Below, piece after piece: positions 1 through 46,706 of a DNA stretch of 46,706 nucleotides. Source of the stretch: Parcubacteria group bacterium Greene0416_36 (GTDB lineage Bacteria; Patescibacteriota; Patescibacteriia; VMEV01); the NCBI GenBank assembly GCA_007375725.1, contig VMEV01000008.1, forward strand, positions 1-46,706, written 5' to 3'. The position numbers were made by a program, and so were the translations under genes. The notes beneath the pieces are model-generated. The model was not told the DNA's origin, searched no databases, and was given only the letters and a program-made list of their open reading frames with translations. How positions within the stretch are numbered: the stretch's first letter is position 1; each line of letters starts with the position of its first letter.

Positions 1-182
1 TACGTGAGAGCCCCTCTGTAAAGCACCGCTGCACCGTAGTCCCCCAATGACAGAAGCGAGGCACTATTAGCATGATCGCGATTGCGTTCGAGAAGGGCCG
101 AGGTTCCTCCGGCTCCCCACGCCGAGAATGGCATGGCGAAAAATAAAACCAACGAGATTATTGAAAATAACTTTCTTCTCAT
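1..182 (-). CDS. Secreted protein, N-terminal part only (cut by window edge)
   Basis: Reading from the ATG at 182 towards the left edge gives an open frame of 60 residues with no stop, so the gene continues outside the window. It begins MRRKLFSIISLVLFFAMPFS, a basic start followed by a hydrophobic stretch, and then AWGAGG, which fits a Sec signal peptide with cleavage near residue 23. The visible mature part (SLLSLGDYGAAVLYRGALT) resembles no family I can name; a TPR-like helix is possible. Its leader on the minus strand holds a hairpin with a T run. Function unknown. Confidence 0.6.
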   Translation of the reverse strand, partial: MRRKLFSIISLVLFFAMPFSAWGAGGTSALLERNRDHANSASLLSLGDYGAAVLYRGALT

Positions 183-208
183 AAAATTTTGTCTGCTAAA
201 ACACAAAA

Positions 209-228
209 AACCAATTAATTAATCGGTT
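209..228 (-). terminator. Hairpin plus T run, terminator or attenuator-like
   Basis: On the minus strand the arms AACC-ATTAAT and ATTAAT-GGTT form a hairpin followed at once by TTTTTTGTG. It lies 27 bases before the start of the signal-peptide gene at 182, so it would act in that gene's leader. No gene ending just upstream on the minus strand explains it as an ordinary terminator. The stem is AT-rich and therefore weak. Confidence 0.35.
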
Positions 229-330
229 CTTAACTAGGGACAAAATTTTTTTACGAAAAAATCTCTACACGCGTGTTCTATTTCTAGATTAGAAATTACA
301 GGATCTAGTTTTTTTTGGCAAATAGGTGAA

Positions 331-425
331 GGGGCATTGCCCAGGGCGCACACATCCCACTTCGCCCTAAGGCGGGCTACGAGGGACAAGCATAGGTGCG
401 CCCCTACGGGAGGGCGTGATGGGAC
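331..425. repeat. Remnant of GC-rich palindromic repeats
   Basis: A GC-rich island in otherwise AT-rich intergenic DNA (183-445 holds no gene I can support). It contains CATAGGTGCGCCCCTACGG, the reverse complement of a segment inside rmlD at about 21711-21729, and a short dyad CGCCCTAAGGCG. It looks like decayed or nested copies of the palindromic element family found elsewhere in the window. Confidence 0.55.
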
Positions 426-445
426 AAAAACAAAAAAACGCCCGA

Positions 446-474
446 TTGACAAGGATTGGGGTCTGGCCTATACT
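446..474 (+). promoter_or_regulatory. Sigma70-type promoter of the initiator tRNA
   Basis: TTGACA at 446-451 and TATACT at 469-474 are separated by exactly 17 bases. The -35 box is perfect and the -10 box matches five of six consensus positions. Initiation would fall near 481, just before the tRNA 5' end at 489. This is the clearest promoter in the window. Confidence 0.85.
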
Positions 475-488
475 GTGTTTATATTTAT

Positions 489-561
489 CGCCGGGTAGAG
501 CAGTTGGTAGCTCGTCGGACTCATAATCCGGAGGTCGCGGGTTCGAATCCCGCTCCGGCAA
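489..561 (+). tRNA. Initiator tRNA-fMet (anticodon CAT)
   Basis: A full cloverleaf can be drawn: acceptor 489-495 with 554-560, D arm 498-513, anticodon arm 515-531 with CAT at 522-524, T arm 537-553 with loop TTCGAAT, and discriminator A561. Two features mark it as the initiator: the unpaired C1-A72 at the acceptor end, which is needed for formylation and avoids EF-Tu, and the A11-U24 pair in the D stem. The usual run of three G-C pairs in the anticodon stem is incomplete: G29-C41 and G30-C40 are present, but 31-39 is A-U. The 3' CCA is not fully encoded (CCC follows A561). It has its own promoter and terminator. Confidence 0.92.
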
Positions 562-563
562 CC

Positions 564-631
564 CTACTTCGCTTCCTTCGCTACGCTCAATGGAGAGCTA
601 CGCAGGGCAGGCCCCACAGGAGAAACGAAAC
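564..631. repeat. GC-rich repeat behind the tRNA, related to one insert in rmlD
   Basis: This segment (TACGCTCAATGGAGAGCTAC followed by GCAGGGCAGGCCCC) is closely similar to the insert in rmlD at 22010-22105, which reads GACGCTCAATGAAGAGCTAC and later GGGGCAGGCCCTAC. It lies between the mature tRNA and its terminator, so it would be transcribed into the trailer. Confidence 0.55.
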
Positions 632-663
632 AAAAAATCTTCTATGACTCTAGAAGATTTTTT
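632..663 (+). terminator. Rho-independent terminator of the tRNA
   Basis: AAAAAATCTTCT (632-643) pairs with AGAAGATTTTTT (652-663) around an 8-base loop, and the 3' arm supplies the T run. It follows the tRNA on the same strand. Confidence 0.75.
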
Positions 664-748
664 GTTTCCAGTCCTACCCCTTGCCCCTCCCCTAAAATAC
701 CCGTATTATGAAAGAATCTCTCTGGAAATATCATTCATCTATTTTTCT

Positions 749-1216
749 ATGCTCATGGTTATTCACGCGGCCTCAAGCGCTTGGGTGGGCGAACTGTCCA
801 GCTCGGCCCTGTCGGCCTTTGTCATCTGCTTTATCCTCCACTTCATTCTCGATTTCATTCCCCACGGCGACCACAATATGGTAGCCAATTATCAGCACAA
901 GGAAAAATTGCGCCGCGTGTATACCTTTTTGACCGCAGATCTGATCACGACTCTCTTATTTTTATTCTCCATCGAAATTTTCGATATTGGAACGGATAAA
1001 CGCATCATCTTCGCGGCAATATTAGGAGGACTGCTCCCGGACCTGCTGGTCTCGTTTTATAAACTGACCAAGGTCCGATTCCTTAAAAAATTCCACGATT
1101 TCCATTTTTTCATACATAACTTCTTGCCGGAAAAAAAGCACAAAACCATCCGTCTGTCTCACGCTCTGGTTTTACAGGGACTTCTTTTCCTCTTTCTTTT
1201 GAAAGTGATTGTCTAA
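749..1216 (+). CDS. Integral membrane protein with HxxxDxxPHGDH motif
   Basis: A 155-residue protein, one of few genes on the plus strand. It has several hydrophobic segments (about residues 1-35, 60-85, 90-110 and 140-155) and the motif HFILDFIPHGDH near residues 30-41, with further His residues (HDFHFFIHN) later. Such His/Asp clusters recall the membrane-bound metal-dependent hydrolase-like (YdjM/DUF457-type) families; that likeness is only suggestive. The frame stays open upstream to 590, but that part is the repeat and tRNA terminator, so I take ATG 749 (MLMVIHAASS). No good ribosome site is visible. Its 3' end overlaps the convergent glycosyltransferase gene by 45 bases. Confidence 0.6.
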   Translation: MLMVIHAASSAWVGELSSSALSAFVICFILHFILDFIPHGDHNMVANYQHKEKLRRVYTFLTADLITTLLFLFSIEIFDIGTDKRIIFAAILGGLLPDLLVSFYKLTKVRFLKKFHDFHFFIHNFLPEKKHKTIRLSHALVLQGLLFLFLLKVIV

Positions 1217-2338
1217 AAGTTTAAGGAATTCCTCCGCGCTTTTTTCCCATGTAAACTCCCCTGCCCGCTCCCTCCCGCGCACGATCATCTCGGCGCGGAT
1301 TTTACTGTCACCGAGAACCATAGCCATCCCCGCGGAAATCTCACCGATCGAGTAAGGATCCACCAACAGCGCGGCTCCTCCCGCGACTTCGGACAACGAA
1401 GAATTGCGGGACGTGACCACTGGAATGCCCATTTCCATGGCTTCCAGAACCGGCAAGCCAAACCCTTCATAGTAAGAGGGAAACAAAAGCAATTGAGCGC
1501 CCGAGAGCAGTTCTCTCTTTTTGGTTTCTGATACCTCCCCCAAAAACGTAATGCGATCTTTGTAAACCGACTGGCGGCGATAATCATAAATAGCCTCGCT
1601 TTTCCAGCCTCGGGGGCCGGCAATATAAAATTCAAGCGGAGATTTTTTCAAGTGCGAGTGATTGTCCAAAAGATGCTCGAAGGCCTGAATGGACCCGATG
1701 ACATTCTTCCTAGGCTGTACCGTACCCAAAGACAGAATATAGTGGCCCCGAGCGACATGGACGCTCTCTTCGGTATGGGTTTCGCGGAGCCATCCGGGAC
1801 GCGTGGAAGCCTCGGGAATCACATGGGTCTTTCCTCGGGACACTGGAAACAGCGACTCCATCTCACCTCGAGTGAAATCCGATACACTGACGATATTTGT
1901 GGCTTTTTTGAGAGTCGCGGGAAAGACCACCTTGGTGGAAAAAAACTGCCGGTCCGGGAACCATTGTGGATAGCGATAAATACCCAAATCATGCACCGCC
2001 ACCCAAGACGGCCCCCGATATCCGATGGGAATATGATTGGCCGGGAAAAAAACCCCATCTAAGCGGCTTCGGTGGAGCATTAAGGAAAATAAAAGATGAT
2101 TTTTCAAAACTGGAATATTTCGCTTGGTTTTGAAGCTGACAAAAAATTTCTTACCAATAAATTCATCCAAAAGCGGATTGCCATACGCCTCTTTCGGCAG
2201 AAAATAAACAAACGAATACTTCCCACGAGACACCGTCTCGAGAGCTTTCGCCATATGAAAAATATATTGTCCGATGCCGCCGGCGAGAGATCCCTTGTGG
2301 GAAAACATCTCGCGGCAGTCGATTCCAATGAGGAGCAT
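1172..2338 (-). CDS. Glycosyltransferase family 4 (GT-B fold)
   Basis: A 388-residue enzyme that should transfer a sugar from a nucleotide sugar to a glycan acceptor at the cytoplasmic membrane face. The N-terminal lobe has the Gly-rich GIDCREM...GGIGQY stretch. The C-terminal lobe has LSLGTVQPRKNV and the GT4 signature SYYEGFGLPVLEAMEMGIPV (EX7E), followed by SSLSEVAGGAALLVDP. The start is ATG 2338 (MLLIGIDCRE); the frame upstream carries non-homologous residues and then repeat DNA. It overlaps the convergent membrane protein gene at its 3' end. The window also makes dTDP-rhamnose, so a role in a rhamnose-containing surface glycan is plausible, but donor and acceptor are not readable from sequence. 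Confidence 0.9.
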   Translation of the reverse strand: MLLIGIDCREMFSHKGSLAGGIGQYIFHMAKALETVSRGKYSFVYFLPKEAYGNPLLDEFIGKKFFVSFKTKRNIPVLKNHLLFSLMLHRSRLDGVFFPANHIPIGYRGPSWVAVHDLGIYRYPQWFPDRQFFSTKVVFPATLKKATNIVSVSDFTRGEMESLFPVSRGKTHVIPEASTRPGWLRETHTEESVHVARGHYILSLGTVQPRKNVIGSIQAFEHLLDNHSHLKKSPLEFYIAGPRGWKSEAIYDYRRQSVYKDRITFLGEVSETKKRELLSGAQLLLFPSYYEGFGLPVLEAMEMGIPVVTSRNSSLSEVAGGAALLVDPYSIGEISAGMAMVLGDSKIRAEMIVRGRERAGEFTWEKSAEEFLKLLDNHFQKKEEKKSL

Positions 2339-2410
2339 ACAATGACATTCATCAAACTGAAACAATGAATTATACGGATTTTGGGGAGAAAAGCAAGGGC
2401 AACACAAAAG

Positions 2411-2494
2411 CAACAAATCCCCCTTAGTCCCCCTTTGACAAGGGGGAGACAGCTCCCTCCCTTGTCAAAGGGAGGGTTGGGGAGAGATTTGTTG
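2411..2494. repeat. 84-bp inverted-repeat element, copy 1
   Basis: First of six near-identical copies. It is bounded by CAACAAAT and ATTTGTTG and contains internal arms CCCTTTGACAAGGGGG and CCCTCCCTTGTCAAAGGG. It sits between the M16 peptidase stop (2514) and the glycosyltransferase start (2338), both on the minus strand. Being largely self-complementary, the transcript could fold into a long hairpin. Confidence 0.9.
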
Positions 2495-2513
2495 CTATCT
2501 TGCCTCCCTTCAT

Positions 2514-3800
2514 TTAAAAATCCAATCCCCCCATCAAATCGGCCTTCGACACCTTTTTGCCTACGAGGGCAATATTGGTACGGGAACGGACGAATATTTC
2601 TTGGGCGATGGCACGGACATCTTCGAGGGTCACGGCTCGAATCTCGGCCAGACGCTCGGAAGGAGTGCTCATGCGGTTTTCAAGCAATTCCTGATCGCCA
2701 AAAAATGAAGCAACGCTCGAGGTATTTTCAAGGCGAAGGGTCATTTTGCCTTCAATGTATTCTTTTGCTCGGGACAATTCTTCTGCTTGTACGCCATGTT
2801 CTTTGATATCTTTTAATTCTTTAGAAATAGCGCCAACAGCTCTCGCTACATTCTTCTGGTCGAGCCCCGCGAAAATGCCAAAACTGCCGGCATCCTGGTA
2901 GCTTTCAGGTTCCGAACGGATGAAGTAACAGAATCCCATTTTTTCACGGACATTGATAAACAGACGAGAACTCATGCTCCCGCCCAGAATCACGGACAAA
3001 ACACGGAGGGAACCCAACCGGGGATCCAGGAGTGAAAGTCCCGGAAATCCAAAACCCAGCTGAACCTGTTCCGTTTTTCGCGTTTCAATCTGAAACGAAG
3101 GCTTGGTCTGCGATACGGAAAAAGTTTCAAAATCAAATTTCGGCACCGTCGACAATTTCTCTAAATTCCCAGAAATCGGAGAGAAATATTTCTCGACAAT
3201 GGGAATGGTATTTTCATCCACCTTGCCGGCCAAAACAATGACCATCTGGTCTCCCTGATAACGGCTGGCAATATAATTCATCATGTCCGCGCGCGATAAC
3301 GAGCTCACGGTCTCTTTCGTTCCGGCGATATTGCGCCCCAAGTGGGTCGTCTTGCCATAAATGGCGCTTTCGAATACATCGTAGATATGCATATTCGGCG
3401 TATCCTCATACATCTTGATTTCCTCAATGATCACACCGCGTTCACGGTCGAGAGCAGCCTGGTCGAAAGTCGAATTGAGGAACATCTCCGAAAGCAAATC
3501 CAAGGCCAGCTCGATTTTCGTGGCGCTGAGTTTGATGTAATAGCCCGTATGATCCTTGGCTGTATAGGCATTGAAATCCGCGCCTACCCCGTCCAAAATA
3601 CGGGTCAGATCCAAAGTCGTGGGAAACCGCTTGGTCCCCTTGAACATCATGTGTTCGATGAAATGAGAAATACCGCCGGTTTCTGGCTTCTCATATCGAG
3701 ACCCCGCCTTGACCAAAACTAGAGCCGTGACGGATTGGCTGTCCTTCATGGGAACGAGCACCAGACGCACGGCATTGGGGAGAATGTGTTTGATGAACAT
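2514..3800 (-). CDS. Insulinase-type zinc peptidase (M16 family)
   Basis: 428 residues, the length of a single M16 subunit (two homologous domains). The inverted zinc motif HxxEH is present as HFIEH at about residues 45-49, with the downstream glutamate in the stretch RGVIIEEIKMYEDTP about 75 residues on. The second half contains the usual FGFPGLSLLDPR and GGSMSSRLFINVREK segments, the latter typical of processing-peptidase-like members. No signal peptide is seen, so a cytoplasmic or loosely associated role in peptide turnover is likely. ATG 3800 (MFIKHILPNA) is preferred over an in-frame TTG nine bases earlier. Confidence 0.93.
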   Translation of the reverse strand: MFIKHILPNAVRLVLVPMKDSQSVTALVLVKAGSRYEKPETGGISHFIEHMMFKGTKRFPTTLDLTRILDGVGADFNAYTAKDHTGYYIKLSATKIELALDLLSEMFLNSTFDQAALDRERGVIIEEIKMYEDTPNMHIYDVFESAIYGKTTHLGRNIAGTKETVSSLSRADMMNYIASRYQGDQMVIVLAGKVDENTIPIVEKYFSPISGNLEKLSTVPKFDFETFSVSQTKPSFQIETRKTEQVQLGFGFPGLSLLDPRLGSLRVLSVILGGSMSSRLFINVREKMGFCYFIRSEPESYQDAGSFGIFAGLDQKNVARAVGAISKELKDIKEHGVQAEELSRAKEYIEGKMTLRLENTSSVASFFGDQELLENRMSTPSERLAEIRAVTLEDVRAIAQEIFVRSRTNIALVGKKVSKADLMGGLDF

Positions 3801-3848
3801 AGAAATCAATTACGAATGAAGAATTACGAATGACGAATGAACAGCCAG

Positions 3849-3932
3849 CAACAAATCCCCCTTAGTCCCCCTTTGACAAGGGGGAAACAGCGCCCTCCCT
3901 TGTCAAAGGGAGGGTTGGGGAGGGATTTGTTG
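3849..3932. repeat. 84-bp inverted-repeat element, copy 2, abutting glyS
   Basis: Same element as at 2411-2494, with intact CAACAAAT and ATTTGTTG ends. On the minus strand its first base directly follows the last base of the glyS stop codon (TAG at 3935-3933). The downstream side (3801-3848) is a run of ATTACGAATGACGAATGA-type simple repeats before the M16 peptidase. Confidence 0.9.
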
Positions 3933-5324
3933 CTAAATACGCGCTCGAAGATAATTTTCCAGCTCCGCAGCCAAAATCGTCTCCTGGGTCATGGTATCGC
4001 GGTGGCGGACGGTGACGGTGCCCTTCTCGAGCGTGTCATAGTCGACGGTGATGCAAAAAGGGGTACCAATTTCGTCCTGGCGGCGATAACGCTTGCCAAT
4101 GGAACCGGATTCATCGTATTCTACGGACCAAAAATTAGAGAGAGTGCCGTAAATTTCCTTGGCGCGCTCGGCCAGACCATCTTTTTTCATCAGAGGCAAA
4201 ATCGCAGCTTTGATCGGCGCGACCGATGGCTTGAATTTGAGCACAATGCGCTTTTCTTTATTGCCCTTGGAATCCGTGACCTCTTCTTCCGTATACGCCT
4301 GATCCAATAAAACATAGATCACGCGCTCGAGGCCGAAAGAGGTTTCCAAGACGGTCGGCACAAATTTCTCTTTAGTTTCCGAATCAAAAAACGACAAATC
4401 TTCCCCGGAATACTCCGAATGGCGAGACAGATCCCATACGCCACGGTGATTGAGGGGGCTGATCTCCAGCCACTTCCCTCCCGTGAGCAGGATTTCCAAA
4501 TCATGCTGCTCCTTGGCATAATGCGACATTTCTTCTTTTGGAATTTTGCGGTAGCGGATCTTGGATCCGTCGATGCCAAGTCCGCCGGTCAGAAGAACAA
4601 GGAAAAATTCTTTCCAATAGTCATACCAAGTCAGCGCTTCAGCGTCCCGAGTAAAAAATTCGAACTCCATTTGATTGAATTCGCGGGTTCGAAGCACAAA
4701 CTGCTTGGTAGTGACCTCATTTCGAAACGCTTTTCCAATTTGGAGTACGCCAAAAGGCATCTTTCTACGGGCGTAATTGACCAAATTTTTATATTGCAAA
4801 AAAATAATTTGACATGTTTCGCCTCGTAAATAGGCCTCTTCCTTGCCGGATTCCGTAGCGCCCAGCTTGGCGGTCATCATGAGGTTGAAACTCTCAAGTT
4901 CGGTGAATTCATTTCCCGCAGGACTTTTTAGTTTATGTTCGACAATCAGCCGCGCCATTTCCTCAAATTTCATTCCAGACGTAGAAATACCTAATTTTTC
5001 TTCGATCAAATGATCGGCGCGATAGCGGATATGGGTGAGCTTATCTTCCACTAGAGGATCATTGAAAGAAGCAACATGGCCCGAGGCTTCCCAGGTTTTG
5101 GGATGACAAAAAATCGCGCCGTCCAGCAAAAAAACATCCGGGCGCTTCTGCACCAACTCTTTCCTCCAGAGATTTTTGATATTCTCGGCCAAGAGGGCGC
5201 CCAGAGGTCCTAAATCATAGGTGCTGGAAAAGCCTCCATAAATCTCGGAAGAAGGATAAATGAAGCCTCTTCTTTTGCACAGCGAGACAATTTCCTCCAG
5301 CCTCTTATTAAATTCATCCGTCAT
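3933..5324 (-). CDS. glyS: Glycyl-tRNA synthetase, single-chain class II type
   Basis: 463 residues; charges tRNA-Gly with glycine using ATP. It is the single-chain (GlyQS-like, alpha2) type, not the separate alpha/beta form. The N-terminus reads CKRRGFIYPSSEIYGG followed by TYDLGPLG, the class II motif 1 region. Motif 2 is seen in FRNEVTTKQFVLRTREFNQM and motif 3 in SFGLERVIYVLL. The C-terminal anticodon-binding domain is present (APIKAAILPLMKK to VTVRHRDTMTQE). The stop codon abuts repeat copy 2. No T-box leader is visible upstream. Confidence 0.96.
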   Translation of the reverse strand: MTDEFNKRLEEIVSLCKRRGFIYPSSEIYGGFSSTYDLGPLGALLAENIKNLWRKELVQKRPDVFLLDGAIFCHPKTWEASGHVASFNDPLVEDKLTHIRYRADHLIEEKLGISTSGMKFEEMARLIVEHKLKSPAGNEFTELESFNLMMTAKLGATESGKEEAYLRGETCQIIFLQYKNLVNYARRKMPFGVLQIGKAFRNEVTTKQFVLRTREFNQMEFEFFTRDAEALTWYDYWKEFFLVLLTGGLGIDGSKIRYRKIPKEEMSHYAKEQHDLEILLTGGKWLEISPLNHRGVWDLSRHSEYSGEDLSFFDSETKEKFVPTVLETSFGLERVIYVLLDQAYTEEEVTDSKGNKEKRIVLKFKPSVAPIKAAILPLMKKDGLAERAKEIYGTLSNFWSVEYDESGSIGKRYRRQDEIGTPFCITVDYDTLEKGTVTVRHRDTMTQETILAAELENYLRARI

Positions 5325-5332
5325 ATATTATA

Positions 5333-5409
5333 GGCATTAGGCAATTCGGCATTAGCTTCTTAGGAAACAGCCTTTATGTTTCTAATAAGCTAATGGGCTA
5401 AAGCCTGAT
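5333..5409. repeat. AT-rich inverted repeat of the TTAGGCATTAGGC class
   Basis: A hairpin with arms CATTAGCTTCTTAGGAAAC and GTTTCTAATAAGCTAATG, flanked by TAGGCATTAGGC and GGGCTAAAGCCTGA. It fills the gap between the permease stop and the glyS start. Related sequence recurs at 6452-6548, 10477-10544, 19433-19460 and 24582-24618. Confidence 0.7.
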
Positions 5410-6441
5410 TTACTTATCTGATTGTGGATTATCCAATTCTCGAGAAAACACGTCTGAAACAAAAACCGACAAGGCGGTCAGAACGGGAATAGCTAAAATA
5501 GCGCCCAGAAAACCAGCCAATTTCACGCCTACGAGGATACTAACAATAATGAGGACAGGATTCAATCCCACATTTTTCTGCATGACTTTGGGGGTCAAAA
5601 TATTGGTTTCGAAAATATCCACAAACTTATAAGCAATCAGAACAAATAGCGCCTTGATCGGAGAATCGAAAAATACCAGAAGACATACAGGAACCGCGGC
5701 GATCATCACACCGAAGAAAGGAATAATCTCTGCGATCGGAGTAATGAGGGATAGTACCAAAGCATATTTTACATCCAATAGAATCAAGGCTAGCAAAGTG
5801 AGAATCCACACAACAAAGGCGCTGATCAAGTATCCTCGCATCCAAAGACCGATTTTGTATTGAATCTTTTTGTAAATCTTGATCAAAAAAGGCTGATACT
5901 GCGCGGGAAGAATAAACTTGAGCGCATTCTTGATCGCATCTTCTTCGAGCATCATATAGAGAGAGAGCACAAAAACAACAACAACCGAGAGCGCACTGCC
6001 AAAAAAAGACGTCACCGAAGAAAATAAGCCGCTCGTCGTAAAATTGATGAAATAATTTTCAATTCCCACTAGAGTCGGCTTGATCCACTGAGTCGAAATC
6101 CCCCAAAACTCCTGAGTCTGGGTCAAGGTACTCAAATAGCTAGGGAATACCACTAAAATATCACGGATCTGAGCAATGATCACGGGAATAAAAATCCAGC
6201 CCAATAGACCGAAGAGAGCCATCAAAACAAAATAAATCCCCAAAATAGCCACGACTTTGGGCACCCCTTTTTCCTGCAAGAATCGAGACAGAGGGTCCAG
6301 AACCGAAGAAATGAGCAGGGCGATAAACAGCATCACTAGTACGTCCTTGATCGTGAATACGAGCCACACGCTGGCCAAAATGAGCAAAATTTTGACCACC
6401 GACCATCCGGATATTTCGAATATTGTGTTGTTTTTATTCAT
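5410..6441 (-). CDS. AI-2E (PerM/TqsA-like) family transporter
   Basis: 343 residues with about eight membrane segments and the familiar family layout: an N-terminal hydrophobic pair (VKILLILASVWLVFTIKDVL, then LVMLFIALLISSVLDPL with the conserved DPL), a charged middle region, and a C-terminal block with ALVLSLITPIAEIIPFFGVM and KFVDIFETNILTPKVMQK. The latter, with its PxxM/Q motif, is diagnostic. Members export diverse small molecules or ions, and no substrate can be assigned. I place the start at ATG 6441 (MNKNNTIFEIS); an ATG six codons earlier lies in repeat-like DNA. Confidence 0.92.
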   Translation of the reverse strand: MNKNNTIFEISGWSVVKILLILASVWLVFTIKDVLVMLFIALLISSVLDPLSRFLQEKGVPKVVAILGIYFVLMALFGLLGWIFIPVIIAQIRDILVVFPSYLSTLTQTQEFWGISTQWIKPTLVGIENYFINFTTSGLFSSVTSFFGSALSVVVVFVLSLYMMLEEDAIKNALKFILPAQYQPFLIKIYKKIQYKIGLWMRGYLISAFVVWILTLLALILLDVKYALVLSLITPIAEIIPFFGVMIAAVPVCLLVFFDSPIKALFVLIAYKFVDIFETNILTPKVMQKNVGLNPVLIIVSILVGVKLAGFLGAILAIPVLTALSVFVSDVFSRELDNPQSDK

Positions 6442-6451
6442 ATGTTGGAGG

Positions 6452-6548
6452 TTAGGCATTAGGCTTTAGGCCATTAGCTTATTAGAAACAACAGGGGTGT
6501 TTATGGCTATTTGCCTAAAAAGCTAATGCCTAATAGCCTAAAGCCTAG
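6452..6548. repeat. AT-rich inverted repeat, second copy
   Basis: Arms TAGGCTTTAGGC-ATTAGCTT and AAGCTAATGCCTAATAGCCTAAAGCCTA enclose a short centre. It belongs to the same class as 5333-5409, occupies the whole gap between two co-oriented genes and overlaps the stop codon of the upstream (6545-6898) gene. Confidence 0.7.
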
Positions 6549-6898
6549 CACTGACATCCTTTTACTAAATGCAAATCCCAGACCGCGGCGAATAAGATAA
6601 ACACTCCGCCCATTCCCGCGATCAAGGAGTCACTCCACAAAAATCGGAACAAAATAACCATAGTAATCCCGAGAGCCGAGAGCAGTAAAGGTTGCATATT
6701 ACCATGTCCGCGGAAAGAATGAAAGATCGAAATAAAAAAAATGGAAGTGAATAGTAAAATAAACACAGCTAGAGAATCATCCCCCACGCTGAACACAATT
6801 CCCAGCCCCGCGACAAAAGCGACCAGCGACGGCTTCAAAAGACAACAGAATATAGATAATAAAGTGCCTATAGACGATATTTTTTTGATCTTACTCAT
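6545..6898 (-). CDS. Small membrane protein, MerC/MerT-like
   Basis: 117 residues, four predicted membrane helices. The first helix carries a vicinal cysteine pair (SIFCCLLKPSLVAFVAGLG) and the C-terminus ends GCQC, which is the general look of mercury-transport-type (MerC/MerT) proteins. No merA or merR is nearby, so a role in mercury import is not supported; metal or thiol handling is a guess. It may be cotranscribed with the MBL hydrolase upstream of it, separated by repeat copy 3. Confidence 0.55.
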   Translation of the reverse strand: MSKIKKISSIGTLLSIFCCLLKPSLVAFVAGLGIVFSVGDDSLAVFILLFTSIFFISIFHSFRGHGNMQPLLLSALGITMVILFRFLWSDSLIAGMGGVFILFAAVWDLHLVKGCQC

Positions 6899-6940
6899 AT
6901 AAGAAATTACGAATTAAAAATTACGTAATGACGAATGGAA

Positions 6941-7023
6941 CAACAAATCCCCCTCAATCCCTCTTTGACAAGGGGGAGGTTGCTACCCCCTCCCTTGTCA
7001 AAGGGAGGGTTGGGGAGGGATTT
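6941..7023. repeat. 84-bp inverted-repeat element, copy 3 (partly coding)
   Basis: Starts with CAACAAATCCCCC but ends in GGGATTTAAA instead of ATTTGTTG, so the distal end has diverged. The metallo-hydrolase reading frame runs into it from 7023 and stops inside it (TGA at 6956-6954), so the element supplies the last 22 codons of that gene. Confidence 0.88.
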
Positions 7024-7934
7024 AAACCCATATCCTTCCTAAAAAATTCATCAATGCCGACAATATAGAGGGGGCAAGCGAGGCCGGCGTCTTTGGCCAT
7101 TTTTTCCATCATTTCGCGGTAGTGAGGCAGTTCACGTTTGTAGCGTTCGGATAAGTGATAAACAACGAGAGCCCCGGCCTGTGCTTTTTTGGCTACCTCC
7201 ACGACATCGGCGAAGGCACTGTGGGCGGCTTCCATCTCATCTTTATTCAAAAATGAAGATTCGTGCATGAGAATCTCGGTTCCCCTAACCCACTCGGGAG
7301 ACACAGGAGAAGAGTCCCCGCAATAGGATAATATCTTTCGTTCGTAAGTCTCATGAATCTCATCGTCCGAATGATTTTTTTTAAGCTCGAGCATGAATTC
7401 GGTAAATGCCTTCTGGGCGGATGCTCCAGCGGGAACAGAACGATCCATCTCTTCTTTTTTATCCAAAAACTCTTTACGAAGGCGTCTCCTCACTTCGACA
7501 ATGTGGCAGCCGATGGCCGGCAGAATTTCGTGATAGTACGGAGCCGTATGATTGACGCGGAAAGGCCGGAGATAAATATTCTTGGCGATTTTGTAATCCT
7601 TCCCTTCCTCCAGTGGCACAAATTTGAGGAACAAATCCCAATCTTTGAAAAAACGAATGAGTTTGTCGATTTTATCCTGACAGGCCGGATTATAAAGCAC
7701 CTGCGCCAGCCGGCGTTTGGGTTCATGCTTCAGGGTCCTTTTCTGGAAGCGCCCCAAGGTCAAAAGGCCGGCGATATGATCCAGGTGCATGTGCGAGAGA
7801 AAGACATATTCAACATCCGATGCGTGAATGCCTAAAGTCGTAGACGCCCCTTCCCCGCAGTCCAAAAGCAATTTGAATGTCGGCAAAAAAAACCACGTCG
7901 AGTGTATCGCTTTAGATTTTCCCCAAATTTTCAT
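6954..7934 (-). CDS. RNase Z-like metallo-beta-lactamase hydrolase with repeat-derived tail
   Basis: 326 residues. The metal-binding HxHxDH motif is SHMHLDHIAG at about residues 47-56. Further ligands fit HTAPYY near 125, the aspartate in YCGDSSPV, and the histidines at MHESSF and VVYHLSERY. This arrangement resembles RNase Z and other long-chain MBL nucleases, though tRNA 3' processing is not proven. The encoded initiator tRNA lacks a full CCA, which would need such processing. The last 22 residues (LNPSPTLPLTREGVATSPLS...) translate repeat copy 3, so the ancestral C-terminus probably ended near FFRKDMG. A good ribosome site, AAAGGAGG (minus strand), lies 9 bases before ATG 7934. Confidence 0.9.
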   Translation of the reverse strand: MKIWGKSKAIHSTWFFLPTFKLLLDCGEGASTTLGIHASDVEYVFLSHMHLDHIAGLLTLGRFQKRTLKHEPKRRLAQVLYNPACQDKIDKLIRFFKDWDLFLKFVPLEEGKDYKIAKNIYLRPFRVNHTAPYYHEILPAIGCHIVEVRRRLRKEFLDKKEEMDRSVPAGASAQKAFTEFMLELKKNHSDDEIHETYERKILSYCGDSSPVSPEWVRGTEILMHESSFLNKDEMEAAHSAFADVVEVAKKAQAGALVVYHLSERYKRELPHYREMMEKMAKDAGLACPLYIVGIDEFFRKDMGLNPSPTLPLTREGVATSPLSKRD

Positions 7935-7958
7935 ACAAGTTCGCCTCCTTTATTAAAA

Positions 7959-8435
7959 TCATTTAACCGGCACAGCCTCTACTTCATAGGGCTGACAAAT
8001 GCAGTAATAAGACGAATCGCACCATTTGGCTGGAGGCCCCAGACGGCAAGAAGACGGAAACTCCGTGGATTCCAGCTTTATTCCCAATACCGCGCCATGC
8101 TCAGAGCCAGGCCCAAAATCAAAATAGCAGTAGGGATTCCGAGAGACATCTTCTTTTTTGGCTAACCCCCCCGATACCAACTCGCCCAAAAACCCCGATT
8201 TATCCGAACAAGAAAACTCCCCCAATTGAATATTTCTAGGCATTTTCTTTTCGTTGTTCAAGTAAGTCAATAAAGAGGCATGGAGAGCATTGAGTCCGGC
8301 AATTTTATCCCGATCCCTCTCTCGGGACTCGAAAATCGTCCATGCCCAGATTCCAAGGCCCGCGACAATCAGCAAAATAGTAAAAATTACAACTTTCTCG
8401 ATAGTGGTCATGCCATTGTTTTGATTGCTTATCAT
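7959..8435 (-). CDS. Type IV pilin-like protein (class III signal)
   Basis: 158 residues. The start MISNQNNG-MTTIEKVVIF has the prepilin peptidase site: Gly8 before the cut, Met9 as new N-terminus and Glu13 at position +5, followed by a continuous hydrophobic helix (VVIFTILLIVAGLGIWAW). The globular part has several cysteines (FSCSDK, NPYCYF, SSCR, KWCDSSYYCICQ), probably disulphide-bonded outside the cell. It is too unusual to call major or minor pilin. No pil assembly genes are in the window. It lies close to the secreted coiled-coil gene upstream, so the two may act together at the envelope. Confidence 0.82.
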   Translation of the reverse strand: MISNQNNGMTTIEKVVIFTILLIVAGLGIWAWTIFESRERDRDKIAGLNALHASLLTYLNNEKKMPRNIQLGEFSCSDKSGFLGELVSGGLAKKEDVSRNPYCYFDFGPGSEHGAVLGIKLESTEFPSSCRLGPPAKWCDSSYYCICQPYEVEAVPVK

Positions 8436-8451
8436 AAAATCATGTATTGGA

Positions 8452-9630
8452 TTAAATTTTTGCTGGCCCCGATTCGAGAAGCTTTCTCTCAGCCTCTTGG
8501 GCAGACTTTTCTTGTAAAAGCAAACTCTGCTCGGCTCCTTGCACCTCCGCCAACTCGCCTTCCAGCTTCTGGAACTCCGCTTCCACGCCCGCCAGATCCG
8601 GCGATCCTAGAGCGGAAACGCGAAGAGCCAATAATTTTGTCCGGAGTTCACCCAGACGAATTTCCTGTTCTTTTCGCTTGAGTTCCAAAGAACGGCGCCG
8701 TTGAAACAATGACTCTTTTTTAGCCCGAATCTCTTGGAGCTGTAATCGCAATTGCTCGTCAATGGCAGATAATTTTTCATCAACCGGCAAAGGCAGGAGT
8801 TCGCGGGAACGCTCGGGAGTCAGAGTTTTGATCTCGCCCTGTATCGCTTTGGCTCCAGAAAATTCCTTGATATGAATCACGAGAATTTTCGGAACTAATT
8901 TCGAATCGAACGAATTGACATCTCCTCCCAGGGTCGATTCCAGAGCACCAAAATGGGTGCGCGGCACGAATTCAAAACGGCAGAGTCCGATTCGGGGAAA
9001 ACCCGGACCGCCTTCAATCTGGCACGGAATCACGCCGCGGGACATATCGGGAGAGACGAGGGGCTTGGGAGGAAGAGGTTCGGCGGGATCTGCAACAAGA
9101 CCCTTCCCATTATTATTTGAAAACTCCAAATCTCGAGACTTTTTTTCCACCAAGATCTGTCTTTCTTGGCTCTGTCCCACCGTCTCCTTTATTTTTGCCA
9201 CATCCGCGCGAGTCCGAATAAAAAATTCAGTATCCGATGCGGACGGGTCTCTGCCCAATAAATTTTTATAAGTCCCTTCAATCGTCTTCTTTCGTTCCCG
9301 AGAACCAAACAATTGATCTTTCACTTTCGATACCGAGGCCCGAAAATTTTTCAGCGTCGCGATTTCGTCCTTGCGGGGTTCTCGATTCAGCGCTTTGATA
9401 TAGACATCCGCGAGTACTTTTTCCCGTTCCGGTTTCTCGTTCAAACTATTCCTCAAGTCCCCTGTCCCTTTTAGAGGCCGTGCTGCTTTGAGTTCGGCCA
9501 CTGAGGGGTCACGGTCCAAAATATCGCGGTAAGTCTTTCGCGCCTCCAAATCCGACACCGCGTCAGCAGGCGCAGCAGTCAAAACAAATAAAGACAAAAG
9601 AAGTATAAACGATAAAAAATAAAATTTCAT
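8452..9630 (-). CDS. Secreted coiled-coil protein with DUF4214-like repeats
   Basis: 392 residues. Residues 1-24 form a signal peptide (FLSFILLLSLFVLTAAPADA). Three repeats of about 45 residues follow, each with a Tyr-x-x-x-L-x-R-x-P core (TYRDILDRDPS, VYIKALNREPR, TYKNLLGRDPS), similar to the DUF4214 pattern of secreted proteins. A Pro-rich linker and a small domain with two cysteines (VIPCQIEGGPGF, GLCRFEFVPR) come next, and the last 110 residues are a strongly charged coiled coil. An extracellular or envelope role next to the pilin-like gene is likely; the exact job is unknown. Confidence 0.72.
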   Translation of the reverse strand: MKFYFLSFILLLSLFVLTAAPADAVSDLEARKTYRDILDRDPSVAELKAARPLKGTGDLRNSLNEKPEREKVLADVYIKALNREPRKDEIATLKNFRASVSKVKDQLFGSRERKKTIEGTYKNLLGRDPSASDTEFFIRTRADVAKIKETVGQSQERQILVEKKSRDLEFSNNNGKGLVADPAEPLPPKPLVSPDMSRGVIPCQIEGGPGFPRIGLCRFEFVPRTHFGALESTLGGDVNSFDSKLVPKILVIHIKEFSGAKAIQGEIKTLTPERSRELLPLPVDEKLSAIDEQLRLQLQEIRAKKESLFQRRRSLELKRKEQEIRLGELRTKLLALRVSALGSPDLAGVEAEFQKLEGELAEVQGAEQSLLLQEKSAQEAERKLLESGPAKI

Positions 9631-9656
9631 AATAATTTCCTGAAAGCTGATAGCTT

Positions 9657-10052
9657 TTAACGCGTATAAATGACTTTTTTAGATAAACTCAAGAAAAAAA
9701 ACTCAAGAAGAGTGAATGAAAAAACTAAGAGCAGCATATTCCACCAGGTCCAGAGATCAAAGGATTTGAGAGCTAAAGAGACCAGAATCAAAAGAGAGAC
9801 CCATATTCCCTGCCGATAAGAAATAGCAACTCGCTTAAAAACCGGATTTTCTTCGTCTTTTTGGCGAAGCCTCACCCAAAGCAGAATCAATGAAAATGTG
9901 CCCAAAAAAGATAAAAATAAAGTCGCGTAAAAAAATAAAAATCCCCAAACCGGAGTGCGGGTGGGATCCACGTTGACGATGATAAACAAAAATGCCCCCC
10001 AAGCAACTAAAGTTGCCGCGGACATGGTGTAGATGTAAGAACGGAGAGTCAT
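9657..10052 (-). CDS. Conserved-type small membrane protein, function unknown
   Basis: 131 residues with four hydrophobic helices in two pairs (about 5-30, 35-65, 85-105, 108-127), separated by a charged loop (LRQKDEENPVFKRVAISYRQG). Helical pairs joined by such a loop are common in small uncharacterised Patescibacteria proteins. ATG 10052 (MTLRSYIYTM) is chosen over a TTG two codons earlier. It is separated from the DUF721 gene by hairpin repeats. I do not recognise a function. Confidence 0.65.
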   Translation of the reverse strand: MTLRSYIYTMSAATLVAWGAFLFIIVNVDPTRTPVWGFLFFYATLFLSFLGTFSLILLWVRLRQKDEENPVFKRVAISYRQGIWVSLLILVSLALKSFDLWTWWNMLLLVFSFTLLEFFFLSLSKKVIYTR

Positions 10053-10061
10053 AGACAATTA

Positions 10062-10160
10062 CGAATGACGAATTACGAATTACAAATGGGCAACAAACAG
10101 CAATCATCTCCGAGTATGGGCTGTTTAATTCGTCATTCGTCATTCGTAATCCGTAATTTT
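10062..10160. repeat. ATTACGAATGACGAATT simple inverted repeat
   Basis: TTACGAATGACGAATTACGA on the left faces TTCGTCATTCGTCATTCGTA on the right around a 45-base centre. Shorter runs of the same motif occur at 3806-3840, 6902-6938, 21053-21090, 26047-26080 and 26225-26258, always between genes. Confidence 0.7.
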
Positions 10161-10165
10161 TTATT

Positions 10166-10456
10166 TTATCCCATTATCCTCAATTTCCCCACGATAGTCC
10201 GGCCGCAGAAGTCGTTGATGAGATGGATCATTTTTTGCTCGCGGAATTTGATCTCAAGGCCGAGAGGAGACGAGAGGACCGCTACACACAATATATCATT
10301 TTTCAGATAAATTGCCTTAGCGCGTGTCCGCGACACATCGCCAAACTCCCCCCAGAGAAGTTCATTGAATTTCTCCAGGACTGCCGAAGCCGACAGCTGC
10401 TCTCTCTGCGGCATAGAAACAATGCGGTGTTTGAGTAGGACGCCTAGGGATTCCAT
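10166..10456 (-). CDS. DUF721/DciA-like protein
   Basis: 96 residues. The C-terminal half (AKAIYLKNDILCVAVLSSP then LGLEIKFREQKMIHLINDF) fits the small KH-like DUF721 domain found in DciA, the ancestral loader of the replicative helicase DnaB. The N-terminal extension of DciA is short here. In established systems DciA binds DnaB and single-stranded DNA; here that role is inferred from family likeness only. It lies between the helicase-nuclease and a membrane protein gene. Confidence 0.7.
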   Translation of the reverse strand: MESLGVLLKHRIVSMPQREQLSASAVLEKFNELLWGEFGDVSRTRAKAIYLKNDILCVAVLSSPLGLEIKFREQKMIHLINDFCGRTIVGKLRIMG

Positions 10457-10476
10457 AGATTAGGAGGGGAGCTTGT

Positions 10477-10544
10477 AGCTTCGTTAGCTTCATTAGGAGA
10501 AAAGTTAAAAAAATTCATATTTTCCTAATGAAGCTAACGAAGCT
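10477..10544. repeat. Inverted repeat between helicase and DUF721 genes
   Basis: AGCTTCGTTAGCTTCATTAGG pairs with CCTAATGAAGCTAACGAAGCT across an A/T-rich centre. It is related to the TTAGCTT class of hairpins found in other gaps and fills most of the space between two co-oriented genes. It could end or process the transcript. Confidence 0.7.
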
Positions 10545-10562
10545 AATACCTAATAAGCGAAG

Positions 10563-13500
10563 CTACGCTTTATACGGGCAAATCGATTTAAAATCGCAGT
10601 ATTGGCAAACTTGAGGCGAGGGTTTGGCAATGAATTGACTCTTTCGGATCGCTTCGATGGTTTCCAAAATTTCCTCTTTCAATTTTAACAAATTGTCCGG
10701 AGTTCCCACAAAAGAAATTTTTTTGTTTTCTTCCAGATAATAAAACGAAACCTTTCCTACTTTTTTCTGGAGAATTTCCTCGGCCGCCCACTGATAGATG
10801 AGAAGCTGTTTTTTATTTTCAGGATCGATCTTGGCCTCATCCTTGGGCACTCGGCCGGTTTTGTAATCCACAATCTCGACCGTCCCGTCCCCCAGATCAT
10901 CGATTCGGTCGATTTTTCCGGACAAACGATAGCCGCCAATTTTGAGACTGAATCCCTGCTCCAAAGACAGGACAAGGGGCCAAGCGGATTCATGAATACG
11001 GTAAAAATCACGGAGTATTTTCCGCCCCTCTTCTTTGCGCTCTTCCTGCCTCTCTTTCGTCTCGTACCAATCATCGATCCAAGCGGATTCGTAGAGGGAT
11101 AAGAGGGTGTCGAGAGAAGGGGCGATCTGCACGGTAGGGGCACCAAACAACCCCAACTGCGGACTCCCCCGCTTATCGATCATCTGCTGAAAGAAACGTT
11201 CGAAAGTCAAATGCATAGTTTGTCCAAAGCTGAACGTTTCTCGTCCGGGAGTCGGAATCTTGAGGAGATGCGCATAGCGGTACTGCCAGGGACAGGTCGC
11301 GAAGGCCTTAATCTGGGTGAAGCTGAATTTTTTGGGAATGAGTTTTTCCCAATCAAAAAAGTCATCGCCCTCGATTTCCTTGCCATGGCCGGAGGAACCG
11401 TCCGGAGTCAAAATAATTTTCCGAGCGAGCTTCTTTCCTTCCGATTCCGCGTCTTTGTATCCTAATTCCACGAGGAATCGCGACATTTTTTTCTTCCGAA
11501 CGCCTCCGTAATTTTCCGCGCGGGTGAAATACAAACCTTCCTTGGCCCGAGTACAGGCCACATAAAATAAGCGCCGCTCTTCTTCGAGATGAAAATCGCC
11601 TCCCGGCAAAATTTCTTTGATCAGAGGCGCGGGGAGAGGCAAAGCCTCAGATCGGTGGTTGGTCGGGAAACGCTGGTCCACGAGATTGACGATAAAAACA
11701 TGGCGGAATTCGAGTCCTTTGGAGGCGTGAACCGTCATGATCTTGACCGTATCCGGATCCCAATCGCTTTCGTCGCGGAGCGTCCCCTCGTCCCCCGCTT
11801 CGTCCAACCATTCCATGTAGCGGAGAAATGCGCCGAGGGAATGCTCTTTATTTTCTTTTTCAAACAATCGAACCATCTTCAAAAATTGATTGATATAACT
11901 GATATTTTCCGCGTAGATTTTATCGCCGAGACCCTCGAGATAGCGCAGATACCCGCTCTCGCTGATAAAGCCATGAATGAGCGAGAATACGCGAAGTCCC
12001 CGCTTGGCCTTCGCCGAATGATCTACGAGCGACGACAAAATCCGGGCACATTTTTTGAGCGTTTCTTCGCCAAATCCCATAGCCGGCGCTTTTTCCAGAA
12101 CCGTGTACATATGCCACCCTTTTCTCCTGGCAATGGACATGAGATCGACCATTTCGCCATGGGTGAGCTCCCAAAAAGGCATGGATAAAACCCGGTACGC
12201 GCTCACCGTGTCCGGATAAAAATGCATCCAGCGCAGATACGCCAAAATATCCATGATCGCCGGCTTGGCATAGAGGCCGCGGGAAGACAGGAGCGTGAAC
12301 GGGATTCCCTCCCGAGAGAGAGAATCGATAAACGCCTCAGAATAATGATTGGCACGAACGAGAATCGCGAAATCCTTCCATCCGAGAGTGGCGTCTTTGG
12401 CCCGACACGCCTGGATTTTTGCCACCACGCCGTCGGCCTCTTCCTGCTGAGAGGGAAACGAAAGGTGGTCGATCACCCCGGCCTCGGGTTTGGAGGAGAG
12501 GAGTTTCTTGGAGATAGTCTGCCCCAGATGTAAGGGCTGAAAATTTTCAGCCCTTACATCGGCGACCGAGGATAAAGACTGCTGCATCTGATACTCCAAT
12601 CGATTGGGATTATTATGCAAAATGAATTGATAGGATAGATCCAAAATATTCTGGGTACTGCGGTAATTTTCAGTGAGAAACACCTGATCGCTCGATGGAT
12701 AACGTTTTTTGAATTCCAAAATATTGCTCATCGAGGCTCCTCGGAAACGGTAAATACTCTGGTCATCGTCGGCCACGACCGTGAGATTGTTGCGCGGAGT
12801 CGACAGAAGCCGGACCAGTTCGAACTGCGCCCAATTGGTATCCTGAAATTCGTCCACCAGCACATATTGAAATTGATTTTGATACTTGGCCAAGATCGCC
12901 GGGCGCTCGCGGAATAATCGGAGGGTAAAACGAATCAAATCGCCAAAATCGAGAGCGCCGTTTTTGTATAAAATTTGCTGATATTGATGATAAGCCGAGG
13001 CTATTTCTCTCGTCTTTTTTGCTTCCAGAAATCGTGTCTGGGCCTCTTCCCGATTGGCATCGCTGGCCAAGGCAGCAAAATCTTCGGCTTCGGCGAAATT
13101 CTTCTCGGCCCAATCCCAATATTCTTTCTCGCCGATTTCCTCGTCCTTGGCTCTGGAAAAATGAGAGAGCAATTCGTGAATGAGTGATCCCGGATTGCCT
13201 CTGGGCGCCAGATAATCAAATGAAAACGCCTCCCAATTCTGCCGAAACATCATCCATTGCCGGACGGAATCCAGAAGCGTGAAATCCATGGACAAACCGA
13301 TTTCGAGGGCATGCGCGCGCAGGATCCGCTCGCAAAAAGAGTGGAAGGTGGAAACCCACAGATCGACATAGCCATAAGGCAGAAGCCGGTCCAAACGCTC
13401 TTCCATCTCGCTGGCCGCCTTCTCCGTGAAGGTCAAAGCCAAAACCGAATCCGTGGGAACCTTCCGCTCCATGATCAAATGCGCGATCCGACGAGTGACC

Positions 13501-13604
13501 ACGGTCGTCTTCCCCGTCCCCGCCCCCGCGACAATTAGAAAAGGACCTTCACCATGGGTGACGGCTTGGAGTTGAGAGGGATTGAGGCCTTCGAGGAGGG
13601 ACAT
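10563..13604 (-). CDS. UvrD/PcrA-like helicase fused to Fe-S RecB-type nuclease
   Basis: 1013 residues. The N-terminal two-thirds is a superfamily 1A helicase: Q-motif GLNPSQLQAV, Walker A GAGTGKT at 27-33, DEFQDTN (motif II), DDDQSIYRFRGA (III), TVHASKGLEF and RRLFYVACTRAK (VI). The C-terminal part is a PD-(D/E)XK nuclease: GKIDRIDDLGDGTVEIVDYK gives the Asp...Asp-x-Lys site, QLLIYQWAAEE follows, and a CPWQYR cysteine plus a terminal CQYCDFKSIC trio can hold a 4Fe-4S cluster as in AddB. It likely processes double-strand DNA ends in one chain. ATG 13604 is the true start; the open frame further upstream is repeat copy 4. A 34-bp palindrome lies in frame at codons 349-359. Confidence 0.93.
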   Translation of the reverse strand: MSLLEGLNPSQLQAVTHGEGPFLIVAGAGTGKTTVVTRRIAHLIMERKVPTDSVLALTFTEKAASEMEERLDRLLPYGYVDLWVSTFHSFCERILRAHALEIGLSMDFTLLDSVRQWMMFRQNWEAFSFDYLAPRGNPGSLIHELLSHFSRAKDEEIGEKEYWDWAEKNFAEAEDFAALASDANREEAQTRFLEAKKTREIASAYHQYQQILYKNGALDFGDLIRFTLRLFRERPAILAKYQNQFQYVLVDEFQDTNWAQFELVRLLSTPRNNLTVVADDDQSIYRFRGASMSNILEFKKRYPSSDQVFLTENYRSTQNILDLSYQFILHNNPNRLEYQMQQSLSSVADVRAENFQPLHLGQTISKKLLSSKPEAGVIDHLSFPSQQEEADGVVAKIQACRAKDATLGWKDFAILVRANHYSEAFIDSLSREGIPFTLLSSRGLYAKPAIMDILAYLRWMHFYPDTVSAYRVLSMPFWELTHGEMVDLMSIARRKGWHMYTVLEKAPAMGFGEETLKKCARILSSLVDHSAKAKRGLRVFSLIHGFISESGYLRYLEGLGDKIYAENISYINQFLKMVRLFEKENKEHSLGAFLRYMEWLDEAGDEGTLRDESDWDPDTVKIMTVHASKGLEFRHVFIVNLVDQRFPTNHRSEALPLPAPLIKEILPGGDFHLEEERRLFYVACTRAKEGLYFTRAENYGGVRKKKMSRFLVELGYKDAESEGKKLARKIILTPDGSSGHGKEIEGDDFFDWEKLIPKKFSFTQIKAFATCPWQYRYAHLLKIPTPGRETFSFGQTMHLTFERFFQQMIDKRGSPQLGLFGAPTVQIAPSLDTLLSLYESAWIDDWYETKERQEERKEEGRKILRDFYRIHESAWPLVLSLEQGFSLKIGGYRLSGKIDRIDDLGDGTVEIVDYKTGRVPKDEAKIDPENKKQLLIYQWAAEEILQKKVGKVSFYYLEENKKISFVGTPDNLLKLKEEILETIEAIRKSQFIAKPSPQVCQYCDFKSICPYKA
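12527..12560. repeat. Perfect 34-bp palindrome inside the helicase gene
   Basis: GATGTAAGGGCTGAAAA is followed directly by its exact reverse complement. It is read in frame as DVRAENFQPLH (residues 349-359), between SLSSVA and LGQTISKK, in a region between helicase motifs. It looks like an inserted mobile palindrome. Confidence 0.85.
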
Positions 13605-13649
13605 AGGGAAATTAGGCTTTAGGAATAAGGATTTAGGAAACAGCCGGAA

Positions 13650-13734
13650 CAACAAATCCCCCTTAATCCCCCTTTGACAAGGGGGAAACAAGCTCCCTCC
13701 CTTGTCAAAGGGAGGGTTGGGGAGGGATTTGTTG
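13650..13734. repeat. 84-bp inverted-repeat element, copy 4
   Basis: Intact CAACAAAT and ATTTGTTG ends. It lies 45 bases upstream of the helicase start. The helicase frame happens to stay open through it, so automated annotation could extend the gene by about 48 codons into the repeat. Confidence 0.9.
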
Positions 13735-13814
13735 TTAGAAACAGCCAAACAAAAAACCGGACGTTCAGATCCAGTTTATTTTATAGAAATTTTGAAAAAT
13801 GGCTAGGGGGGATT

Positions 13815-14309
13815 TTATTTCTCCTGCCAAAAAACATGTCCCCAATAGAAAGCAAAATTCCCCTTTTCTAAGTCCACGCGATGAGTACGGCGAAGGAATA
13901 TCTTCTGCGCGCCTTCAAAGCGGAAAATGCCTCCCTCAAGCAAATCTTCCCATTCTTTGTGGGTCCACGAAATCGCTCGAAATTCTTCCAGATCCGATTG
14001 GATGCTCCAGACGCTTCCATACAAAGCGTGGTAAACATCCAATTTTGATTCCGGATCCTCCAGATCACGAACATCGGCCAGTAAAACGGCGGTGTATTTT
14101 TGAAGCTCGGTATACGAATACTGAAATTCTGGCGGTAATTCATCCCAGCCAATTCTTTCAGGATTGTCTACTTCGGCTATTTTTTCTGCTGGAGCTTGCC
14201 ATTCCCCTGGTTTTTCGACAATTCCGAAAAATGGAACATCACACCCCTCATATTCGCGAGTCCCCATGCATGCAGGGATGAATAAAAATAACAATAGTAT
14301 TTTTCTCAT
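13815..14309 (-). CDS. Putative lipoprotein, unknown function
   Basis: 164 residues. The start MRKILLLFLFIPAC has a basic tip, a short hydrophobic core and a plausible lipobox (IPAC, Cys14), suggesting a lipid-anchored envelope protein. The mature part is acidic and aromatic-rich (IGWDELPPEFQYSYTELQKY, ISWTHKEWEDLLEGG) and matches no family I know. Neighbours are the helicase downstream and RmuC upstream, which gives no functional hint. Confidence 0.6.
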   Translation of the reverse strand: MRKILLLFLFIPACMGTREYEGCDVPFFGIVEKPGEWQAPAEKIAEVDNPERIGWDELPPEFQYSYTELQKYTAVLLADVRDLEDPESKLDVYHALYGSVWSIQSDLEEFRAISWTHKEWEDLLEGGIFRFEGAQKIFLRRTHRVDLEKGNFAFYWGHVFWQEK

Positions 14310-14407
14310 CTTTTGCCTTTCTTCTCTTTATATATATTTTTCAAAAACCGAGAACTGTATAAGATAGCAGGAATGGAGGGAAAATCAAGTGGGAGAGTTC
14401 AAAAATC

Positions 14408-15433
14408 CTACTTCAACAACCTCACATTCTCTATCTGCCCGGTAAGGCGTGAATACTCGGTATTGACCTTGTCGCAGGCGTTTTTGGCGTTGTTGAGATG
14501 GGTGGAAACGAGGCCGAGATTTTGGCCGAATTTCTCGTTGGAGATGCGGATGGCATCGAGGGTTTCGAGGATTTTGGCGGCGGCGGCCTCGATTTTCTTG
14601 CCTTCGAGGGCAATCATGATGACTTTGAGGAAATAGTAGAAGCTATTGGGCGAGACGGGAAACACCCTCTTTTCATACGCGAATTGGTGGAGATCCACGC
14701 TGTGGCGGATGATTTCGTAGTACACGGCTTCGGAAGGCACGTACATGATGGCGAAATCCACGGTCCCTTCGGAGGGCAAAATATATTTCTTGGAAATATC
14801 TGTGATGTGCTTTTTGACGTCCTTGCCGAATTCATGCATCGAGGCGTCTTTGTCCGCCTCGTTTTCAGATTGCGTCATCTTGATGAAATTCTCCATGGGA
14901 AATTTCGAGTCCACGGGAATCATGCCCTTGTCCGTGACTATGGCCGCGTCCACGATCGAGCCGTCGCGGAATTTGTATTGCACATGAAAATGATCGCGCG
15001 AAAAATACTGAGACAAAAGATCCACCAGCACCTGCTCGCCAATATTGCCGCGGAGTTTGGGAGACCGGAGAAAATCTTGGAGCTCCTTCATGGATCGGCC
15101 GATTTCCTTCATATTCCCCAATTCCGTATTGACGCCCATGATCACCCTCGCCGCATTGTCGAGACGCTCATGCATGGCCTTGTGAGATTCGCGCATCTGG
15201 GTTTCCATGGACTCGCGGCTCTTGGTAAGATTGCCCTGCATTTCCTGGCGGGTCGAAGAAAGTTCATCCTTGGTGATTTTCATCAAATCCATGACATTCC
15301 TCAGCACATCGCCCGTCATATCCGTCTCGCGAAGGCGCACCAACTCCGACATTTTCCGGTGAAGAAAATAGCCGAGGATCATGAGAGCGAGGAGGAGAGT
15401 GAAGATGATAAGGAGGGAGAGGGAGAGGTTCAT
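14408..15433 (-). CDS. rmuC: RmuC family protein
   Basis: 341 residues. An N-terminal membrane helix (LSLLIIFTLLLALMILGYFL) is followed by a coiled coil (residues 30-115) and then the RmuC nuclease-like domain. The latter contains GNIGEQVLVDLLSQYF, the stretch FRDGSIVDAAIV ending near DSKFPMENF, and VDFAIMYVPSEAVYYEI. RmuC limits recombination between inverted repeats and DNA rearrangement in E. coli; the nuclease activity is predicted from its PD-(D/E)XK-like fold. A protein acting on inverted repeats is of interest in a genome so rich in them, but no link can be shown here. Confidence 0.93.
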   Translation of the reverse strand: MNLSLSLLIIFTLLLALMILGYFLHRKMSELVRLRETDMTGDVLRNVMDLMKITKDELSSTRQEMQGNLTKSRESMETQMRESHKAMHERLDNAARVIMGVNTELGNMKEIGRSMKELQDFLRSPKLRGNIGEQVLVDLLSQYFSRDHFHVQYKFRDGSIVDAAIVTDKGMIPVDSKFPMENFIKMTQSENEADKDASMHEFGKDVKKHITDISKKYILPSEGTVDFAIMYVPSEAVYYEIIRHSVDLHQFAYEKRVFPVSPNSFYYFLKVIMIALEGKKIEAAAAKILETLDAIRISNEKFGQNLGLVSTHLNNAKNACDKVNTEYSRLTGQIENVRLLK

Positions 15434-15441
15434 AGAATTAT

Positions 15442-16317
15442 TCAGCTAATTTTCCATAAATAATAATATTTAGCGGGGTCATGTTCTCCCACTGCGTTGA
15501 CTCGGTCAAAAGAGAGACCCTTTTCCTGCTCATAATAACCTTGTGTTTCCCAAACAATCGGCATCAACTCCCGATAAAAATGTCCCCATTCTACAACTTG
15601 ATCCTGCATATCAACGGCATGGTCCCCCCAAGAATTTGCTCCCCCCTTCCACCAAAAAAAAGACAGAGGCCTTGGCAGCTGAAAATTAAGAAGCAAGGAA
15701 TTATCATTGGCATAAGGATTGGAAATAGTAAATTGAGGCAAATCAAATTTTTTATTCAATAAAAATTTTTTCATTTGAATAGATATTTCTTTTCGTTCTT
15801 TACTATAATTAATAAGAATTTCACCAAATTCATTTTCAAATTTTCGAGAAAGCCTATGACAAAACTCCTTTGCTCTCTCTAAAATATTTCTTTGCCGATC
15901 AGATAATCTCTCATAATCAATTAGTTCAGTAATATTGCTTCTCTTATGGTCCAAACCCGCTTTTACTTGTTCGGCTTCAAGCATGGTTAAGTATTCCACA
16001 TACTCTTGAGATTCCAAATTTTTCTGATATCGAATCAGATCAGATCGTTTCTGATCTTCAAAATATTCATCGGATTTTAAATACTCTTCCAACATTTGAG
16101 AACGAAGAATCTCATCATCCTGTTTATCTTCCTTAAATTCCGGACTACTCTGCATCTTTGCTGTTGATTCTTCTTCCTCCTCCAATTCCCTTTCCTGATT
16201 TTCTTGAAATTTTCGGCTCTTCTGCCTCTTAGCTTCAGCCTTATCTTCCAATAGAATAGCCTTTTCTTCCTTTTTCCCCTCTCGTCTTATTTTTGTCTCA
16301 AAATTTTTTTCGAACAT
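15442..16317 (-). CDS. Charged coiled-coil protein, unknown function
   Basis: 291 residues. The first 110 are extremely charged (Glu/Lys-rich, for example REGKKEEKAILLEDKAEAKR) and probably form a long helix. The middle part is also helical. The C-terminal 90 residues look globular (PFSISNPYAND-like stretch, FFWWKGGANSWGDHAVDMQD, VWETQGYYEQEKGL). Base composition is more AT-rich than the flanking rmuC and tatD genes, which may mean acquisition or weak constraint. It ends 8 bases before rmuC starts, so the two may share a transcript. No family recognised. Confidence 0.65.
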   Translation of the reverse strand: MFEKNFETKIRREGKKEEKAILLEDKAEAKRQKSRKFQENQERELEEEEESTAKMQSSPEFKEDKQDDEILRSQMLEEYLKSDEYFEDQKRSDLIRYQKNLESQEYVEYLTMLEAEQVKAGLDHKRSNITELIDYERLSDRQRNILERAKEFCHRLSRKFENEFGEILINYSKERKEISIQMKKFLLNKKFDLPQFTISNPYANDNSLLLNFQLPRPLSFFWWKGGANSWGDHAVDMQDQVVEWGHFYRELMPIVWETQGYYEQEKGLSFDRVNAVGEHDPAKYYYLWKIS

Positions 16318-16342
16318 ATTTTAAAAAATATAGCAAATAAAA

Positions 16343-17173
16343 TTAAACACCAAACAATTTTTTCGCATTCCCATCCGTCTTCTCAATCACCGCCTCTAGC
16401 GAGACCCCCAAAACCTTCCCTATTTTCTCCGCCACATACGAAACATTCCTCGGTTCATTGCGGGATTTGCGGTCCAACGGATTGGGGGTGAGATAAGGGC
16501 AGTCGGTCTCGAGGACGAGGCCATCGAGTCCCACATTCGTAATGACTTTATTATAACTTTCGGAGTACGTGATAATGCCATTGAGGCCGATATAAAATCC
16601 CAGCTCGCGGAAACGAATGGCCTGGCGGTAATTGCCGCAAAAGGAATGAATCACTCCCCTCGTTCTCGCGGGTTCATCGGCCACGAGTTCTTCGAGTAGC
16701 ATAAGCAAATCGGCGTAAGCATCGCGACAATGGATAACAAGAGGCAATTTATAAGATTTTGCCAGCTCGTAGAATTGAATAAAAACCTGTTTTTGCTGGT
16801 CTTTTTTGGCGAGCTGATCATCTTGAGACAATTCTTTGATCCAATAATAATCAAGACCCACTTCACCAATGGCCACGACTTTGGCAGACGATTCAATCAT
16901 CCGAGAATACAGCGCGCGGTCAAACACCTCGGCTTTTGTATGAAATGAATCCTCTTCCTCCGTGACCATCCGGTCGAGCAGATGAATCGGATGAATGCCC
17001 ACCGTCGCGTAGACTCGCTCATACTTCTCGGCCCCATCGATCGCCAACTGCGACGTATTGGCCTGCGTTCCGACCAAAACCAAAGACATCCCCGTCTCCA
17101 GGGTCCGAGTAAATACAGCCTCGCGGTCAGCATCGTAGGCCTTGAAATGAAGATGGGCGTGGGTGTCAAACAT
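16343..17173 (-). CDS. tatD: TatD family metal-dependent DNase
   Basis: 276 residues. Metal ligands of the family are visible: HxH in DTHAHLHF (residues 3-10), the glutamate of AIGEVGLDYYW, and the histidines of LVIHCRDAYAD and VIHSFCGN; the aspartate is in LETDCPYLTPNP. TatD enzymes are TIM-barrel 3'-5' exonucleases or deoxyribonucleases. ATG 17173 (MFDTHAHLHF) is the start. Repeat copy 5 lies only seven bases upstream, so its GAGGGGG on the minus strand is the only purine-rich stretch available as a ribosome site. Confidence 0.95.
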   Translation of the reverse strand: MFDTHAHLHFKAYDADREAVFTRTLETGMSLVLVGTQANTSQLAIDGAEKYERVYATVGIHPIHLLDRMVTEEEDSFHTKAEVFDRALYSRMIESSAKVVAIGEVGLDYYWIKELSQDDQLAKKDQQKQVFIQFYELAKSYKLPLVIHCRDAYADLLMLLEELVADEPARTRGVIHSFCGNYRQAIRFRELGFYIGLNGIITYSESYNKVITNVGLDGLVLETDCPYLTPNPLDRKSRNEPRNVSYVAEKIGKVLGVSLEAVIEKTDGNAKKLFGV

Positions 17174-17179
17174 AAAAAA

Positions 17180-17263
17180 CAACAAATCCCCCTCAGTCCC
17201 CCTTTGACAAGGGGGAGGTTGCTACCCCCTCCCTTGTCAAAGGGAGGGTTGGGGAGGGATTCA
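17180..17263. repeat. 84-bp inverted-repeat element, copy 5
   Basis: Fills almost the whole gap between the cvpA stop (17265) and the tatD start (17173). The distal end reads GGGATTCATC, so the ATTTGTTG terminus is lost, as in copy 3. The two altered copies also share the internal variant GGGGGAGGTTGCTACCCCC and may form a subfamily. Confidence 0.88.
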
Positions 17264-17264
17264 T

Positions 17265-17765
17265 CTATATTAGTTTCTGCACACTCTCCGGCAATAGCGG
17301 AGTGAGCACCTTGGCGACGATGAGAAAAAATTTTGCGAGGCGGGAGTCGATGAGCATTTCCGAGAAAGAGCCGATGGGGAATCTGGCCACGATGTAGAGC
17401 ACCACAGAAATAGCCAGCACACCTTCGACAAAACCCAAAATCGCTCCGAGCATACGGTTAAAAGTCCGGATGAACGGGACGAGAGAGACGATACGGAATA
17501 TCAATTCCACTCCCCAGAAAAGCACGCCAAAGAGATGATGGATGATGGTAAAAAGCCCCACGAATACCACGACATTGGCCATATTCTGGTTGCCCAAAAA
17601 TAAAAAAGAAACCGAGTCCGCGATTTTCTCAAACCAAGATCCCGCGAAATACGTCGCGACAAATACACCGAGGAGTGCCCCCAAGGTCCCCACAAAACCA
17701 ATCCAAAGACCGGAGACAACGAAGGCTCCGAGGATGAGAATGAGGATAAGATCGAGGCCAACCAT
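17265..17765 (-). CDS. CvpA family membrane protein
   Basis: 166 residues with four membrane helices, starting MVGLDLILILILGAFVVSGL. The pattern G-x(3)-G near residues 22-34 (GFVGTLGALLGVFVATYFAG) and the later NRMLGAILGFVEGVLAI block are typical of CvpA/colicin V production-like proteins, which are linked to envelope integrity in several bacteria. The function in this organism is unknown. Just upstream is a stretch of TGAGTAGTGGGTAGTGAGTG simple repeat. Confidence 0.85.
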   Translation of the reverse strand: MVGLDLILILILGAFVVSGLWIGFVGTLGALLGVFVATYFAGSWFEKIADSVSFLFLGNQNMANVVVFVGLFTIIHHLFGVLFWGVELIFRIVSLVPFIRTFNRMLGAILGFVEGVLAISVVLYIVARFPIGSFSEMLIDSRLAKFFLIVAKVLTPLLPESVQKLI

Positions 17766-17871
17766 ATTTAGTGAGTAGTGGGTAGTGAGTGGTGAGTAGA
17801 TACAGCCAGCAACAAAATTACAACCAACAGCTGAACAAAATTATTGTAGCGGGTTGAGGGATGAAATTCAA

Positions 17872-17902
17872 TAAAAAAACGTATGCCTATATTAAGCATA
17901 CG
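17872..17902 (-). terminator. Rho-independent terminator of the Cys-rich gene
   Basis: On the minus strand CGTATGC pairs with GCATACG around a 9-base loop and is followed by TTTTTTTATTG. It lies 58 bases beyond the stop of the 17961-18329 gene. Confidence 0.8.
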
Positions 17903-17960
17903 ATTATATCGGCTTCCAAGAATCATGCAGTGATTCCGGAAGGAAAATTTTCTATTTTGT

Positions 17961-18329
17961 CTAGACAATTGCCCGATTGCAATCCGAGCAATAATTAACA
18001 TGCAATATAATTTGATACTCAGACAAATAAACCGTCTTTTGAATCAAATCCTCAATCTTATTGCAGGAAATGCAGTAAGGAATATTATGTTCGATATAAG
18101 AAAAATTCGATATCGAATCCTCATTCATCACTGCAGGCATGAAGGTTTGTGCCTCATTGACAGACCCACATTCTTTCTCCCAACATCCCTGACAATAAGG
18201 CATGGTACATTCACGCCCATCCAAATTCGTGTTCCGATTTTCCACGCCAGACCGTGCATCGCAACCAAAACAGCTTAACTCTATAGTCTGATTGCCGATT
18301 ACACATCCCTGTCCCCTTCTCGCTTCCAT
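17961..18329 (-). CDS. Cysteine-rich protein with four CxxC-type motifs
   Basis: 122 residues with 13 cysteines, most arranged as CxxC pairs: SCFGCD, YCQGCWEKEC, YCISCN and YCSDCN. This spacing fits two or more structural zinc knuckles. No DNA-binding helix or enzyme motif is evident, and the protein has no signal peptide, so a cytoplasmic zinc-ribbon role is the best guess. It appears to be a single-gene unit with a candidate promoter upstream (18415-18440) and a terminator downstream (17872-17902). I do not recognise a family. Confidence 0.6.
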   Translation of the reverse strand: MEARRGQGCVIGNQTIELSCFGCDARSGVENRNTNLDGRECTMPYCQGCWEKECGSVNEAQTFMPAVMNEDSISNFSYIEHNIPYCISCNKIEDLIQKTVYLSEYQIILHVNYCSDCNRAIV

Positions 18330-18414
18330 GCTTTATCCTTAATTAGCAAAAAAAATATATAAAACACAAAAAAACAATCACGCCGAAAGTTAGGTTTGAA
18401 AAGAATCACTTCAT

Positions 18415-18440
18415 ATTATAGAAAAATATAAATAAGTCAA
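18415..18440 (-). promoter_or_regulatory. Candidate promoter of the Cys-rich gene
   Basis: On the minus strand TTGACT (18440-18435) is followed by TATAAT (18420-18415). Both hexamers are close to consensus but the spacing is only 14 bases; an overlapping TAATAT gives 16. The position, about 85 bases before the start codon at 18329, is reasonable. Confidence 0.4.
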
Positions 18441-18457
18441 GTATCGGCAGATCCCCC

Positions 18458-19423
18458 TTATTTTTCCCCTAGATGAGCCTTAATGACCCCCTTCACCTCC
18501 CCTGCATCCTTGGCCTCCATGAGGGCGATTTTGATATCTTTGGTATAGGGAAATCCAGAAATATAAGAGGCGAAATGCTTTTTCATGAGGGCGAAGCTTT
18601 TTTTGCCACTGAATAGTTTATCAAATAAAAGGGTGTGATCGAGCAATAATTGGAGCTTCTGCTCGACGGTGGGATTCTGGACTTCGGGAGATTCATTGAA
18701 AAATAAAGGATTGCCGAAGACTCCTCGGCCGATCATGACGCCGTCCACGCCAAACTCCCGAACTTTCTCGCGCGCGTCCGCCATGCTTGCCACATCCCCA
18801 TTGCCAATCACCAAAGTCTTCTTTCCCGACTGCTTAACTATTTGGACCACCTTGGCAATCTCATCCCAATCCGCGGGGACTTTCGACATCTCTTTTCTCG
18901 TGCGGCCGTGAATCGTAAGCGCGGAAATATTCATTTCGAGAAGATACGGAATCCACTCGTCGGTCTCAATTTTGTTATACCCCAGACGCGTTTTCACGGA
19001 TACCGGAAGATTCGGCGCACCTTCTCGTGTGGCTTTGATAATTTCTTGGGCAATTCGCGGAGTATTGATGAGATAGGCCCCGCTTTTTTGTTTCAAAACA
19101 TTTTTGTCCGGACACCCCATATTGATGTCGATGCCGTCAAAACCCATTTGGGCAAGCATCTCGGCAACTTTGAAAAAATTCTCCGGCGTCTTGCCAAAAA
19201 TCTGCGCGACAATCGGGCGCTCGCGAGGCTCGAAATAGAGATTGTCCATGAGCGCCTCTTTTCCAGCCGAACACAGGCCATCGGCGGACGTGAATTCCGT
19301 CCACAGCACATCCGGCTTCCCCGCACAACAAAACATCTGCCGGAAAGCAGAGTCCGTCACGCCAATCATGGGGGCCAAGACGAAGAAGGGTGCCTTTAGT
19401 TGGGACCAGAAACCGGAGGGCAT
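18458..19423 (-). CDS. dus: tRNA-dihydrouridine synthase
   Basis: 321 residues; reduces uridine to dihydrouridine in the tRNA D loop using FMN and NADPH. Family marks: the start FFVLAPMIGVTDSAFRQMF (APM, FMN binding), MGFDGIDINMGCPDKNVLKQ with the catalytic cysteine in GCP, VSVKTRLGYN, ALTIHGRTRKEM, GNGDVASM and GVMIGRGVFGNPLFF. The short C-terminal helical domain that recognises tRNA is present. Which subfamily (A, B or C) and which D-loop position cannot be settled from reading. Confidence 0.94.
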   Translation of the reverse strand: MPSGFWSQLKAPFFVLAPMIGVTDSAFRQMFCCAGKPDVLWTEFTSADGLCSAGKEALMDNLYFEPRERPIVAQIFGKTPENFFKVAEMLAQMGFDGIDINMGCPDKNVLKQKSGAYLINTPRIAQEIIKATREGAPNLPVSVKTRLGYNKIETDEWIPYLLEMNISALTIHGRTRKEMSKVPADWDEIAKVVQIVKQSGKKTLVIGNGDVASMADAREKVREFGVDGVMIGRGVFGNPLFFNESPEVQNPTVEQKLQLLLDHTLLFDKLFSGKKSFALMKKHFASYISGFPYTKDIKIALMEAKDAGEVKGVIKAHLGEK

Positions 19424-19508
19424 AACAACTAGGCATTAGGCTTTAGCTTATTAGCTTTACAACCAAATATATTAAATGAAATAAATAAAAAAGAAAAGGC
19501 CTCCAACA

Positions 19509-19560
19509 AAACAAATTAAAGTAAGGGCGTATTGCAATACTCCCTTACTTTAATTTGTTT
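19509..19560. repeat. 52-bp near-perfect palindrome downstream of a secreted-protein gene
   Basis: AAACAAATTAAAGTAAGGG and CCCTTACTTTAATTTGTTT flank a centre GTATTGCAATAC; only one of 26 pairs is mismatched. The central GTAAGGGCGTATTGCAATAC resembles the other palindromic repeats of the window in layout. It follows the stop of the 19573-20289 gene by 12 bases and could also end its transcript. Confidence 0.8.
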
Positions 19561-19572
19561 ACTACTACCCCT

Positions 19573-20289
19573 CTAATAAACCTTCCTCCCTCCAAAATCG
19601 ATCTGCTCGAGCTGGATGCCGAAGTTGGTGCCGTCTGTGCCTTCGGGAACCACACTCTTGGAATCTCCCGAGGCCTCAACGGTCGGATAGGATCCGGTTT
19701 TCTTCTGGATATCCTCAATCATTGCGGGGATATCTCCCATCTTCAGAGTGGTCACAACCGGAGTCCCATCCGCTTTATAGGTCACGTTTTGCAATTTCGT
19801 ACTGCCAGACACATACCCTGACCAATATTTCCCGGTTTCCTTGCCGCTCGGATCCACTTCCACAATCGAGACCATCTTCGAATCCGCGTAATCCGCCTTG
19901 CCGAATACAGACCGAGAATCTTTTTGAGCTTTAGGGAGAGCCGGAGGGGGAGCCTGTTCGGTTTTGGACGGAACAGTTACCGTTTGAGAGGGGACCTTTG
20001 CAGGTTCAGGTGGAACCTTTACAGGTGGGATGGGTATATCCTCAGATTGAGATGGAACCGCTGAATTTTCATTATTTTCGACATTTTGTCTCTCAATACG
20101 GGCAGTATCTGCATCAAAAGCTTGTTGCAATTCCAGCTCCTCCCTTTGAGCAGCCTGTCTTTCTTCGTTTGTTCGAGCACAACCGCCCAATAAATTGAAC
20201 GGCTCGGCGGCAAAAGCAACAAAAGGTACAAACAATAAACCCAAACGCCCCACTATAATAAACCAAGATTTATTTTTTTCCGGTAACAT
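19573..20289 (-). CDS. Secreted protein with Pro-rich linker, unknown function
   Basis: 238 residues. A basic start (MLPEKNKSW) precedes a hydrophobic stretch (FIIVGRLGLLFVPFVAFAAE) ending at a good signal peptidase site, AFA-AE. Next come a charged helical part (NEERQAAQREELELQQ), about 60 residues of Pro/Val/Ser linker (IPIPPVKVPPEPAKVPSQTV), and a C-terminal domain of about 100 residues (YADSKMVSIVEVDPSGKETG to the end). The layout suggests an envelope protein holding a small domain away from the membrane. No family recognised. Confidence 0.65.
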   Translation of the reverse strand: MLPEKNKSWFIIVGRLGLLFVPFVAFAAEPFNLLGGCARTNEERQAAQREELELQQAFDADTARIERQNVENNENSAVPSQSEDIPIPPVKVPPEPAKVPSQTVTVPSKTEQAPPPALPKAQKDSRSVFGKADYADSKMVSIVEVDPSGKETGKYWSGYVSGSTKLQNVTYKADGTPVVTTLKMGDIPAMIEDIQKKTGSYPTVEASGDSKSVVPEGTDGTNFGIQLEQIDFGGRKVY

Positions 20290-20322
20290 AAAAAAGAAAT
20301 ATTAATGATGACTCAAATTTTA

Positions 20323-21048
20323 CTAAAACAAAAGATTTTTTGCTAATTTTTCTTTGGCGAGATTATTGGCATAGAGCAGAGCATCAAAAGTTCCCGCATC
20401 GACCCACTCTCCCGCGACCATACGGACATCCAGCTCTCCCCGCTCCAAATACTTCCGGTGCAAATCCACGATCTCGAGTTCTCCGCGCGCAGATGGCTTG
20501 AGCTCCTTAGAAAATTGAACGACGCGATGATCATAGATATAAAGACCTGGAATGGCATAATGGCTCTTGGGGATTTTGGGTTTTTCTTCGATGGAAAGCA
20601 CTTTCATCGCGGCAGAAAATTCCACCACGCCGAAACGCTCGGGATCTTTGACCTCCTTCGCAAAAACGCGCCCGCCGCTTCGGAAAGAACGGATATCTTC
20701 CGTGAAATCATATTCAAAAATATTATCGCCCAAAATCAAGGTGACCGAATCGCCGCACAAAAAACTCTCGCCAATGGTAAAGGCCTGCGGCAGCCCCTCG
20801 GGCTTATCCTGAATTTCATAGGTGAATTTCGCGCCGAATTCTTTGCCAGATCCAAGAATATTGAGATAATCCCCAGCCCTCTCCGGTGCCACAATAATCA
20901 AAATCTCCTTGATCCCCGCCCGAAGCAAAGTATTGAGCGGATAATAAATCATGGGGCGATTGTAGATGGGCAGGAGTTGCTTAGAAGTGATTTTTGTCAG
21001 AGGCGACAAACGAGTACCGCGGCCTCCGGAGAGGATGATGCCTTTCAT
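20323..21048 (-). CDS. rmlA: Glucose-1-phosphate thymidylyltransferase (short form)
   Basis: 241 residues; makes dTDP-glucose from glucose-1-phosphate and dTTP, the first step to dTDP-L-rhamnose. The nucleotidyltransferase signature is GGRGTRLSPLTKITSKQLLP (residues 7-26). It continues with NRPMIYYPLNTLLRAGI, TYEIQDKPEGLPQAF and the LGDNIFEYDF metal site. It is about 50 residues shorter than the E. coli enzyme because the C-terminal allosteric helices are missing, as in the known short class. ATG 21048 (MKGIILSGG) is the start; the frame upstream is simple-repeat DNA. rmlD lies immediately upstream. Confidence 0.94.
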   Translation of the reverse strand: MKGIILSGGRGTRLSPLTKITSKQLLPIYNRPMIYYPLNTLLRAGIKEILIIVAPERAGDYLNILGSGKEFGAKFTYEIQDKPEGLPQAFTIGESFLCGDSVTLILGDNIFEYDFTEDIRSFRSGGRVFAKEVKDPERFGVVEFSAAMKVLSIEEKPKIPKSHYAIPGLYIYDHRVVQFSKELKPSARGELEIVDLHRKYLERGELDVRMVAGEWVDAGTFDALLYANNLAKEKLAKNLLF

Positions 21049-21121
21049 AATCAATGAAAAATGAAGAATTAAGAATGAAGAATTAAGAATAAAACAGCCC
21101 CCTATGTCTAAATGCCAAAGA

Positions 21122-22180
21122 TTATAACTGTTCCAAAAATTCGGCAAGGGCATCGTGGTAGTGTCTCAATTTTGGAAATTTAGTATTGGCCAAGGCGGAA
21201 TAAGAGGGACGCCGGGCTGGACGGGGGAAGGTGGAGGCGGGGACGGGGGTGATCAGAATTACGCCGGGCGTAGGGGCGGGTTTGAAACCCGCCCCTACGG
21301 GATGGGACAAATTAAACAACTCCACAACCCCATCATACCAGCTCGCCTCCCCTTCATTGGGCAGATGATAAATCCCAAAAGGATATTTTTCTTCGATTAG
21401 TTTCTTAGTGGCCTTGGCAAGATCAGGGGCATATGTAAAACACCCTACCTCATCATTTACGGCTTTTAATTCTTCTTGTGTTTGCGACAACTCCAGCATC
21501 TTGACGAAAAAACTCTTCTTGCCGGATCCGGCGGGGCGGCCGAAGAGGCGGGAGAGGCGGATGAGGTAAAAGCCACTCGACATATTGGCCGTTTGTAGAG
21601 ACGCGCCATGGCGCGTCTCTACAAAGGCGAGAGCCAAAACTTTCTCCCCCTCCCATTTTGACTGACCATAACGAGATAACGGCGAGGGCGGTGCGGTTTC
21701 ATCATAACCCCGTAGGGGCGCACCTATGTGTGCGCCCGTCCCGACCCCGACGGCATCCCCATCGCCCCCAAAAACATAATCCGTGGAATAATGCACCAAA
21801 ATCGCACCGATTTTCGCGACGATTTCGGCCAATTTTCCCGGCACATCGCGATTCAATTTCAAAGCTTTCTGGTATTCTTCATCCGATTTTTCGCAGACAT
21901 CGACGTCATTGTAGGCGGTGGCATTAATAATCACACTGGGTTTTAATGCGGCTATTTTTTCTTCGAGAAGAGGAAAATTCGTGACATCGAGGTCTTCTTT
22001 ATCCCACCCCACTACGCCTTCATCGCTGACGCTCAATGAAGAGCTACCCCCCTCCGCTAAAAAGCTTCGAGCGGGCACGCGCGGGGCAGGCCCTACATTC
22101 CCTTTACAAGAGAGGGAGAATGCAAGAACCAGCTCTTGTCCGAGCATGCCACGGGAGCCGAGGATGAGGATTTTTTTCAT
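21122..22180 (-). CDS. rmlD: dTDP-4-dehydrorhamnose reductase with four repeat-derived inserts
   Basis: 352 residues against about 290 usual; last step of dTDP-L-rhamnose synthesis (NADPH-dependent). Core motifs are intact: ILGSRGMLGQELV (cofactor loop), VIINATAYNDVD, VHYSTDYVFGG and the catalytic pair YGQSK (Tyr171, Lys175), then FPRPARRPSYSAL. The extra length is four stretches that translate palindromic repeats: residues 26-57, 143-157, 186-196 (FVETRHGASLQ) and about 295-306 (VGAGFKPAPTPG). All keep frame and all fall in loops between core elements, so the enzyme may still fold. The start codon lies one base beyond the stop of a 53-residue gene. Confidence 0.92.
   Translation of the reverse strand: MKKILILGSRGMLGQELVLAFSLSCKGNVGPAPRVPARSFLAEGGSSSLSVSDEGVVGWDKEDLDVTNFPLLEEKIAALKPSVIINATAYNDVDVCEKSDEEYQKALKLNRDVPGKLAEIVAKIGAILVHYSTDYVFGGDGDAVGVGTGAHIGAPLRGYDETAPPSPLSRYGQSKWEGEKVLALAFVETRHGASLQTANMSSGFYLIRLSRLFGRPAGSGKKSFFVKMLELSQTQEELKAVNDEVGCFTYAPDLAKATKKLIEEKYPFGIYHLPNEGEASWYDGVVELFNLSHPVGAGFKPAPTPGVILITPVPASTFPRPARRPSYSALANTKFPKLRHYHDALAEFLEQL
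21269..21299. repeat. Palindromic repeat in rmlD, GGGCGGGTTTGAAACCCGCCC type
   Basis: CGTAGGGGCGGGTTT and AAACCCGCCCCTACG pair around a single G. Read in frame it contributes the GAGFKPAPT segment near residues 296-304 of RmlD. Confidence 0.85.
21592..21625. repeat. Palindromic repeat in rmlD, TTTGTAGAGACGCGCCA type
   Basis: Perfect 34-bp palindrome: TTTGTAGAGACGCGCCA followed by its reverse complement. It is read as FVETRHGASLQ (residues 186-196). The same core recurs at 45989-46034 and 46515-46556. Confidence 0.92.
21714..21737. repeat. Palindromic repeat in rmlD, GTAGGGGCGCACCTATG type
   Basis: Arms GGGCGCAC and GTGCGCCC surround CTATGT. Read in frame it gives GTGAHIGAPLR of RmlD. A second partial copy lies at 331-425 in the intergenic region before the tRNA. 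Confidence 0.75.
22010..22105. repeat. GC-rich insert in rmlD related to the repeat behind the tRNA
   Basis: About 96 bases giving residues 26-57 of RmlD (KGNVGPAPRVPARSF onwards). It shares GACGCTCAATGAAGAGCTAC and GGGGCAGGCCCTAC with the 564-631 repeat. It replaces a loop that is only a few residues long in ordinary RmlD proteins. Confidence 0.65.
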
Positions 22181-22181
22181 A

Positions 22182-22343
22182 CTATTTCAAATTCATATAA
22201 TATGGAACTTCTTCCCGCGACAAAAAATCATCATCACCCATATCTTTTATTTGGGCTGATTCGATAATCTGATCTTCATCGCAATCAATTAATTTGGCCT
22301 TTTTTTCCTCTGACAAGAGATTTTCATCAAAAACTTGTGCCAT
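22182..22343 (-). CDS. Small acidic protein upstream of rmlD
   Basis: 53 residues (MAQVFDENLLSEEKKAKLID, then CDEDQIIESAQIKDMGDDDF and a short end MNLK). It is rich in Asp and Glu with no membrane segment. The stop codon ends one base before the rmlD start, a spacing typical of cotranscribed and possibly translationally coupled genes. No ribosome site is obvious before ATG 22343. The protein resembles no family I know; amphipathic codon patterns and the tight junction are the only support for it being real. Confidence 0.5.
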   Translation of the reverse strand: MAQVFDENLLSEEKKAKLIDCDEDQIIESAQIKDMGDDDFLSREEVPYYMNLK

Positions 22344-22415
22344 AATTTTTAAAATTTATTCTCTACCCTCAACTTACAAAATTCACACGAATTTACAATA
22401 AATTCTCATAATAAA

Positions 22416-22457
22416 AAATTCCTCTCGACTTTGATTTTTCCAAAGTGAGAGGAATTT
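22416..22457 (-). terminator. Rho-independent terminator of the 22463-22768 gene
   Basis: AAATTCCTCTC pairs with GAGAGGAATTT, extended by ACTTTG/CAAAGT around one bulged base. On the minus strand it ends in TTTTTTATTAT. It begins 6 bases after the gene's stop codon and separates it from the small gene and rmlD. Confidence 0.85.
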
Positions 22458-22462
22458 ATGCC

Positions 22463-22768
22463 TCAATCTAATTCGACACATTGTTCGGCTAATGATCGAT
22501 TAAGACCAAGGGAATAAGATGGATGATCGGAAGGCCGACGATATTTTTCGATCTTCCAGCCATCGTCATAACCCCTTTCAAACTCACGCACCGCTTGAGC
22601 ATGGTCAGTATCTAGACATTTAGCATCCTTACTTAAAGCAGTGAAAAACACCACCAAGTCCGGCTTTCCCTTAAATAGTTTATTTGATGCCTGCAGATAC
22701 AAACCATCAGGACAGCCCGAAAGATGTGTATCTCCCTTAGTTTCACAAAAAAAACAGCTTGAATTCAT
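22463..22768 (-). CDS. Small Cys-containing protein, unknown function
   Basis: 101 residues. The N-terminus has CFFC (Cys5, Cys8), then SGCPDG and further single cysteines (AKCLD, EQCVELD); a zinc-binding knuckle is possible but incomplete. The middle (DHAQAVREFERGYDDGWKIE) looks like an amphipathic helix. A strong ribosome site, GAGGAG, lies about 8 bases before ATG 22768 on the minus strand, rare in this window. With its own terminator it looks like a separately expressed gene. No family recognised. Confidence 0.6.
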   Translation of the reverse strand: MNSSCFFCETKGDTHLSGCPDGLYLQASNKLFKGKPDLVVFFTALSKDAKCLDTDHAQAVREFERGYDDGWKIEKYRRPSDHPSYSLGLNRSLAEQCVELD

Positions 22769-22884
22769 TTTTAATCTCCTCTTATAACATCTAATCCTAA
22801 AAATTTAAGACTGAACAAGTAAGCACATAATACATATTTTATTGTTTTTTGTCAAATAAAAATCCAAGCAAATCTCTAGATAGG

Positions 22885-23886
22885 TCATCGGTGTCCATAC
22901 TGCCTCTCATAATACTCTCTGTACTCCCCGCTCTTCACCTTCCTCCACCACTCCGCATTTTCCACATACCACTTCACCGTCTGGGCAATCCCCTCTTCAA
23001 AAGCAATCGCCGATTTCCATCCAAGTTCGCGCTCGACCCTGGACGGATCGATCGCGTAGTGGCGATCGTGACCAGGGCGGTCTTTGACGAATTCGATAAA
23101 AGATTCATCTTTACCAAGAGCTTTCAAAATGAGACGCACAATTTCAATATTGGGCAATTGTTTGCGAACGCCGACGCAGTAAGTCTCGCCGATTTTGCCT
23201 TTTCGCAAAATAGTATCTATGGCCGAGCAATGATCGATAACATGAAGCCAGTCACGGACCTGCAGTCCATCTCCATAAACCGGCACTTTTTTTCCTTCGA
23301 TTAAATTGGTAATAGCGAGCGGGATTAATTTCTCTGGGAAACAATAAGGCCCGTAATTATTGGCGCAGTTGGAGATCGTAATAGGCAAATTGAAAGTATG
23401 AAAATAGGCACGGACGAGATGATCCGAGGCCGCCTTGGACGCGCTATAAGGGCTTCGGGGATTATAGGGGGTATTCTCATCGAAGGGCTTCCCTTCCACC
23501 ACGCCGAAGACTTCATCGGTGGAAACATGATGAAAACGCTTGCCGCCATGTTGGCGCGCAGATTCCAGCAAGGTATAAGTCCCCAAAATATTAGACCGGA
23601 CGAAATTGCCGGAGTCAAGAACCGAACGGTCCACATGGGTCTCGGCCGCAAAGTGAACAACGGCACCGGTGTCTTTCATGAGAGAATCGACCAAGGATCG
23701 GTCTGTAATATCGCCTTTGACAAATTTATAACGGGAATTATTTTCAATCTCTTTCAAATTCTCCAAATTTCCCGCATACGTCAAAAGATCCAGATTCATG
23801 ACTGAATCTTCAGGGTATTTTGCCAAAATAGTGCGGATAAAGTTGGAGCCGATGAATCCGGCGCCGCCGGTGATGAGTAGATTCAT
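22885..23886 (-). CDS. rmlB: dTDP-glucose 4,6-dehydratase
   Basis: 333 residues, full length. It converts dTDP-glucose to dTDP-4-keto-6-deoxyglucose with bound NAD. Motifs: GGAGFIGSNF (Rossmann, residues 7-16), VHFAAETHVDRSV, VSTDEVFG with the catalytic Asp-Glu pair, and YSASKAASDHLVRAY with the Tyr-x3-Lys dyad; NNYGPYCFPEKLIPL and DRPGHDRHYAIDPSR are typical of RmlB. The gene ends in TGA, evidence for the standard bacterial code. Paired inverted repeats lie upstream of the start codon (23910-23937). Confidence 0.97.
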   Translation of the reverse strand: MNLLITGGAGFIGSNFIRTILAKYPEDSVMNLDLLTYAGNLENLKEIENNSRYKFVKGDITDRSLVDSLMKDTGAVVHFAAETHVDRSVLDSGNFVRSNILGTYTLLESARQHGGKRFHHVSTDEVFGVVEGKPFDENTPYNPRSPYSASKAASDHLVRAYFHTFNLPITISNCANNYGPYCFPEKLIPLAITNLIEGKKVPVYGDGLQVRDWLHVIDHCSAIDTILRKGKIGETYCVGVRKQLPNIEIVRLILKALGKDESFIEFVKDRPGHDRHYAIDPSRVERELGWKSAIAFEEGIAQTVKWYVENAEWWRKVKSGEYREYYERQYGHR

Positions 23887-23909
23887 ACCTTTGACTTTTC
23901 TTATAAAAT

Positions 23910-23937
23910 AGACTAAGATAGTCTTATCACGATAAGA
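23910..23937. promoter_or_regulatory. Two overlapping dyads upstream of rmlB
   Basis: AGACTA-aga-TAGTCT (910-924) and TCTTATC-ac-GATAAGA (922-937) overlap by three bases, 24-51 bases before the rmlB start. The overlapping arms could be alternative hairpins in the leader or operator sites for a dimeric regulator. No regulator gene for it is evident nearby. Confidence 0.35.
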
Positions 23938-23984
23938 GGACTACCAAAGGGTTTCATCCCGCGGGAATGCCTCTTTTTGTATTG

Positions 23985-24473
23985 TCATTTTTTTAATTTT
24001 TCTTTAAATAATTGGATATTGACAATAAAGGGACTGAATTTTCGGAGCAAAGAAGAAAATTTCTTGTTCGGCACAATCAATTTTTGCAGTTTATTTTGCC
24101 CTGCCAAATATTCAATCAGACAATGAAAATCACCATCCCCCGATACTATAACCGCTTTTTCAAAATTTCCAAGCTCAATCATGGTATGTAAAACCAATTC
24201 GGCATCCACATTTCCCTTCACTTTCAAAAATCCTTTTTCTTTTATTTCCAACGTCGGCTTAAAAATACAAATATAACCCGATTTTTGTAATTGCGTATAT
24301 AAAGATTGATTTTCTTTCACAAAACCAATAAATAGAAAAGCTTGATCTACTTTATATTTATCTTTCAAGAGAATTCTAAATCGATCGAAATTCAAATTCC
24401 ATCCTTGACTTTTGACGCCCAAATTCAAATTTTGACTATCAATAAAAGCAAAATTACATCGTTTCTCCTGCAT
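23985..24473 (-). CDS. NYN domain protein (PIN-like nuclease fold)
   Basis: 162 residues. The start FAFIDSQNLNLGVKSQGW carries the first NYN aspartate (D12, followed by N15). The second acidic cluster is VKGNVDAELVLHTM and the third AVIVSGDGDFHCLIEYL, the usual SGDGDF motif. These should bind metal for RNA cleavage in the LabA/DUF88 branch. Its substrates are unknown. It is more AT-rich than rmlB and proS and has no clear operon partner. Confidence 0.88.
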   Translation of the reverse strand: MQEKRCNFAFIDSQNLNLGVKSQGWNLNFDRFRILLKDKYKVDQAFLFIGFVKENQSLYTQLQKSGYICIFKPTLEIKEKGFLKVKGNVDAELVLHTMIELGNFEKAVIVSGDGDFHCLIEYLAGQNKLQKLIVPNKKFSSLLRKFSPFIVNIQLFKEKLKK

Positions 24474-24517
24474 AAATTTTACATCATTATTTCCGGAACA
24501 TTAACACAGGTATTAAA

Positions 24518-24558
24518 AAATAAAAGCTCCCCGACATCTCGCAGGGGAGCTTTTATTT
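24518..24558 (-). terminator. Rho-independent terminator downstream of proS
   Basis: AAATAAAAGCTCCCC (518-532) pairs with GGGGAGCTTTTATTT (544-558) around an 11-base loop, with a T run beyond on the minus strand. It sits about 60 bases after the proS stop, beyond a TTAGGC-class repeat (24582-24618). Confidence 0.85.
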
Positions 24559-24618
24559 AGAAAACCGACCTTCAATTGTGGTTTCTAAAAAGCTAAGACC
24601 TAATGCCTAAAGCCTGAC

Positions 24619-26046
24619 TTAGTAGCTCTTGGCAAAATACCAATCATGTTTGGCCTCGCCTCCGGTGATAAAACACTTCTTATTTTTCGGCGCGGCATCT
24701 TCGTATTTCTTGGGGAGTACTCGAGAAACCATGGAGAATTTTTCTTTGAGAAGTTTCTCGGATTCCGGACTCTCGCACCAGCTAGCTTCGAAGTAACCGA
24801 CTTGGTCTTTGATCTCATCCAGACTTTCGATGCGATGAATGTGAGTATTGGCAAATTCAGTAGCTTGATTATAAAGATTCGTGTGAATATCTCGGAGTAA
24901 TTGTTCAATTTTCACTTTTAAGTTATCCGCGGACATTTTCTCTCGGACATTCAAATCTCTTCGAAAAAGAGTGAGTTCTCCTCCCGAAGCTTCTTTATCT
25001 CCGATTTCAATGCGGATCGGCACGCCCTTTGCTTCCCAATGATTGAATTTGAATCCGGGAGTCAGGCCGTCTCGCTCATCGATTTTGACTCGAATTCCCG
25101 TTAATTCGGATTGGACTTTTCTGGAAAACGCCAAAATCTTTCCCATGGTTTCCTCCTTGTAAATCGGGGTGATAATGACCTGAATTGGGGCGATATTGGG
25201 CGGCAGACGCAGGCCATTATCATCTCCGTGGGCCATGATTACGGCACCAATGGATCGCCAAGAAAATCCCCAGCTATTTTGATGGGCGAAATGCTCCTTC
25301 CCGTCTTCACCCAAATATTTCACGCCAAAAACCTTGGCGAAATTAGTTCCCAAGTAATGGCTGGTCGCGCCCTGAATGGATTTCCCGTCGCGGACCATCA
25401 CTTCCACGGTTGTGGTCATCACCGCTCCCGCAAAGCGCTCTTTCTCGGACTTTTTGCCCATAAATACAGGAATCGCCATATATTCATAGATATCGCGGTA
25501 CATTCCCAGCATTTTCCAGACCTCAGCCCGGGCCTCTTCTTCCGTGGCAAAAGCCGTGTGGCCTTCCTGCCAGAGAAATTCGCTCCAGCGGAGGAATGGA
25601 CGAGGGCGTTTTTCCCATCGAACGACATTGTTCCATTGATTGAGCCGAAGTGGAAGATCTTTGTAGCTCTGGATCCATTTCGCGTAGGTGGGATACATCG
25701 CGGCTTCCGAAGTGGGACGAACCGCCAATTCATTAACCAGCTTCTCTCCCCCTCCATGAGTCACCACGGCCAGTTCCGGCGAAAAACCTTCCACATGCTC
25801 TTTCTCCGCATGCAAATTCTCAATCGGAATAAAAATCGGAAAATAAACATTTTCCACGCCGTCGGCTTCGAATCTCTTAGAAAGCTCAGCCTTGATGAGT
25901 TCCCAAATTTTAAGCCCGTAAGGCTTCACGATTCCACAGCCTCGGACTTCGGAGGCCTCGGCCAAATCCGCTTCGCGGACAACATCCTGATACCACTCAG
26001 AAAAATCTTGGGATTGGGGGGTGATTCTTTTTTTATTGGAAGACAT
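24619..26046 (-). CDS. proS: Prolyl-tRNA synthetase, archaeal/eukaryotic type
   Basis: 475 residues; joins proline to tRNA-Pro. It is the shorter type without the editing insertion of the E. coli enzyme. Class II motif 1 region: GCGIVKPYGLKIWELI; motif 2: VVRWEKRPRPFLRWSEFLWQ with the following EGHTAF; motif 3: GDDNGLRLPPNIAPIQVII. The C-terminus ends in the zinc-binding-like domain with Cys residues and the hallmark terminal Tyr (WYFAKSY). The presence of this type is common in Patescibacteria, Firmicutes relatives and others. Confidence 0.96.
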   Translation of the reverse strand: MSSNKKRITPQSQDFSEWYQDVVREADLAEASEVRGCGIVKPYGLKIWELIKAELSKRFEADGVENVYFPIFIPIENLHAEKEHVEGFSPELAVVTHGGGEKLVNELAVRPTSEAAMYPTYAKWIQSYKDLPLRLNQWNNVVRWEKRPRPFLRWSEFLWQEGHTAFATEEEARAEVWKMLGMYRDIYEYMAIPVFMGKKSEKERFAGAVMTTTVEVMVRDGKSIQGATSHYLGTNFAKVFGVKYLGEDGKEHFAHQNSWGFSWRSIGAVIMAHGDDNGLRLPPNIAPIQVIITPIYKEETMGKILAFSRKVQSELTGIRVKIDERDGLTPGFKFNHWEAKGVPIRIEIGDKEASGGELTLFRRDLNVREKMSADNLKVKIEQLLRDIHTNLYNQATEFANTHIHRIESLDEIKDQVGYFEASWCESPESEKLLKEKFSMVSRVLPKKYEDAAPKNKKCFITGGEAKHDWYFAKSY

Positions 26047-26165
26047 AAAAATAATGAAAAATTAAGAATTAAGAATTAAAAATGATGCATCAGTTGATTT
26101 TATTCATCATTTGAAACTCACAATCTTTTTTATTTTATAAAAAACAGATGATCCTTTTTGAAATG

Positions 26166-26200
26166 AATAACCCCGCCGCAAGCTGCGAGGAATTAACCCC
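26166..26200. repeat. Intergenic repeat AATAACCCCGCCGCAAGC type
   Basis: AATAACCCCGCCGCAAGCTG followed by CGAGGAATTAACCCC is an imperfect dyad centred on AGCT. It lies in the 200-base gap between proS and rmlC, between two runs of ATTAAGAATTAAGAATT simple repeat; nothing else is seen in that gap. Confidence 0.5.
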
Positions 26201-26246
26201 AAAATGGATTAAAAACCAAATTTCAATTATTCTTAATTTTTCATTC

Positions 26247-26777
26247 TTAATTCTTAATTAATCTCGGATGCTTCCCATCCTTCTCCGACACAATCGGATC
26301 CTTAATCGGCCAGGGAATAGCCAAATCCGGATCATTCCAGAAAATGCCGCCGTCGTGGGCGGGTGAATAATAGTTGGTGCATTTATAGCAAAAAATCACG
26401 TCTTCGGAAAGGGTCAAAAATCCGTGGGCGAATCCGGGGGGAATCCAGAGTTGACGGTGATTCTCACCTGAGAGTTCCACCCTCTCAAATTTTCCAAATG
26501 TCGGTGATTCTCGACGAATATCCACGGCCACATCCACGACTTTGCCTCGAAGAACAGACACGAGTTTCCCCTGAGCCATCGGATCTTTTTGGAAGTGAAG
26601 GCCGCGAAGCACGCCTTTTTTGGAAAAAGACACATTGTCCTGGACAAATGGCCCCGTAATCCCCGCCTCGGCATACTTCTTTTCAGAGAAACCTTCGTGG
26701 AAATAACCGCGAGCGTCGGAGAAAACGGCGGGAGTGATGAGAACAAGGCCGGGAAGGGAGAGAGTGGTGAGGATCAT
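26247..26777 (-). CDS. rmlC: dTDP-4-dehydrorhamnose 3,5-epimerase
   Basis: 176 residues, cupin fold. It epimerises the 4-keto-6-deoxy sugar at C3 and C5. Family motifs: DARGYFHEGFSEKKY, FVQDNVSFSKKGVLRGLHFQ (catalytic His in GLHFQ), GKVVDVAVDIRRESPTFG (catalytic Asp region), WIPPGFAHGFLTLSED and YKCTNYYSPAHDGGIFWNDP (Tyr). It completes the rml set, but is separated from rmlB by proS and the NYN gene. Confidence 0.96.
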   Translation of the reverse strand: MILTTLSLPGLVLITPAVFSDARGYFHEGFSEKKYAEAGITGPFVQDNVSFSKKGVLRGLHFQKDPMAQGKLVSVLRGKVVDVAVDIRRESPTFGKFERVELSGENHRQLWIPPGFAHGFLTLSEDVIFCYKCTNYYSPAHDGGIFWNDPDLAIPWPIKDPIVSEKDGKHPRLIKN

Positions 26778-26904
26778 AGAAAGTCAAAAGTTAAAAATGA
26801 CAAGTCACAAGTGAAAAATCTTGCCCCAATCATACAAGAAATCAAAAACAAAACAAAAAACGAATCATGAGGATAGCCTTCATTCATAATAAAGTCAATG
26901 GTGA

Positions 26905-28668
26905 CTACGGAATCCTCGCCACCATCGTCTCAAACAACACCCTCTCCCCCTCTTTCCTGAATCTCACCATTTTACCGGTTGTGGTGGGAATCGTCTCGTA
27001 CTGATCGAAAATGAAATTGCCGATGCCGCGGAAAATGGGCTTATTTTTGTAGATGAAGAGGTCTCCCGGGACATGGCTGTGGGCCACGATGAGCGCGTCG
27101 GCTCCGGCGTCGATGAAGGATTGATATCGAAGGGTGTCGGAGTCTCGAGGGAGAGCCTGATATTCAGGGGCATCATGAATCAGAACCACGGTCATTTTGT
27201 CGGGCTCCGGATTATTTCGAAGGGTTTCCAGAACCGATCTTTGATCCGGCGCGATATTTCTAGGCGTATTGGAAACGGGATTGAGAAGATGAGTGAGGGT
27301 CAAAATTCGGATCTTGTCATTGCTCCAGCCATCAGTCCCTACAGCAATCTCGCCGCTTTGGCCGAGAAGCCGTTTCGTTTCCGCCAGACTCCCCGCACCT
27401 TGATCCCACATATGATTATTTTCAATGCCCCAGTGAGTGGCCAAATTTTTAAGTGATGACCAGCGGGATAATAAATTGCAGAAAATAAAAATATTGGAGG
27501 AAGGCGTGCATTTTTCGCGCAGCGGACCCTCAAGATTGACCAGACGGATCCCCTCGCCTGACCACCAATTTTTAACTTGTTCAGGCAAGACATTTTTTCG
27601 CAGTCCCCGCGTCACCGTCACATCGCCAGCAATTGCAAGATCTTCTGGACCCAGTAGCGCATTTTGATACCAGACCATGGCAAAATGACTCGTGGTTTCT
27701 TTTACTGTTAAATCATTCCCTAAAATTGCGGAATTTGTGTGGCGAAGGGTCGAAGGATTGTAGAACCCGCCGCGATCCGCGAGATTGGCCAAAACCCAGA
27801 GACATTGAGGGCAATCGCTTTGCTCTGGATTTTGAAGTGCGGCAATTCCGGCCAAATCTTTTGAAAAAAGTATTTTGGCGGTGGCTTCATCTTTTTTCTC
27901 AGCTTCAGGTAACGTCAAGTAATGCGAAAAATCCGAACTCACAATCAAAAGGGTGTCCGGAGTCAATAATTCTCCAAATAATTGAAGCAAAGATTCTTGG
28001 TCTACTTTCCACGGCCGAGTGACCGACAAAGCGACCGGAGTCACGGGAACACCCGGAAAATAATGTGCGATATAAGGCAAAACCGCGTAAATACCATGCT
28101 CGTTTTTGAACAAGGCCTCGTCTTCGGAGACTAAGGGCGAGGATCGGAGGGTTTGGATAGCGACAGGGTCGGCCAAAACATCTCCAAAAAAAGTTTTATA
28201 GCCGGCATTCACCGTGCACACAAGAGTGGGACACTTAAAAAAATGATCCGGAGAAAGCAATACAATTTTCTCAAATTTCTGCCCCTCGAGCATTTTGATT
28301 CCAGAAGCCATGGATCCCGTAGCCATGAGATGGTGAGGAACAACTGCCGCTCGAATCATAAAATCAGGCGAAGGCTCGATATTTTTATCAGCCCAATAGA
28401 AACCTGCCATGAATTCTTCTATCTGAGAATAAGGATTTGGATAGACATGGGTTATCTGTTCATCACGACTAGGCGCTAAATGTAGGGACGTTGCATGCAA
28501 CGTCCCTACATTTAGCGCCATCACATCATCAGACAAATCAACAGGGGACACGGTTGATTCTCGTATCAATTGACTCTCTCTATAGAGACGAGAAAAAACA
28601 AAAAAGAACAATGCCGCTATAGCTAGCAGCATTGTTCCCCCAATAAAAATAAGCTTTTCGGTCTTCAT
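26905..28668 (-). CDS. Membrane-anchored fusion of Memo (AmmeMemoRadiSam B) and CapA-like domains
   Basis: 587 residues. One N-terminal membrane helix (LIFIGGTMLLAIAALFFFVF), then a Memo-like domain (about 95-345): AAVVPHHLMATGSMASGI, IVLLSPDHFF, NEHGIYAVLPYIAHYFPGVP and LIVSSDFSHY supply its conserved His/Asp/Cys-type residues. A CapA/PgsA-like metallophosphatase domain follows (about 350-587): LAIAGDVTVTRG, IRLVNLEGPL, DALIVAHSHVPGDLFIYKNK and GIGNFIFDQY. CapA domains act in poly-gamma-glutamate systems; Memo's function is unsettled. Start overlaps the upstream DUF3160 stop by 4 bases. A 48-bp palindrome is read in frame at residues 50-66. Confidence 0.88.
   Translation of the reverse strand: MKTEKLIFIGGTMLLAIAALFFFVFSRLYRESQLIRESTVSPVDLSDDVMALNVGTLHATSLHLAPSRDEQITHVYPNPYSQIEEFMAGFYWADKNIEPSPDFMIRAAVVPHHLMATGSMASGIKMLEGQKFEKIVLLSPDHFFKCPTLVCTVNAGYKTFFGDVLADPVAIQTLRSSPLVSEDEALFKNEHGIYAVLPYIAHYFPGVPVTPVALSVTRPWKVDQESLLQLFGELLTPDTLLIVSSDFSHYLTLPEAEKKDEATAKILFSKDLAGIAALQNPEQSDCPQCLWVLANLADRGGFYNPSTLRHTNSAILGNDLTVKETTSHFAMVWYQNALLGPEDLAIAGDVTVTRGLRKNVLPEQVKNWWSGEGIRLVNLEGPLREKCTPSSNIFIFCNLLSRWSSLKNLATHWGIENNHMWDQGAGSLAETKRLLGQSGEIAVGTDGWSNDKIRILTLTHLLNPVSNTPRNIAPDQRSVLETLRNNPEPDKMTVVLIHDAPEYQALPRDSDTLRYQSFIDAGADALIVAHSHVPGDLFIYKNKPIFRGIGNFIFDQYETIPTTTGKMVRFRKEGERVLFETMVARIP
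28472..28519. repeat. Perfect 48-bp palindrome inside the Memo-CapA gene
   Basis: GGCGCTAAATGTAGGGACGT plus TGCA, then the exact reverse complement. It is read as ALNVGTLHATSLHLAP, in the linker between the membrane helix and the Memo domain. All 24 pairs match. Confidence 0.93.
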
Positions 28669-31181
28669 TTGAGATTGAATAAAGGCGCGTACCAGAAATT
28701 GGTTTTGGGCCAGGTCGCTGGGTGGGTATAGTGATAGGCTTCATAGGATTCATCCCCTTCGTAGAAACGGCTCTGCCACTTTTCATCAGTCAATCTCTGG
28801 CCGCCCAAAAGTTCCGTGAATTCATAATGGGAATAAGTGAATCCGATGGTCAGACGCTTTCCGTTGGCATCATTGACCGCGGTAAAAATCACATAAGGAA
28901 TTCCAGTGCCCTCGTATAGAATACGAGTATCGTAATTTGAATCTCCGCCCGTGTGAACGTCCGCAACCAGTGCCGCTCTGCGATCTTTTGCAGGCAAAAC
29001 CGAACCTTCCAAGGGAACAGGAAGAGACGCCTGGAGGCCTGAGATGATTTCCAGACGCAATTTTTCCCAATCGCTAGACCCCCCTTCAATCACATGCTCC
29101 ACACAAATAGTTCTTTCATCAGCACGATCAGGCGCTTCTATTACCTTAATATTTTCCACCAAAATAGCATTGGTTAATTCTTTCTCGGTATATTCAACTA
29201 CCGTATCCATGAGATGAATAAAACTATCCAGCCGGTCCAAATTCAATAATTCATAGCCTTGATTGTGGAGTCCCTCGTATGTGCGTTTGGCCAAAACATG
29301 GAGACGAGTATAAGCCTCCAGTTGCGGCTCAATGTACGATTTCGGCGCGGGGGGCACTTCACGAGGATCGCAAGCCGCGGGTCCTCCACCGCCTTTCTCC
29401 GCAAACGACTGCTTGGCATAGAGAATGGCGGCATGACGGAGCTCAGTCCACCAGCCGCTCGCGGTCTCTAGGGTTTTGGCTTCCCAAGCCAGATTCTGCA
29501 TGAATTGAGGCAAGACATCATGATATTGTTTCTGCCATCCAAATAAGGACTGAATTGTCCAGAGCCAGCCATTATAAATATTATTCTGCCAATCAGCATC
29601 GGTTAACTCGGCTTTTTGAGCGGCCAATTCCCCCATTGCTTTCTCAATGGCTTCCCGAGTCGAAGGAGCATAAAAATCAAGCTTTGAAATTTGTGTTCGG
29701 GCGTAGTCGGAACCCAATAAGGCCATGACTTCGAGCGAAGAGGCCATGGGCGGAAGTTTCTGGGTATAACCCGGGCGAGGCGCTTCATCGCCTTGAGTGA
29801 GAAATCCAGTCCAATACGAATCAATCACGAATTTCGGGGAGAAAAAACGCATGCCTTTGGTAGCGAGTCGGACATCATCGGAATTTTCCGTGCCTACATC
29901 TCGGTACTCAGCGGCGAGATCCTTAATTTTGGGATCATGAGCTTTGACGAGATACTGCATAGCCGCGGCTGATGGATCCGCAGAACCTTTGGATTCAGCC
30001 AGTGCCTGTAAATAATCAACCGGCATCAAATCATCGCTGGATCCAACCAGAAAATTGATTGCGGATTCAAGCTCATTATAATTTTTAAGAGCCTCAGGAT
30101 TCTCAGCCATCAATTCCGCTATTCCGAAAGAATGGTCCGTGAGTTCCGAACTCTTGATGAAAAAAGGGACCGAGATAAACCATTTCATGCCACGGAAATA
30201 TTGGCGACGAAGAGAAGAGGACGTATAAGTCCCGCGCGGGGTGAATTGGGTGAAATCCACTTTAAATATCATGCCCGTCTTTTCGGCATAAGTCTCATAC
30301 TCCGTCTTAAATACCGCGGGAACACCCGTTTTTTCGGCACCAAAGATGATTTCCAAATCACCCAGAACCGCCTTTTCACTCTCCGCGTCCAGTGCTAATT
30401 TCTTGACGAATAATGAGGCATTTTCATAAGTATCAATGGTCTTATCTTTGGCATTAGAAGAGTCGATGACATCATTTGGATTTATGCCGTGGCCCTCGGA
30501 ATCTTGAAAATCTTCTTCCTTCAGAGGTTCTTTAGCCGTAGAAAATAAAGTATGAGCAACGGCAAAGTAATTACGCACTCTCATCCATTTGTTTTTTTCT
30601 TCCTCAATTGTGGCGGACTTTAGCTTTTGAGCCGCAGCCTCATAAAACTTCTGAGATAAAGCTTTAATATTCGGATAAAAAATCTTATTTTCCATTTCTT
30701 TCAGAAGCTCAGTGTAGAGATTATTGTAGGCATTGAAAAAGACGTCCGATGAAAAAAAGATTGAGTTCTCGGGACCGCGCTCTTTATATCCATTTTCCCA
30801 AGTCGGCCCTTGCACCCGCTTATAAAGCTGCAAGAATTCACGGGCATTATCGCTCGTGGAATCCGGACGAATGGAAGTCTCCAGAATATTTTTGGTAACA
30901 AATTTATTCTGGGCGAGCATGGCTAAATCTTTTGGAGAGAAGTTCACTCCATAAGCCTTTTGCATGTCCGCAAGATTATAAATATCTTTTGTATCAAAAT
31001 CTTTCGCAATTTCGGGATTGGGTTCTATTTCCGAAGGTTTATATTCTATTTCAGTCTTAAACCCGGAAGAATTATCTCCCACCGATACCTCTTCAACCCC
31101 GCTTTGCCAGAATAAGATATATAAAAGTGTGGCTACAACTACTACACCTAAGCCAATAAAGGCTAGATTTTTTTTAGTCAT
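28665..31181 (-). CDS. DUF3160 family secreted/anchored protein
   Basis: 838 residues. It begins with a membrane helix (LAFIGLGVVVVATLLYILFW), so most of the chain lies outside the cytoplasm. The DUF3160 look is clear in NSIFFSSDVFFNAYNNLYTE, RNYFAVAHTLFS, YTSSSLRRQYFRGMKWFISV, KFVIDSYWTGFLTQGDEAPR and the C-terminal LVADVHTGGDSN and GIPYVIFTAVNDANGKRL segments. The function of this family is not known; many members are lipoproteins or secreted proteins of large size. The stop overlaps the start of the Memo-CapA gene (ATGA), so the two are translated from one message and may act in one complex. Confidence 0.9.
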   Translation of the reverse strand: MTKKNLAFIGLGVVVVATLLYILFWQSGVEEVSVGDNSSGFKTEIEYKPSEIEPNPEIAKDFDTKDIYNLADMQKAYGVNFSPKDLAMLAQNKFVTKNILETSIRPDSTSDNAREFLQLYKRVQGPTWENGYKERGPENSIFFSSDVFFNAYNNLYTELLKEMENKIFYPNIKALSQKFYEAAAQKLKSATIEEEKNKWMRVRNYFAVAHTLFSTAKEPLKEEDFQDSEGHGINPNDVIDSSNAKDKTIDTYENASLFVKKLALDAESEKAVLGDLEIIFGAEKTGVPAVFKTEYETYAEKTGMIFKVDFTQFTPRGTYTSSSLRRQYFRGMKWFISVPFFIKSSELTDHSFGIAELMAENPEALKNYNELESAINFLVGSSDDLMPVDYLQALAESKGSADPSAAAMQYLVKAHDPKIKDLAAEYRDVGTENSDDVRLATKGMRFFSPKFVIDSYWTGFLTQGDEAPRPGYTQKLPPMASSLEVMALLGSDYARTQISKLDFYAPSTREAIEKAMGELAAQKAELTDADWQNNIYNGWLWTIQSLFGWQKQYHDVLPQFMQNLAWEAKTLETASGWWTELRHAAILYAKQSFAEKGGGGPAACDPREVPPAPKSYIEPQLEAYTRLHVLAKRTYEGLHNQGYELLNLDRLDSFIHLMDTVVEYTEKELTNAILVENIKVIEAPDRADERTICVEHVIEGGSSDWEKLRLEIISGLQASLPVPLEGSVLPAKDRRAALVADVHTGGDSNYDTRILYEGTGIPYVIFTAVNDANGKRLTIGFTYSHYEFTELLGGQRLTDEKWQSRFYEGDESYEAYHYTHPATWPKTNFWYAPLFNLK

Positions 31182-31202
31182 AGAAAAAGGTTAACAGCAG
31201 AA

Positions 31203-31287
31203 CAACAAATCCCCCTTAGTCCCCCTTTGACAAGGGGGAAACAAGCTCCCTCCCTTGTCAAAGGGAGGGTTGGGGAGGGATTTGTTA
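31203..31287. repeat. 84-bp inverted-repeat element, copy 6, abutting the Nudix gene
   Basis: CAACAAAT start; on the minus strand its first base directly follows the Nudix stop codon (TAA at 31290-31288), as with copy 2 and glyS. It lies 22 bases before the DUF3160 start. Confidence 0.9.
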
Positions 31288-31767
31288 TTACTCCTCCCAA
31301 TACTCCATATAAAACGCCTTATCATTGTCCAGAACCGTCATACATTTAGAGAGTCTCTGATAAAGGCGGTCGGGAACGAGCTTTTTGGATTCTGGAAGAG
31401 TGGCCAATTTGTATTCCAGAATCTCTCCTGGCTGAAGTTTGATCCTTTTTACCTGCTTATCATCCAAAAAACCGCCGAAAAAAATAAAATGAAGAGAATC
31501 CTCGGTATCACGGCTTTGATAGCCAACGCCTAAAAATGGAGGGTTTTTGATGGCGAGGCCGACTTCCTTTTTGACCTCGCGGATACAGCCGTCTTCGGGG
31601 GACTCACGGTCCTCGACTACACCACCCGGAAGCGTCCAGTAATCCTTGCCTTCCGACAAGACAAGCAATATTTTGTCATGCCCCTGCTCTTTCTTGATAA
31701 ACAAGGCGGCCGCCCCCACTTTTTTCTTTGGAATGTTTGGGATTTCTACTTCAGTTTTCTGGCGCAT
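31288..31767 (-). CDS. Nudix hydrolase-like protein with altered Nudix box
   Basis: 159 residues. The Nudix box is GGVVEDRESPEDGCIREVKK followed by EVGL: the Gly, the first Glu and the Arg-Glu pair are in place, but the first Glu of the EE pair is Lys (REVKKEVG). The fold is otherwise typical (GAAALFIKKEQGHDKILLVL, DYWTLPGG). Substrates could be nucleoside diphosphate derivatives; the Lys change may weaken metal binding and turnover. It lies just upstream of repeat copy 6 and the DUF3160 gene. Confidence 0.88.
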   Translation of the reverse strand: MRQKTEVEIPNIPKKKVGAAALFIKKEQGHDKILLVLSEGKDYWTLPGGVVEDRESPEDGCIREVKKEVGLAIKNPPFLGVGYQSRDTEDSLHFIFFGGFLDDKQVKRIKLQPGEILEYKLATLPESKKLVPDRLYQRLSKCMTVLDNDKAFYMEYWEE

Positions 31768-31802
31768 AAAATAAAGAGATTAAATCAATATCAGAGTCAA
31801 AC

Positions 31803-33338
31803 CTAGCATAAAAACTTGCATTCGTCGATTTTCTTATCTCCATTGGCGAGAAATAAACTTGCGATGATGAGGAATCCGATACCCAGAGGATGATTGAGAT
31901 AGGGCGTGAAGGCGTGAATGACGGCGAGGGAGATCACGCCGAGGAATAGTCCCAAGGCAAATACATCCTCGCGGATAATGACCTCTCGGCGATTGTATTT
32001 CTCGATAATGGCCGAGACCCGCCGCCAGCCGCAGTGGATAGTCCAGCCAAGTACGGCAAAAAAGGGCAAAAGTCCCAGGAGTCCAGCCTTGAGCCAGATA
32101 TCAAGATACCCCCACTCAAAGGCCGAAGTGGTGTACTCCCCCGTCCCGCCCGGAGACGACTCGATCACGCGGGGATCGCTCGAAATATAGGTGACCGAGG
32201 TGCCGAATCCGCGCCCGAGAATCCAGTGTTCGGCAATTTTATCTCGGAGAATCGGGAGAAGCGCCCAGCGAGACGCCACCGCAGCCTCGGTTTTCCATTC
32301 GATGCGGTCCTTGAGGATTCCCAAAGAAGCCGGATCGGTTTTGACCGGCCAAGGAAAACGGAGAATGCCAACTAAAATCACACAAGTCAGAGCCGATACT
32401 CCCAATCCCAACAACACCGATTTTTTAATAAATTCCCATCGGCGACGAAAAAACACGAGAAATATTCCCACTAAAACCACTCCCGAGGCGGCCATCCCCA
32501 CCCAAAAACTGCGAGACAAAGACACCACGAGAGAGGCCGAAAAAAGAGAGAAAAAAATCATCCCCAAGATGAAATTCCGGCGGGTGAGAGGATGTTCCGG
32601 CACACCCATAATCCACGAAAAAGTCCCCGAGACCAAAATCCAGAACCCAGCCACATGATAAAACTGGCTCTGCAGGAAAATCCGAAAGAAATCTCCCCCC
32701 ATCTGAGTGATCTCGCCAATCCTTGTGTCGCGTATCCATTTGTAAGTCTCCGGCGCCACGATCCAATAGTCATGGGAGAATAAATAAAAGAGAAAAAGCA
32801 CTTTGATCAGCGATGCCAAAACCACTCCCCCCAGCACGGTCCAGAGCAAATCAAAATTCGCGCGGTTGCGGAATACGAAATAGAAAGGAAAAATCAGCGC
32901 GAAAAAAAGATAGCCATTGGCATCGAAAAATACTTCCGAAAAAGAATTGTCCCATACAATCAACCCTCCCAGCGACGCCCCAACGATCACGCCAAATATG
33001 GGAAGATACCAATGAAAAGCTCGGGCTTTGAGGAATGACCCATCTCGCTTTTGCAGAACCCGGAATACCGTCACGGACATTAGAATGAGAAATAGCCCGA
33101 GACGAAGAGGAATACGATTCCCGTCAAAATCTAGACTGAACCAATAACCAAAAGACCCCATGATGAGTTCCGCGGCGACTAGTACCGCGCCCCAGGCTAA
33201 ATTTTCCAAAGACAAAACCACCATCAAAAACAAAATCACAAAAAAGGCGATATTACCGAAGGCGGGGTTAAAATAGGCGAATAGGGAGAACAAATCCAGC
33301 AAAACAGTCAATAAAAATGCCAGGCGAAATAACTTCAT
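31803..33338 (-). CDS. O-antigen ligase/polymerase-like membrane protein
   Basis: 511 residues with about eleven membrane helices. A long extracytoplasmic loop lies between about residues 350 and 415 (KDRIEWKTEAAVASRWALLP, HWILGRGFGTSVTYIS), including the RxxxW...HxxxGxGxGT pattern of the Wzy_C/WaaL superfamily. These proteins join or polymerise lipid-linked glycans on the outer face of the membrane. The neighbouring genes do not show which glycan. ATG 33338 (MKLFRLAFLL) is chosen over a TTG four codons upstream. The start lies 8 bases after the stop of the histidine kinase gene. Confidence 0.88.
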   Translation of the reverse strand: MKLFRLAFLLTVLLDLFSLFAYFNPAFGNIAFFVILFLMVVLSLENLAWGAVLVAAELIMGSFGYWFSLDFDGNRIPLRLGLFLILMSVTVFRVLQKRDGSFLKARAFHWYLPIFGVIVGASLGGLIVWDNSFSEVFFDANGYLFFALIFPFYFVFRNRANFDLLWTVLGGVVLASLIKVLFLFYLFSHDYWIVAPETYKWIRDTRIGEITQMGGDFFRIFLQSQFYHVAGFWILVSGTFSWIMGVPEHPLTRRNFILGMIFFSLFSASLVVSLSRSFWVGMAASGVVLVGIFLVFFRRRWEFIKKSVLLGLGVSALTCVILVGILRFPWPVKTDPASLGILKDRIEWKTEAAVASRWALLPILRDKIAEHWILGRGFGTSVTYISSDPRVIESSPGGTGEYTTSAFEWGYLDIWLKAGLLGLLPFFAVLGWTIHCGWRRVSAIIEKYNRREVIIREDVFALGLFLGVISLAVIHAFTPYLNHPLGIGFLIIASLFLANGDKKIDECKFLC

Positions 33339-33346
33339 AAAATAAG

Positions 33347-34471
33347 TCAATTAAAGCACGGCAATTCGAACCAAAACGTGGTGCCTTTACCTTCTTTGGA
33401 CTCGAACTGGATATTGCCGCCATGGGCTGCGATAATTTGTTTGGCGATATAGAGTCCGAGGCCCGAAGCATCCGGCTTAGAGGCCGAAGCATTATAGGCG
33501 CGGTGAAAGCGCTGGAAGATATGCTCCTGCTCGGACTCCGGAATGCCGATTCCCGTGTCTTTGATTTCGAATCGAATCTTATCTTTTTTCTTATTATCGA
33601 CCTTGACCGATATTTTCCCGCCTTCATGGGTATAATCCACAGCATTGATCATGAGCTTATAGAGCACATCGCGGATATAATTAGGATCCACATTCACTAG
33701 AGGAAGCTCCTCGGGGGGAGAAACCATAGAAAGCTGAATTTTTTTAAGCTCGCAAGGAATACGGAATTCTTCAAAGGAAGAATGGACAAGATCCAAAAAC
33801 GCCACTTTTTCCTTCTGCAGATGAACCGACCTTCCCTCTATGTCCATGGCGGTCATCAAATCATTGATCCGCAAAATAATTTCTTTGGCCGCGCAGTAGG
33901 AAATTTTGAGCACTTCCTCCTGCCCTTTTTGAAATGCCCCCAGCTCTCGGGCCAAAAGCATTTCCAAATTCCACCTGACGGCATTCAGGGGCGTTCGGAG
34001 CTGGTGAGAAACGATGGTGATGAATTTATTTTTGAGCGAATCCAATTCCAAGCGCCGTTCTTCTTCATTTTTTCTTTCCGTTATATCGTGCAAAATAAGC
34101 GCACCTCCAATTAATTTTCGCGCGTCATCAAATACCGGAGTGACGTTGATCTCATAAAAAAAGAAAGACAATTGCGCCTCAGCAATATGGATAGGTTCTC
34201 CTGCCGTAATTACCTTTGAAAGTTCAGCCTCCAGATCCAGTTCTCTTTTTTTAAAAAGCTTGGAAAAATCCGAGACGGTAAAGGCTTCGCGGGGCAGTCC
34301 GGTGAGCGACAGCATAGCTACATTGGTCAGGATAACCTTTTTGCGAAGATCAAACATGAGTATCCCATTGGTCAAACTGTCCAGAACATCCTGCCATCCG
34401 GCCCAGTCATTTTTGATTCCTTTGGAAAAAAGATCCGAGCGAGAATCTCGCCGGGTGATTTTCTTTTTCAT
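33347..34471 (-). CDS. Soluble PAS-domain sensor histidine kinase
   Basis: 374 residues with no membrane segment. A PAS domain (about 25-135: ILMFDLRKKVILTNVAMLSL to GALILHDITERK) senses something in the cytoplasm. The HisKA region has the H box IVSHQLRTPLNAVRWNLEML with His156. The ATPase domain has NAVDYTHEGG (N box), IKDTGIGIPESE (G1) and GLGLYIAKQIIAAHGG (G2), and the F box FQRFHRAYN. No response regulator gene is adjacent, but receiver domains of the chemosensory operon lie just upstream; cross-talk is possible but not shown. It may be the last but one gene of that operon, followed by the O-antigen-ligase-like gene. Confidence 0.93.
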   Translation of the reverse strand: MKKKITRRDSRSDLFSKGIKNDWAGWQDVLDSLTNGILMFDLRKKVILTNVAMLSLTGLPREAFTVSDFSKLFKKRELDLEAELSKVITAGEPIHIAEAQLSFFFYEINVTPVFDDARKLIGGALILHDITERKNEEERRLELDSLKNKFITIVSHQLRTPLNAVRWNLEMLLARELGAFQKGQEEVLKISYCAAKEIILRINDLMTAMDIEGRSVHLQKEKVAFLDLVHSSFEEFRIPCELKKIQLSMVSPPEELPLVNVDPNYIRDVLYKLMINAVDYTHEGGKISVKVDNKKKDKIRFEIKDTGIGIPESEQEHIFQRFHRAYNASASKPDASGLGLYIAKQIIAAHGGNIQFESKEGKGTTFWFELPCFN

Positions 34472-34513
34472 ATTTTTTAATAATTCGTAAAGAAATGAGA
34501 AAACAGGAACGCT

Positions 34514-34999
34514 TCATTCCTCGACCGCCTTTCTAATGGAAACTTTTCCCGTGGATAAATCCAGGCGAACGCCACGTCCGACATGGCCTCCCGTATCGCT
34601 TGATTCGATGGGAATGCCAAGCTCGGACAATCGCCTCCGTGCCGCAGACACATTTTGAAAGCCAATATGTTCCTCGCCCCTTCCAAACAGAGCAAACATC
34701 TGCGCGCCTCCGGCCAAAGTCGCACGGAGATTCTCTTTTTTGATCCTCAATTTTTCCATTGCCTGGACAAGTGCGGACACGGCCTCATCCGCGAATTTTC
34801 CTCGAAAGTCAATGCCGCCCTCCTTGGAAAATAACAAATTCGTACGGGAAGGAAGCATGGCATGAGCCATTCCCCCCGAAGAAGACGACGGATCATAGAG
34901 CACAATCACCACGCACGATCCCACAGCCCCGCTTTCCAAAATTCCCTCTTTCGCTCCCACTGCCCACTCTCCCATATTCACGACAATATTTCGCTTCAT
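34514..34999 (-). CDS. cheD: CheD receptor glutamine deamidase
   Basis: 161 residues. It deamidates (and can bind) receptor glutamines. The catalytic Cys29 and His46 lie in GAVGSCVVIVLYD and GGMAHAMLPSR; the third residue, Thr in the Thermotoga enzyme, corresponds to Ser23. The ending GRGVRLDLSTGKVSIRK is typical of the family. It lies 12 bases downstream of cheC. In Bacillus and Thermotoga, CheC binds CheD and controls it, so adjacency supports the same pair here. The receptor in this operon has Gln-Gln pairs that could be its substrates. Confidence 0.95.
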   Translation of the reverse strand: MKRNIVVNMGEWAVGAKEGILESGAVGSCVVIVLYDPSSSSGGMAHAMLPSRTNLLFSKEGGIDFRGKFADEAVSALVQAMEKLRIKKENLRATLAGGAQMFALFGRGEEHIGFQNVSAARRRLSELGIPIESSDTGGHVGRGVRLDLSTGKVSIRKAVEE

Positions 35000-35011
35000 A
35001 AAGAACTAAAG

Positions 35012-35626
35012 TCAGGAAATCTTAGAATGAGTTTTCTCCAAAATTCTCAAGGTAGATTCGGGAGAAAAAATAAAATAAAATTGCCCCTGAATAGGAGAAT
35101 TTTCCACTCGAAAATCCGCCGAACAAACCAAAATCTCTTCCGAATGCATGCCTAAAGGAGAAACAATCGAATCAATAATAGAACCGGTCATATCCCGAAC
35201 CACCTCTGGAACCGACTGCACAAAATCGAGCTCCAAAAAAGACGAAAGAGAATCCAAAAACGCGCCTCCCAAAATATTTCCGGCCTCGGCCAAAGAGGAA
35301 CGAGCCAAATCAGTAGATAGGCCGGGTTTCTTTTTGTCCCAAGCCCCCAGAATCTGGACCAAATAATCAGCAGAATCATGGGGCAATAAAAAAAGCATGA
35401 GAGGTCCTCCGGCCGGACGGGTATTGAGCAGTACGGCCGTAGAGGTCTCTTGGGGAGAAGAAAAATGAGACACCGTCTTCTCAATGCGGTCCAAAAATAA
35501 TTGAGGAACCCCCAGAAAAACAGGCTTCCCGATCAATCGGGACAAAGAGGTGGACGCATTCCCCCCTCCGATATTTATTACTTCCTTGATTTGGTCCCTT
35601 TCAAAGTCGCCTAAGGTCAAGCTCAT
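35012..35626 (-). CDS. cheC: CheC-type CheY-P phosphatase
   Basis: 204 residues with both phosphatase centres of the CheC fold. Centre 1 is DFERDQIKEVINIGGGNAS (D11/E15/N18 pattern: D-x3-E-x2-N) with a proline about 20 residues on; centre 2 is LARSSLAEAGNILGGAFLDS (S-x3-E-x2-N). CheC removes phosphate from CheY-P and forms a CheC-CheD pair. It overlaps cheA by 4 bases (ATGA), so synthesis is coupled. A second CheC-like domain is found fused to a receiver in the 38328-39281 gene. Confidence 0.94.
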   Translation of the reverse strand: MSLTLGDFERDQIKEVINIGGGNASTSLSRLIGKPVFLGVPQLFLDRIEKTVSHFSSPQETSTAVLLNTRPAGGPLMLFLLPHDSADYLVQILGAWDKKKPGLSTDLARSSLAEAGNILGGAFLDSLSSFLELDFVQSVPEVVRDMTGSIIDSIVSPLGMHSEEILVCSADFRVENSPIQGQFYFIFSPESTLRILEKTHSKIS

Positions 35627-37254
35627 AAAACCCGCAGTAATTTTTTAGAATCTTCCAAGAGCGTGGCTGCGTCCAGAATCAAAACGGTGCGCCCATCCCC
35701 CAAAATGGTCGAACCGGAAAATCCACGGACCGTCCGCAAAAACGGAGGAAGAGGCTTAGCGATGATTTCTTCTTCGCCCAAAAGCCTATCCACCACCAAT
35801 CCGGCTTTTTCTTTACCGACGCGAACAACCACAACCGTGATGAAACCGGGCTCTGCGGCTCGGCCTGATTTCGAAGTACTCGACAAAAACTTTTCCATGC
35901 GCGCCAGAGGAAGCTCTTCATTGTCCACCACTGCCACGTCCTGATCCGCCAGACTTTTGATCTGCTCGGGAGCAATAAAAAGAGAGCGCTCAATGATGGC
36001 AAAGGGAATGGCCAAGATCGTATCATCCACGGACACAAGGAGCGCGTTGATAATGGCCAGGGTCAGGGGCAGCTCCAGGGAAAAACGAGTTCCAGTGCCC
36101 GATTCCCGGGACTCTACGAGAACACGGCCTCCGACTTCTTCGGAGAATTTCTTCACAATGCCTAGCCCCACTCCGCGGCCTGACGTTTCCGAAACCGTTT
36201 CCTTGGTAGACAATCCGCCAAAAAGCAATTGACGCATCTCCGGTATCTCGGCAATGGCGCCTTGACGCATTTTTTCCATGAAATAATCCCGTTTGGCCCC
36301 ATCGATCAATCCCTTAGAAAAGGCTTTGCCAATGACTTTCTCCCAAGCAATTCCTCCTCCGCTATCCTCCACGGACACAACCGCATAGTCTTTTTGCCGT
36401 ACGGCTCGGAGAATGATTTTCCCTGCCCTCTCAATTCCATGATCGGCCGCATTGCGCAACAGATGAATAAGGGGTTCCGCGAGCTTATCCACGATGCTGC
36501 GGTCCAGCTCCAATTCAGCCCCGATAATCAGAAGCTCGATTTTTTTATTCTGGGATGCCGAGAGATCTCGCACTAGCCTTGGAAAACGAGCAAATACCTC
36601 GCCCACCGGCACAAGCCGCACCTGCATGACTTCATATTGCAAACTGCCTACGAGTGAACTCACATGATCGGCCAAGGCTCCCAATTCCGGAAACTTTTGC
36701 TCAAACAAAGCAAGCTTCATCTTATCGATCACCAGTTCCTCCACCAGATTGAGGAGATTATCCAGCCTCCCAACCGGAACCTTGATGTGAGAAAGGTGTT
36801 CTGATTCCCGAATGACCGCGGATGGCTTCGGGGTGCCTGTTTGGTCCCGCAAAGACTTCCCGATGCCTTGGGTGGAAACCCCGGTAATAGCTTTTAGCTG
36901 CTCAGCGGCAGCGCGGATCTCAAGTTCTTTTCCATTTTTTTCTATCGAATCAATGCTCTCTCTCAGCTTATCGACCACCGCCAGCAGAGTGTTCATAATG
37001 GAGCGGTCCAAAGACAGCATCCCACTTCTGGCGAAATCAAAAACATCCTCCATTACATGAGTCAGAAAAGCCGTATCCAGATAACCCATGGCCGCGGCCG
37101 AGCCTTTGATGGTATGGGAAGAACGCATCAAATCATCTAGGATCTGAGGAGTCACCTCGGATTTTTCCAATTTTAGCAAATTCGATTCCAGAAGCAGAAG
37201 GTGTTCCCGAGCTTCGCTCACAAAGACGTCTTTAAATTGAGAGATATCCATCAT
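35623..37254 (-). CDS. cheA: Chemotaxis histidine kinase CheA without P2 domain
   Basis: 543 residues. P1: SSHTIKGSAAAMGYLDTA with phosphorylated His47. A short linker (about 125-155) replaces the usual P2 CheY-binding domain. P3 dimer helices: KVPVGRLDNLLNLVEELVID. P4 ATPase: HLLRNAADHGIERAGK (N box), SVEDSGGGIAW (G1), LSTKETVSETSGRGVGLGIV (G2). P5 CheW-like domain runs from about 400 to the end (LLVSVDDTILAIPFAII). It phosphorylates receivers such as CheB and the CheC-CheY fusion. The gene starts 6 bases after cheB ends and overlaps cheC. Lack of P2 is seen in some other bacteria and lowers CheY docking affinity. Confidence 0.96.
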   Translation of the reverse strand: MMDISQFKDVFVSEAREHLLLLESNLLKLEKSEVTPQILDDLMRSSHTIKGSAAAMGYLDTAFLTHVMEDVFDFARSGMLSLDRSIMNTLLAVVDKLRESIDSIEKNGKELEIRAAAEQLKAITGVSTQGIGKSLRDQTGTPKPSAVIRESEHLSHIKVPVGRLDNLLNLVEELVIDKMKLALFEQKFPELGALADHVSSLVGSLQYEVMQVRLVPVGEVFARFPRLVRDLSASQNKKIELLIIGAELELDRSIVDKLAEPLIHLLRNAADHGIERAGKIILRAVRQKDYAVVSVEDSGGGIAWEKVIGKAFSKGLIDGAKRDYFMEKMRQGAIAEIPEMRQLLFGGLSTKETVSETSGRGVGLGIVKKFSEEVGGRVLVESRESGTGTRFSLELPLTLAIINALLVSVDDTILAIPFAIIERSLFIAPEQIKSLADQDVAVVDNEELPLARMEKFLSSTSKSGRAAEPGFITVVVVRVGKEKAGLVVDRLLGEEEIIAKPLPPFLRTVRGFSGSTILGDGRTVLILDAATLLEDSKKLLRVL

Positions 37255-37260
37255 AAAAAA

Positions 37261-38322
37261 TCAAGAAGCAAAAGCGATAATACGGCGGATAATATCAGCC
37301 GGCGCCAAAATTTCATCCACAATCTTTTCGCGGATAGCGGATTGAGGCATGGAGGCAACCACGGCCGTGCGCGGATCCTGAACAATCACGTATCCGCCCA
37401 TTTTATGTATCGAACGCAGTCCTTCCCTTCCGTCTTCCCCCATTCCAGTGAGCACGATTCCCAAGACCCTTTTACCATAAGCATCCACGGCTGAAGACAT
37501 AATCTGGTCAATGGAAGGCGTCAGATTTTCATCTTTCTCCTTTTCTTTTTCGAGCGAAATTATTTTTCTGCCATTGGAATTGCGGGGACTTTTGAACTTC
37601 ATCTGAAATCCCCCGGGCGAGACAAAAATCCGGCCTCCCTGTACGGAGTCCCCATCCTGGGCTTCTTTGACCGGAAGACGACACATAGCGGACAATCGGA
37701 CGGAAAAAATTTCCGTAAAGTATTTTGGCATGTGCTGGACGATAAAAATAGGTGCGCGGATATTGGAGGGCAGCTCGGCCAGTATCTCTTCCAAAAGAGG
37801 GGGGCCTCCGGTTGATGCTCCCAGAATAACCGCGTCGGCGAGAAAGATTTTTTGCTCCATCACTTTTTTATGAATACGAGGAGCTCCTTTTCGTACGCTC
37901 CCCTTATGGCCCGAAGCAGCATGAATTTTCGCCAAAATTTCGCTTGATTTTTTTTCCAGATCCAAAGAAAGCTCGCCCGAAGGCTTGAGCACATAATCCA
38001 AGGCTCCGGCATGGAGAGACTCAAGCGTAGCCTTTGCTCCGGAACTGGTATAGGCAGAAACCATGAGGATCCCGGGAGACGGATGGACCGATTTCATAAT
38101 TTCCTTCGTGGCCTCAGCCCCATTCTTCTTGGGCATCAAATAATCCATGGTGATGACATCCGGCAGGAGAACTTTAGCCAGAGAAACCGCTTCTTCGCCA
38201 TCCCGCGCTTCTCCTACCACTTCAACCTTATGATCAGAATCAAGAAGCCCCCGAAGGAGCTTTCTCATGAAGAAAGAATCGTCGGCAATTAAAACACGGA
38301 TATTAGGGCTGGATGAACGCAT
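37261..38322 (-). CDS. cheB: CheB receptor methylesterase with receiver domain
   Basis: 353 residues. Receiver (1-125): VRVLIADDSFFMRKLL and phospho-Asp60 in VITMDYLMPKKNG, with Ser/Lys partners (MVSAYT, VLKPSGE). Esterase domain (160-350) with the triad Ser170 (LGASTGGPP), His197 (VQHMPKYF) and Asp297 (LTGMGEDGREG). It hydrolyses receptor glutamyl methyl esters and deamidates Gln. No cheR methyltransferase gene is seen in this window, so its partner must be elsewhere or absent. It lies 5 bases before the gene for the CheC-CheY fusion ends. Confidence 0.96.
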   Translation of the reverse strand: MRSSSPNIRVLIADDSFFMRKLLRGLLDSDHKVEVVGEARDGEEAVSLAKVLLPDVITMDYLMPKKNGAEATKEIMKSVHPSPGILMVSAYTSSGAKATLESLHAGALDYVLKPSGELSLDLEKKSSEILAKIHAASGHKGSVRKGAPRIHKKVMEQKIFLADAVILGASTGGPPLLEEILAELPSNIRAPIFIVQHMPKYFTEIFSVRLSAMCRLPVKEAQDGDSVQGGRIFVSPGGFQMKFKSPRNSNGRKIISLEKEKEKDENLTPSIDQIMSSAVDAYGKRVLGIVLTGMGEDGREGLRSIHKMGGYVIVQDPRTAVVASMPQSAIREKIVDEILAPADIIRRIIAFAS

Positions 38323-38327
38323 AGAAT

Positions 38328-39281
38328 CTACTTGGACAATTGATTGGCGATCTGCCTGATTTTTTCGCCCACGAGTCTTCTGTCAAAAGGCTTAGTGATA
38401 TAATCAATCGCCCCATATTTCTTGGCCTCCTCCATAAAATGTGTCTGCCCCACCGCGGATACGACCACGATATTGGCTTTTTTGCCTATTTTCTTGAGTA
38501 CTTCCATGCCGTCCATTTCAGGCATGATCAAATCCAGAGTAATCAAATCTGGTTTTTCAGCTTCAAAATGCTTTAGGCATTCTTTGCCATTCCCACATTC
38601 CACGAACTTAGAAAAACCTGATTCTTGGAGAATATCGCGCACCATTTTGCGCATGAAACTCGAATCATCCGCGATCAATACTTTAAAATTCTTATTCACA
38701 TCTTTAGATTTTTCGAGCGTAATCATCCCGTCAGTCAGAATAATGATCGCCAATCGGGCACGGAGGCCATAATTAGCTATTTCAATACGAGTATCAAAAA
38801 TTACCGCAATCGCATCCTCCACATCTTCTTTTTTGAGAGCTTTGACGATTTCTTCCATGCCTCCAGGCTCGATGAAGCAGGGAGGCCCGAATTCTAAATC
38901 TAGGCCGGCAGTCTCGACCAAGGAGCTGACATAAGAATTAGAAAGTACATTGAGCACCTCGCTCACCGCCGAACGCTCCATCTCCGTAAATCTTTTGCTT
39001 ACGCCCACGGTTTTCATGGCCAAAAGGTCCGCTAAAACCAAAGCATCTTTCTGGGATACCATCAAGACGGAAAATCCTTCCGCGGTGGTGACCGCGGAGT
39101 ACACGATTACCGACTCCTCCTTTCCCGGAGCCAAATAGGTAAAGGCTTTTTTGAGCGGCACAAATTCTGCTTTGGAAGCAAAAATTTTGGCTTCGTAATT
39201 GGAAAGGGTCCTCATGGCCTCGGCCACTTTTTGAGATCCCTTATTCGCCGCGATCTGCAGAATTTCTTTGGTGAATTTCAT
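38328..39281 (-). CDS. CheC/CheX-like phosphatase domain fused to CheY receiver
   Basis: 317 residues. The N-terminal 195 residues have the CheC/CheX fold with one phosphatase centre, RSAVSEVLNVLSNSYVSSL (Ser104, Glu108, Asn111; Pro133 onward); the first half has lost its centre (IAANKGSQKVAEAM). The C-terminal 118 residues are a CheY-type receiver: VLIADDSSFMRKMVRDIL (Asp205, Asp206), phospho-Asp250 in LITLDLIMPEMDGM, Ser275 and Lys297. A phosphatase and its usual substrate are thus on one chain. This is the only free-standing receiver candidate in the operon, so it may serve as both CheY and its sink. Confidence 0.9.
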   Translation of the reverse strand: MKFTKEILQIAANKGSQKVAEAMRTLSNYEAKIFASKAEFVPLKKAFTYLAPGKEESVIVYSAVTTAEGFSVLMVSQKDALVLADLLAMKTVGVSKRFTEMERSAVSEVLNVLSNSYVSSLVETAGLDLEFGPPCFIEPGGMEEIVKALKKEDVEDAIAVIFDTRIEIANYGLRARLAIIILTDGMITLEKSKDVNKNFKVLIADDSSFMRKMVRDILQESGFSKFVECGNGKECLKHFEAEKPDLITLDLIMPEMDGMEVLKKIGKKANIVVVSAVGQTHFMEEAKKYGAIDYITKPFDRRLVGEKIRQIANQLSK

Positions 39282-39301
39282 AAAAATAAAATTATTCCCT
39301 A

Positions 39302-39913
39302 TTAACGCTTCTTGGCCGGAGAATCCGCCGAAACTCCAAGCGATAAAAGCTCTTTTTCCGAAAGCATTTTTGGCAAATCTAAAACCATAATCAAGCGACC
39401 GTCGGCTGAGTCCGGCTTATTTTCATCCTTGCATTCAGGCTTCTCCCTCGACCCCAGTACCAAAACCCCGCGAATAAAATCGGCATGTATTTTGGTGGCA
39501 ACCAAACTCGTCGGCTCTTGGATGCGGGTAGGATCCACGCGAAGCACTTCCTTTACCTCATCCACCAATACCCCAAAAATGTTTTCCCCCACGGGCGAAA
39601 TCACGATGTGTCGGGGAGGAACTTTGTATTCGCGCGACAAACCAAAACGTTTCTCCAGATCAATCACTACCACAATTTTGCCTCTCAAATTGAGAATTCC
39701 ACGAATGAATTCGGGTGCGGTCGGTATGGGCGTGATCTCTTGAGTCCGTATTATTTCGCGTATATCTTCAATAGGCACGCTATATTCCTCGCCATCCAGA
39801 GAAAACACAATTATCTGAACCAAGTCCGCTTTTTTCTCTTCCTTTGGCTCTTCTTTGGGTAGCACATTGGCAATCAGTTTTTTGAGAGATGGAACAATTT
39901 TTCCTTTTGCCAT
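39302..39913 (-). CDS. cheW: CheW coupling protein
   Basis: 203 residues. It links receptor and CheA. After a Lys/Glu-rich N-terminal extension (30 residues, EEPKEEKKADL) comes the two-barrel CheW fold: VQIIVFSLDGEEYSVPIEDI, ITPIPTAPEFIRGILNLRGK (the conserved NLRG) and VVVIDLEKRFG. It is about 40 residues longer than the E. coli protein because of that extension and a charged insertion near 165 (REKPECKDENKPDSADG). It lies 10 bases after the receptor gene. Confidence 0.95.
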   Translation of the reverse strand: MAKGKIVPSLKKLIANVLPKEEPKEEKKADLVQIIVFSLDGEEYSVPIEDIREIIRTQEITPIPTAPEFIRGILNLRGKIVVVIDLEKRFGLSREYKVPPRHIVISPVGENIFGVLVDEVKEVLRVDPTRIQEPTSLVATKIHADFIRGVLVLGSREKPECKDENKPDSADGRLIMVLDLPKMLSEKELLSLGVSADSPAKKR

Positions 39914-39923
39914 AAAAATGAAG

Positions 39924-41429
39924 CTAAGAGGGTTTTATAACACTTTTGGCTTTAGGTTTTGCCGATTCTTTCTTGGAATCAGCTTCTCCCCCGCCTGAAA
40001 ACGAAGAGGATCTGACGGAAGCGCGCTCTCCTACTGACACGGGCACAGAATTGCTCGTCCCTACGAGCTTCTCAAGAACCGTACCCAAATTTTGCAGCTG
40101 AATAGAAGCGGCTGAAACCTGCTGATTGCCCGCACTGAGCTGAATTGTGGCGCTCGAGAGCTGCTGAGCTCCCGCGGCGTTTTGTTCGGCCACGGCCGCA
40201 ATGGAGTCCATGGTTTTAGCCAGCTGTTCGGTAGCCACCGACTGCTGCTGGATCCCCGCGGAGATTTCCTGAATCTTGGCGGATACCTGAGAGATATTGT
40301 TGACCGTGGATCCTACCTGACTATTGACTTCCTCCGTCACCTCCTTGATTTCCTTGGCTGACTTTTGGGAACTCTCGGCCAATTTACGGACCTCCTCAGC
40401 TACGACGGCAAAGCCCCGGCCAGCTTCTCCGGCTCTGGCGGCTTCAATGGCCGCATTGAGAGCTAAGAGATTGGTCTGATCCGCGATGGAATTGATCACC
40501 TCCAAAAATTGCAAAATCTTCTGGGAACTCTTTCCCGTCTCATTGGCAAGCACCGAAGTCTTGGATGCCGATCCGGACGCCTCGCCCGCGGCCGTGGCCA
40601 TCTGCCCAATCGCCGCCGCAGTCTGAGTCAAAACTTTAGAAATTTCTTCGGACTGTTTGGACTGCTGAGAAGCACCGGCGGCCAATTGCTGGGCCACGGA
40701 AGCGGTTTGCTGTGAAGTGGCTGAGGCCTGCTGAGAAGAGGCTGAAAGCGAGGTCGAAGCCGCCACCAGATCAAATACCGCTCGGCGGAGAACCGGAATC
40801 ACGCTAAAAAAAATGAACAAGAACATGAGAATACCAATAAAAACGGAGACGCCGGCAACAAATAAACTATCCCTCTTGATTTCGGCAAATCTTGCTTCGG
40901 TCTGAATGAGTTTGTCTCCGAAAACCGAATTCATATAGGCTGTAATGTCTAGAATATTGTCCACAGTTTTTCTAGACACGATATCCCATTCCTTAAACGT
41001 TTCAATAATTACATCATTTGATGCACGCGACTGCACTAAAAATATTATGCGGTTTCCAAGCGCCACGCGCTCCTGGCGATTTTTCGAAAATTCTTGAAGA
41101 GATTTCTCTATCTCTCCATCAAATGGATGGGATGTCAGTTGATCCAGAAGGCCCGAAACTTTTGCGATATTGGCGGTCCTCAATTCCAAAATAGAAGGCG
41201 ACGGCTCAATGACATAACGCGATACCAATGAAGTGTTTTCAAGTATCAGCTCAGATACAGAAAAAACTTGCTGCAACTCATTGACAATCTGCGCGCGTTC
41301 TTTCGAGAGCTGCTCGACCTCGCCCAGCGCGCGAAAAGTATAAATTGTCCCTAAAAAAATAAGCATTATAAAAATGCTTATTCCTAAGCCCAATTTCTGG
41401 GCAAGCGTGAATGTTTTGAATAATTGCAT
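39924..41429 (-). CDS. Methyl-accepting chemotaxis protein without HAMP
   Basis: 501 residues. TM1 about 13-32 ([20 protein letters not shown]), an extracytoplasmic helical sensor part (33-187, four-helix-bundle-like), TM2 about 188-213. No HAMP is seen: a Gln/Ser/Ala-rich helix starts right after TM2 (residues 222-260, [20 protein letters not shown]). The signalling hairpin is present at about 312-352 ([20 protein letters not shown], then [20 protein letters not shown]). Gln-Gln pairs suit CheD/CheB deamidation. The C-terminus is Ser/Lys-rich without an NWETF-like CheR tether. It is the first gene of the operon and has the strongest ribosome site in it. Confidence 0.94.
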
Positions 41430-41439
41430 ATCCCCTCCT
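41430..41439 (-). promoter_or_regulatory. Strong ribosome binding site of the receptor gene
   Basis: AGGAGGGGAT ends directly before ATG 41429, with the AGGAGG core about 5 bases away. It is one of few strong sites in the window and agrees with the high receptor-to-kinase ratio expected of chemosensory arrays. Confidence 0.8.
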
Positions 41440-41531
41440 AATAATAAAATTTAATTATTTAATCATCATATCAATATGGCGGAAAAAAACAAAAAAGATC
41501 CTCCCATTTTTACCATCGAAAAAGATTTAAA

Positions 41532-43064
41532 CTAAAAACCAGCCGCCTTTTTGATTTCATCCAATCTCGAGCGCACAGTCACTACATCCGGCCGAAACTC
41601 CCCCGGCCCCAACAAATCCGCAATCAATTCAATCAATTTCCCTGCGGCGTTGGAATAATCCGAGCGGGTGGGAAGATTCAATTTGAACAATAAATTCTTC
41701 ACATACGAATATCGATCCTCCCGAGACATATCCGCCACGCGAAACTGCTCCGCTTCCAAAGAAGGAACCGAAGAATTAACTCCAAACCACAAAAACTGCT
41801 CAGTCATCAAATCGCAAGCAATCACTCCCAAACTATATAAATCCCCCTTTTCCAAAGCCTCAGGGTTACGACTATCCTCCGGCAAATAATATCCGTGAGT
41901 GCATATAGGAGAATCTGAACGGAGATAACTGACCACCATAGGATCCAAATCAATGATTTTTATAGTATCGATTGTCTTTTTTTGGCCGCTTTCAGAATCG
42001 ATATTTTCCGCTTTCCACAAAATATTAAGAGGTTTCAGATCCCGATGAGCAAGGCCGTTTCGAGATAAAATAGAAATCCCTTCCACTATCTGTTCGATCA
42101 CTCCAATGATTCTTTTGAATTCATTTTCCGAAAAAAATACTGGATTCGAATCAAGAGAAAAAACAAAACCTTCACGCAATTCCAAGTTTGGATTTTTAAG
42201 AGATTTCATGTCTTTCAAAAAAGGCATGAGCTGGGATCCTTCTTTCAAAGTGGCAAAACCAGCCACACGAAACAATTCTTCCGTGCTTTTGGCTTTTTCA
42301 ATAGCAGTCACTTGCTCGTCTATTTCCGGACCCGACAATCCATACTCCACTCTCAAATTTTCTTTGAGGATAGCCAGCTGCTCCGGATTCATTTTATTCC
42401 GCATTTTTTTAATCAAATCCGACTTTTCAACGCCTCCGGACATCCCATGCATCACATGGAGCAGCGGCCCTTTGTCTCCAGATTCGCGAATCGCTTTTTC
42501 CAGAAAAGTAATTTTTTGTAGCGACAAATCAAAGTTGTTTTCAAACAAGCTCATTTCAATCTTTTCCTCTTCTTCAGGTGATTTATTGTCATAAAAAACC
42601 GGCCACGAAGCAGAAAGAAAACGCGTCTTCCAATTTTCCACGGTCTCGGCGCTGGGAATCAAATCTTGATTTTCAAATTGCCCAAATGTCTCGGGATCCA
42701 CTTCGACACACAAAGGAACCCACTTGGAAAAAATGCGTTTTTTCTCCGCGTCACTCAGATATTCCCACTGATAACCCAATTCTCGCTTGGCCATGCTGAA
42801 TTGATTAACCGATGACATGGAATAAATTAATTCTTTCTGTGTACTAGCGAATTCTTTATTTTTAGAAATCACAAGCGGGATGGCATCCGCTCTCTCCAAA
42901 GAAAAAAGACTATTGAGCCCTCCCTCCCCGACTTTCTTGATCTCCCCCCAATGGGAAGAAATCATCAAAGCATCCTCAACTTGGAGAGGGGCTTGGCGGG
43001 CACTCCACAATTCACTCACAAAAACCCCATTGATTTTGTCGGCATCATTGGGACCGAGCGGCAA
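41532..43064 (-). CDS. Hanks-type Ser/Thr protein kinase domain, C-terminal part of a frameshifted gene
   Basis: 510 residues from the first possible (TTG) codon. The kinase begins with a Gly loop (KKVGEGGLNSLFSLERAD) and the VISK lysine. A large insertion of some 200 residues precedes the catalytic loop, LAHRDLKPLNILW. The metal-binding DFG is DLD (KIIDLDPM), followed by HGYYLPEDSRNPEALEKGDL as an APE-like part and DLYSLGVIACDLM. No ATG lies near the start. Codons before the TTG, read in this frame, continue sensibly (GDEEGGITLFPTKDLPLGPN), pointing to one gene joined to the 43016-43582 frame by a single missing base near 43105-43108. Role unknown. Confidence 0.85.
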   Translation of the reverse strand: MPLGPNDADKINGVFVSELWSARQAPLQVEDALMISSHWGEIKKVGEGGLNSLFSLERADAIPLVISKNKEFASTQKELIYSMSSVNQFSMAKRELGYQWEYLSDAEKKRIFSKWVPLCVEVDPETFGQFENQDLIPSAETVENWKTRFLSASWPVFYDNKSPEEEEKIEMSLFENNFDLSLQKITFLEKAIRESGDKGPLLHVMHGMSGGVEKSDLIKKMRNKMNPEQLAILKENLRVEYGLSGPEIDEQVTAIEKAKSTEELFRVAGFATLKEGSQLMPFLKDMKSLKNPNLELREGFVFSLDSNPVFFSENEFKRIIGVIEQIVEGISILSRNGLAHRDLKPLNILWKAENIDSESGQKKTIDTIKIIDLDPMVVSYLRSDSPICTHGYYLPEDSRNPEALEKGDLYSLGVIACDLMTEQFLWFGVNSSVPSLEAEQFRVADMSREDRYSYVKNLLFKLNLPTRSDYSNAAGKLIELIADLLGPGEFRPDVVTVRSRLDEIKKAAGF

Positions 43065-43582
43065 ATCTTTTGTGGGGAATAGGGTAATACCGCCTTCTTC
43101 ATCTCCCCACTGGGCCCCAGCTCATTGACCCGCTGGGTAATCACATGATTCTCTGGAATCGAGTACCTCTGACCAGGCAAGACTTCAATGATGGACCCCA
43201 TTTCTCCGCCACTACTCAATCGAGCCATGGACTGTTTTAAATCCCGAGCACGTTTACGACTGACTACTTCTTCATAGTCTCGCGATAAAAAAGTAAACCC
43301 CTTATAATAACCTTCAAGCTGGTCTTCGGGATTGGACTCAAAAACAAAAGACAAGTATTGTCCGGTCCGAGTATCGGAAAAAGGCACACCGATCTCTTTC
43401 ACAAAACCATTGATTTTTTCCAAATCCGCACTACCGAGAACATCTCGGCATTCCTGATACCACTTCCGTATTTCTTCAATATCCATCTCTTCTATCTCCA
43501 TTTTTATTGCTTCTGCCGGCGATTCCGGAGTCTTTTTTTTCGGGACAAAATTTGACATCTTTGCTAAAAAGTTTTCAAACAT
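43016..43582 (-). CDS. N-terminal part of the frameshifted kinase gene
   Basis: 188 residues from ATG 43582, of which about 160 are original; the last 29 or so arise after the frame change. The start MFENFLAKMSNFVPKKKTPE precedes an acidic part (MEIEEMDIEEIRKWYQECRD) and a folded-looking stretch (PFSDTRTGQYLSFVFESNPE). No domain recognised. Joined to the 41532-43064 frame it would make a protein of about 685 residues. It diverges from the 43657-44226 gene across a 74-base gap that must hold two promoters. Confidence 0.7.
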   Translation of the reverse strand: MFENFLAKMSNFVPKKKTPESPAEAIKMEIEEMDIEEIRKWYQECRDVLGSADLEKINGFVKEIGVPFSDTRTGQYLSFVFESNPEDQLEGYYKGFTFLSRDYEEVVSRKRARDLKQSMARLSSGGEMGSIIEVLPGQRYSIPENHVITQRVNELGPSGEMKKAVLPYSPQKICRSVPMMPTKSMGFL

Positions 43583-43656
43583 ATAGATTTTTTTCTTATC
43601 TGTGACATACTCTACACAAATTGTACCTTTTTATACTTATCATACAGGAGACAGAC

Positions 43657-44226
43657 ATGAATGAACAAAAAATCAATCCCAAACTGAATCCAAAAAATCC
43701 CCAATATCAATGGGCGACAAGAAAGGACCCCAAAGAAGCAGAGGAGCTCCAAAAAATACGATATGAATACGACAAAATCCATCCCAGAAAACCGGTAATA
43801 CGAATCCTTCCTCCATTCCGGCATTTATGCGAGATCAGCAATCTCCAAAAATTGCAGACAGATTATTCAAAATTCCAGCCGAAGTTGACGGAATTTCAGA
43901 AAGCATATATTGAATCTGAAATTGCAAACTTGGAAAAGCAACTTGAGAAGGCATTGAATATTTTAAATGCCTTCATAGAAAAACAATCGCAAAAAATAGA
44001 AAAACAAATGACAATCCCAGTTCTTGGCAGAGATTTCGAACAAGATCTCGCTGCAATTGAAGAATACAATGCCAAACACTATGGACCTGCTTTTCAAGAA
44101 GTCGAGTTCGCAAAGTGGAGGATCGAGAGGCTCAAATATGAACACTCAACTCATCCCGAAACTCGCGAATTTTTCAAGCAAAAAGAGGAGTGCATGCTTC
44201 ATGTAAGGATCGAAGAACTTTTTTAA
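43657..44226 (+). CDS. Coiled-coil protein, unknown function
   Basis: 189 residues on the plus strand. ATG 43657 is chosen because CAGGAG lies 6 bases before it. The protein is Lys/Glu/Gln-rich and mostly helical: IESEIANLEKQLEKALNIL and KQSQKIEKQM suggest a coiled coil at about 85-125. The first third has short Pro-rich stretches (PKLNPKNPQYQW, KPVIRILPPFRHLCE). No signal peptide or membrane helix. It is divergent to the kinase gene and AT-rich like it, so the two may be linked in function, for example as kinase and target; that is only a guess. Confidence 0.65.
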   Translation: MNEQKINPKLNPKNPQYQWATRKDPKEAEELQKIRYEYDKIHPRKPVIRILPPFRHLCEISNLQKLQTDYSKFQPKLTEFQKAYIESEIANLEKQLEKALNILNAFIEKQSQKIEKQMTIPVLGRDFEQDLAAIEEYNAKHYGPAFQEVEFAKWRIERLKYEHSTHPETREFFKQKEECMLHVRIEELF

Positions 44227-44364
44227 CAAAAATCATTTTCTAAAAAAAATAGGAGAGACAATGTTCTCTCTTTTTAAATATGGCAAAATTTACAAATTTT
44301 TCGAAAAAAAAAGAAACCATCCTTGTTCTTCGGATGATCTCCTTCGTTTTGTGACACGATTTTA

Positions 44365-45155
44365 TTATAAGCAATGTCTCCACTTGGCGATAAAACTTTC
44401 CCGTTTTTCGGGTGTATAAGGAAACTCTCCCGGATCTCCATGCAAAAATGACAGAATCGCCCGCTGATTCATGAGAGAGAGATAACTGCGCATCGGAGCC
44501 GTCCAATGGAGTTTGGGCTGGCCAATAGACACCGCTTCAAAAAAGGCGGATTGACGCACGGATGAAAGCATACTGCCAGCCGCGCGTTGCGCTAAAAGCA
44601 ATATTTCTTTGAGCAGTATCTGAGCAGACGTATATTCCCGCAAATAATATTCATGCATCAATAATCCATGCTGACAGAGCGGGCTGGCTTTTTTACCCAA
44701 TCGAATAAAATGTTTATCGTCATAAAAAGAGAAATCCCCGCGCCTGATTCGGGCATCAATGAGTTTTCTCACGCCCAGATATTTCTCAGAAAAAAAACTG
44801 CCAGAACTCGCAATCTCTTGATCAACCTCTCTAAAACTATAATTCTGTTCTATCGAAACCATGCTTTTCTGGAGCCGGATAGATTCAAAATCAAACCGAT
44901 CATTGAGACGCACCAAAAGTGTCAAACACAATCTCGCCACCCCCATTTCTAGGCTCCACCGCGCCTGACAAATTTCAGTTGGAAATAAAGGCGCACCCCC
45001 TCCAGATACCAAGACGCGAGAAGCCTTTTTGTCCAACAAGCTATCCGGCCGGACAAAATAAGCCAGAGCGGTCGAATGAATCGCGAACTCTTGCTCGGAA
45101 ATAAACGTAATCCCGTCACAAACAATTTAAAATTATTTTTTCTTTCGCGGATCAT
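44365..45155 (-). pseudogene. Unknown protein gene split by a one-base frameshift
   Basis: The main frame (44365 to about 45116, roughly 250 residues) has no ATG near its start. A second frame starting at ATG 45155 (MIRERKNNFK) runs into it. Adding one A to the AAA run at 45126-45128 would give a smooth join: NNFK-IVCDGITFISEQEFAI, continuing through HSTALAYFVRPDSLLDKKAS and VLVSGGGAPLFPTEICQARW. The body is helical with a His-rich part (LCQHGLLMHEYYLREY). I cannot name a family. Whether the shift is real or an assembly error cannot be told from the sequence alone. Confidence 0.6.
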
Positions 45156-45223
45156 CTCACATTATCTCTGAACATAAACGATTCCATTTAAATTCTCCCT
45201 TTTTAATAGTCGTCCGTTTCCCC

Positions 45224-45246
45224 CCCATCAAGAATCATTTGATGGG
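45224..45246 (+). terminator. Hairpin followed by TTTT between two minus-strand genes
   Basis: CCCATCAA and TTGATGGG pair around ATTC-AT and are followed on the plus strand by TTTTAAAT. On the minus strand it follows the GT2 stop by 9 bases but lacks a T run there. Assignment to a gene is uncertain. Confidence 0.35.
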
Positions 45247-45254
45247 TTTTAAAT

Positions 45255-46187
45255 CTACAAATTCTTTTTCTTTTTCACCACAATCCCCGCTCTCCTCATC
45301 ATCCTAAAAGCCCAATCGAGCATTAAATTGAACGGCACAAGCAGCGACAAACCCATCCAGGCCATAAATGAGGCGTGTTTTTGGAAATAGAGAAGGAGAC
45401 TTCGGTCAAAGAGAAACTGTCTCCTCCCATATTGATTGAAGCTCTGTCCCTTATAGTGGACAATCGAGGCATCGGGGTAAAAAATGATTTTGTATCCCGC
45501 ATTTTTTGCCCGAAGACACCAGTCGACCTCTTCAAACCAAGCGAAAAATCGTTCATCCAGAAGGCCAATGGTGTCAAACACTTCCCTTTTGGCCAAAATA
45601 AAAGCCCCCATGAGTTGATCCACTTCCCGCACGCGATCATATTTAAAATCCTTCATGTAATACCGGCCAATCGGTCCGGATTTCGGAAAAAAATTGTGGA
45701 GCTTTAATAAAACAAGAGACTGGTCTAGAAAACCAGGAAAACGGCGGCAAGATTCTTGGAGAGACCCGTCCGGATAGAGCAATTTGCAACCCAAAACCTG
45801 ATACTGAGAATTTTTTTCCAGATACAAAACTGAATTCTCGAGCGATCGGTCAAGCACCACAGTATCGGGATTGAGGAGCAGAATATATTTTCCCGTCGCC
45901 ATTTTAATCCCCACATTATTGCCCTTGGCAAAACCGAGATTTTCGGCGGACGGAATTATTTTTAAAATACCATTTTGTATTTTTGACGCATCGTTTTGTA
46001 GAGACGCGCCATGGCGCGTCTCTACAAAACGATGTAGCATTTCCAACGTACCATCTCCAGACGCATTATCCACAACAATAACTTCAAATGTAAGATCTTT
46101 TGTCTCCTTATAAATTGACAATAAACACTGTTCGAGCAAGTCCCGTACTTTCCAAGAAACGATGATTATCGAGAGATCTATTAACAT
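45255..46187 (-). CDS. Glycosyltransferase family 2, rhamnosyltransferase-like, with repeat insert
   Basis: 310 residues, GT-A fold with a C-terminal hydrophobic part (MAWMGLSLLVPFNLMLDWAF). Motifs: SIIIVSWKVRDLLEQCL, the VIVVDNASGDGT nucleotide loop (Asp40), NLGFAKGNNVGIK, LLNPDT (metal-binding DxD-like) and LDERFFAWFEEVDWCLRAKN with the catalytic acid. The pattern fits the WbbL/RfbN-type rhamnosyltransferases, which suits the complete rml set in this window. Residues 54-64 (FVETRHGASLQ) translate a palindromic repeat, placed in the loop between the DNASGDGT strand and the next helix. Confidence 0.93.
   Translation of the reverse strand: MLIDLSIIIVSWKVRDLLEQCLLSIYKETKDLTFEVIVVDNASGDGTLEMLHRFVETRHGASLQNDASKIQNGILKIIPSAENLGFAKGNNVGIKMATGKYILLLNPDTVVLDRSLENSVLYLEKNSQYQVLGCKLLYPDGSLQESCRRFPGFLDQSLVLLKLHNFFPKSGPIGRYYMKDFKYDRVREVDQLMGAFILAKREVFDTIGLLDERFFAWFEEVDWCLRAKNAGYKIIFYPDASIVHYKGQSFNQYGRRQFLFDRSLLLYFQKHASFMAWMGLSLLVPFNLMLDWAFRMMRRAGIVVKKKKNL
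45989..46034. repeat. 46-bp palindrome in the GT2 gene, TTTGTAGAGACGCGCCA type
   Basis: Same core as at 21592-21625, with perfect pairing extended on both sides by CATCGT and ACGATG. Read in frame it gives HRFVETRHGASLQND, part of residues 52-66. Confidence 0.92.
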
Positions 46188-46225
46188 ATATAAATTTTCT
46201 TGATATTATGGACACATAGACAAGT

Positions 46226-46279
46226 AAATCCCTATACGTGGACTTCCGCAGGGTTGCTCCAATCAGCGTATAGGGTTTT
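46226..46279. repeat. Hairpin downstream of the RAYT remnant
   Basis: AAATCCCTATACG and CGTATAGGGTTTT pair (one G-T pair at the foot) around a 28-base centre. It begins 12 bases beyond the transposase stop codon. It could be a terminator (followed by ACTTG on one side, TTTTG on the other) or the end hairpin recognised by the element's own transposase. Confidence 0.6.
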
Positions 46280-46291
46280 GTCTTTTTATAT

Positions 46292-46609
46292 TCAAACAAA
46301 AAAATCATCTTCACGCCATTTTTTCGGATTAGAAATAATATATTCACGTATATTTTCCAATTCTTTTTTATCCCTGATAATACGATCATGAAAACGAGAC
46401 TGCCAGTAAAAAGAAGAAGAACCATTTTTTCGACACAAACGAACAACCGACCCTTTATATAAATTGATCGCCACAGACAAAGATGCTTTTTGTAACGGAC
46501 CAAACTGACGAATAGCATTTTGTAGAGACGCGCCATGGCGCGTCTCTACAAAATGCAAGAGAGCATGTACATGGTTAGGCATCACCACAAATACATCCAC
46601 CTTTATATG
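46292..46609 (-). pseudogene. REP-associated tyrosine transposase (RAYT), 5' end lost
   Basis: About 105 residues remain. The Y1 transposase HUH motif is in HIKVDVFVVMPNHVHALL. The C-terminal part, FYWQSRFHDRIIRDKKELEN then IREYIISNPKKWREDD, is typical of the group. The usual N-terminal 70 residues are absent: upstream of THIKVD the sequence changes to an IS-like end and meets a stop. Within the remnant, FVETRHGASLQ is again a translated palindrome, so a repeat of the class such enzymes are known to mobilise sits in the enzyme's own gene. The remnant is probably inactive. Confidence 0.8.
46515..46556. repeat. 42-bp palindrome in the RAYT remnant, TTTGTAGAGACGCGCCA type
   Basis: Perfect 42-bp palindrome: GCATTTTGTAGAGACGCGCC-A and its reverse complement. 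It lies about ten codons downstream of the HUH motif, in frame. Confidence 0.92.
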
Positions 46610-46706
46610 GGTAGTGTCAACTAATCCTGTGTAAAACTATTTAGAAGGGCTGATGGATTGGGCGAAATGACGATTTAAATTTCCGAAAATAGCTTGATGG
46701 TAATTG
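46610..46706. mobile_element. Probable insertion-sequence end at the window edge
   Basis: GTGTCAACTAATCCTGTGTA followed by AAACTATTTAGAAGGGCTGA marks an abrupt change within the RAYT gene. GTGTCNNC...TGTGTAAAA-type termini are typical of IS256/Mutator-like elements, but the rest lies outside the window and no transposase can be read. The boundary (about 46608-46612) is approximate. Confidence 0.4.

Follow-up and report, generated by a model that had tools for sequence, protein, structure and literature searches.

An rmlD gene within an rml cluster encodes four additional segments

A preliminary description of this locus proposed that four stretches of the RmlD protein are translations of DNA repeats inserted in frame, which raises the question of where these segments come from and whether the gene that carries them is still functional. 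The window (the whole stretch of DNA analyzed, 46,706 nt) corresponds to C19, one of the 25 contigs that make up a 1.03-Mb genome with 44.7% G+C. RmlD was identified by Pfam (PF04321, E 2.7e-57), by sequence comparison with the PDB, and by its fold; on TIGR01214, the RmlD equivalog model, it reaches 192.4 bits, which is below the 224-bit cut-off, and its closest database relatives are Moranbacteria, Falkowbacteria, and other Patescibacteria. rmlA and an rmlB-type gene flank rmlD on opposite sides, and rmlC is 4 kb away:

20323-21048, minus strand: rmlA (likely start; mechanical ORF extension to 21153)
21122-22180, minus strand: rmlD, 352 aa, an ORF with four in-frame repeat inserts (Pfam, alignment, AlphaFold2)
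22885-23886, minus strand: rmlB-type dehydratase
26259-26762, minus strand: rmlC (PF00908, E 2.1e-73)

The preliminary description had regarded a second intact rmlD as evidence against its reading. An insert-free RmlD-family gene does exist (C17:37678-38532, 292 aa, 34% identity), but it is not part of the rml cluster and has a lower score on TIGR01214 (177.8 bits, likewise under the cut-off). This paralogue could be an alternative source of RmlD activity.

We aligned the window RmlD with 41 orthologues (37-53% identity, 273-320 aa in length, mean 288). Four runs of low occupancy, residues 25-52, 141-154, 186-200, and 295-306, are gaps in most of the orthologues; their lengths are approximate, as the comparison set has no relative closer than class level and hence no DNA-level empty site, and a search for a genus-level relative in the class-level sample and one scan of genome contigs found none. 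The boundaries proposed earlier (26-57, 143-157, 186-196, and 295-306) were right to within a few residues. The alignment rules out an ancient conserved domain as the source of the segments, the origin that had been named as incompatible with insertion. At site 2, four orthologues (L097, L098, L100, and L104) have a Cys-rich insertion of unrelated sequence; the few occupied orthologue cells at sites 1, 3, and 4 are mostly short extensions, and at site 3 the RmlD of G025 has REPPLNPPLGKGG, which is similar to the reading of another repeat of such kind. Since other orthologues carry insertions at sites 2 and 3, these look like permissive loops.

All alignment-invariant columns are retained in the window RmlD, including Tyr171 and Lys175, in agreement with the earlier claim that the catalytic and nucleotide-binding residues are intact. 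An AlphaFold2 model (pLDDT 86.5, pTM 0.87) keeps the RmlD fold, and its top PDB match is the RmlD structure 1vl0 (TM 0.90 by target length). Blocks of the core are mostly above 94 pLDDT and those of the inserts about 45-65; the low-confidence segments (42-46, 143-151, 194-196, and 297-303) all fall within the inserts and are modelled as loops, as the preliminary description had expected, and insert 3 in part lengthens a helix.

The insert DNA recurs in the window and across the genome

The DNA of all four inserts is found again elsewhere in the 1.03-Mb genome. The inserts map as follows:

22025-22108, minus strand: insert 1, residues 25-52, a composite of two repeat pieces (alignment, repeat matches)
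21719-21760, minus strand: insert 2, residues 141-154, a stem-loop with a short loop (alignment, repeat matches)
21581-21625, minus strand: insert 3, residues 186-200, perfect palindrome 21592-21625, core 21595-21622 (VETRHGASLQ)
21263-21298, minus strand: insert 4, residues 295-306, palindrome 21269-21299, core 21270-21298 (VGAGFKPAPT)

Within insert 1, the piece at 22058-22088 matches C11:3900-3930 (30/31), and the piece at 22005-22047, which overruns the alignment-defined insert, matches C18:88824-88865 (39/43); one is apparently nested within the other. Insert 2 (GGGCGCACACATAGGTGCGCCCCTAC) has about 7 relatives in the genome. Its repeat GGGCGCACACATAGGTGCGCCCCTACGGG at 21709-21737 reads GAHIGAPL, and the peptide GAHIGA recurs in UvrC and in a glycosyltransferase. 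Insert 3 (GTAGAGACGCGCCATGGCGCGTCTCTAC) is a 28-bp perfect palindrome with 10 exact genome copies including itself, 3 of them in the window, and 1 near copy, and insert 4 (GTAGGGGCGGGTTTNAAACCCGCCCCTAC) is a 29-bp perfect palindrome with 2 exact and 2 near copies. The proposal of four in-frame repeat insertions is upheld. The description of the repeats as palindromes fits inserts 3 and 4 and the stem-loop of insert 2, but not insert 1, in which a strong palindrome is absent.

Further elements in the window are as follows:

344-407, plus strand: insert-2-type element split by another repeat, with a copy of CAT on either side
12530-12557, unstranded: palindrome GTAAGGGCTGAAAATTTTCAGCCCTTAC, in frame within a UvrD/PD-(D/E)XK ORF (10563-13748, minus strand)
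28482-28509, unstranded: palindrome GTAGGGACGTTGCATGCAACGTCCCTAC, in frame in a Memo/PGA_cap ORF (26905-28668, minus strand), within a 48-bp perfect palindrome
45998-46025, unstranded: a further copy of the insert-3 palindrome, the second in the window, in frame within a GT2 ORF (45255-46187, minus strand)
46522-46549, unstranded: the insert-3 palindrome again, its third occurrence in the window, within a doubtful ORF of 102 aa

The two recurrences noted previously, at 331-425 and 564-631, correspond to the interrupted insert-2-type element and to a sequence resembling part of insert 1, respectively; the two further copies of insert 3 were absent from that account.

In-frame palindromes occur in many genes

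Genome-wide, elements of the GTA[AG] type number 80 by a loose search and 61 by a strict 28-mer pattern. All six inner pairs are matched in 55 of the 61 28-mers of the source genome (G000), most of which are perfect palindromes without a loop. GTAG or GTAA is paired with CTAC or TTAC in nearly all listed elements, under a search pattern that demands YTAC at the far end and that elements with an unpaired tag would escape. The 28-mers are depleted from genes, as 21 of 61 lie well inside ORFs against 73% expected (p 3e-10). Their codon offsets in genes are distributed 12:9:0, the zero belonging to the frame in which TAA/TAG stops translation at once, and the same element is read in two ways, e.g., as VRAYCNTPL and as KGVLQYALT. 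Called genes contain 22 perfect palindromes whose arms measure 14 nt or more, versus 0.006 expected by chance.

The preliminary description had singled out rmlD as a collector of repeats. This does not hold, as dozens of genes show the same: about 39 of 825 ORFs, a set called by a simple hexamer method and hence approximate, contain one or another of the repeat types searched. By NCBIfam and PDB comparison, the repeat-bearing genes include Tgt (two sites), ArgRS, MurC, IleRS, TsaD, MutY, UvrC, and a MurB-DUF559 fusion. A constant net insertion of 30 nt was rejected: relative to orthologues, the gain is about 12-30 aa in RmlD, about 13-17 aa at the first site of Tgt, and only about 5-6 aa in MurC for an element of 9-10 residues, so some native sequence must have been replaced in MurC. 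In the MurB-DUF559 ORF (C16:27838-29400), a 102-nt repeat lies between the two domains and may have given rise to the fusion. Five GTAR palindromes, more repeat copies than in rmlD, are present in an ORF of 695 aa (C17:56388-58475) that resembles a membrane protein and matches no family.

These data bear on two other readings of rmlD. One is that the gene is decaying, with the C17 paralogue supplying RmlD activity while the window copy gathers insertions neutrally. The presence of that insert-free gene fits this idea, but four insertions without a frame break, the retention of every invariant residue, the position in the rml cluster together with an equivalog score above that of the paralogue, and the same kinds of insertion in other housekeeping genes make it unlikely. 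The other is that the loops added by the repeats are adaptive, having been selected for a role in regulation or in binding a partner. Repeat-like inserts do occupy the same loops elsewhere, in the G025 RmlD at site 3 and in the Tgt of G028; however, such loops may just be permissive, model confidence is low in the insert regions, and the DNA repeat itself determines the peptides, which come from two unrelated frames, so that we regard adaptive loops as highly improbable. Very probably, the rmlABCD set here includes a still-functional dTDP-4-dehydrorhamnose reductase gene, rmlD, into which mobile repeats, three of them palindromic, have inserted in frame on at least four independent occasions. 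Independence is suggested because the four belong to different families, and the enzyme is predicted to be active. We propose that short non-autonomous mobile repeats would insert throughout the genome and that selection would remove most genic insertions; the survivors would preserve the frame by their net length, take either of the palindrome's two stop-free readings, and sit in loops where between ten and thirty added residues are tolerated. Several unrelated repeats are absorbed by core enzymes (tRNA synthetases, MurC, Tgt, and RmlD), which offer natural tests of which loops tolerate insertions. Lineage-specific extra loops in proteins of such genomes call for caution, as they can be mobile DNA.

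The repeats behave as mobile elements, and no resident Y1 transposase was detected

Mobility, as claimed in the preliminary description, is supported by scattered copies, nested insertions, and a patchy distribution. Two elements are interrupted by other repeats, so that each sequence exists in the genome both with and without an intruder. In GTAGGGGCACAGCGCGCTGTGCCCCTAC, GCT is repeated on both sides of the intruder, which adds a net 30 nt in frame; in the insert-2-type element at window 344-407, CAT is repeated. Such 3-nt duplications, both at nested insertions and in families other than the 28-mers, are evidence of mobility, and the rmlD insertions were probably transposition events. Around the in-gene 28-mers, inspection by eye revealed no constant direct duplication.

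GTARGGGC-N12-GCCCYTAC is found in 34 of 381 class genomes with a patchy distribution, the source genome having the most (46), and a reversed control pattern is almost absent from the class genomes; a related pattern occurs in 33 of 380 phylum genomes. The inner arms vary between genomes, and copies within one genome are often alike. Of 16 elements sampled in other element-bearing genomes, 6 lie inside ORFs. The exact insert-4 palindrome is also present in 15 viral-contig stretches from IMG/VR (L244-L258; 53-70% G+C, higher than in the source genome), many times in open frames (VGAGFKPAPT), and that of insert 3 in one (L243; VETRHGASL); IMG/VR contigs are predictions, some of which may be host DNA.

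A resident RAYT/Y1 transposase was rejected as the mobiliser, as PF01797 has no match in G000; nor does it match in G092, G164, G194, G334, or G338, each with 7-14 elements. By hand count, RAYT/Y1 is present in 22 of 34 element-bearing genomes versus 203 of 381 overall, with no clear association. The mobilising enzyme probably acts in trans or has been lost. An Rfam search gave nothing near the gathering score.

Most intergenic copies lie within longer palindromes with unique flanks

Of 35 strictly intergenic 28-mers, 34 are extended by 4 or more further perfect pairs, which the unique flanks provide, and among the 21 genic 28-mers, 8 have 5 or more such pairs; the null probability of 5 or more flank pairs is 0.017 for intergenic and 0.0011 for genic sites. 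Longer palindromes with unique outer arms are found, e.g., at C15:72382-72441, at C18:69931-69994, and in the window at 28472-28519 and 45989-46034. Many of the intergenic flanks are A-tract/T-tract, like bidirectional terminators, and several are not. The explanation that long perfect inverted repeats are generally over-abundant in this genome was rejected: with the family excluded, their density is only slightly higher than in relatives (113 vs 78 per Mb).

The inverted flanks could have arisen by insertion into hairpin tips, by inverted copying as the element inserted, or by template switching afterwards. The first is favored in part because, in a few species, some REP dimers sit in larger, conserved palindromes (Di Nocera et al. 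2013, PMC3733652). Perfect hairpins are known products of template switching, which can also repair them (PMC8794818), and the inverted flanks of the intergenic 28-mers would suit a model in which switching during replication, not transposition, makes the palindromes and keeps them perfect, insertion being a side product of fold-back synthesis. As an account of the repeats as a whole it is improbable: identical multi-copy sequences and identical viral-contig copies require copying between sites, and 16 elements sampled in eight other genomes have only 0-4 flank pairs, without inverted flanks. Template switching may account for the flanks, not for dispersal. Tentatively, the GTAR...YTAC palindromes might move between phyla, possibly with phages, and be copied without a resident Y1 transposase, with hairpin-tip insertion or inverted flank copies giving the longer palindromes and the same process adding in-frame loops to core enzymes; we hold this fuller scheme to be possible but doubtful. 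The inverted flanks and the missing transposase make the mode of spread a testable question.

Comparison with known palindromic repeats

In-frame palindromes in proteins have precedents, chiefly in Rickettsia and some REP-rich bacteria. The Rickettsia palindromic elements (RPEs; Ogata et al. 2000, 2002) are described in PMC10969869 as several palindromic families, about 150 bp long and with a conserved peptide, RPE-4 and RPE-6 having CGTC ends; in a small genome, they are inserted in frame in metabolic genes that are unrelated to one another and that they seem not to inactivate. The elements described here share the in-frame insertion in protein genes. However, they are mostly 28-30 bp long with GTAG/GTAA rather than CGTC ends, they use two frames (12 and 9 cases) instead of yielding one conserved peptide, and four unrelated repeats occur within one 1.06-kb gene.

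GTAG REPs are palindromes of 20-40 bp with an unpaired GTAG at one end, beside a stem-loop, and often with RAYT transposases present; some are located in the genes uvrA, uvrB, and recB and in those of tRNA synthetases, and intragenic GTAG/CGTC REPs, including genes with two insertions, are reported from several bacteria (PMC3733652). Our 61 28-mers resemble them in size, palindromic structure, and copy number, but here GTAG pairs with CTAC, there is no or almost no loop (about 2-20 nt in GTAG REPs; insert 2, with its short loop, is the exception), the outer palindromes vary from site to site, and no Y1 transposase was detected. Because the unpaired tag and loop are missing and the usual transposase is absent, we did not file the elements as REPs, though they work like intragenic REPs or RPEs. 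The present data extend protein-coding palindromes to a Patescibacteria-type genome. Searches of an open library found no report of in-frame palindromes in Patescibacteria, which is not proof of absence, and a literature text search for the element sequences returned no relevant paper.

Two other classes of small repeats are comparable. MITEs are usually 70-300 bp. The likeness to them lies in non-autonomous repeats with inverted symmetry and possibly in the 3-nt duplications at two nested insertions; however, the elements here are far shorter, have no identified parent transposon, and show no constant duplication around the 28-mers. The small dispersed repeats of Nostoc are hairpin elements of 21-27 nt, often nested, and are similar to our elements by general description.

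Other repeat families

A highly repeated family of about 85-95 nt (CAACAAATCCCCCTTAGTCCCCCTTTGACAAGGGGGA...) occurs in the window at 2406-2497, 3844-3935, 6939-7022, 13647-13737, 17178-17261, and 31199-31290, and in frame in IleRS (C12:87780-90764; a 95-nt repeat) and in a glycosyltransferase-like ORF (C11:25630-26865). Loose tandem AATTACGAATGA/AAGAATTAAGAAT repeats are intergenic at window 21052-21099 (between rmlA and rmlD), 3807-3854, 10056-10103, and 26059-26106, and related tracts are present within about a dozen called ORFs.
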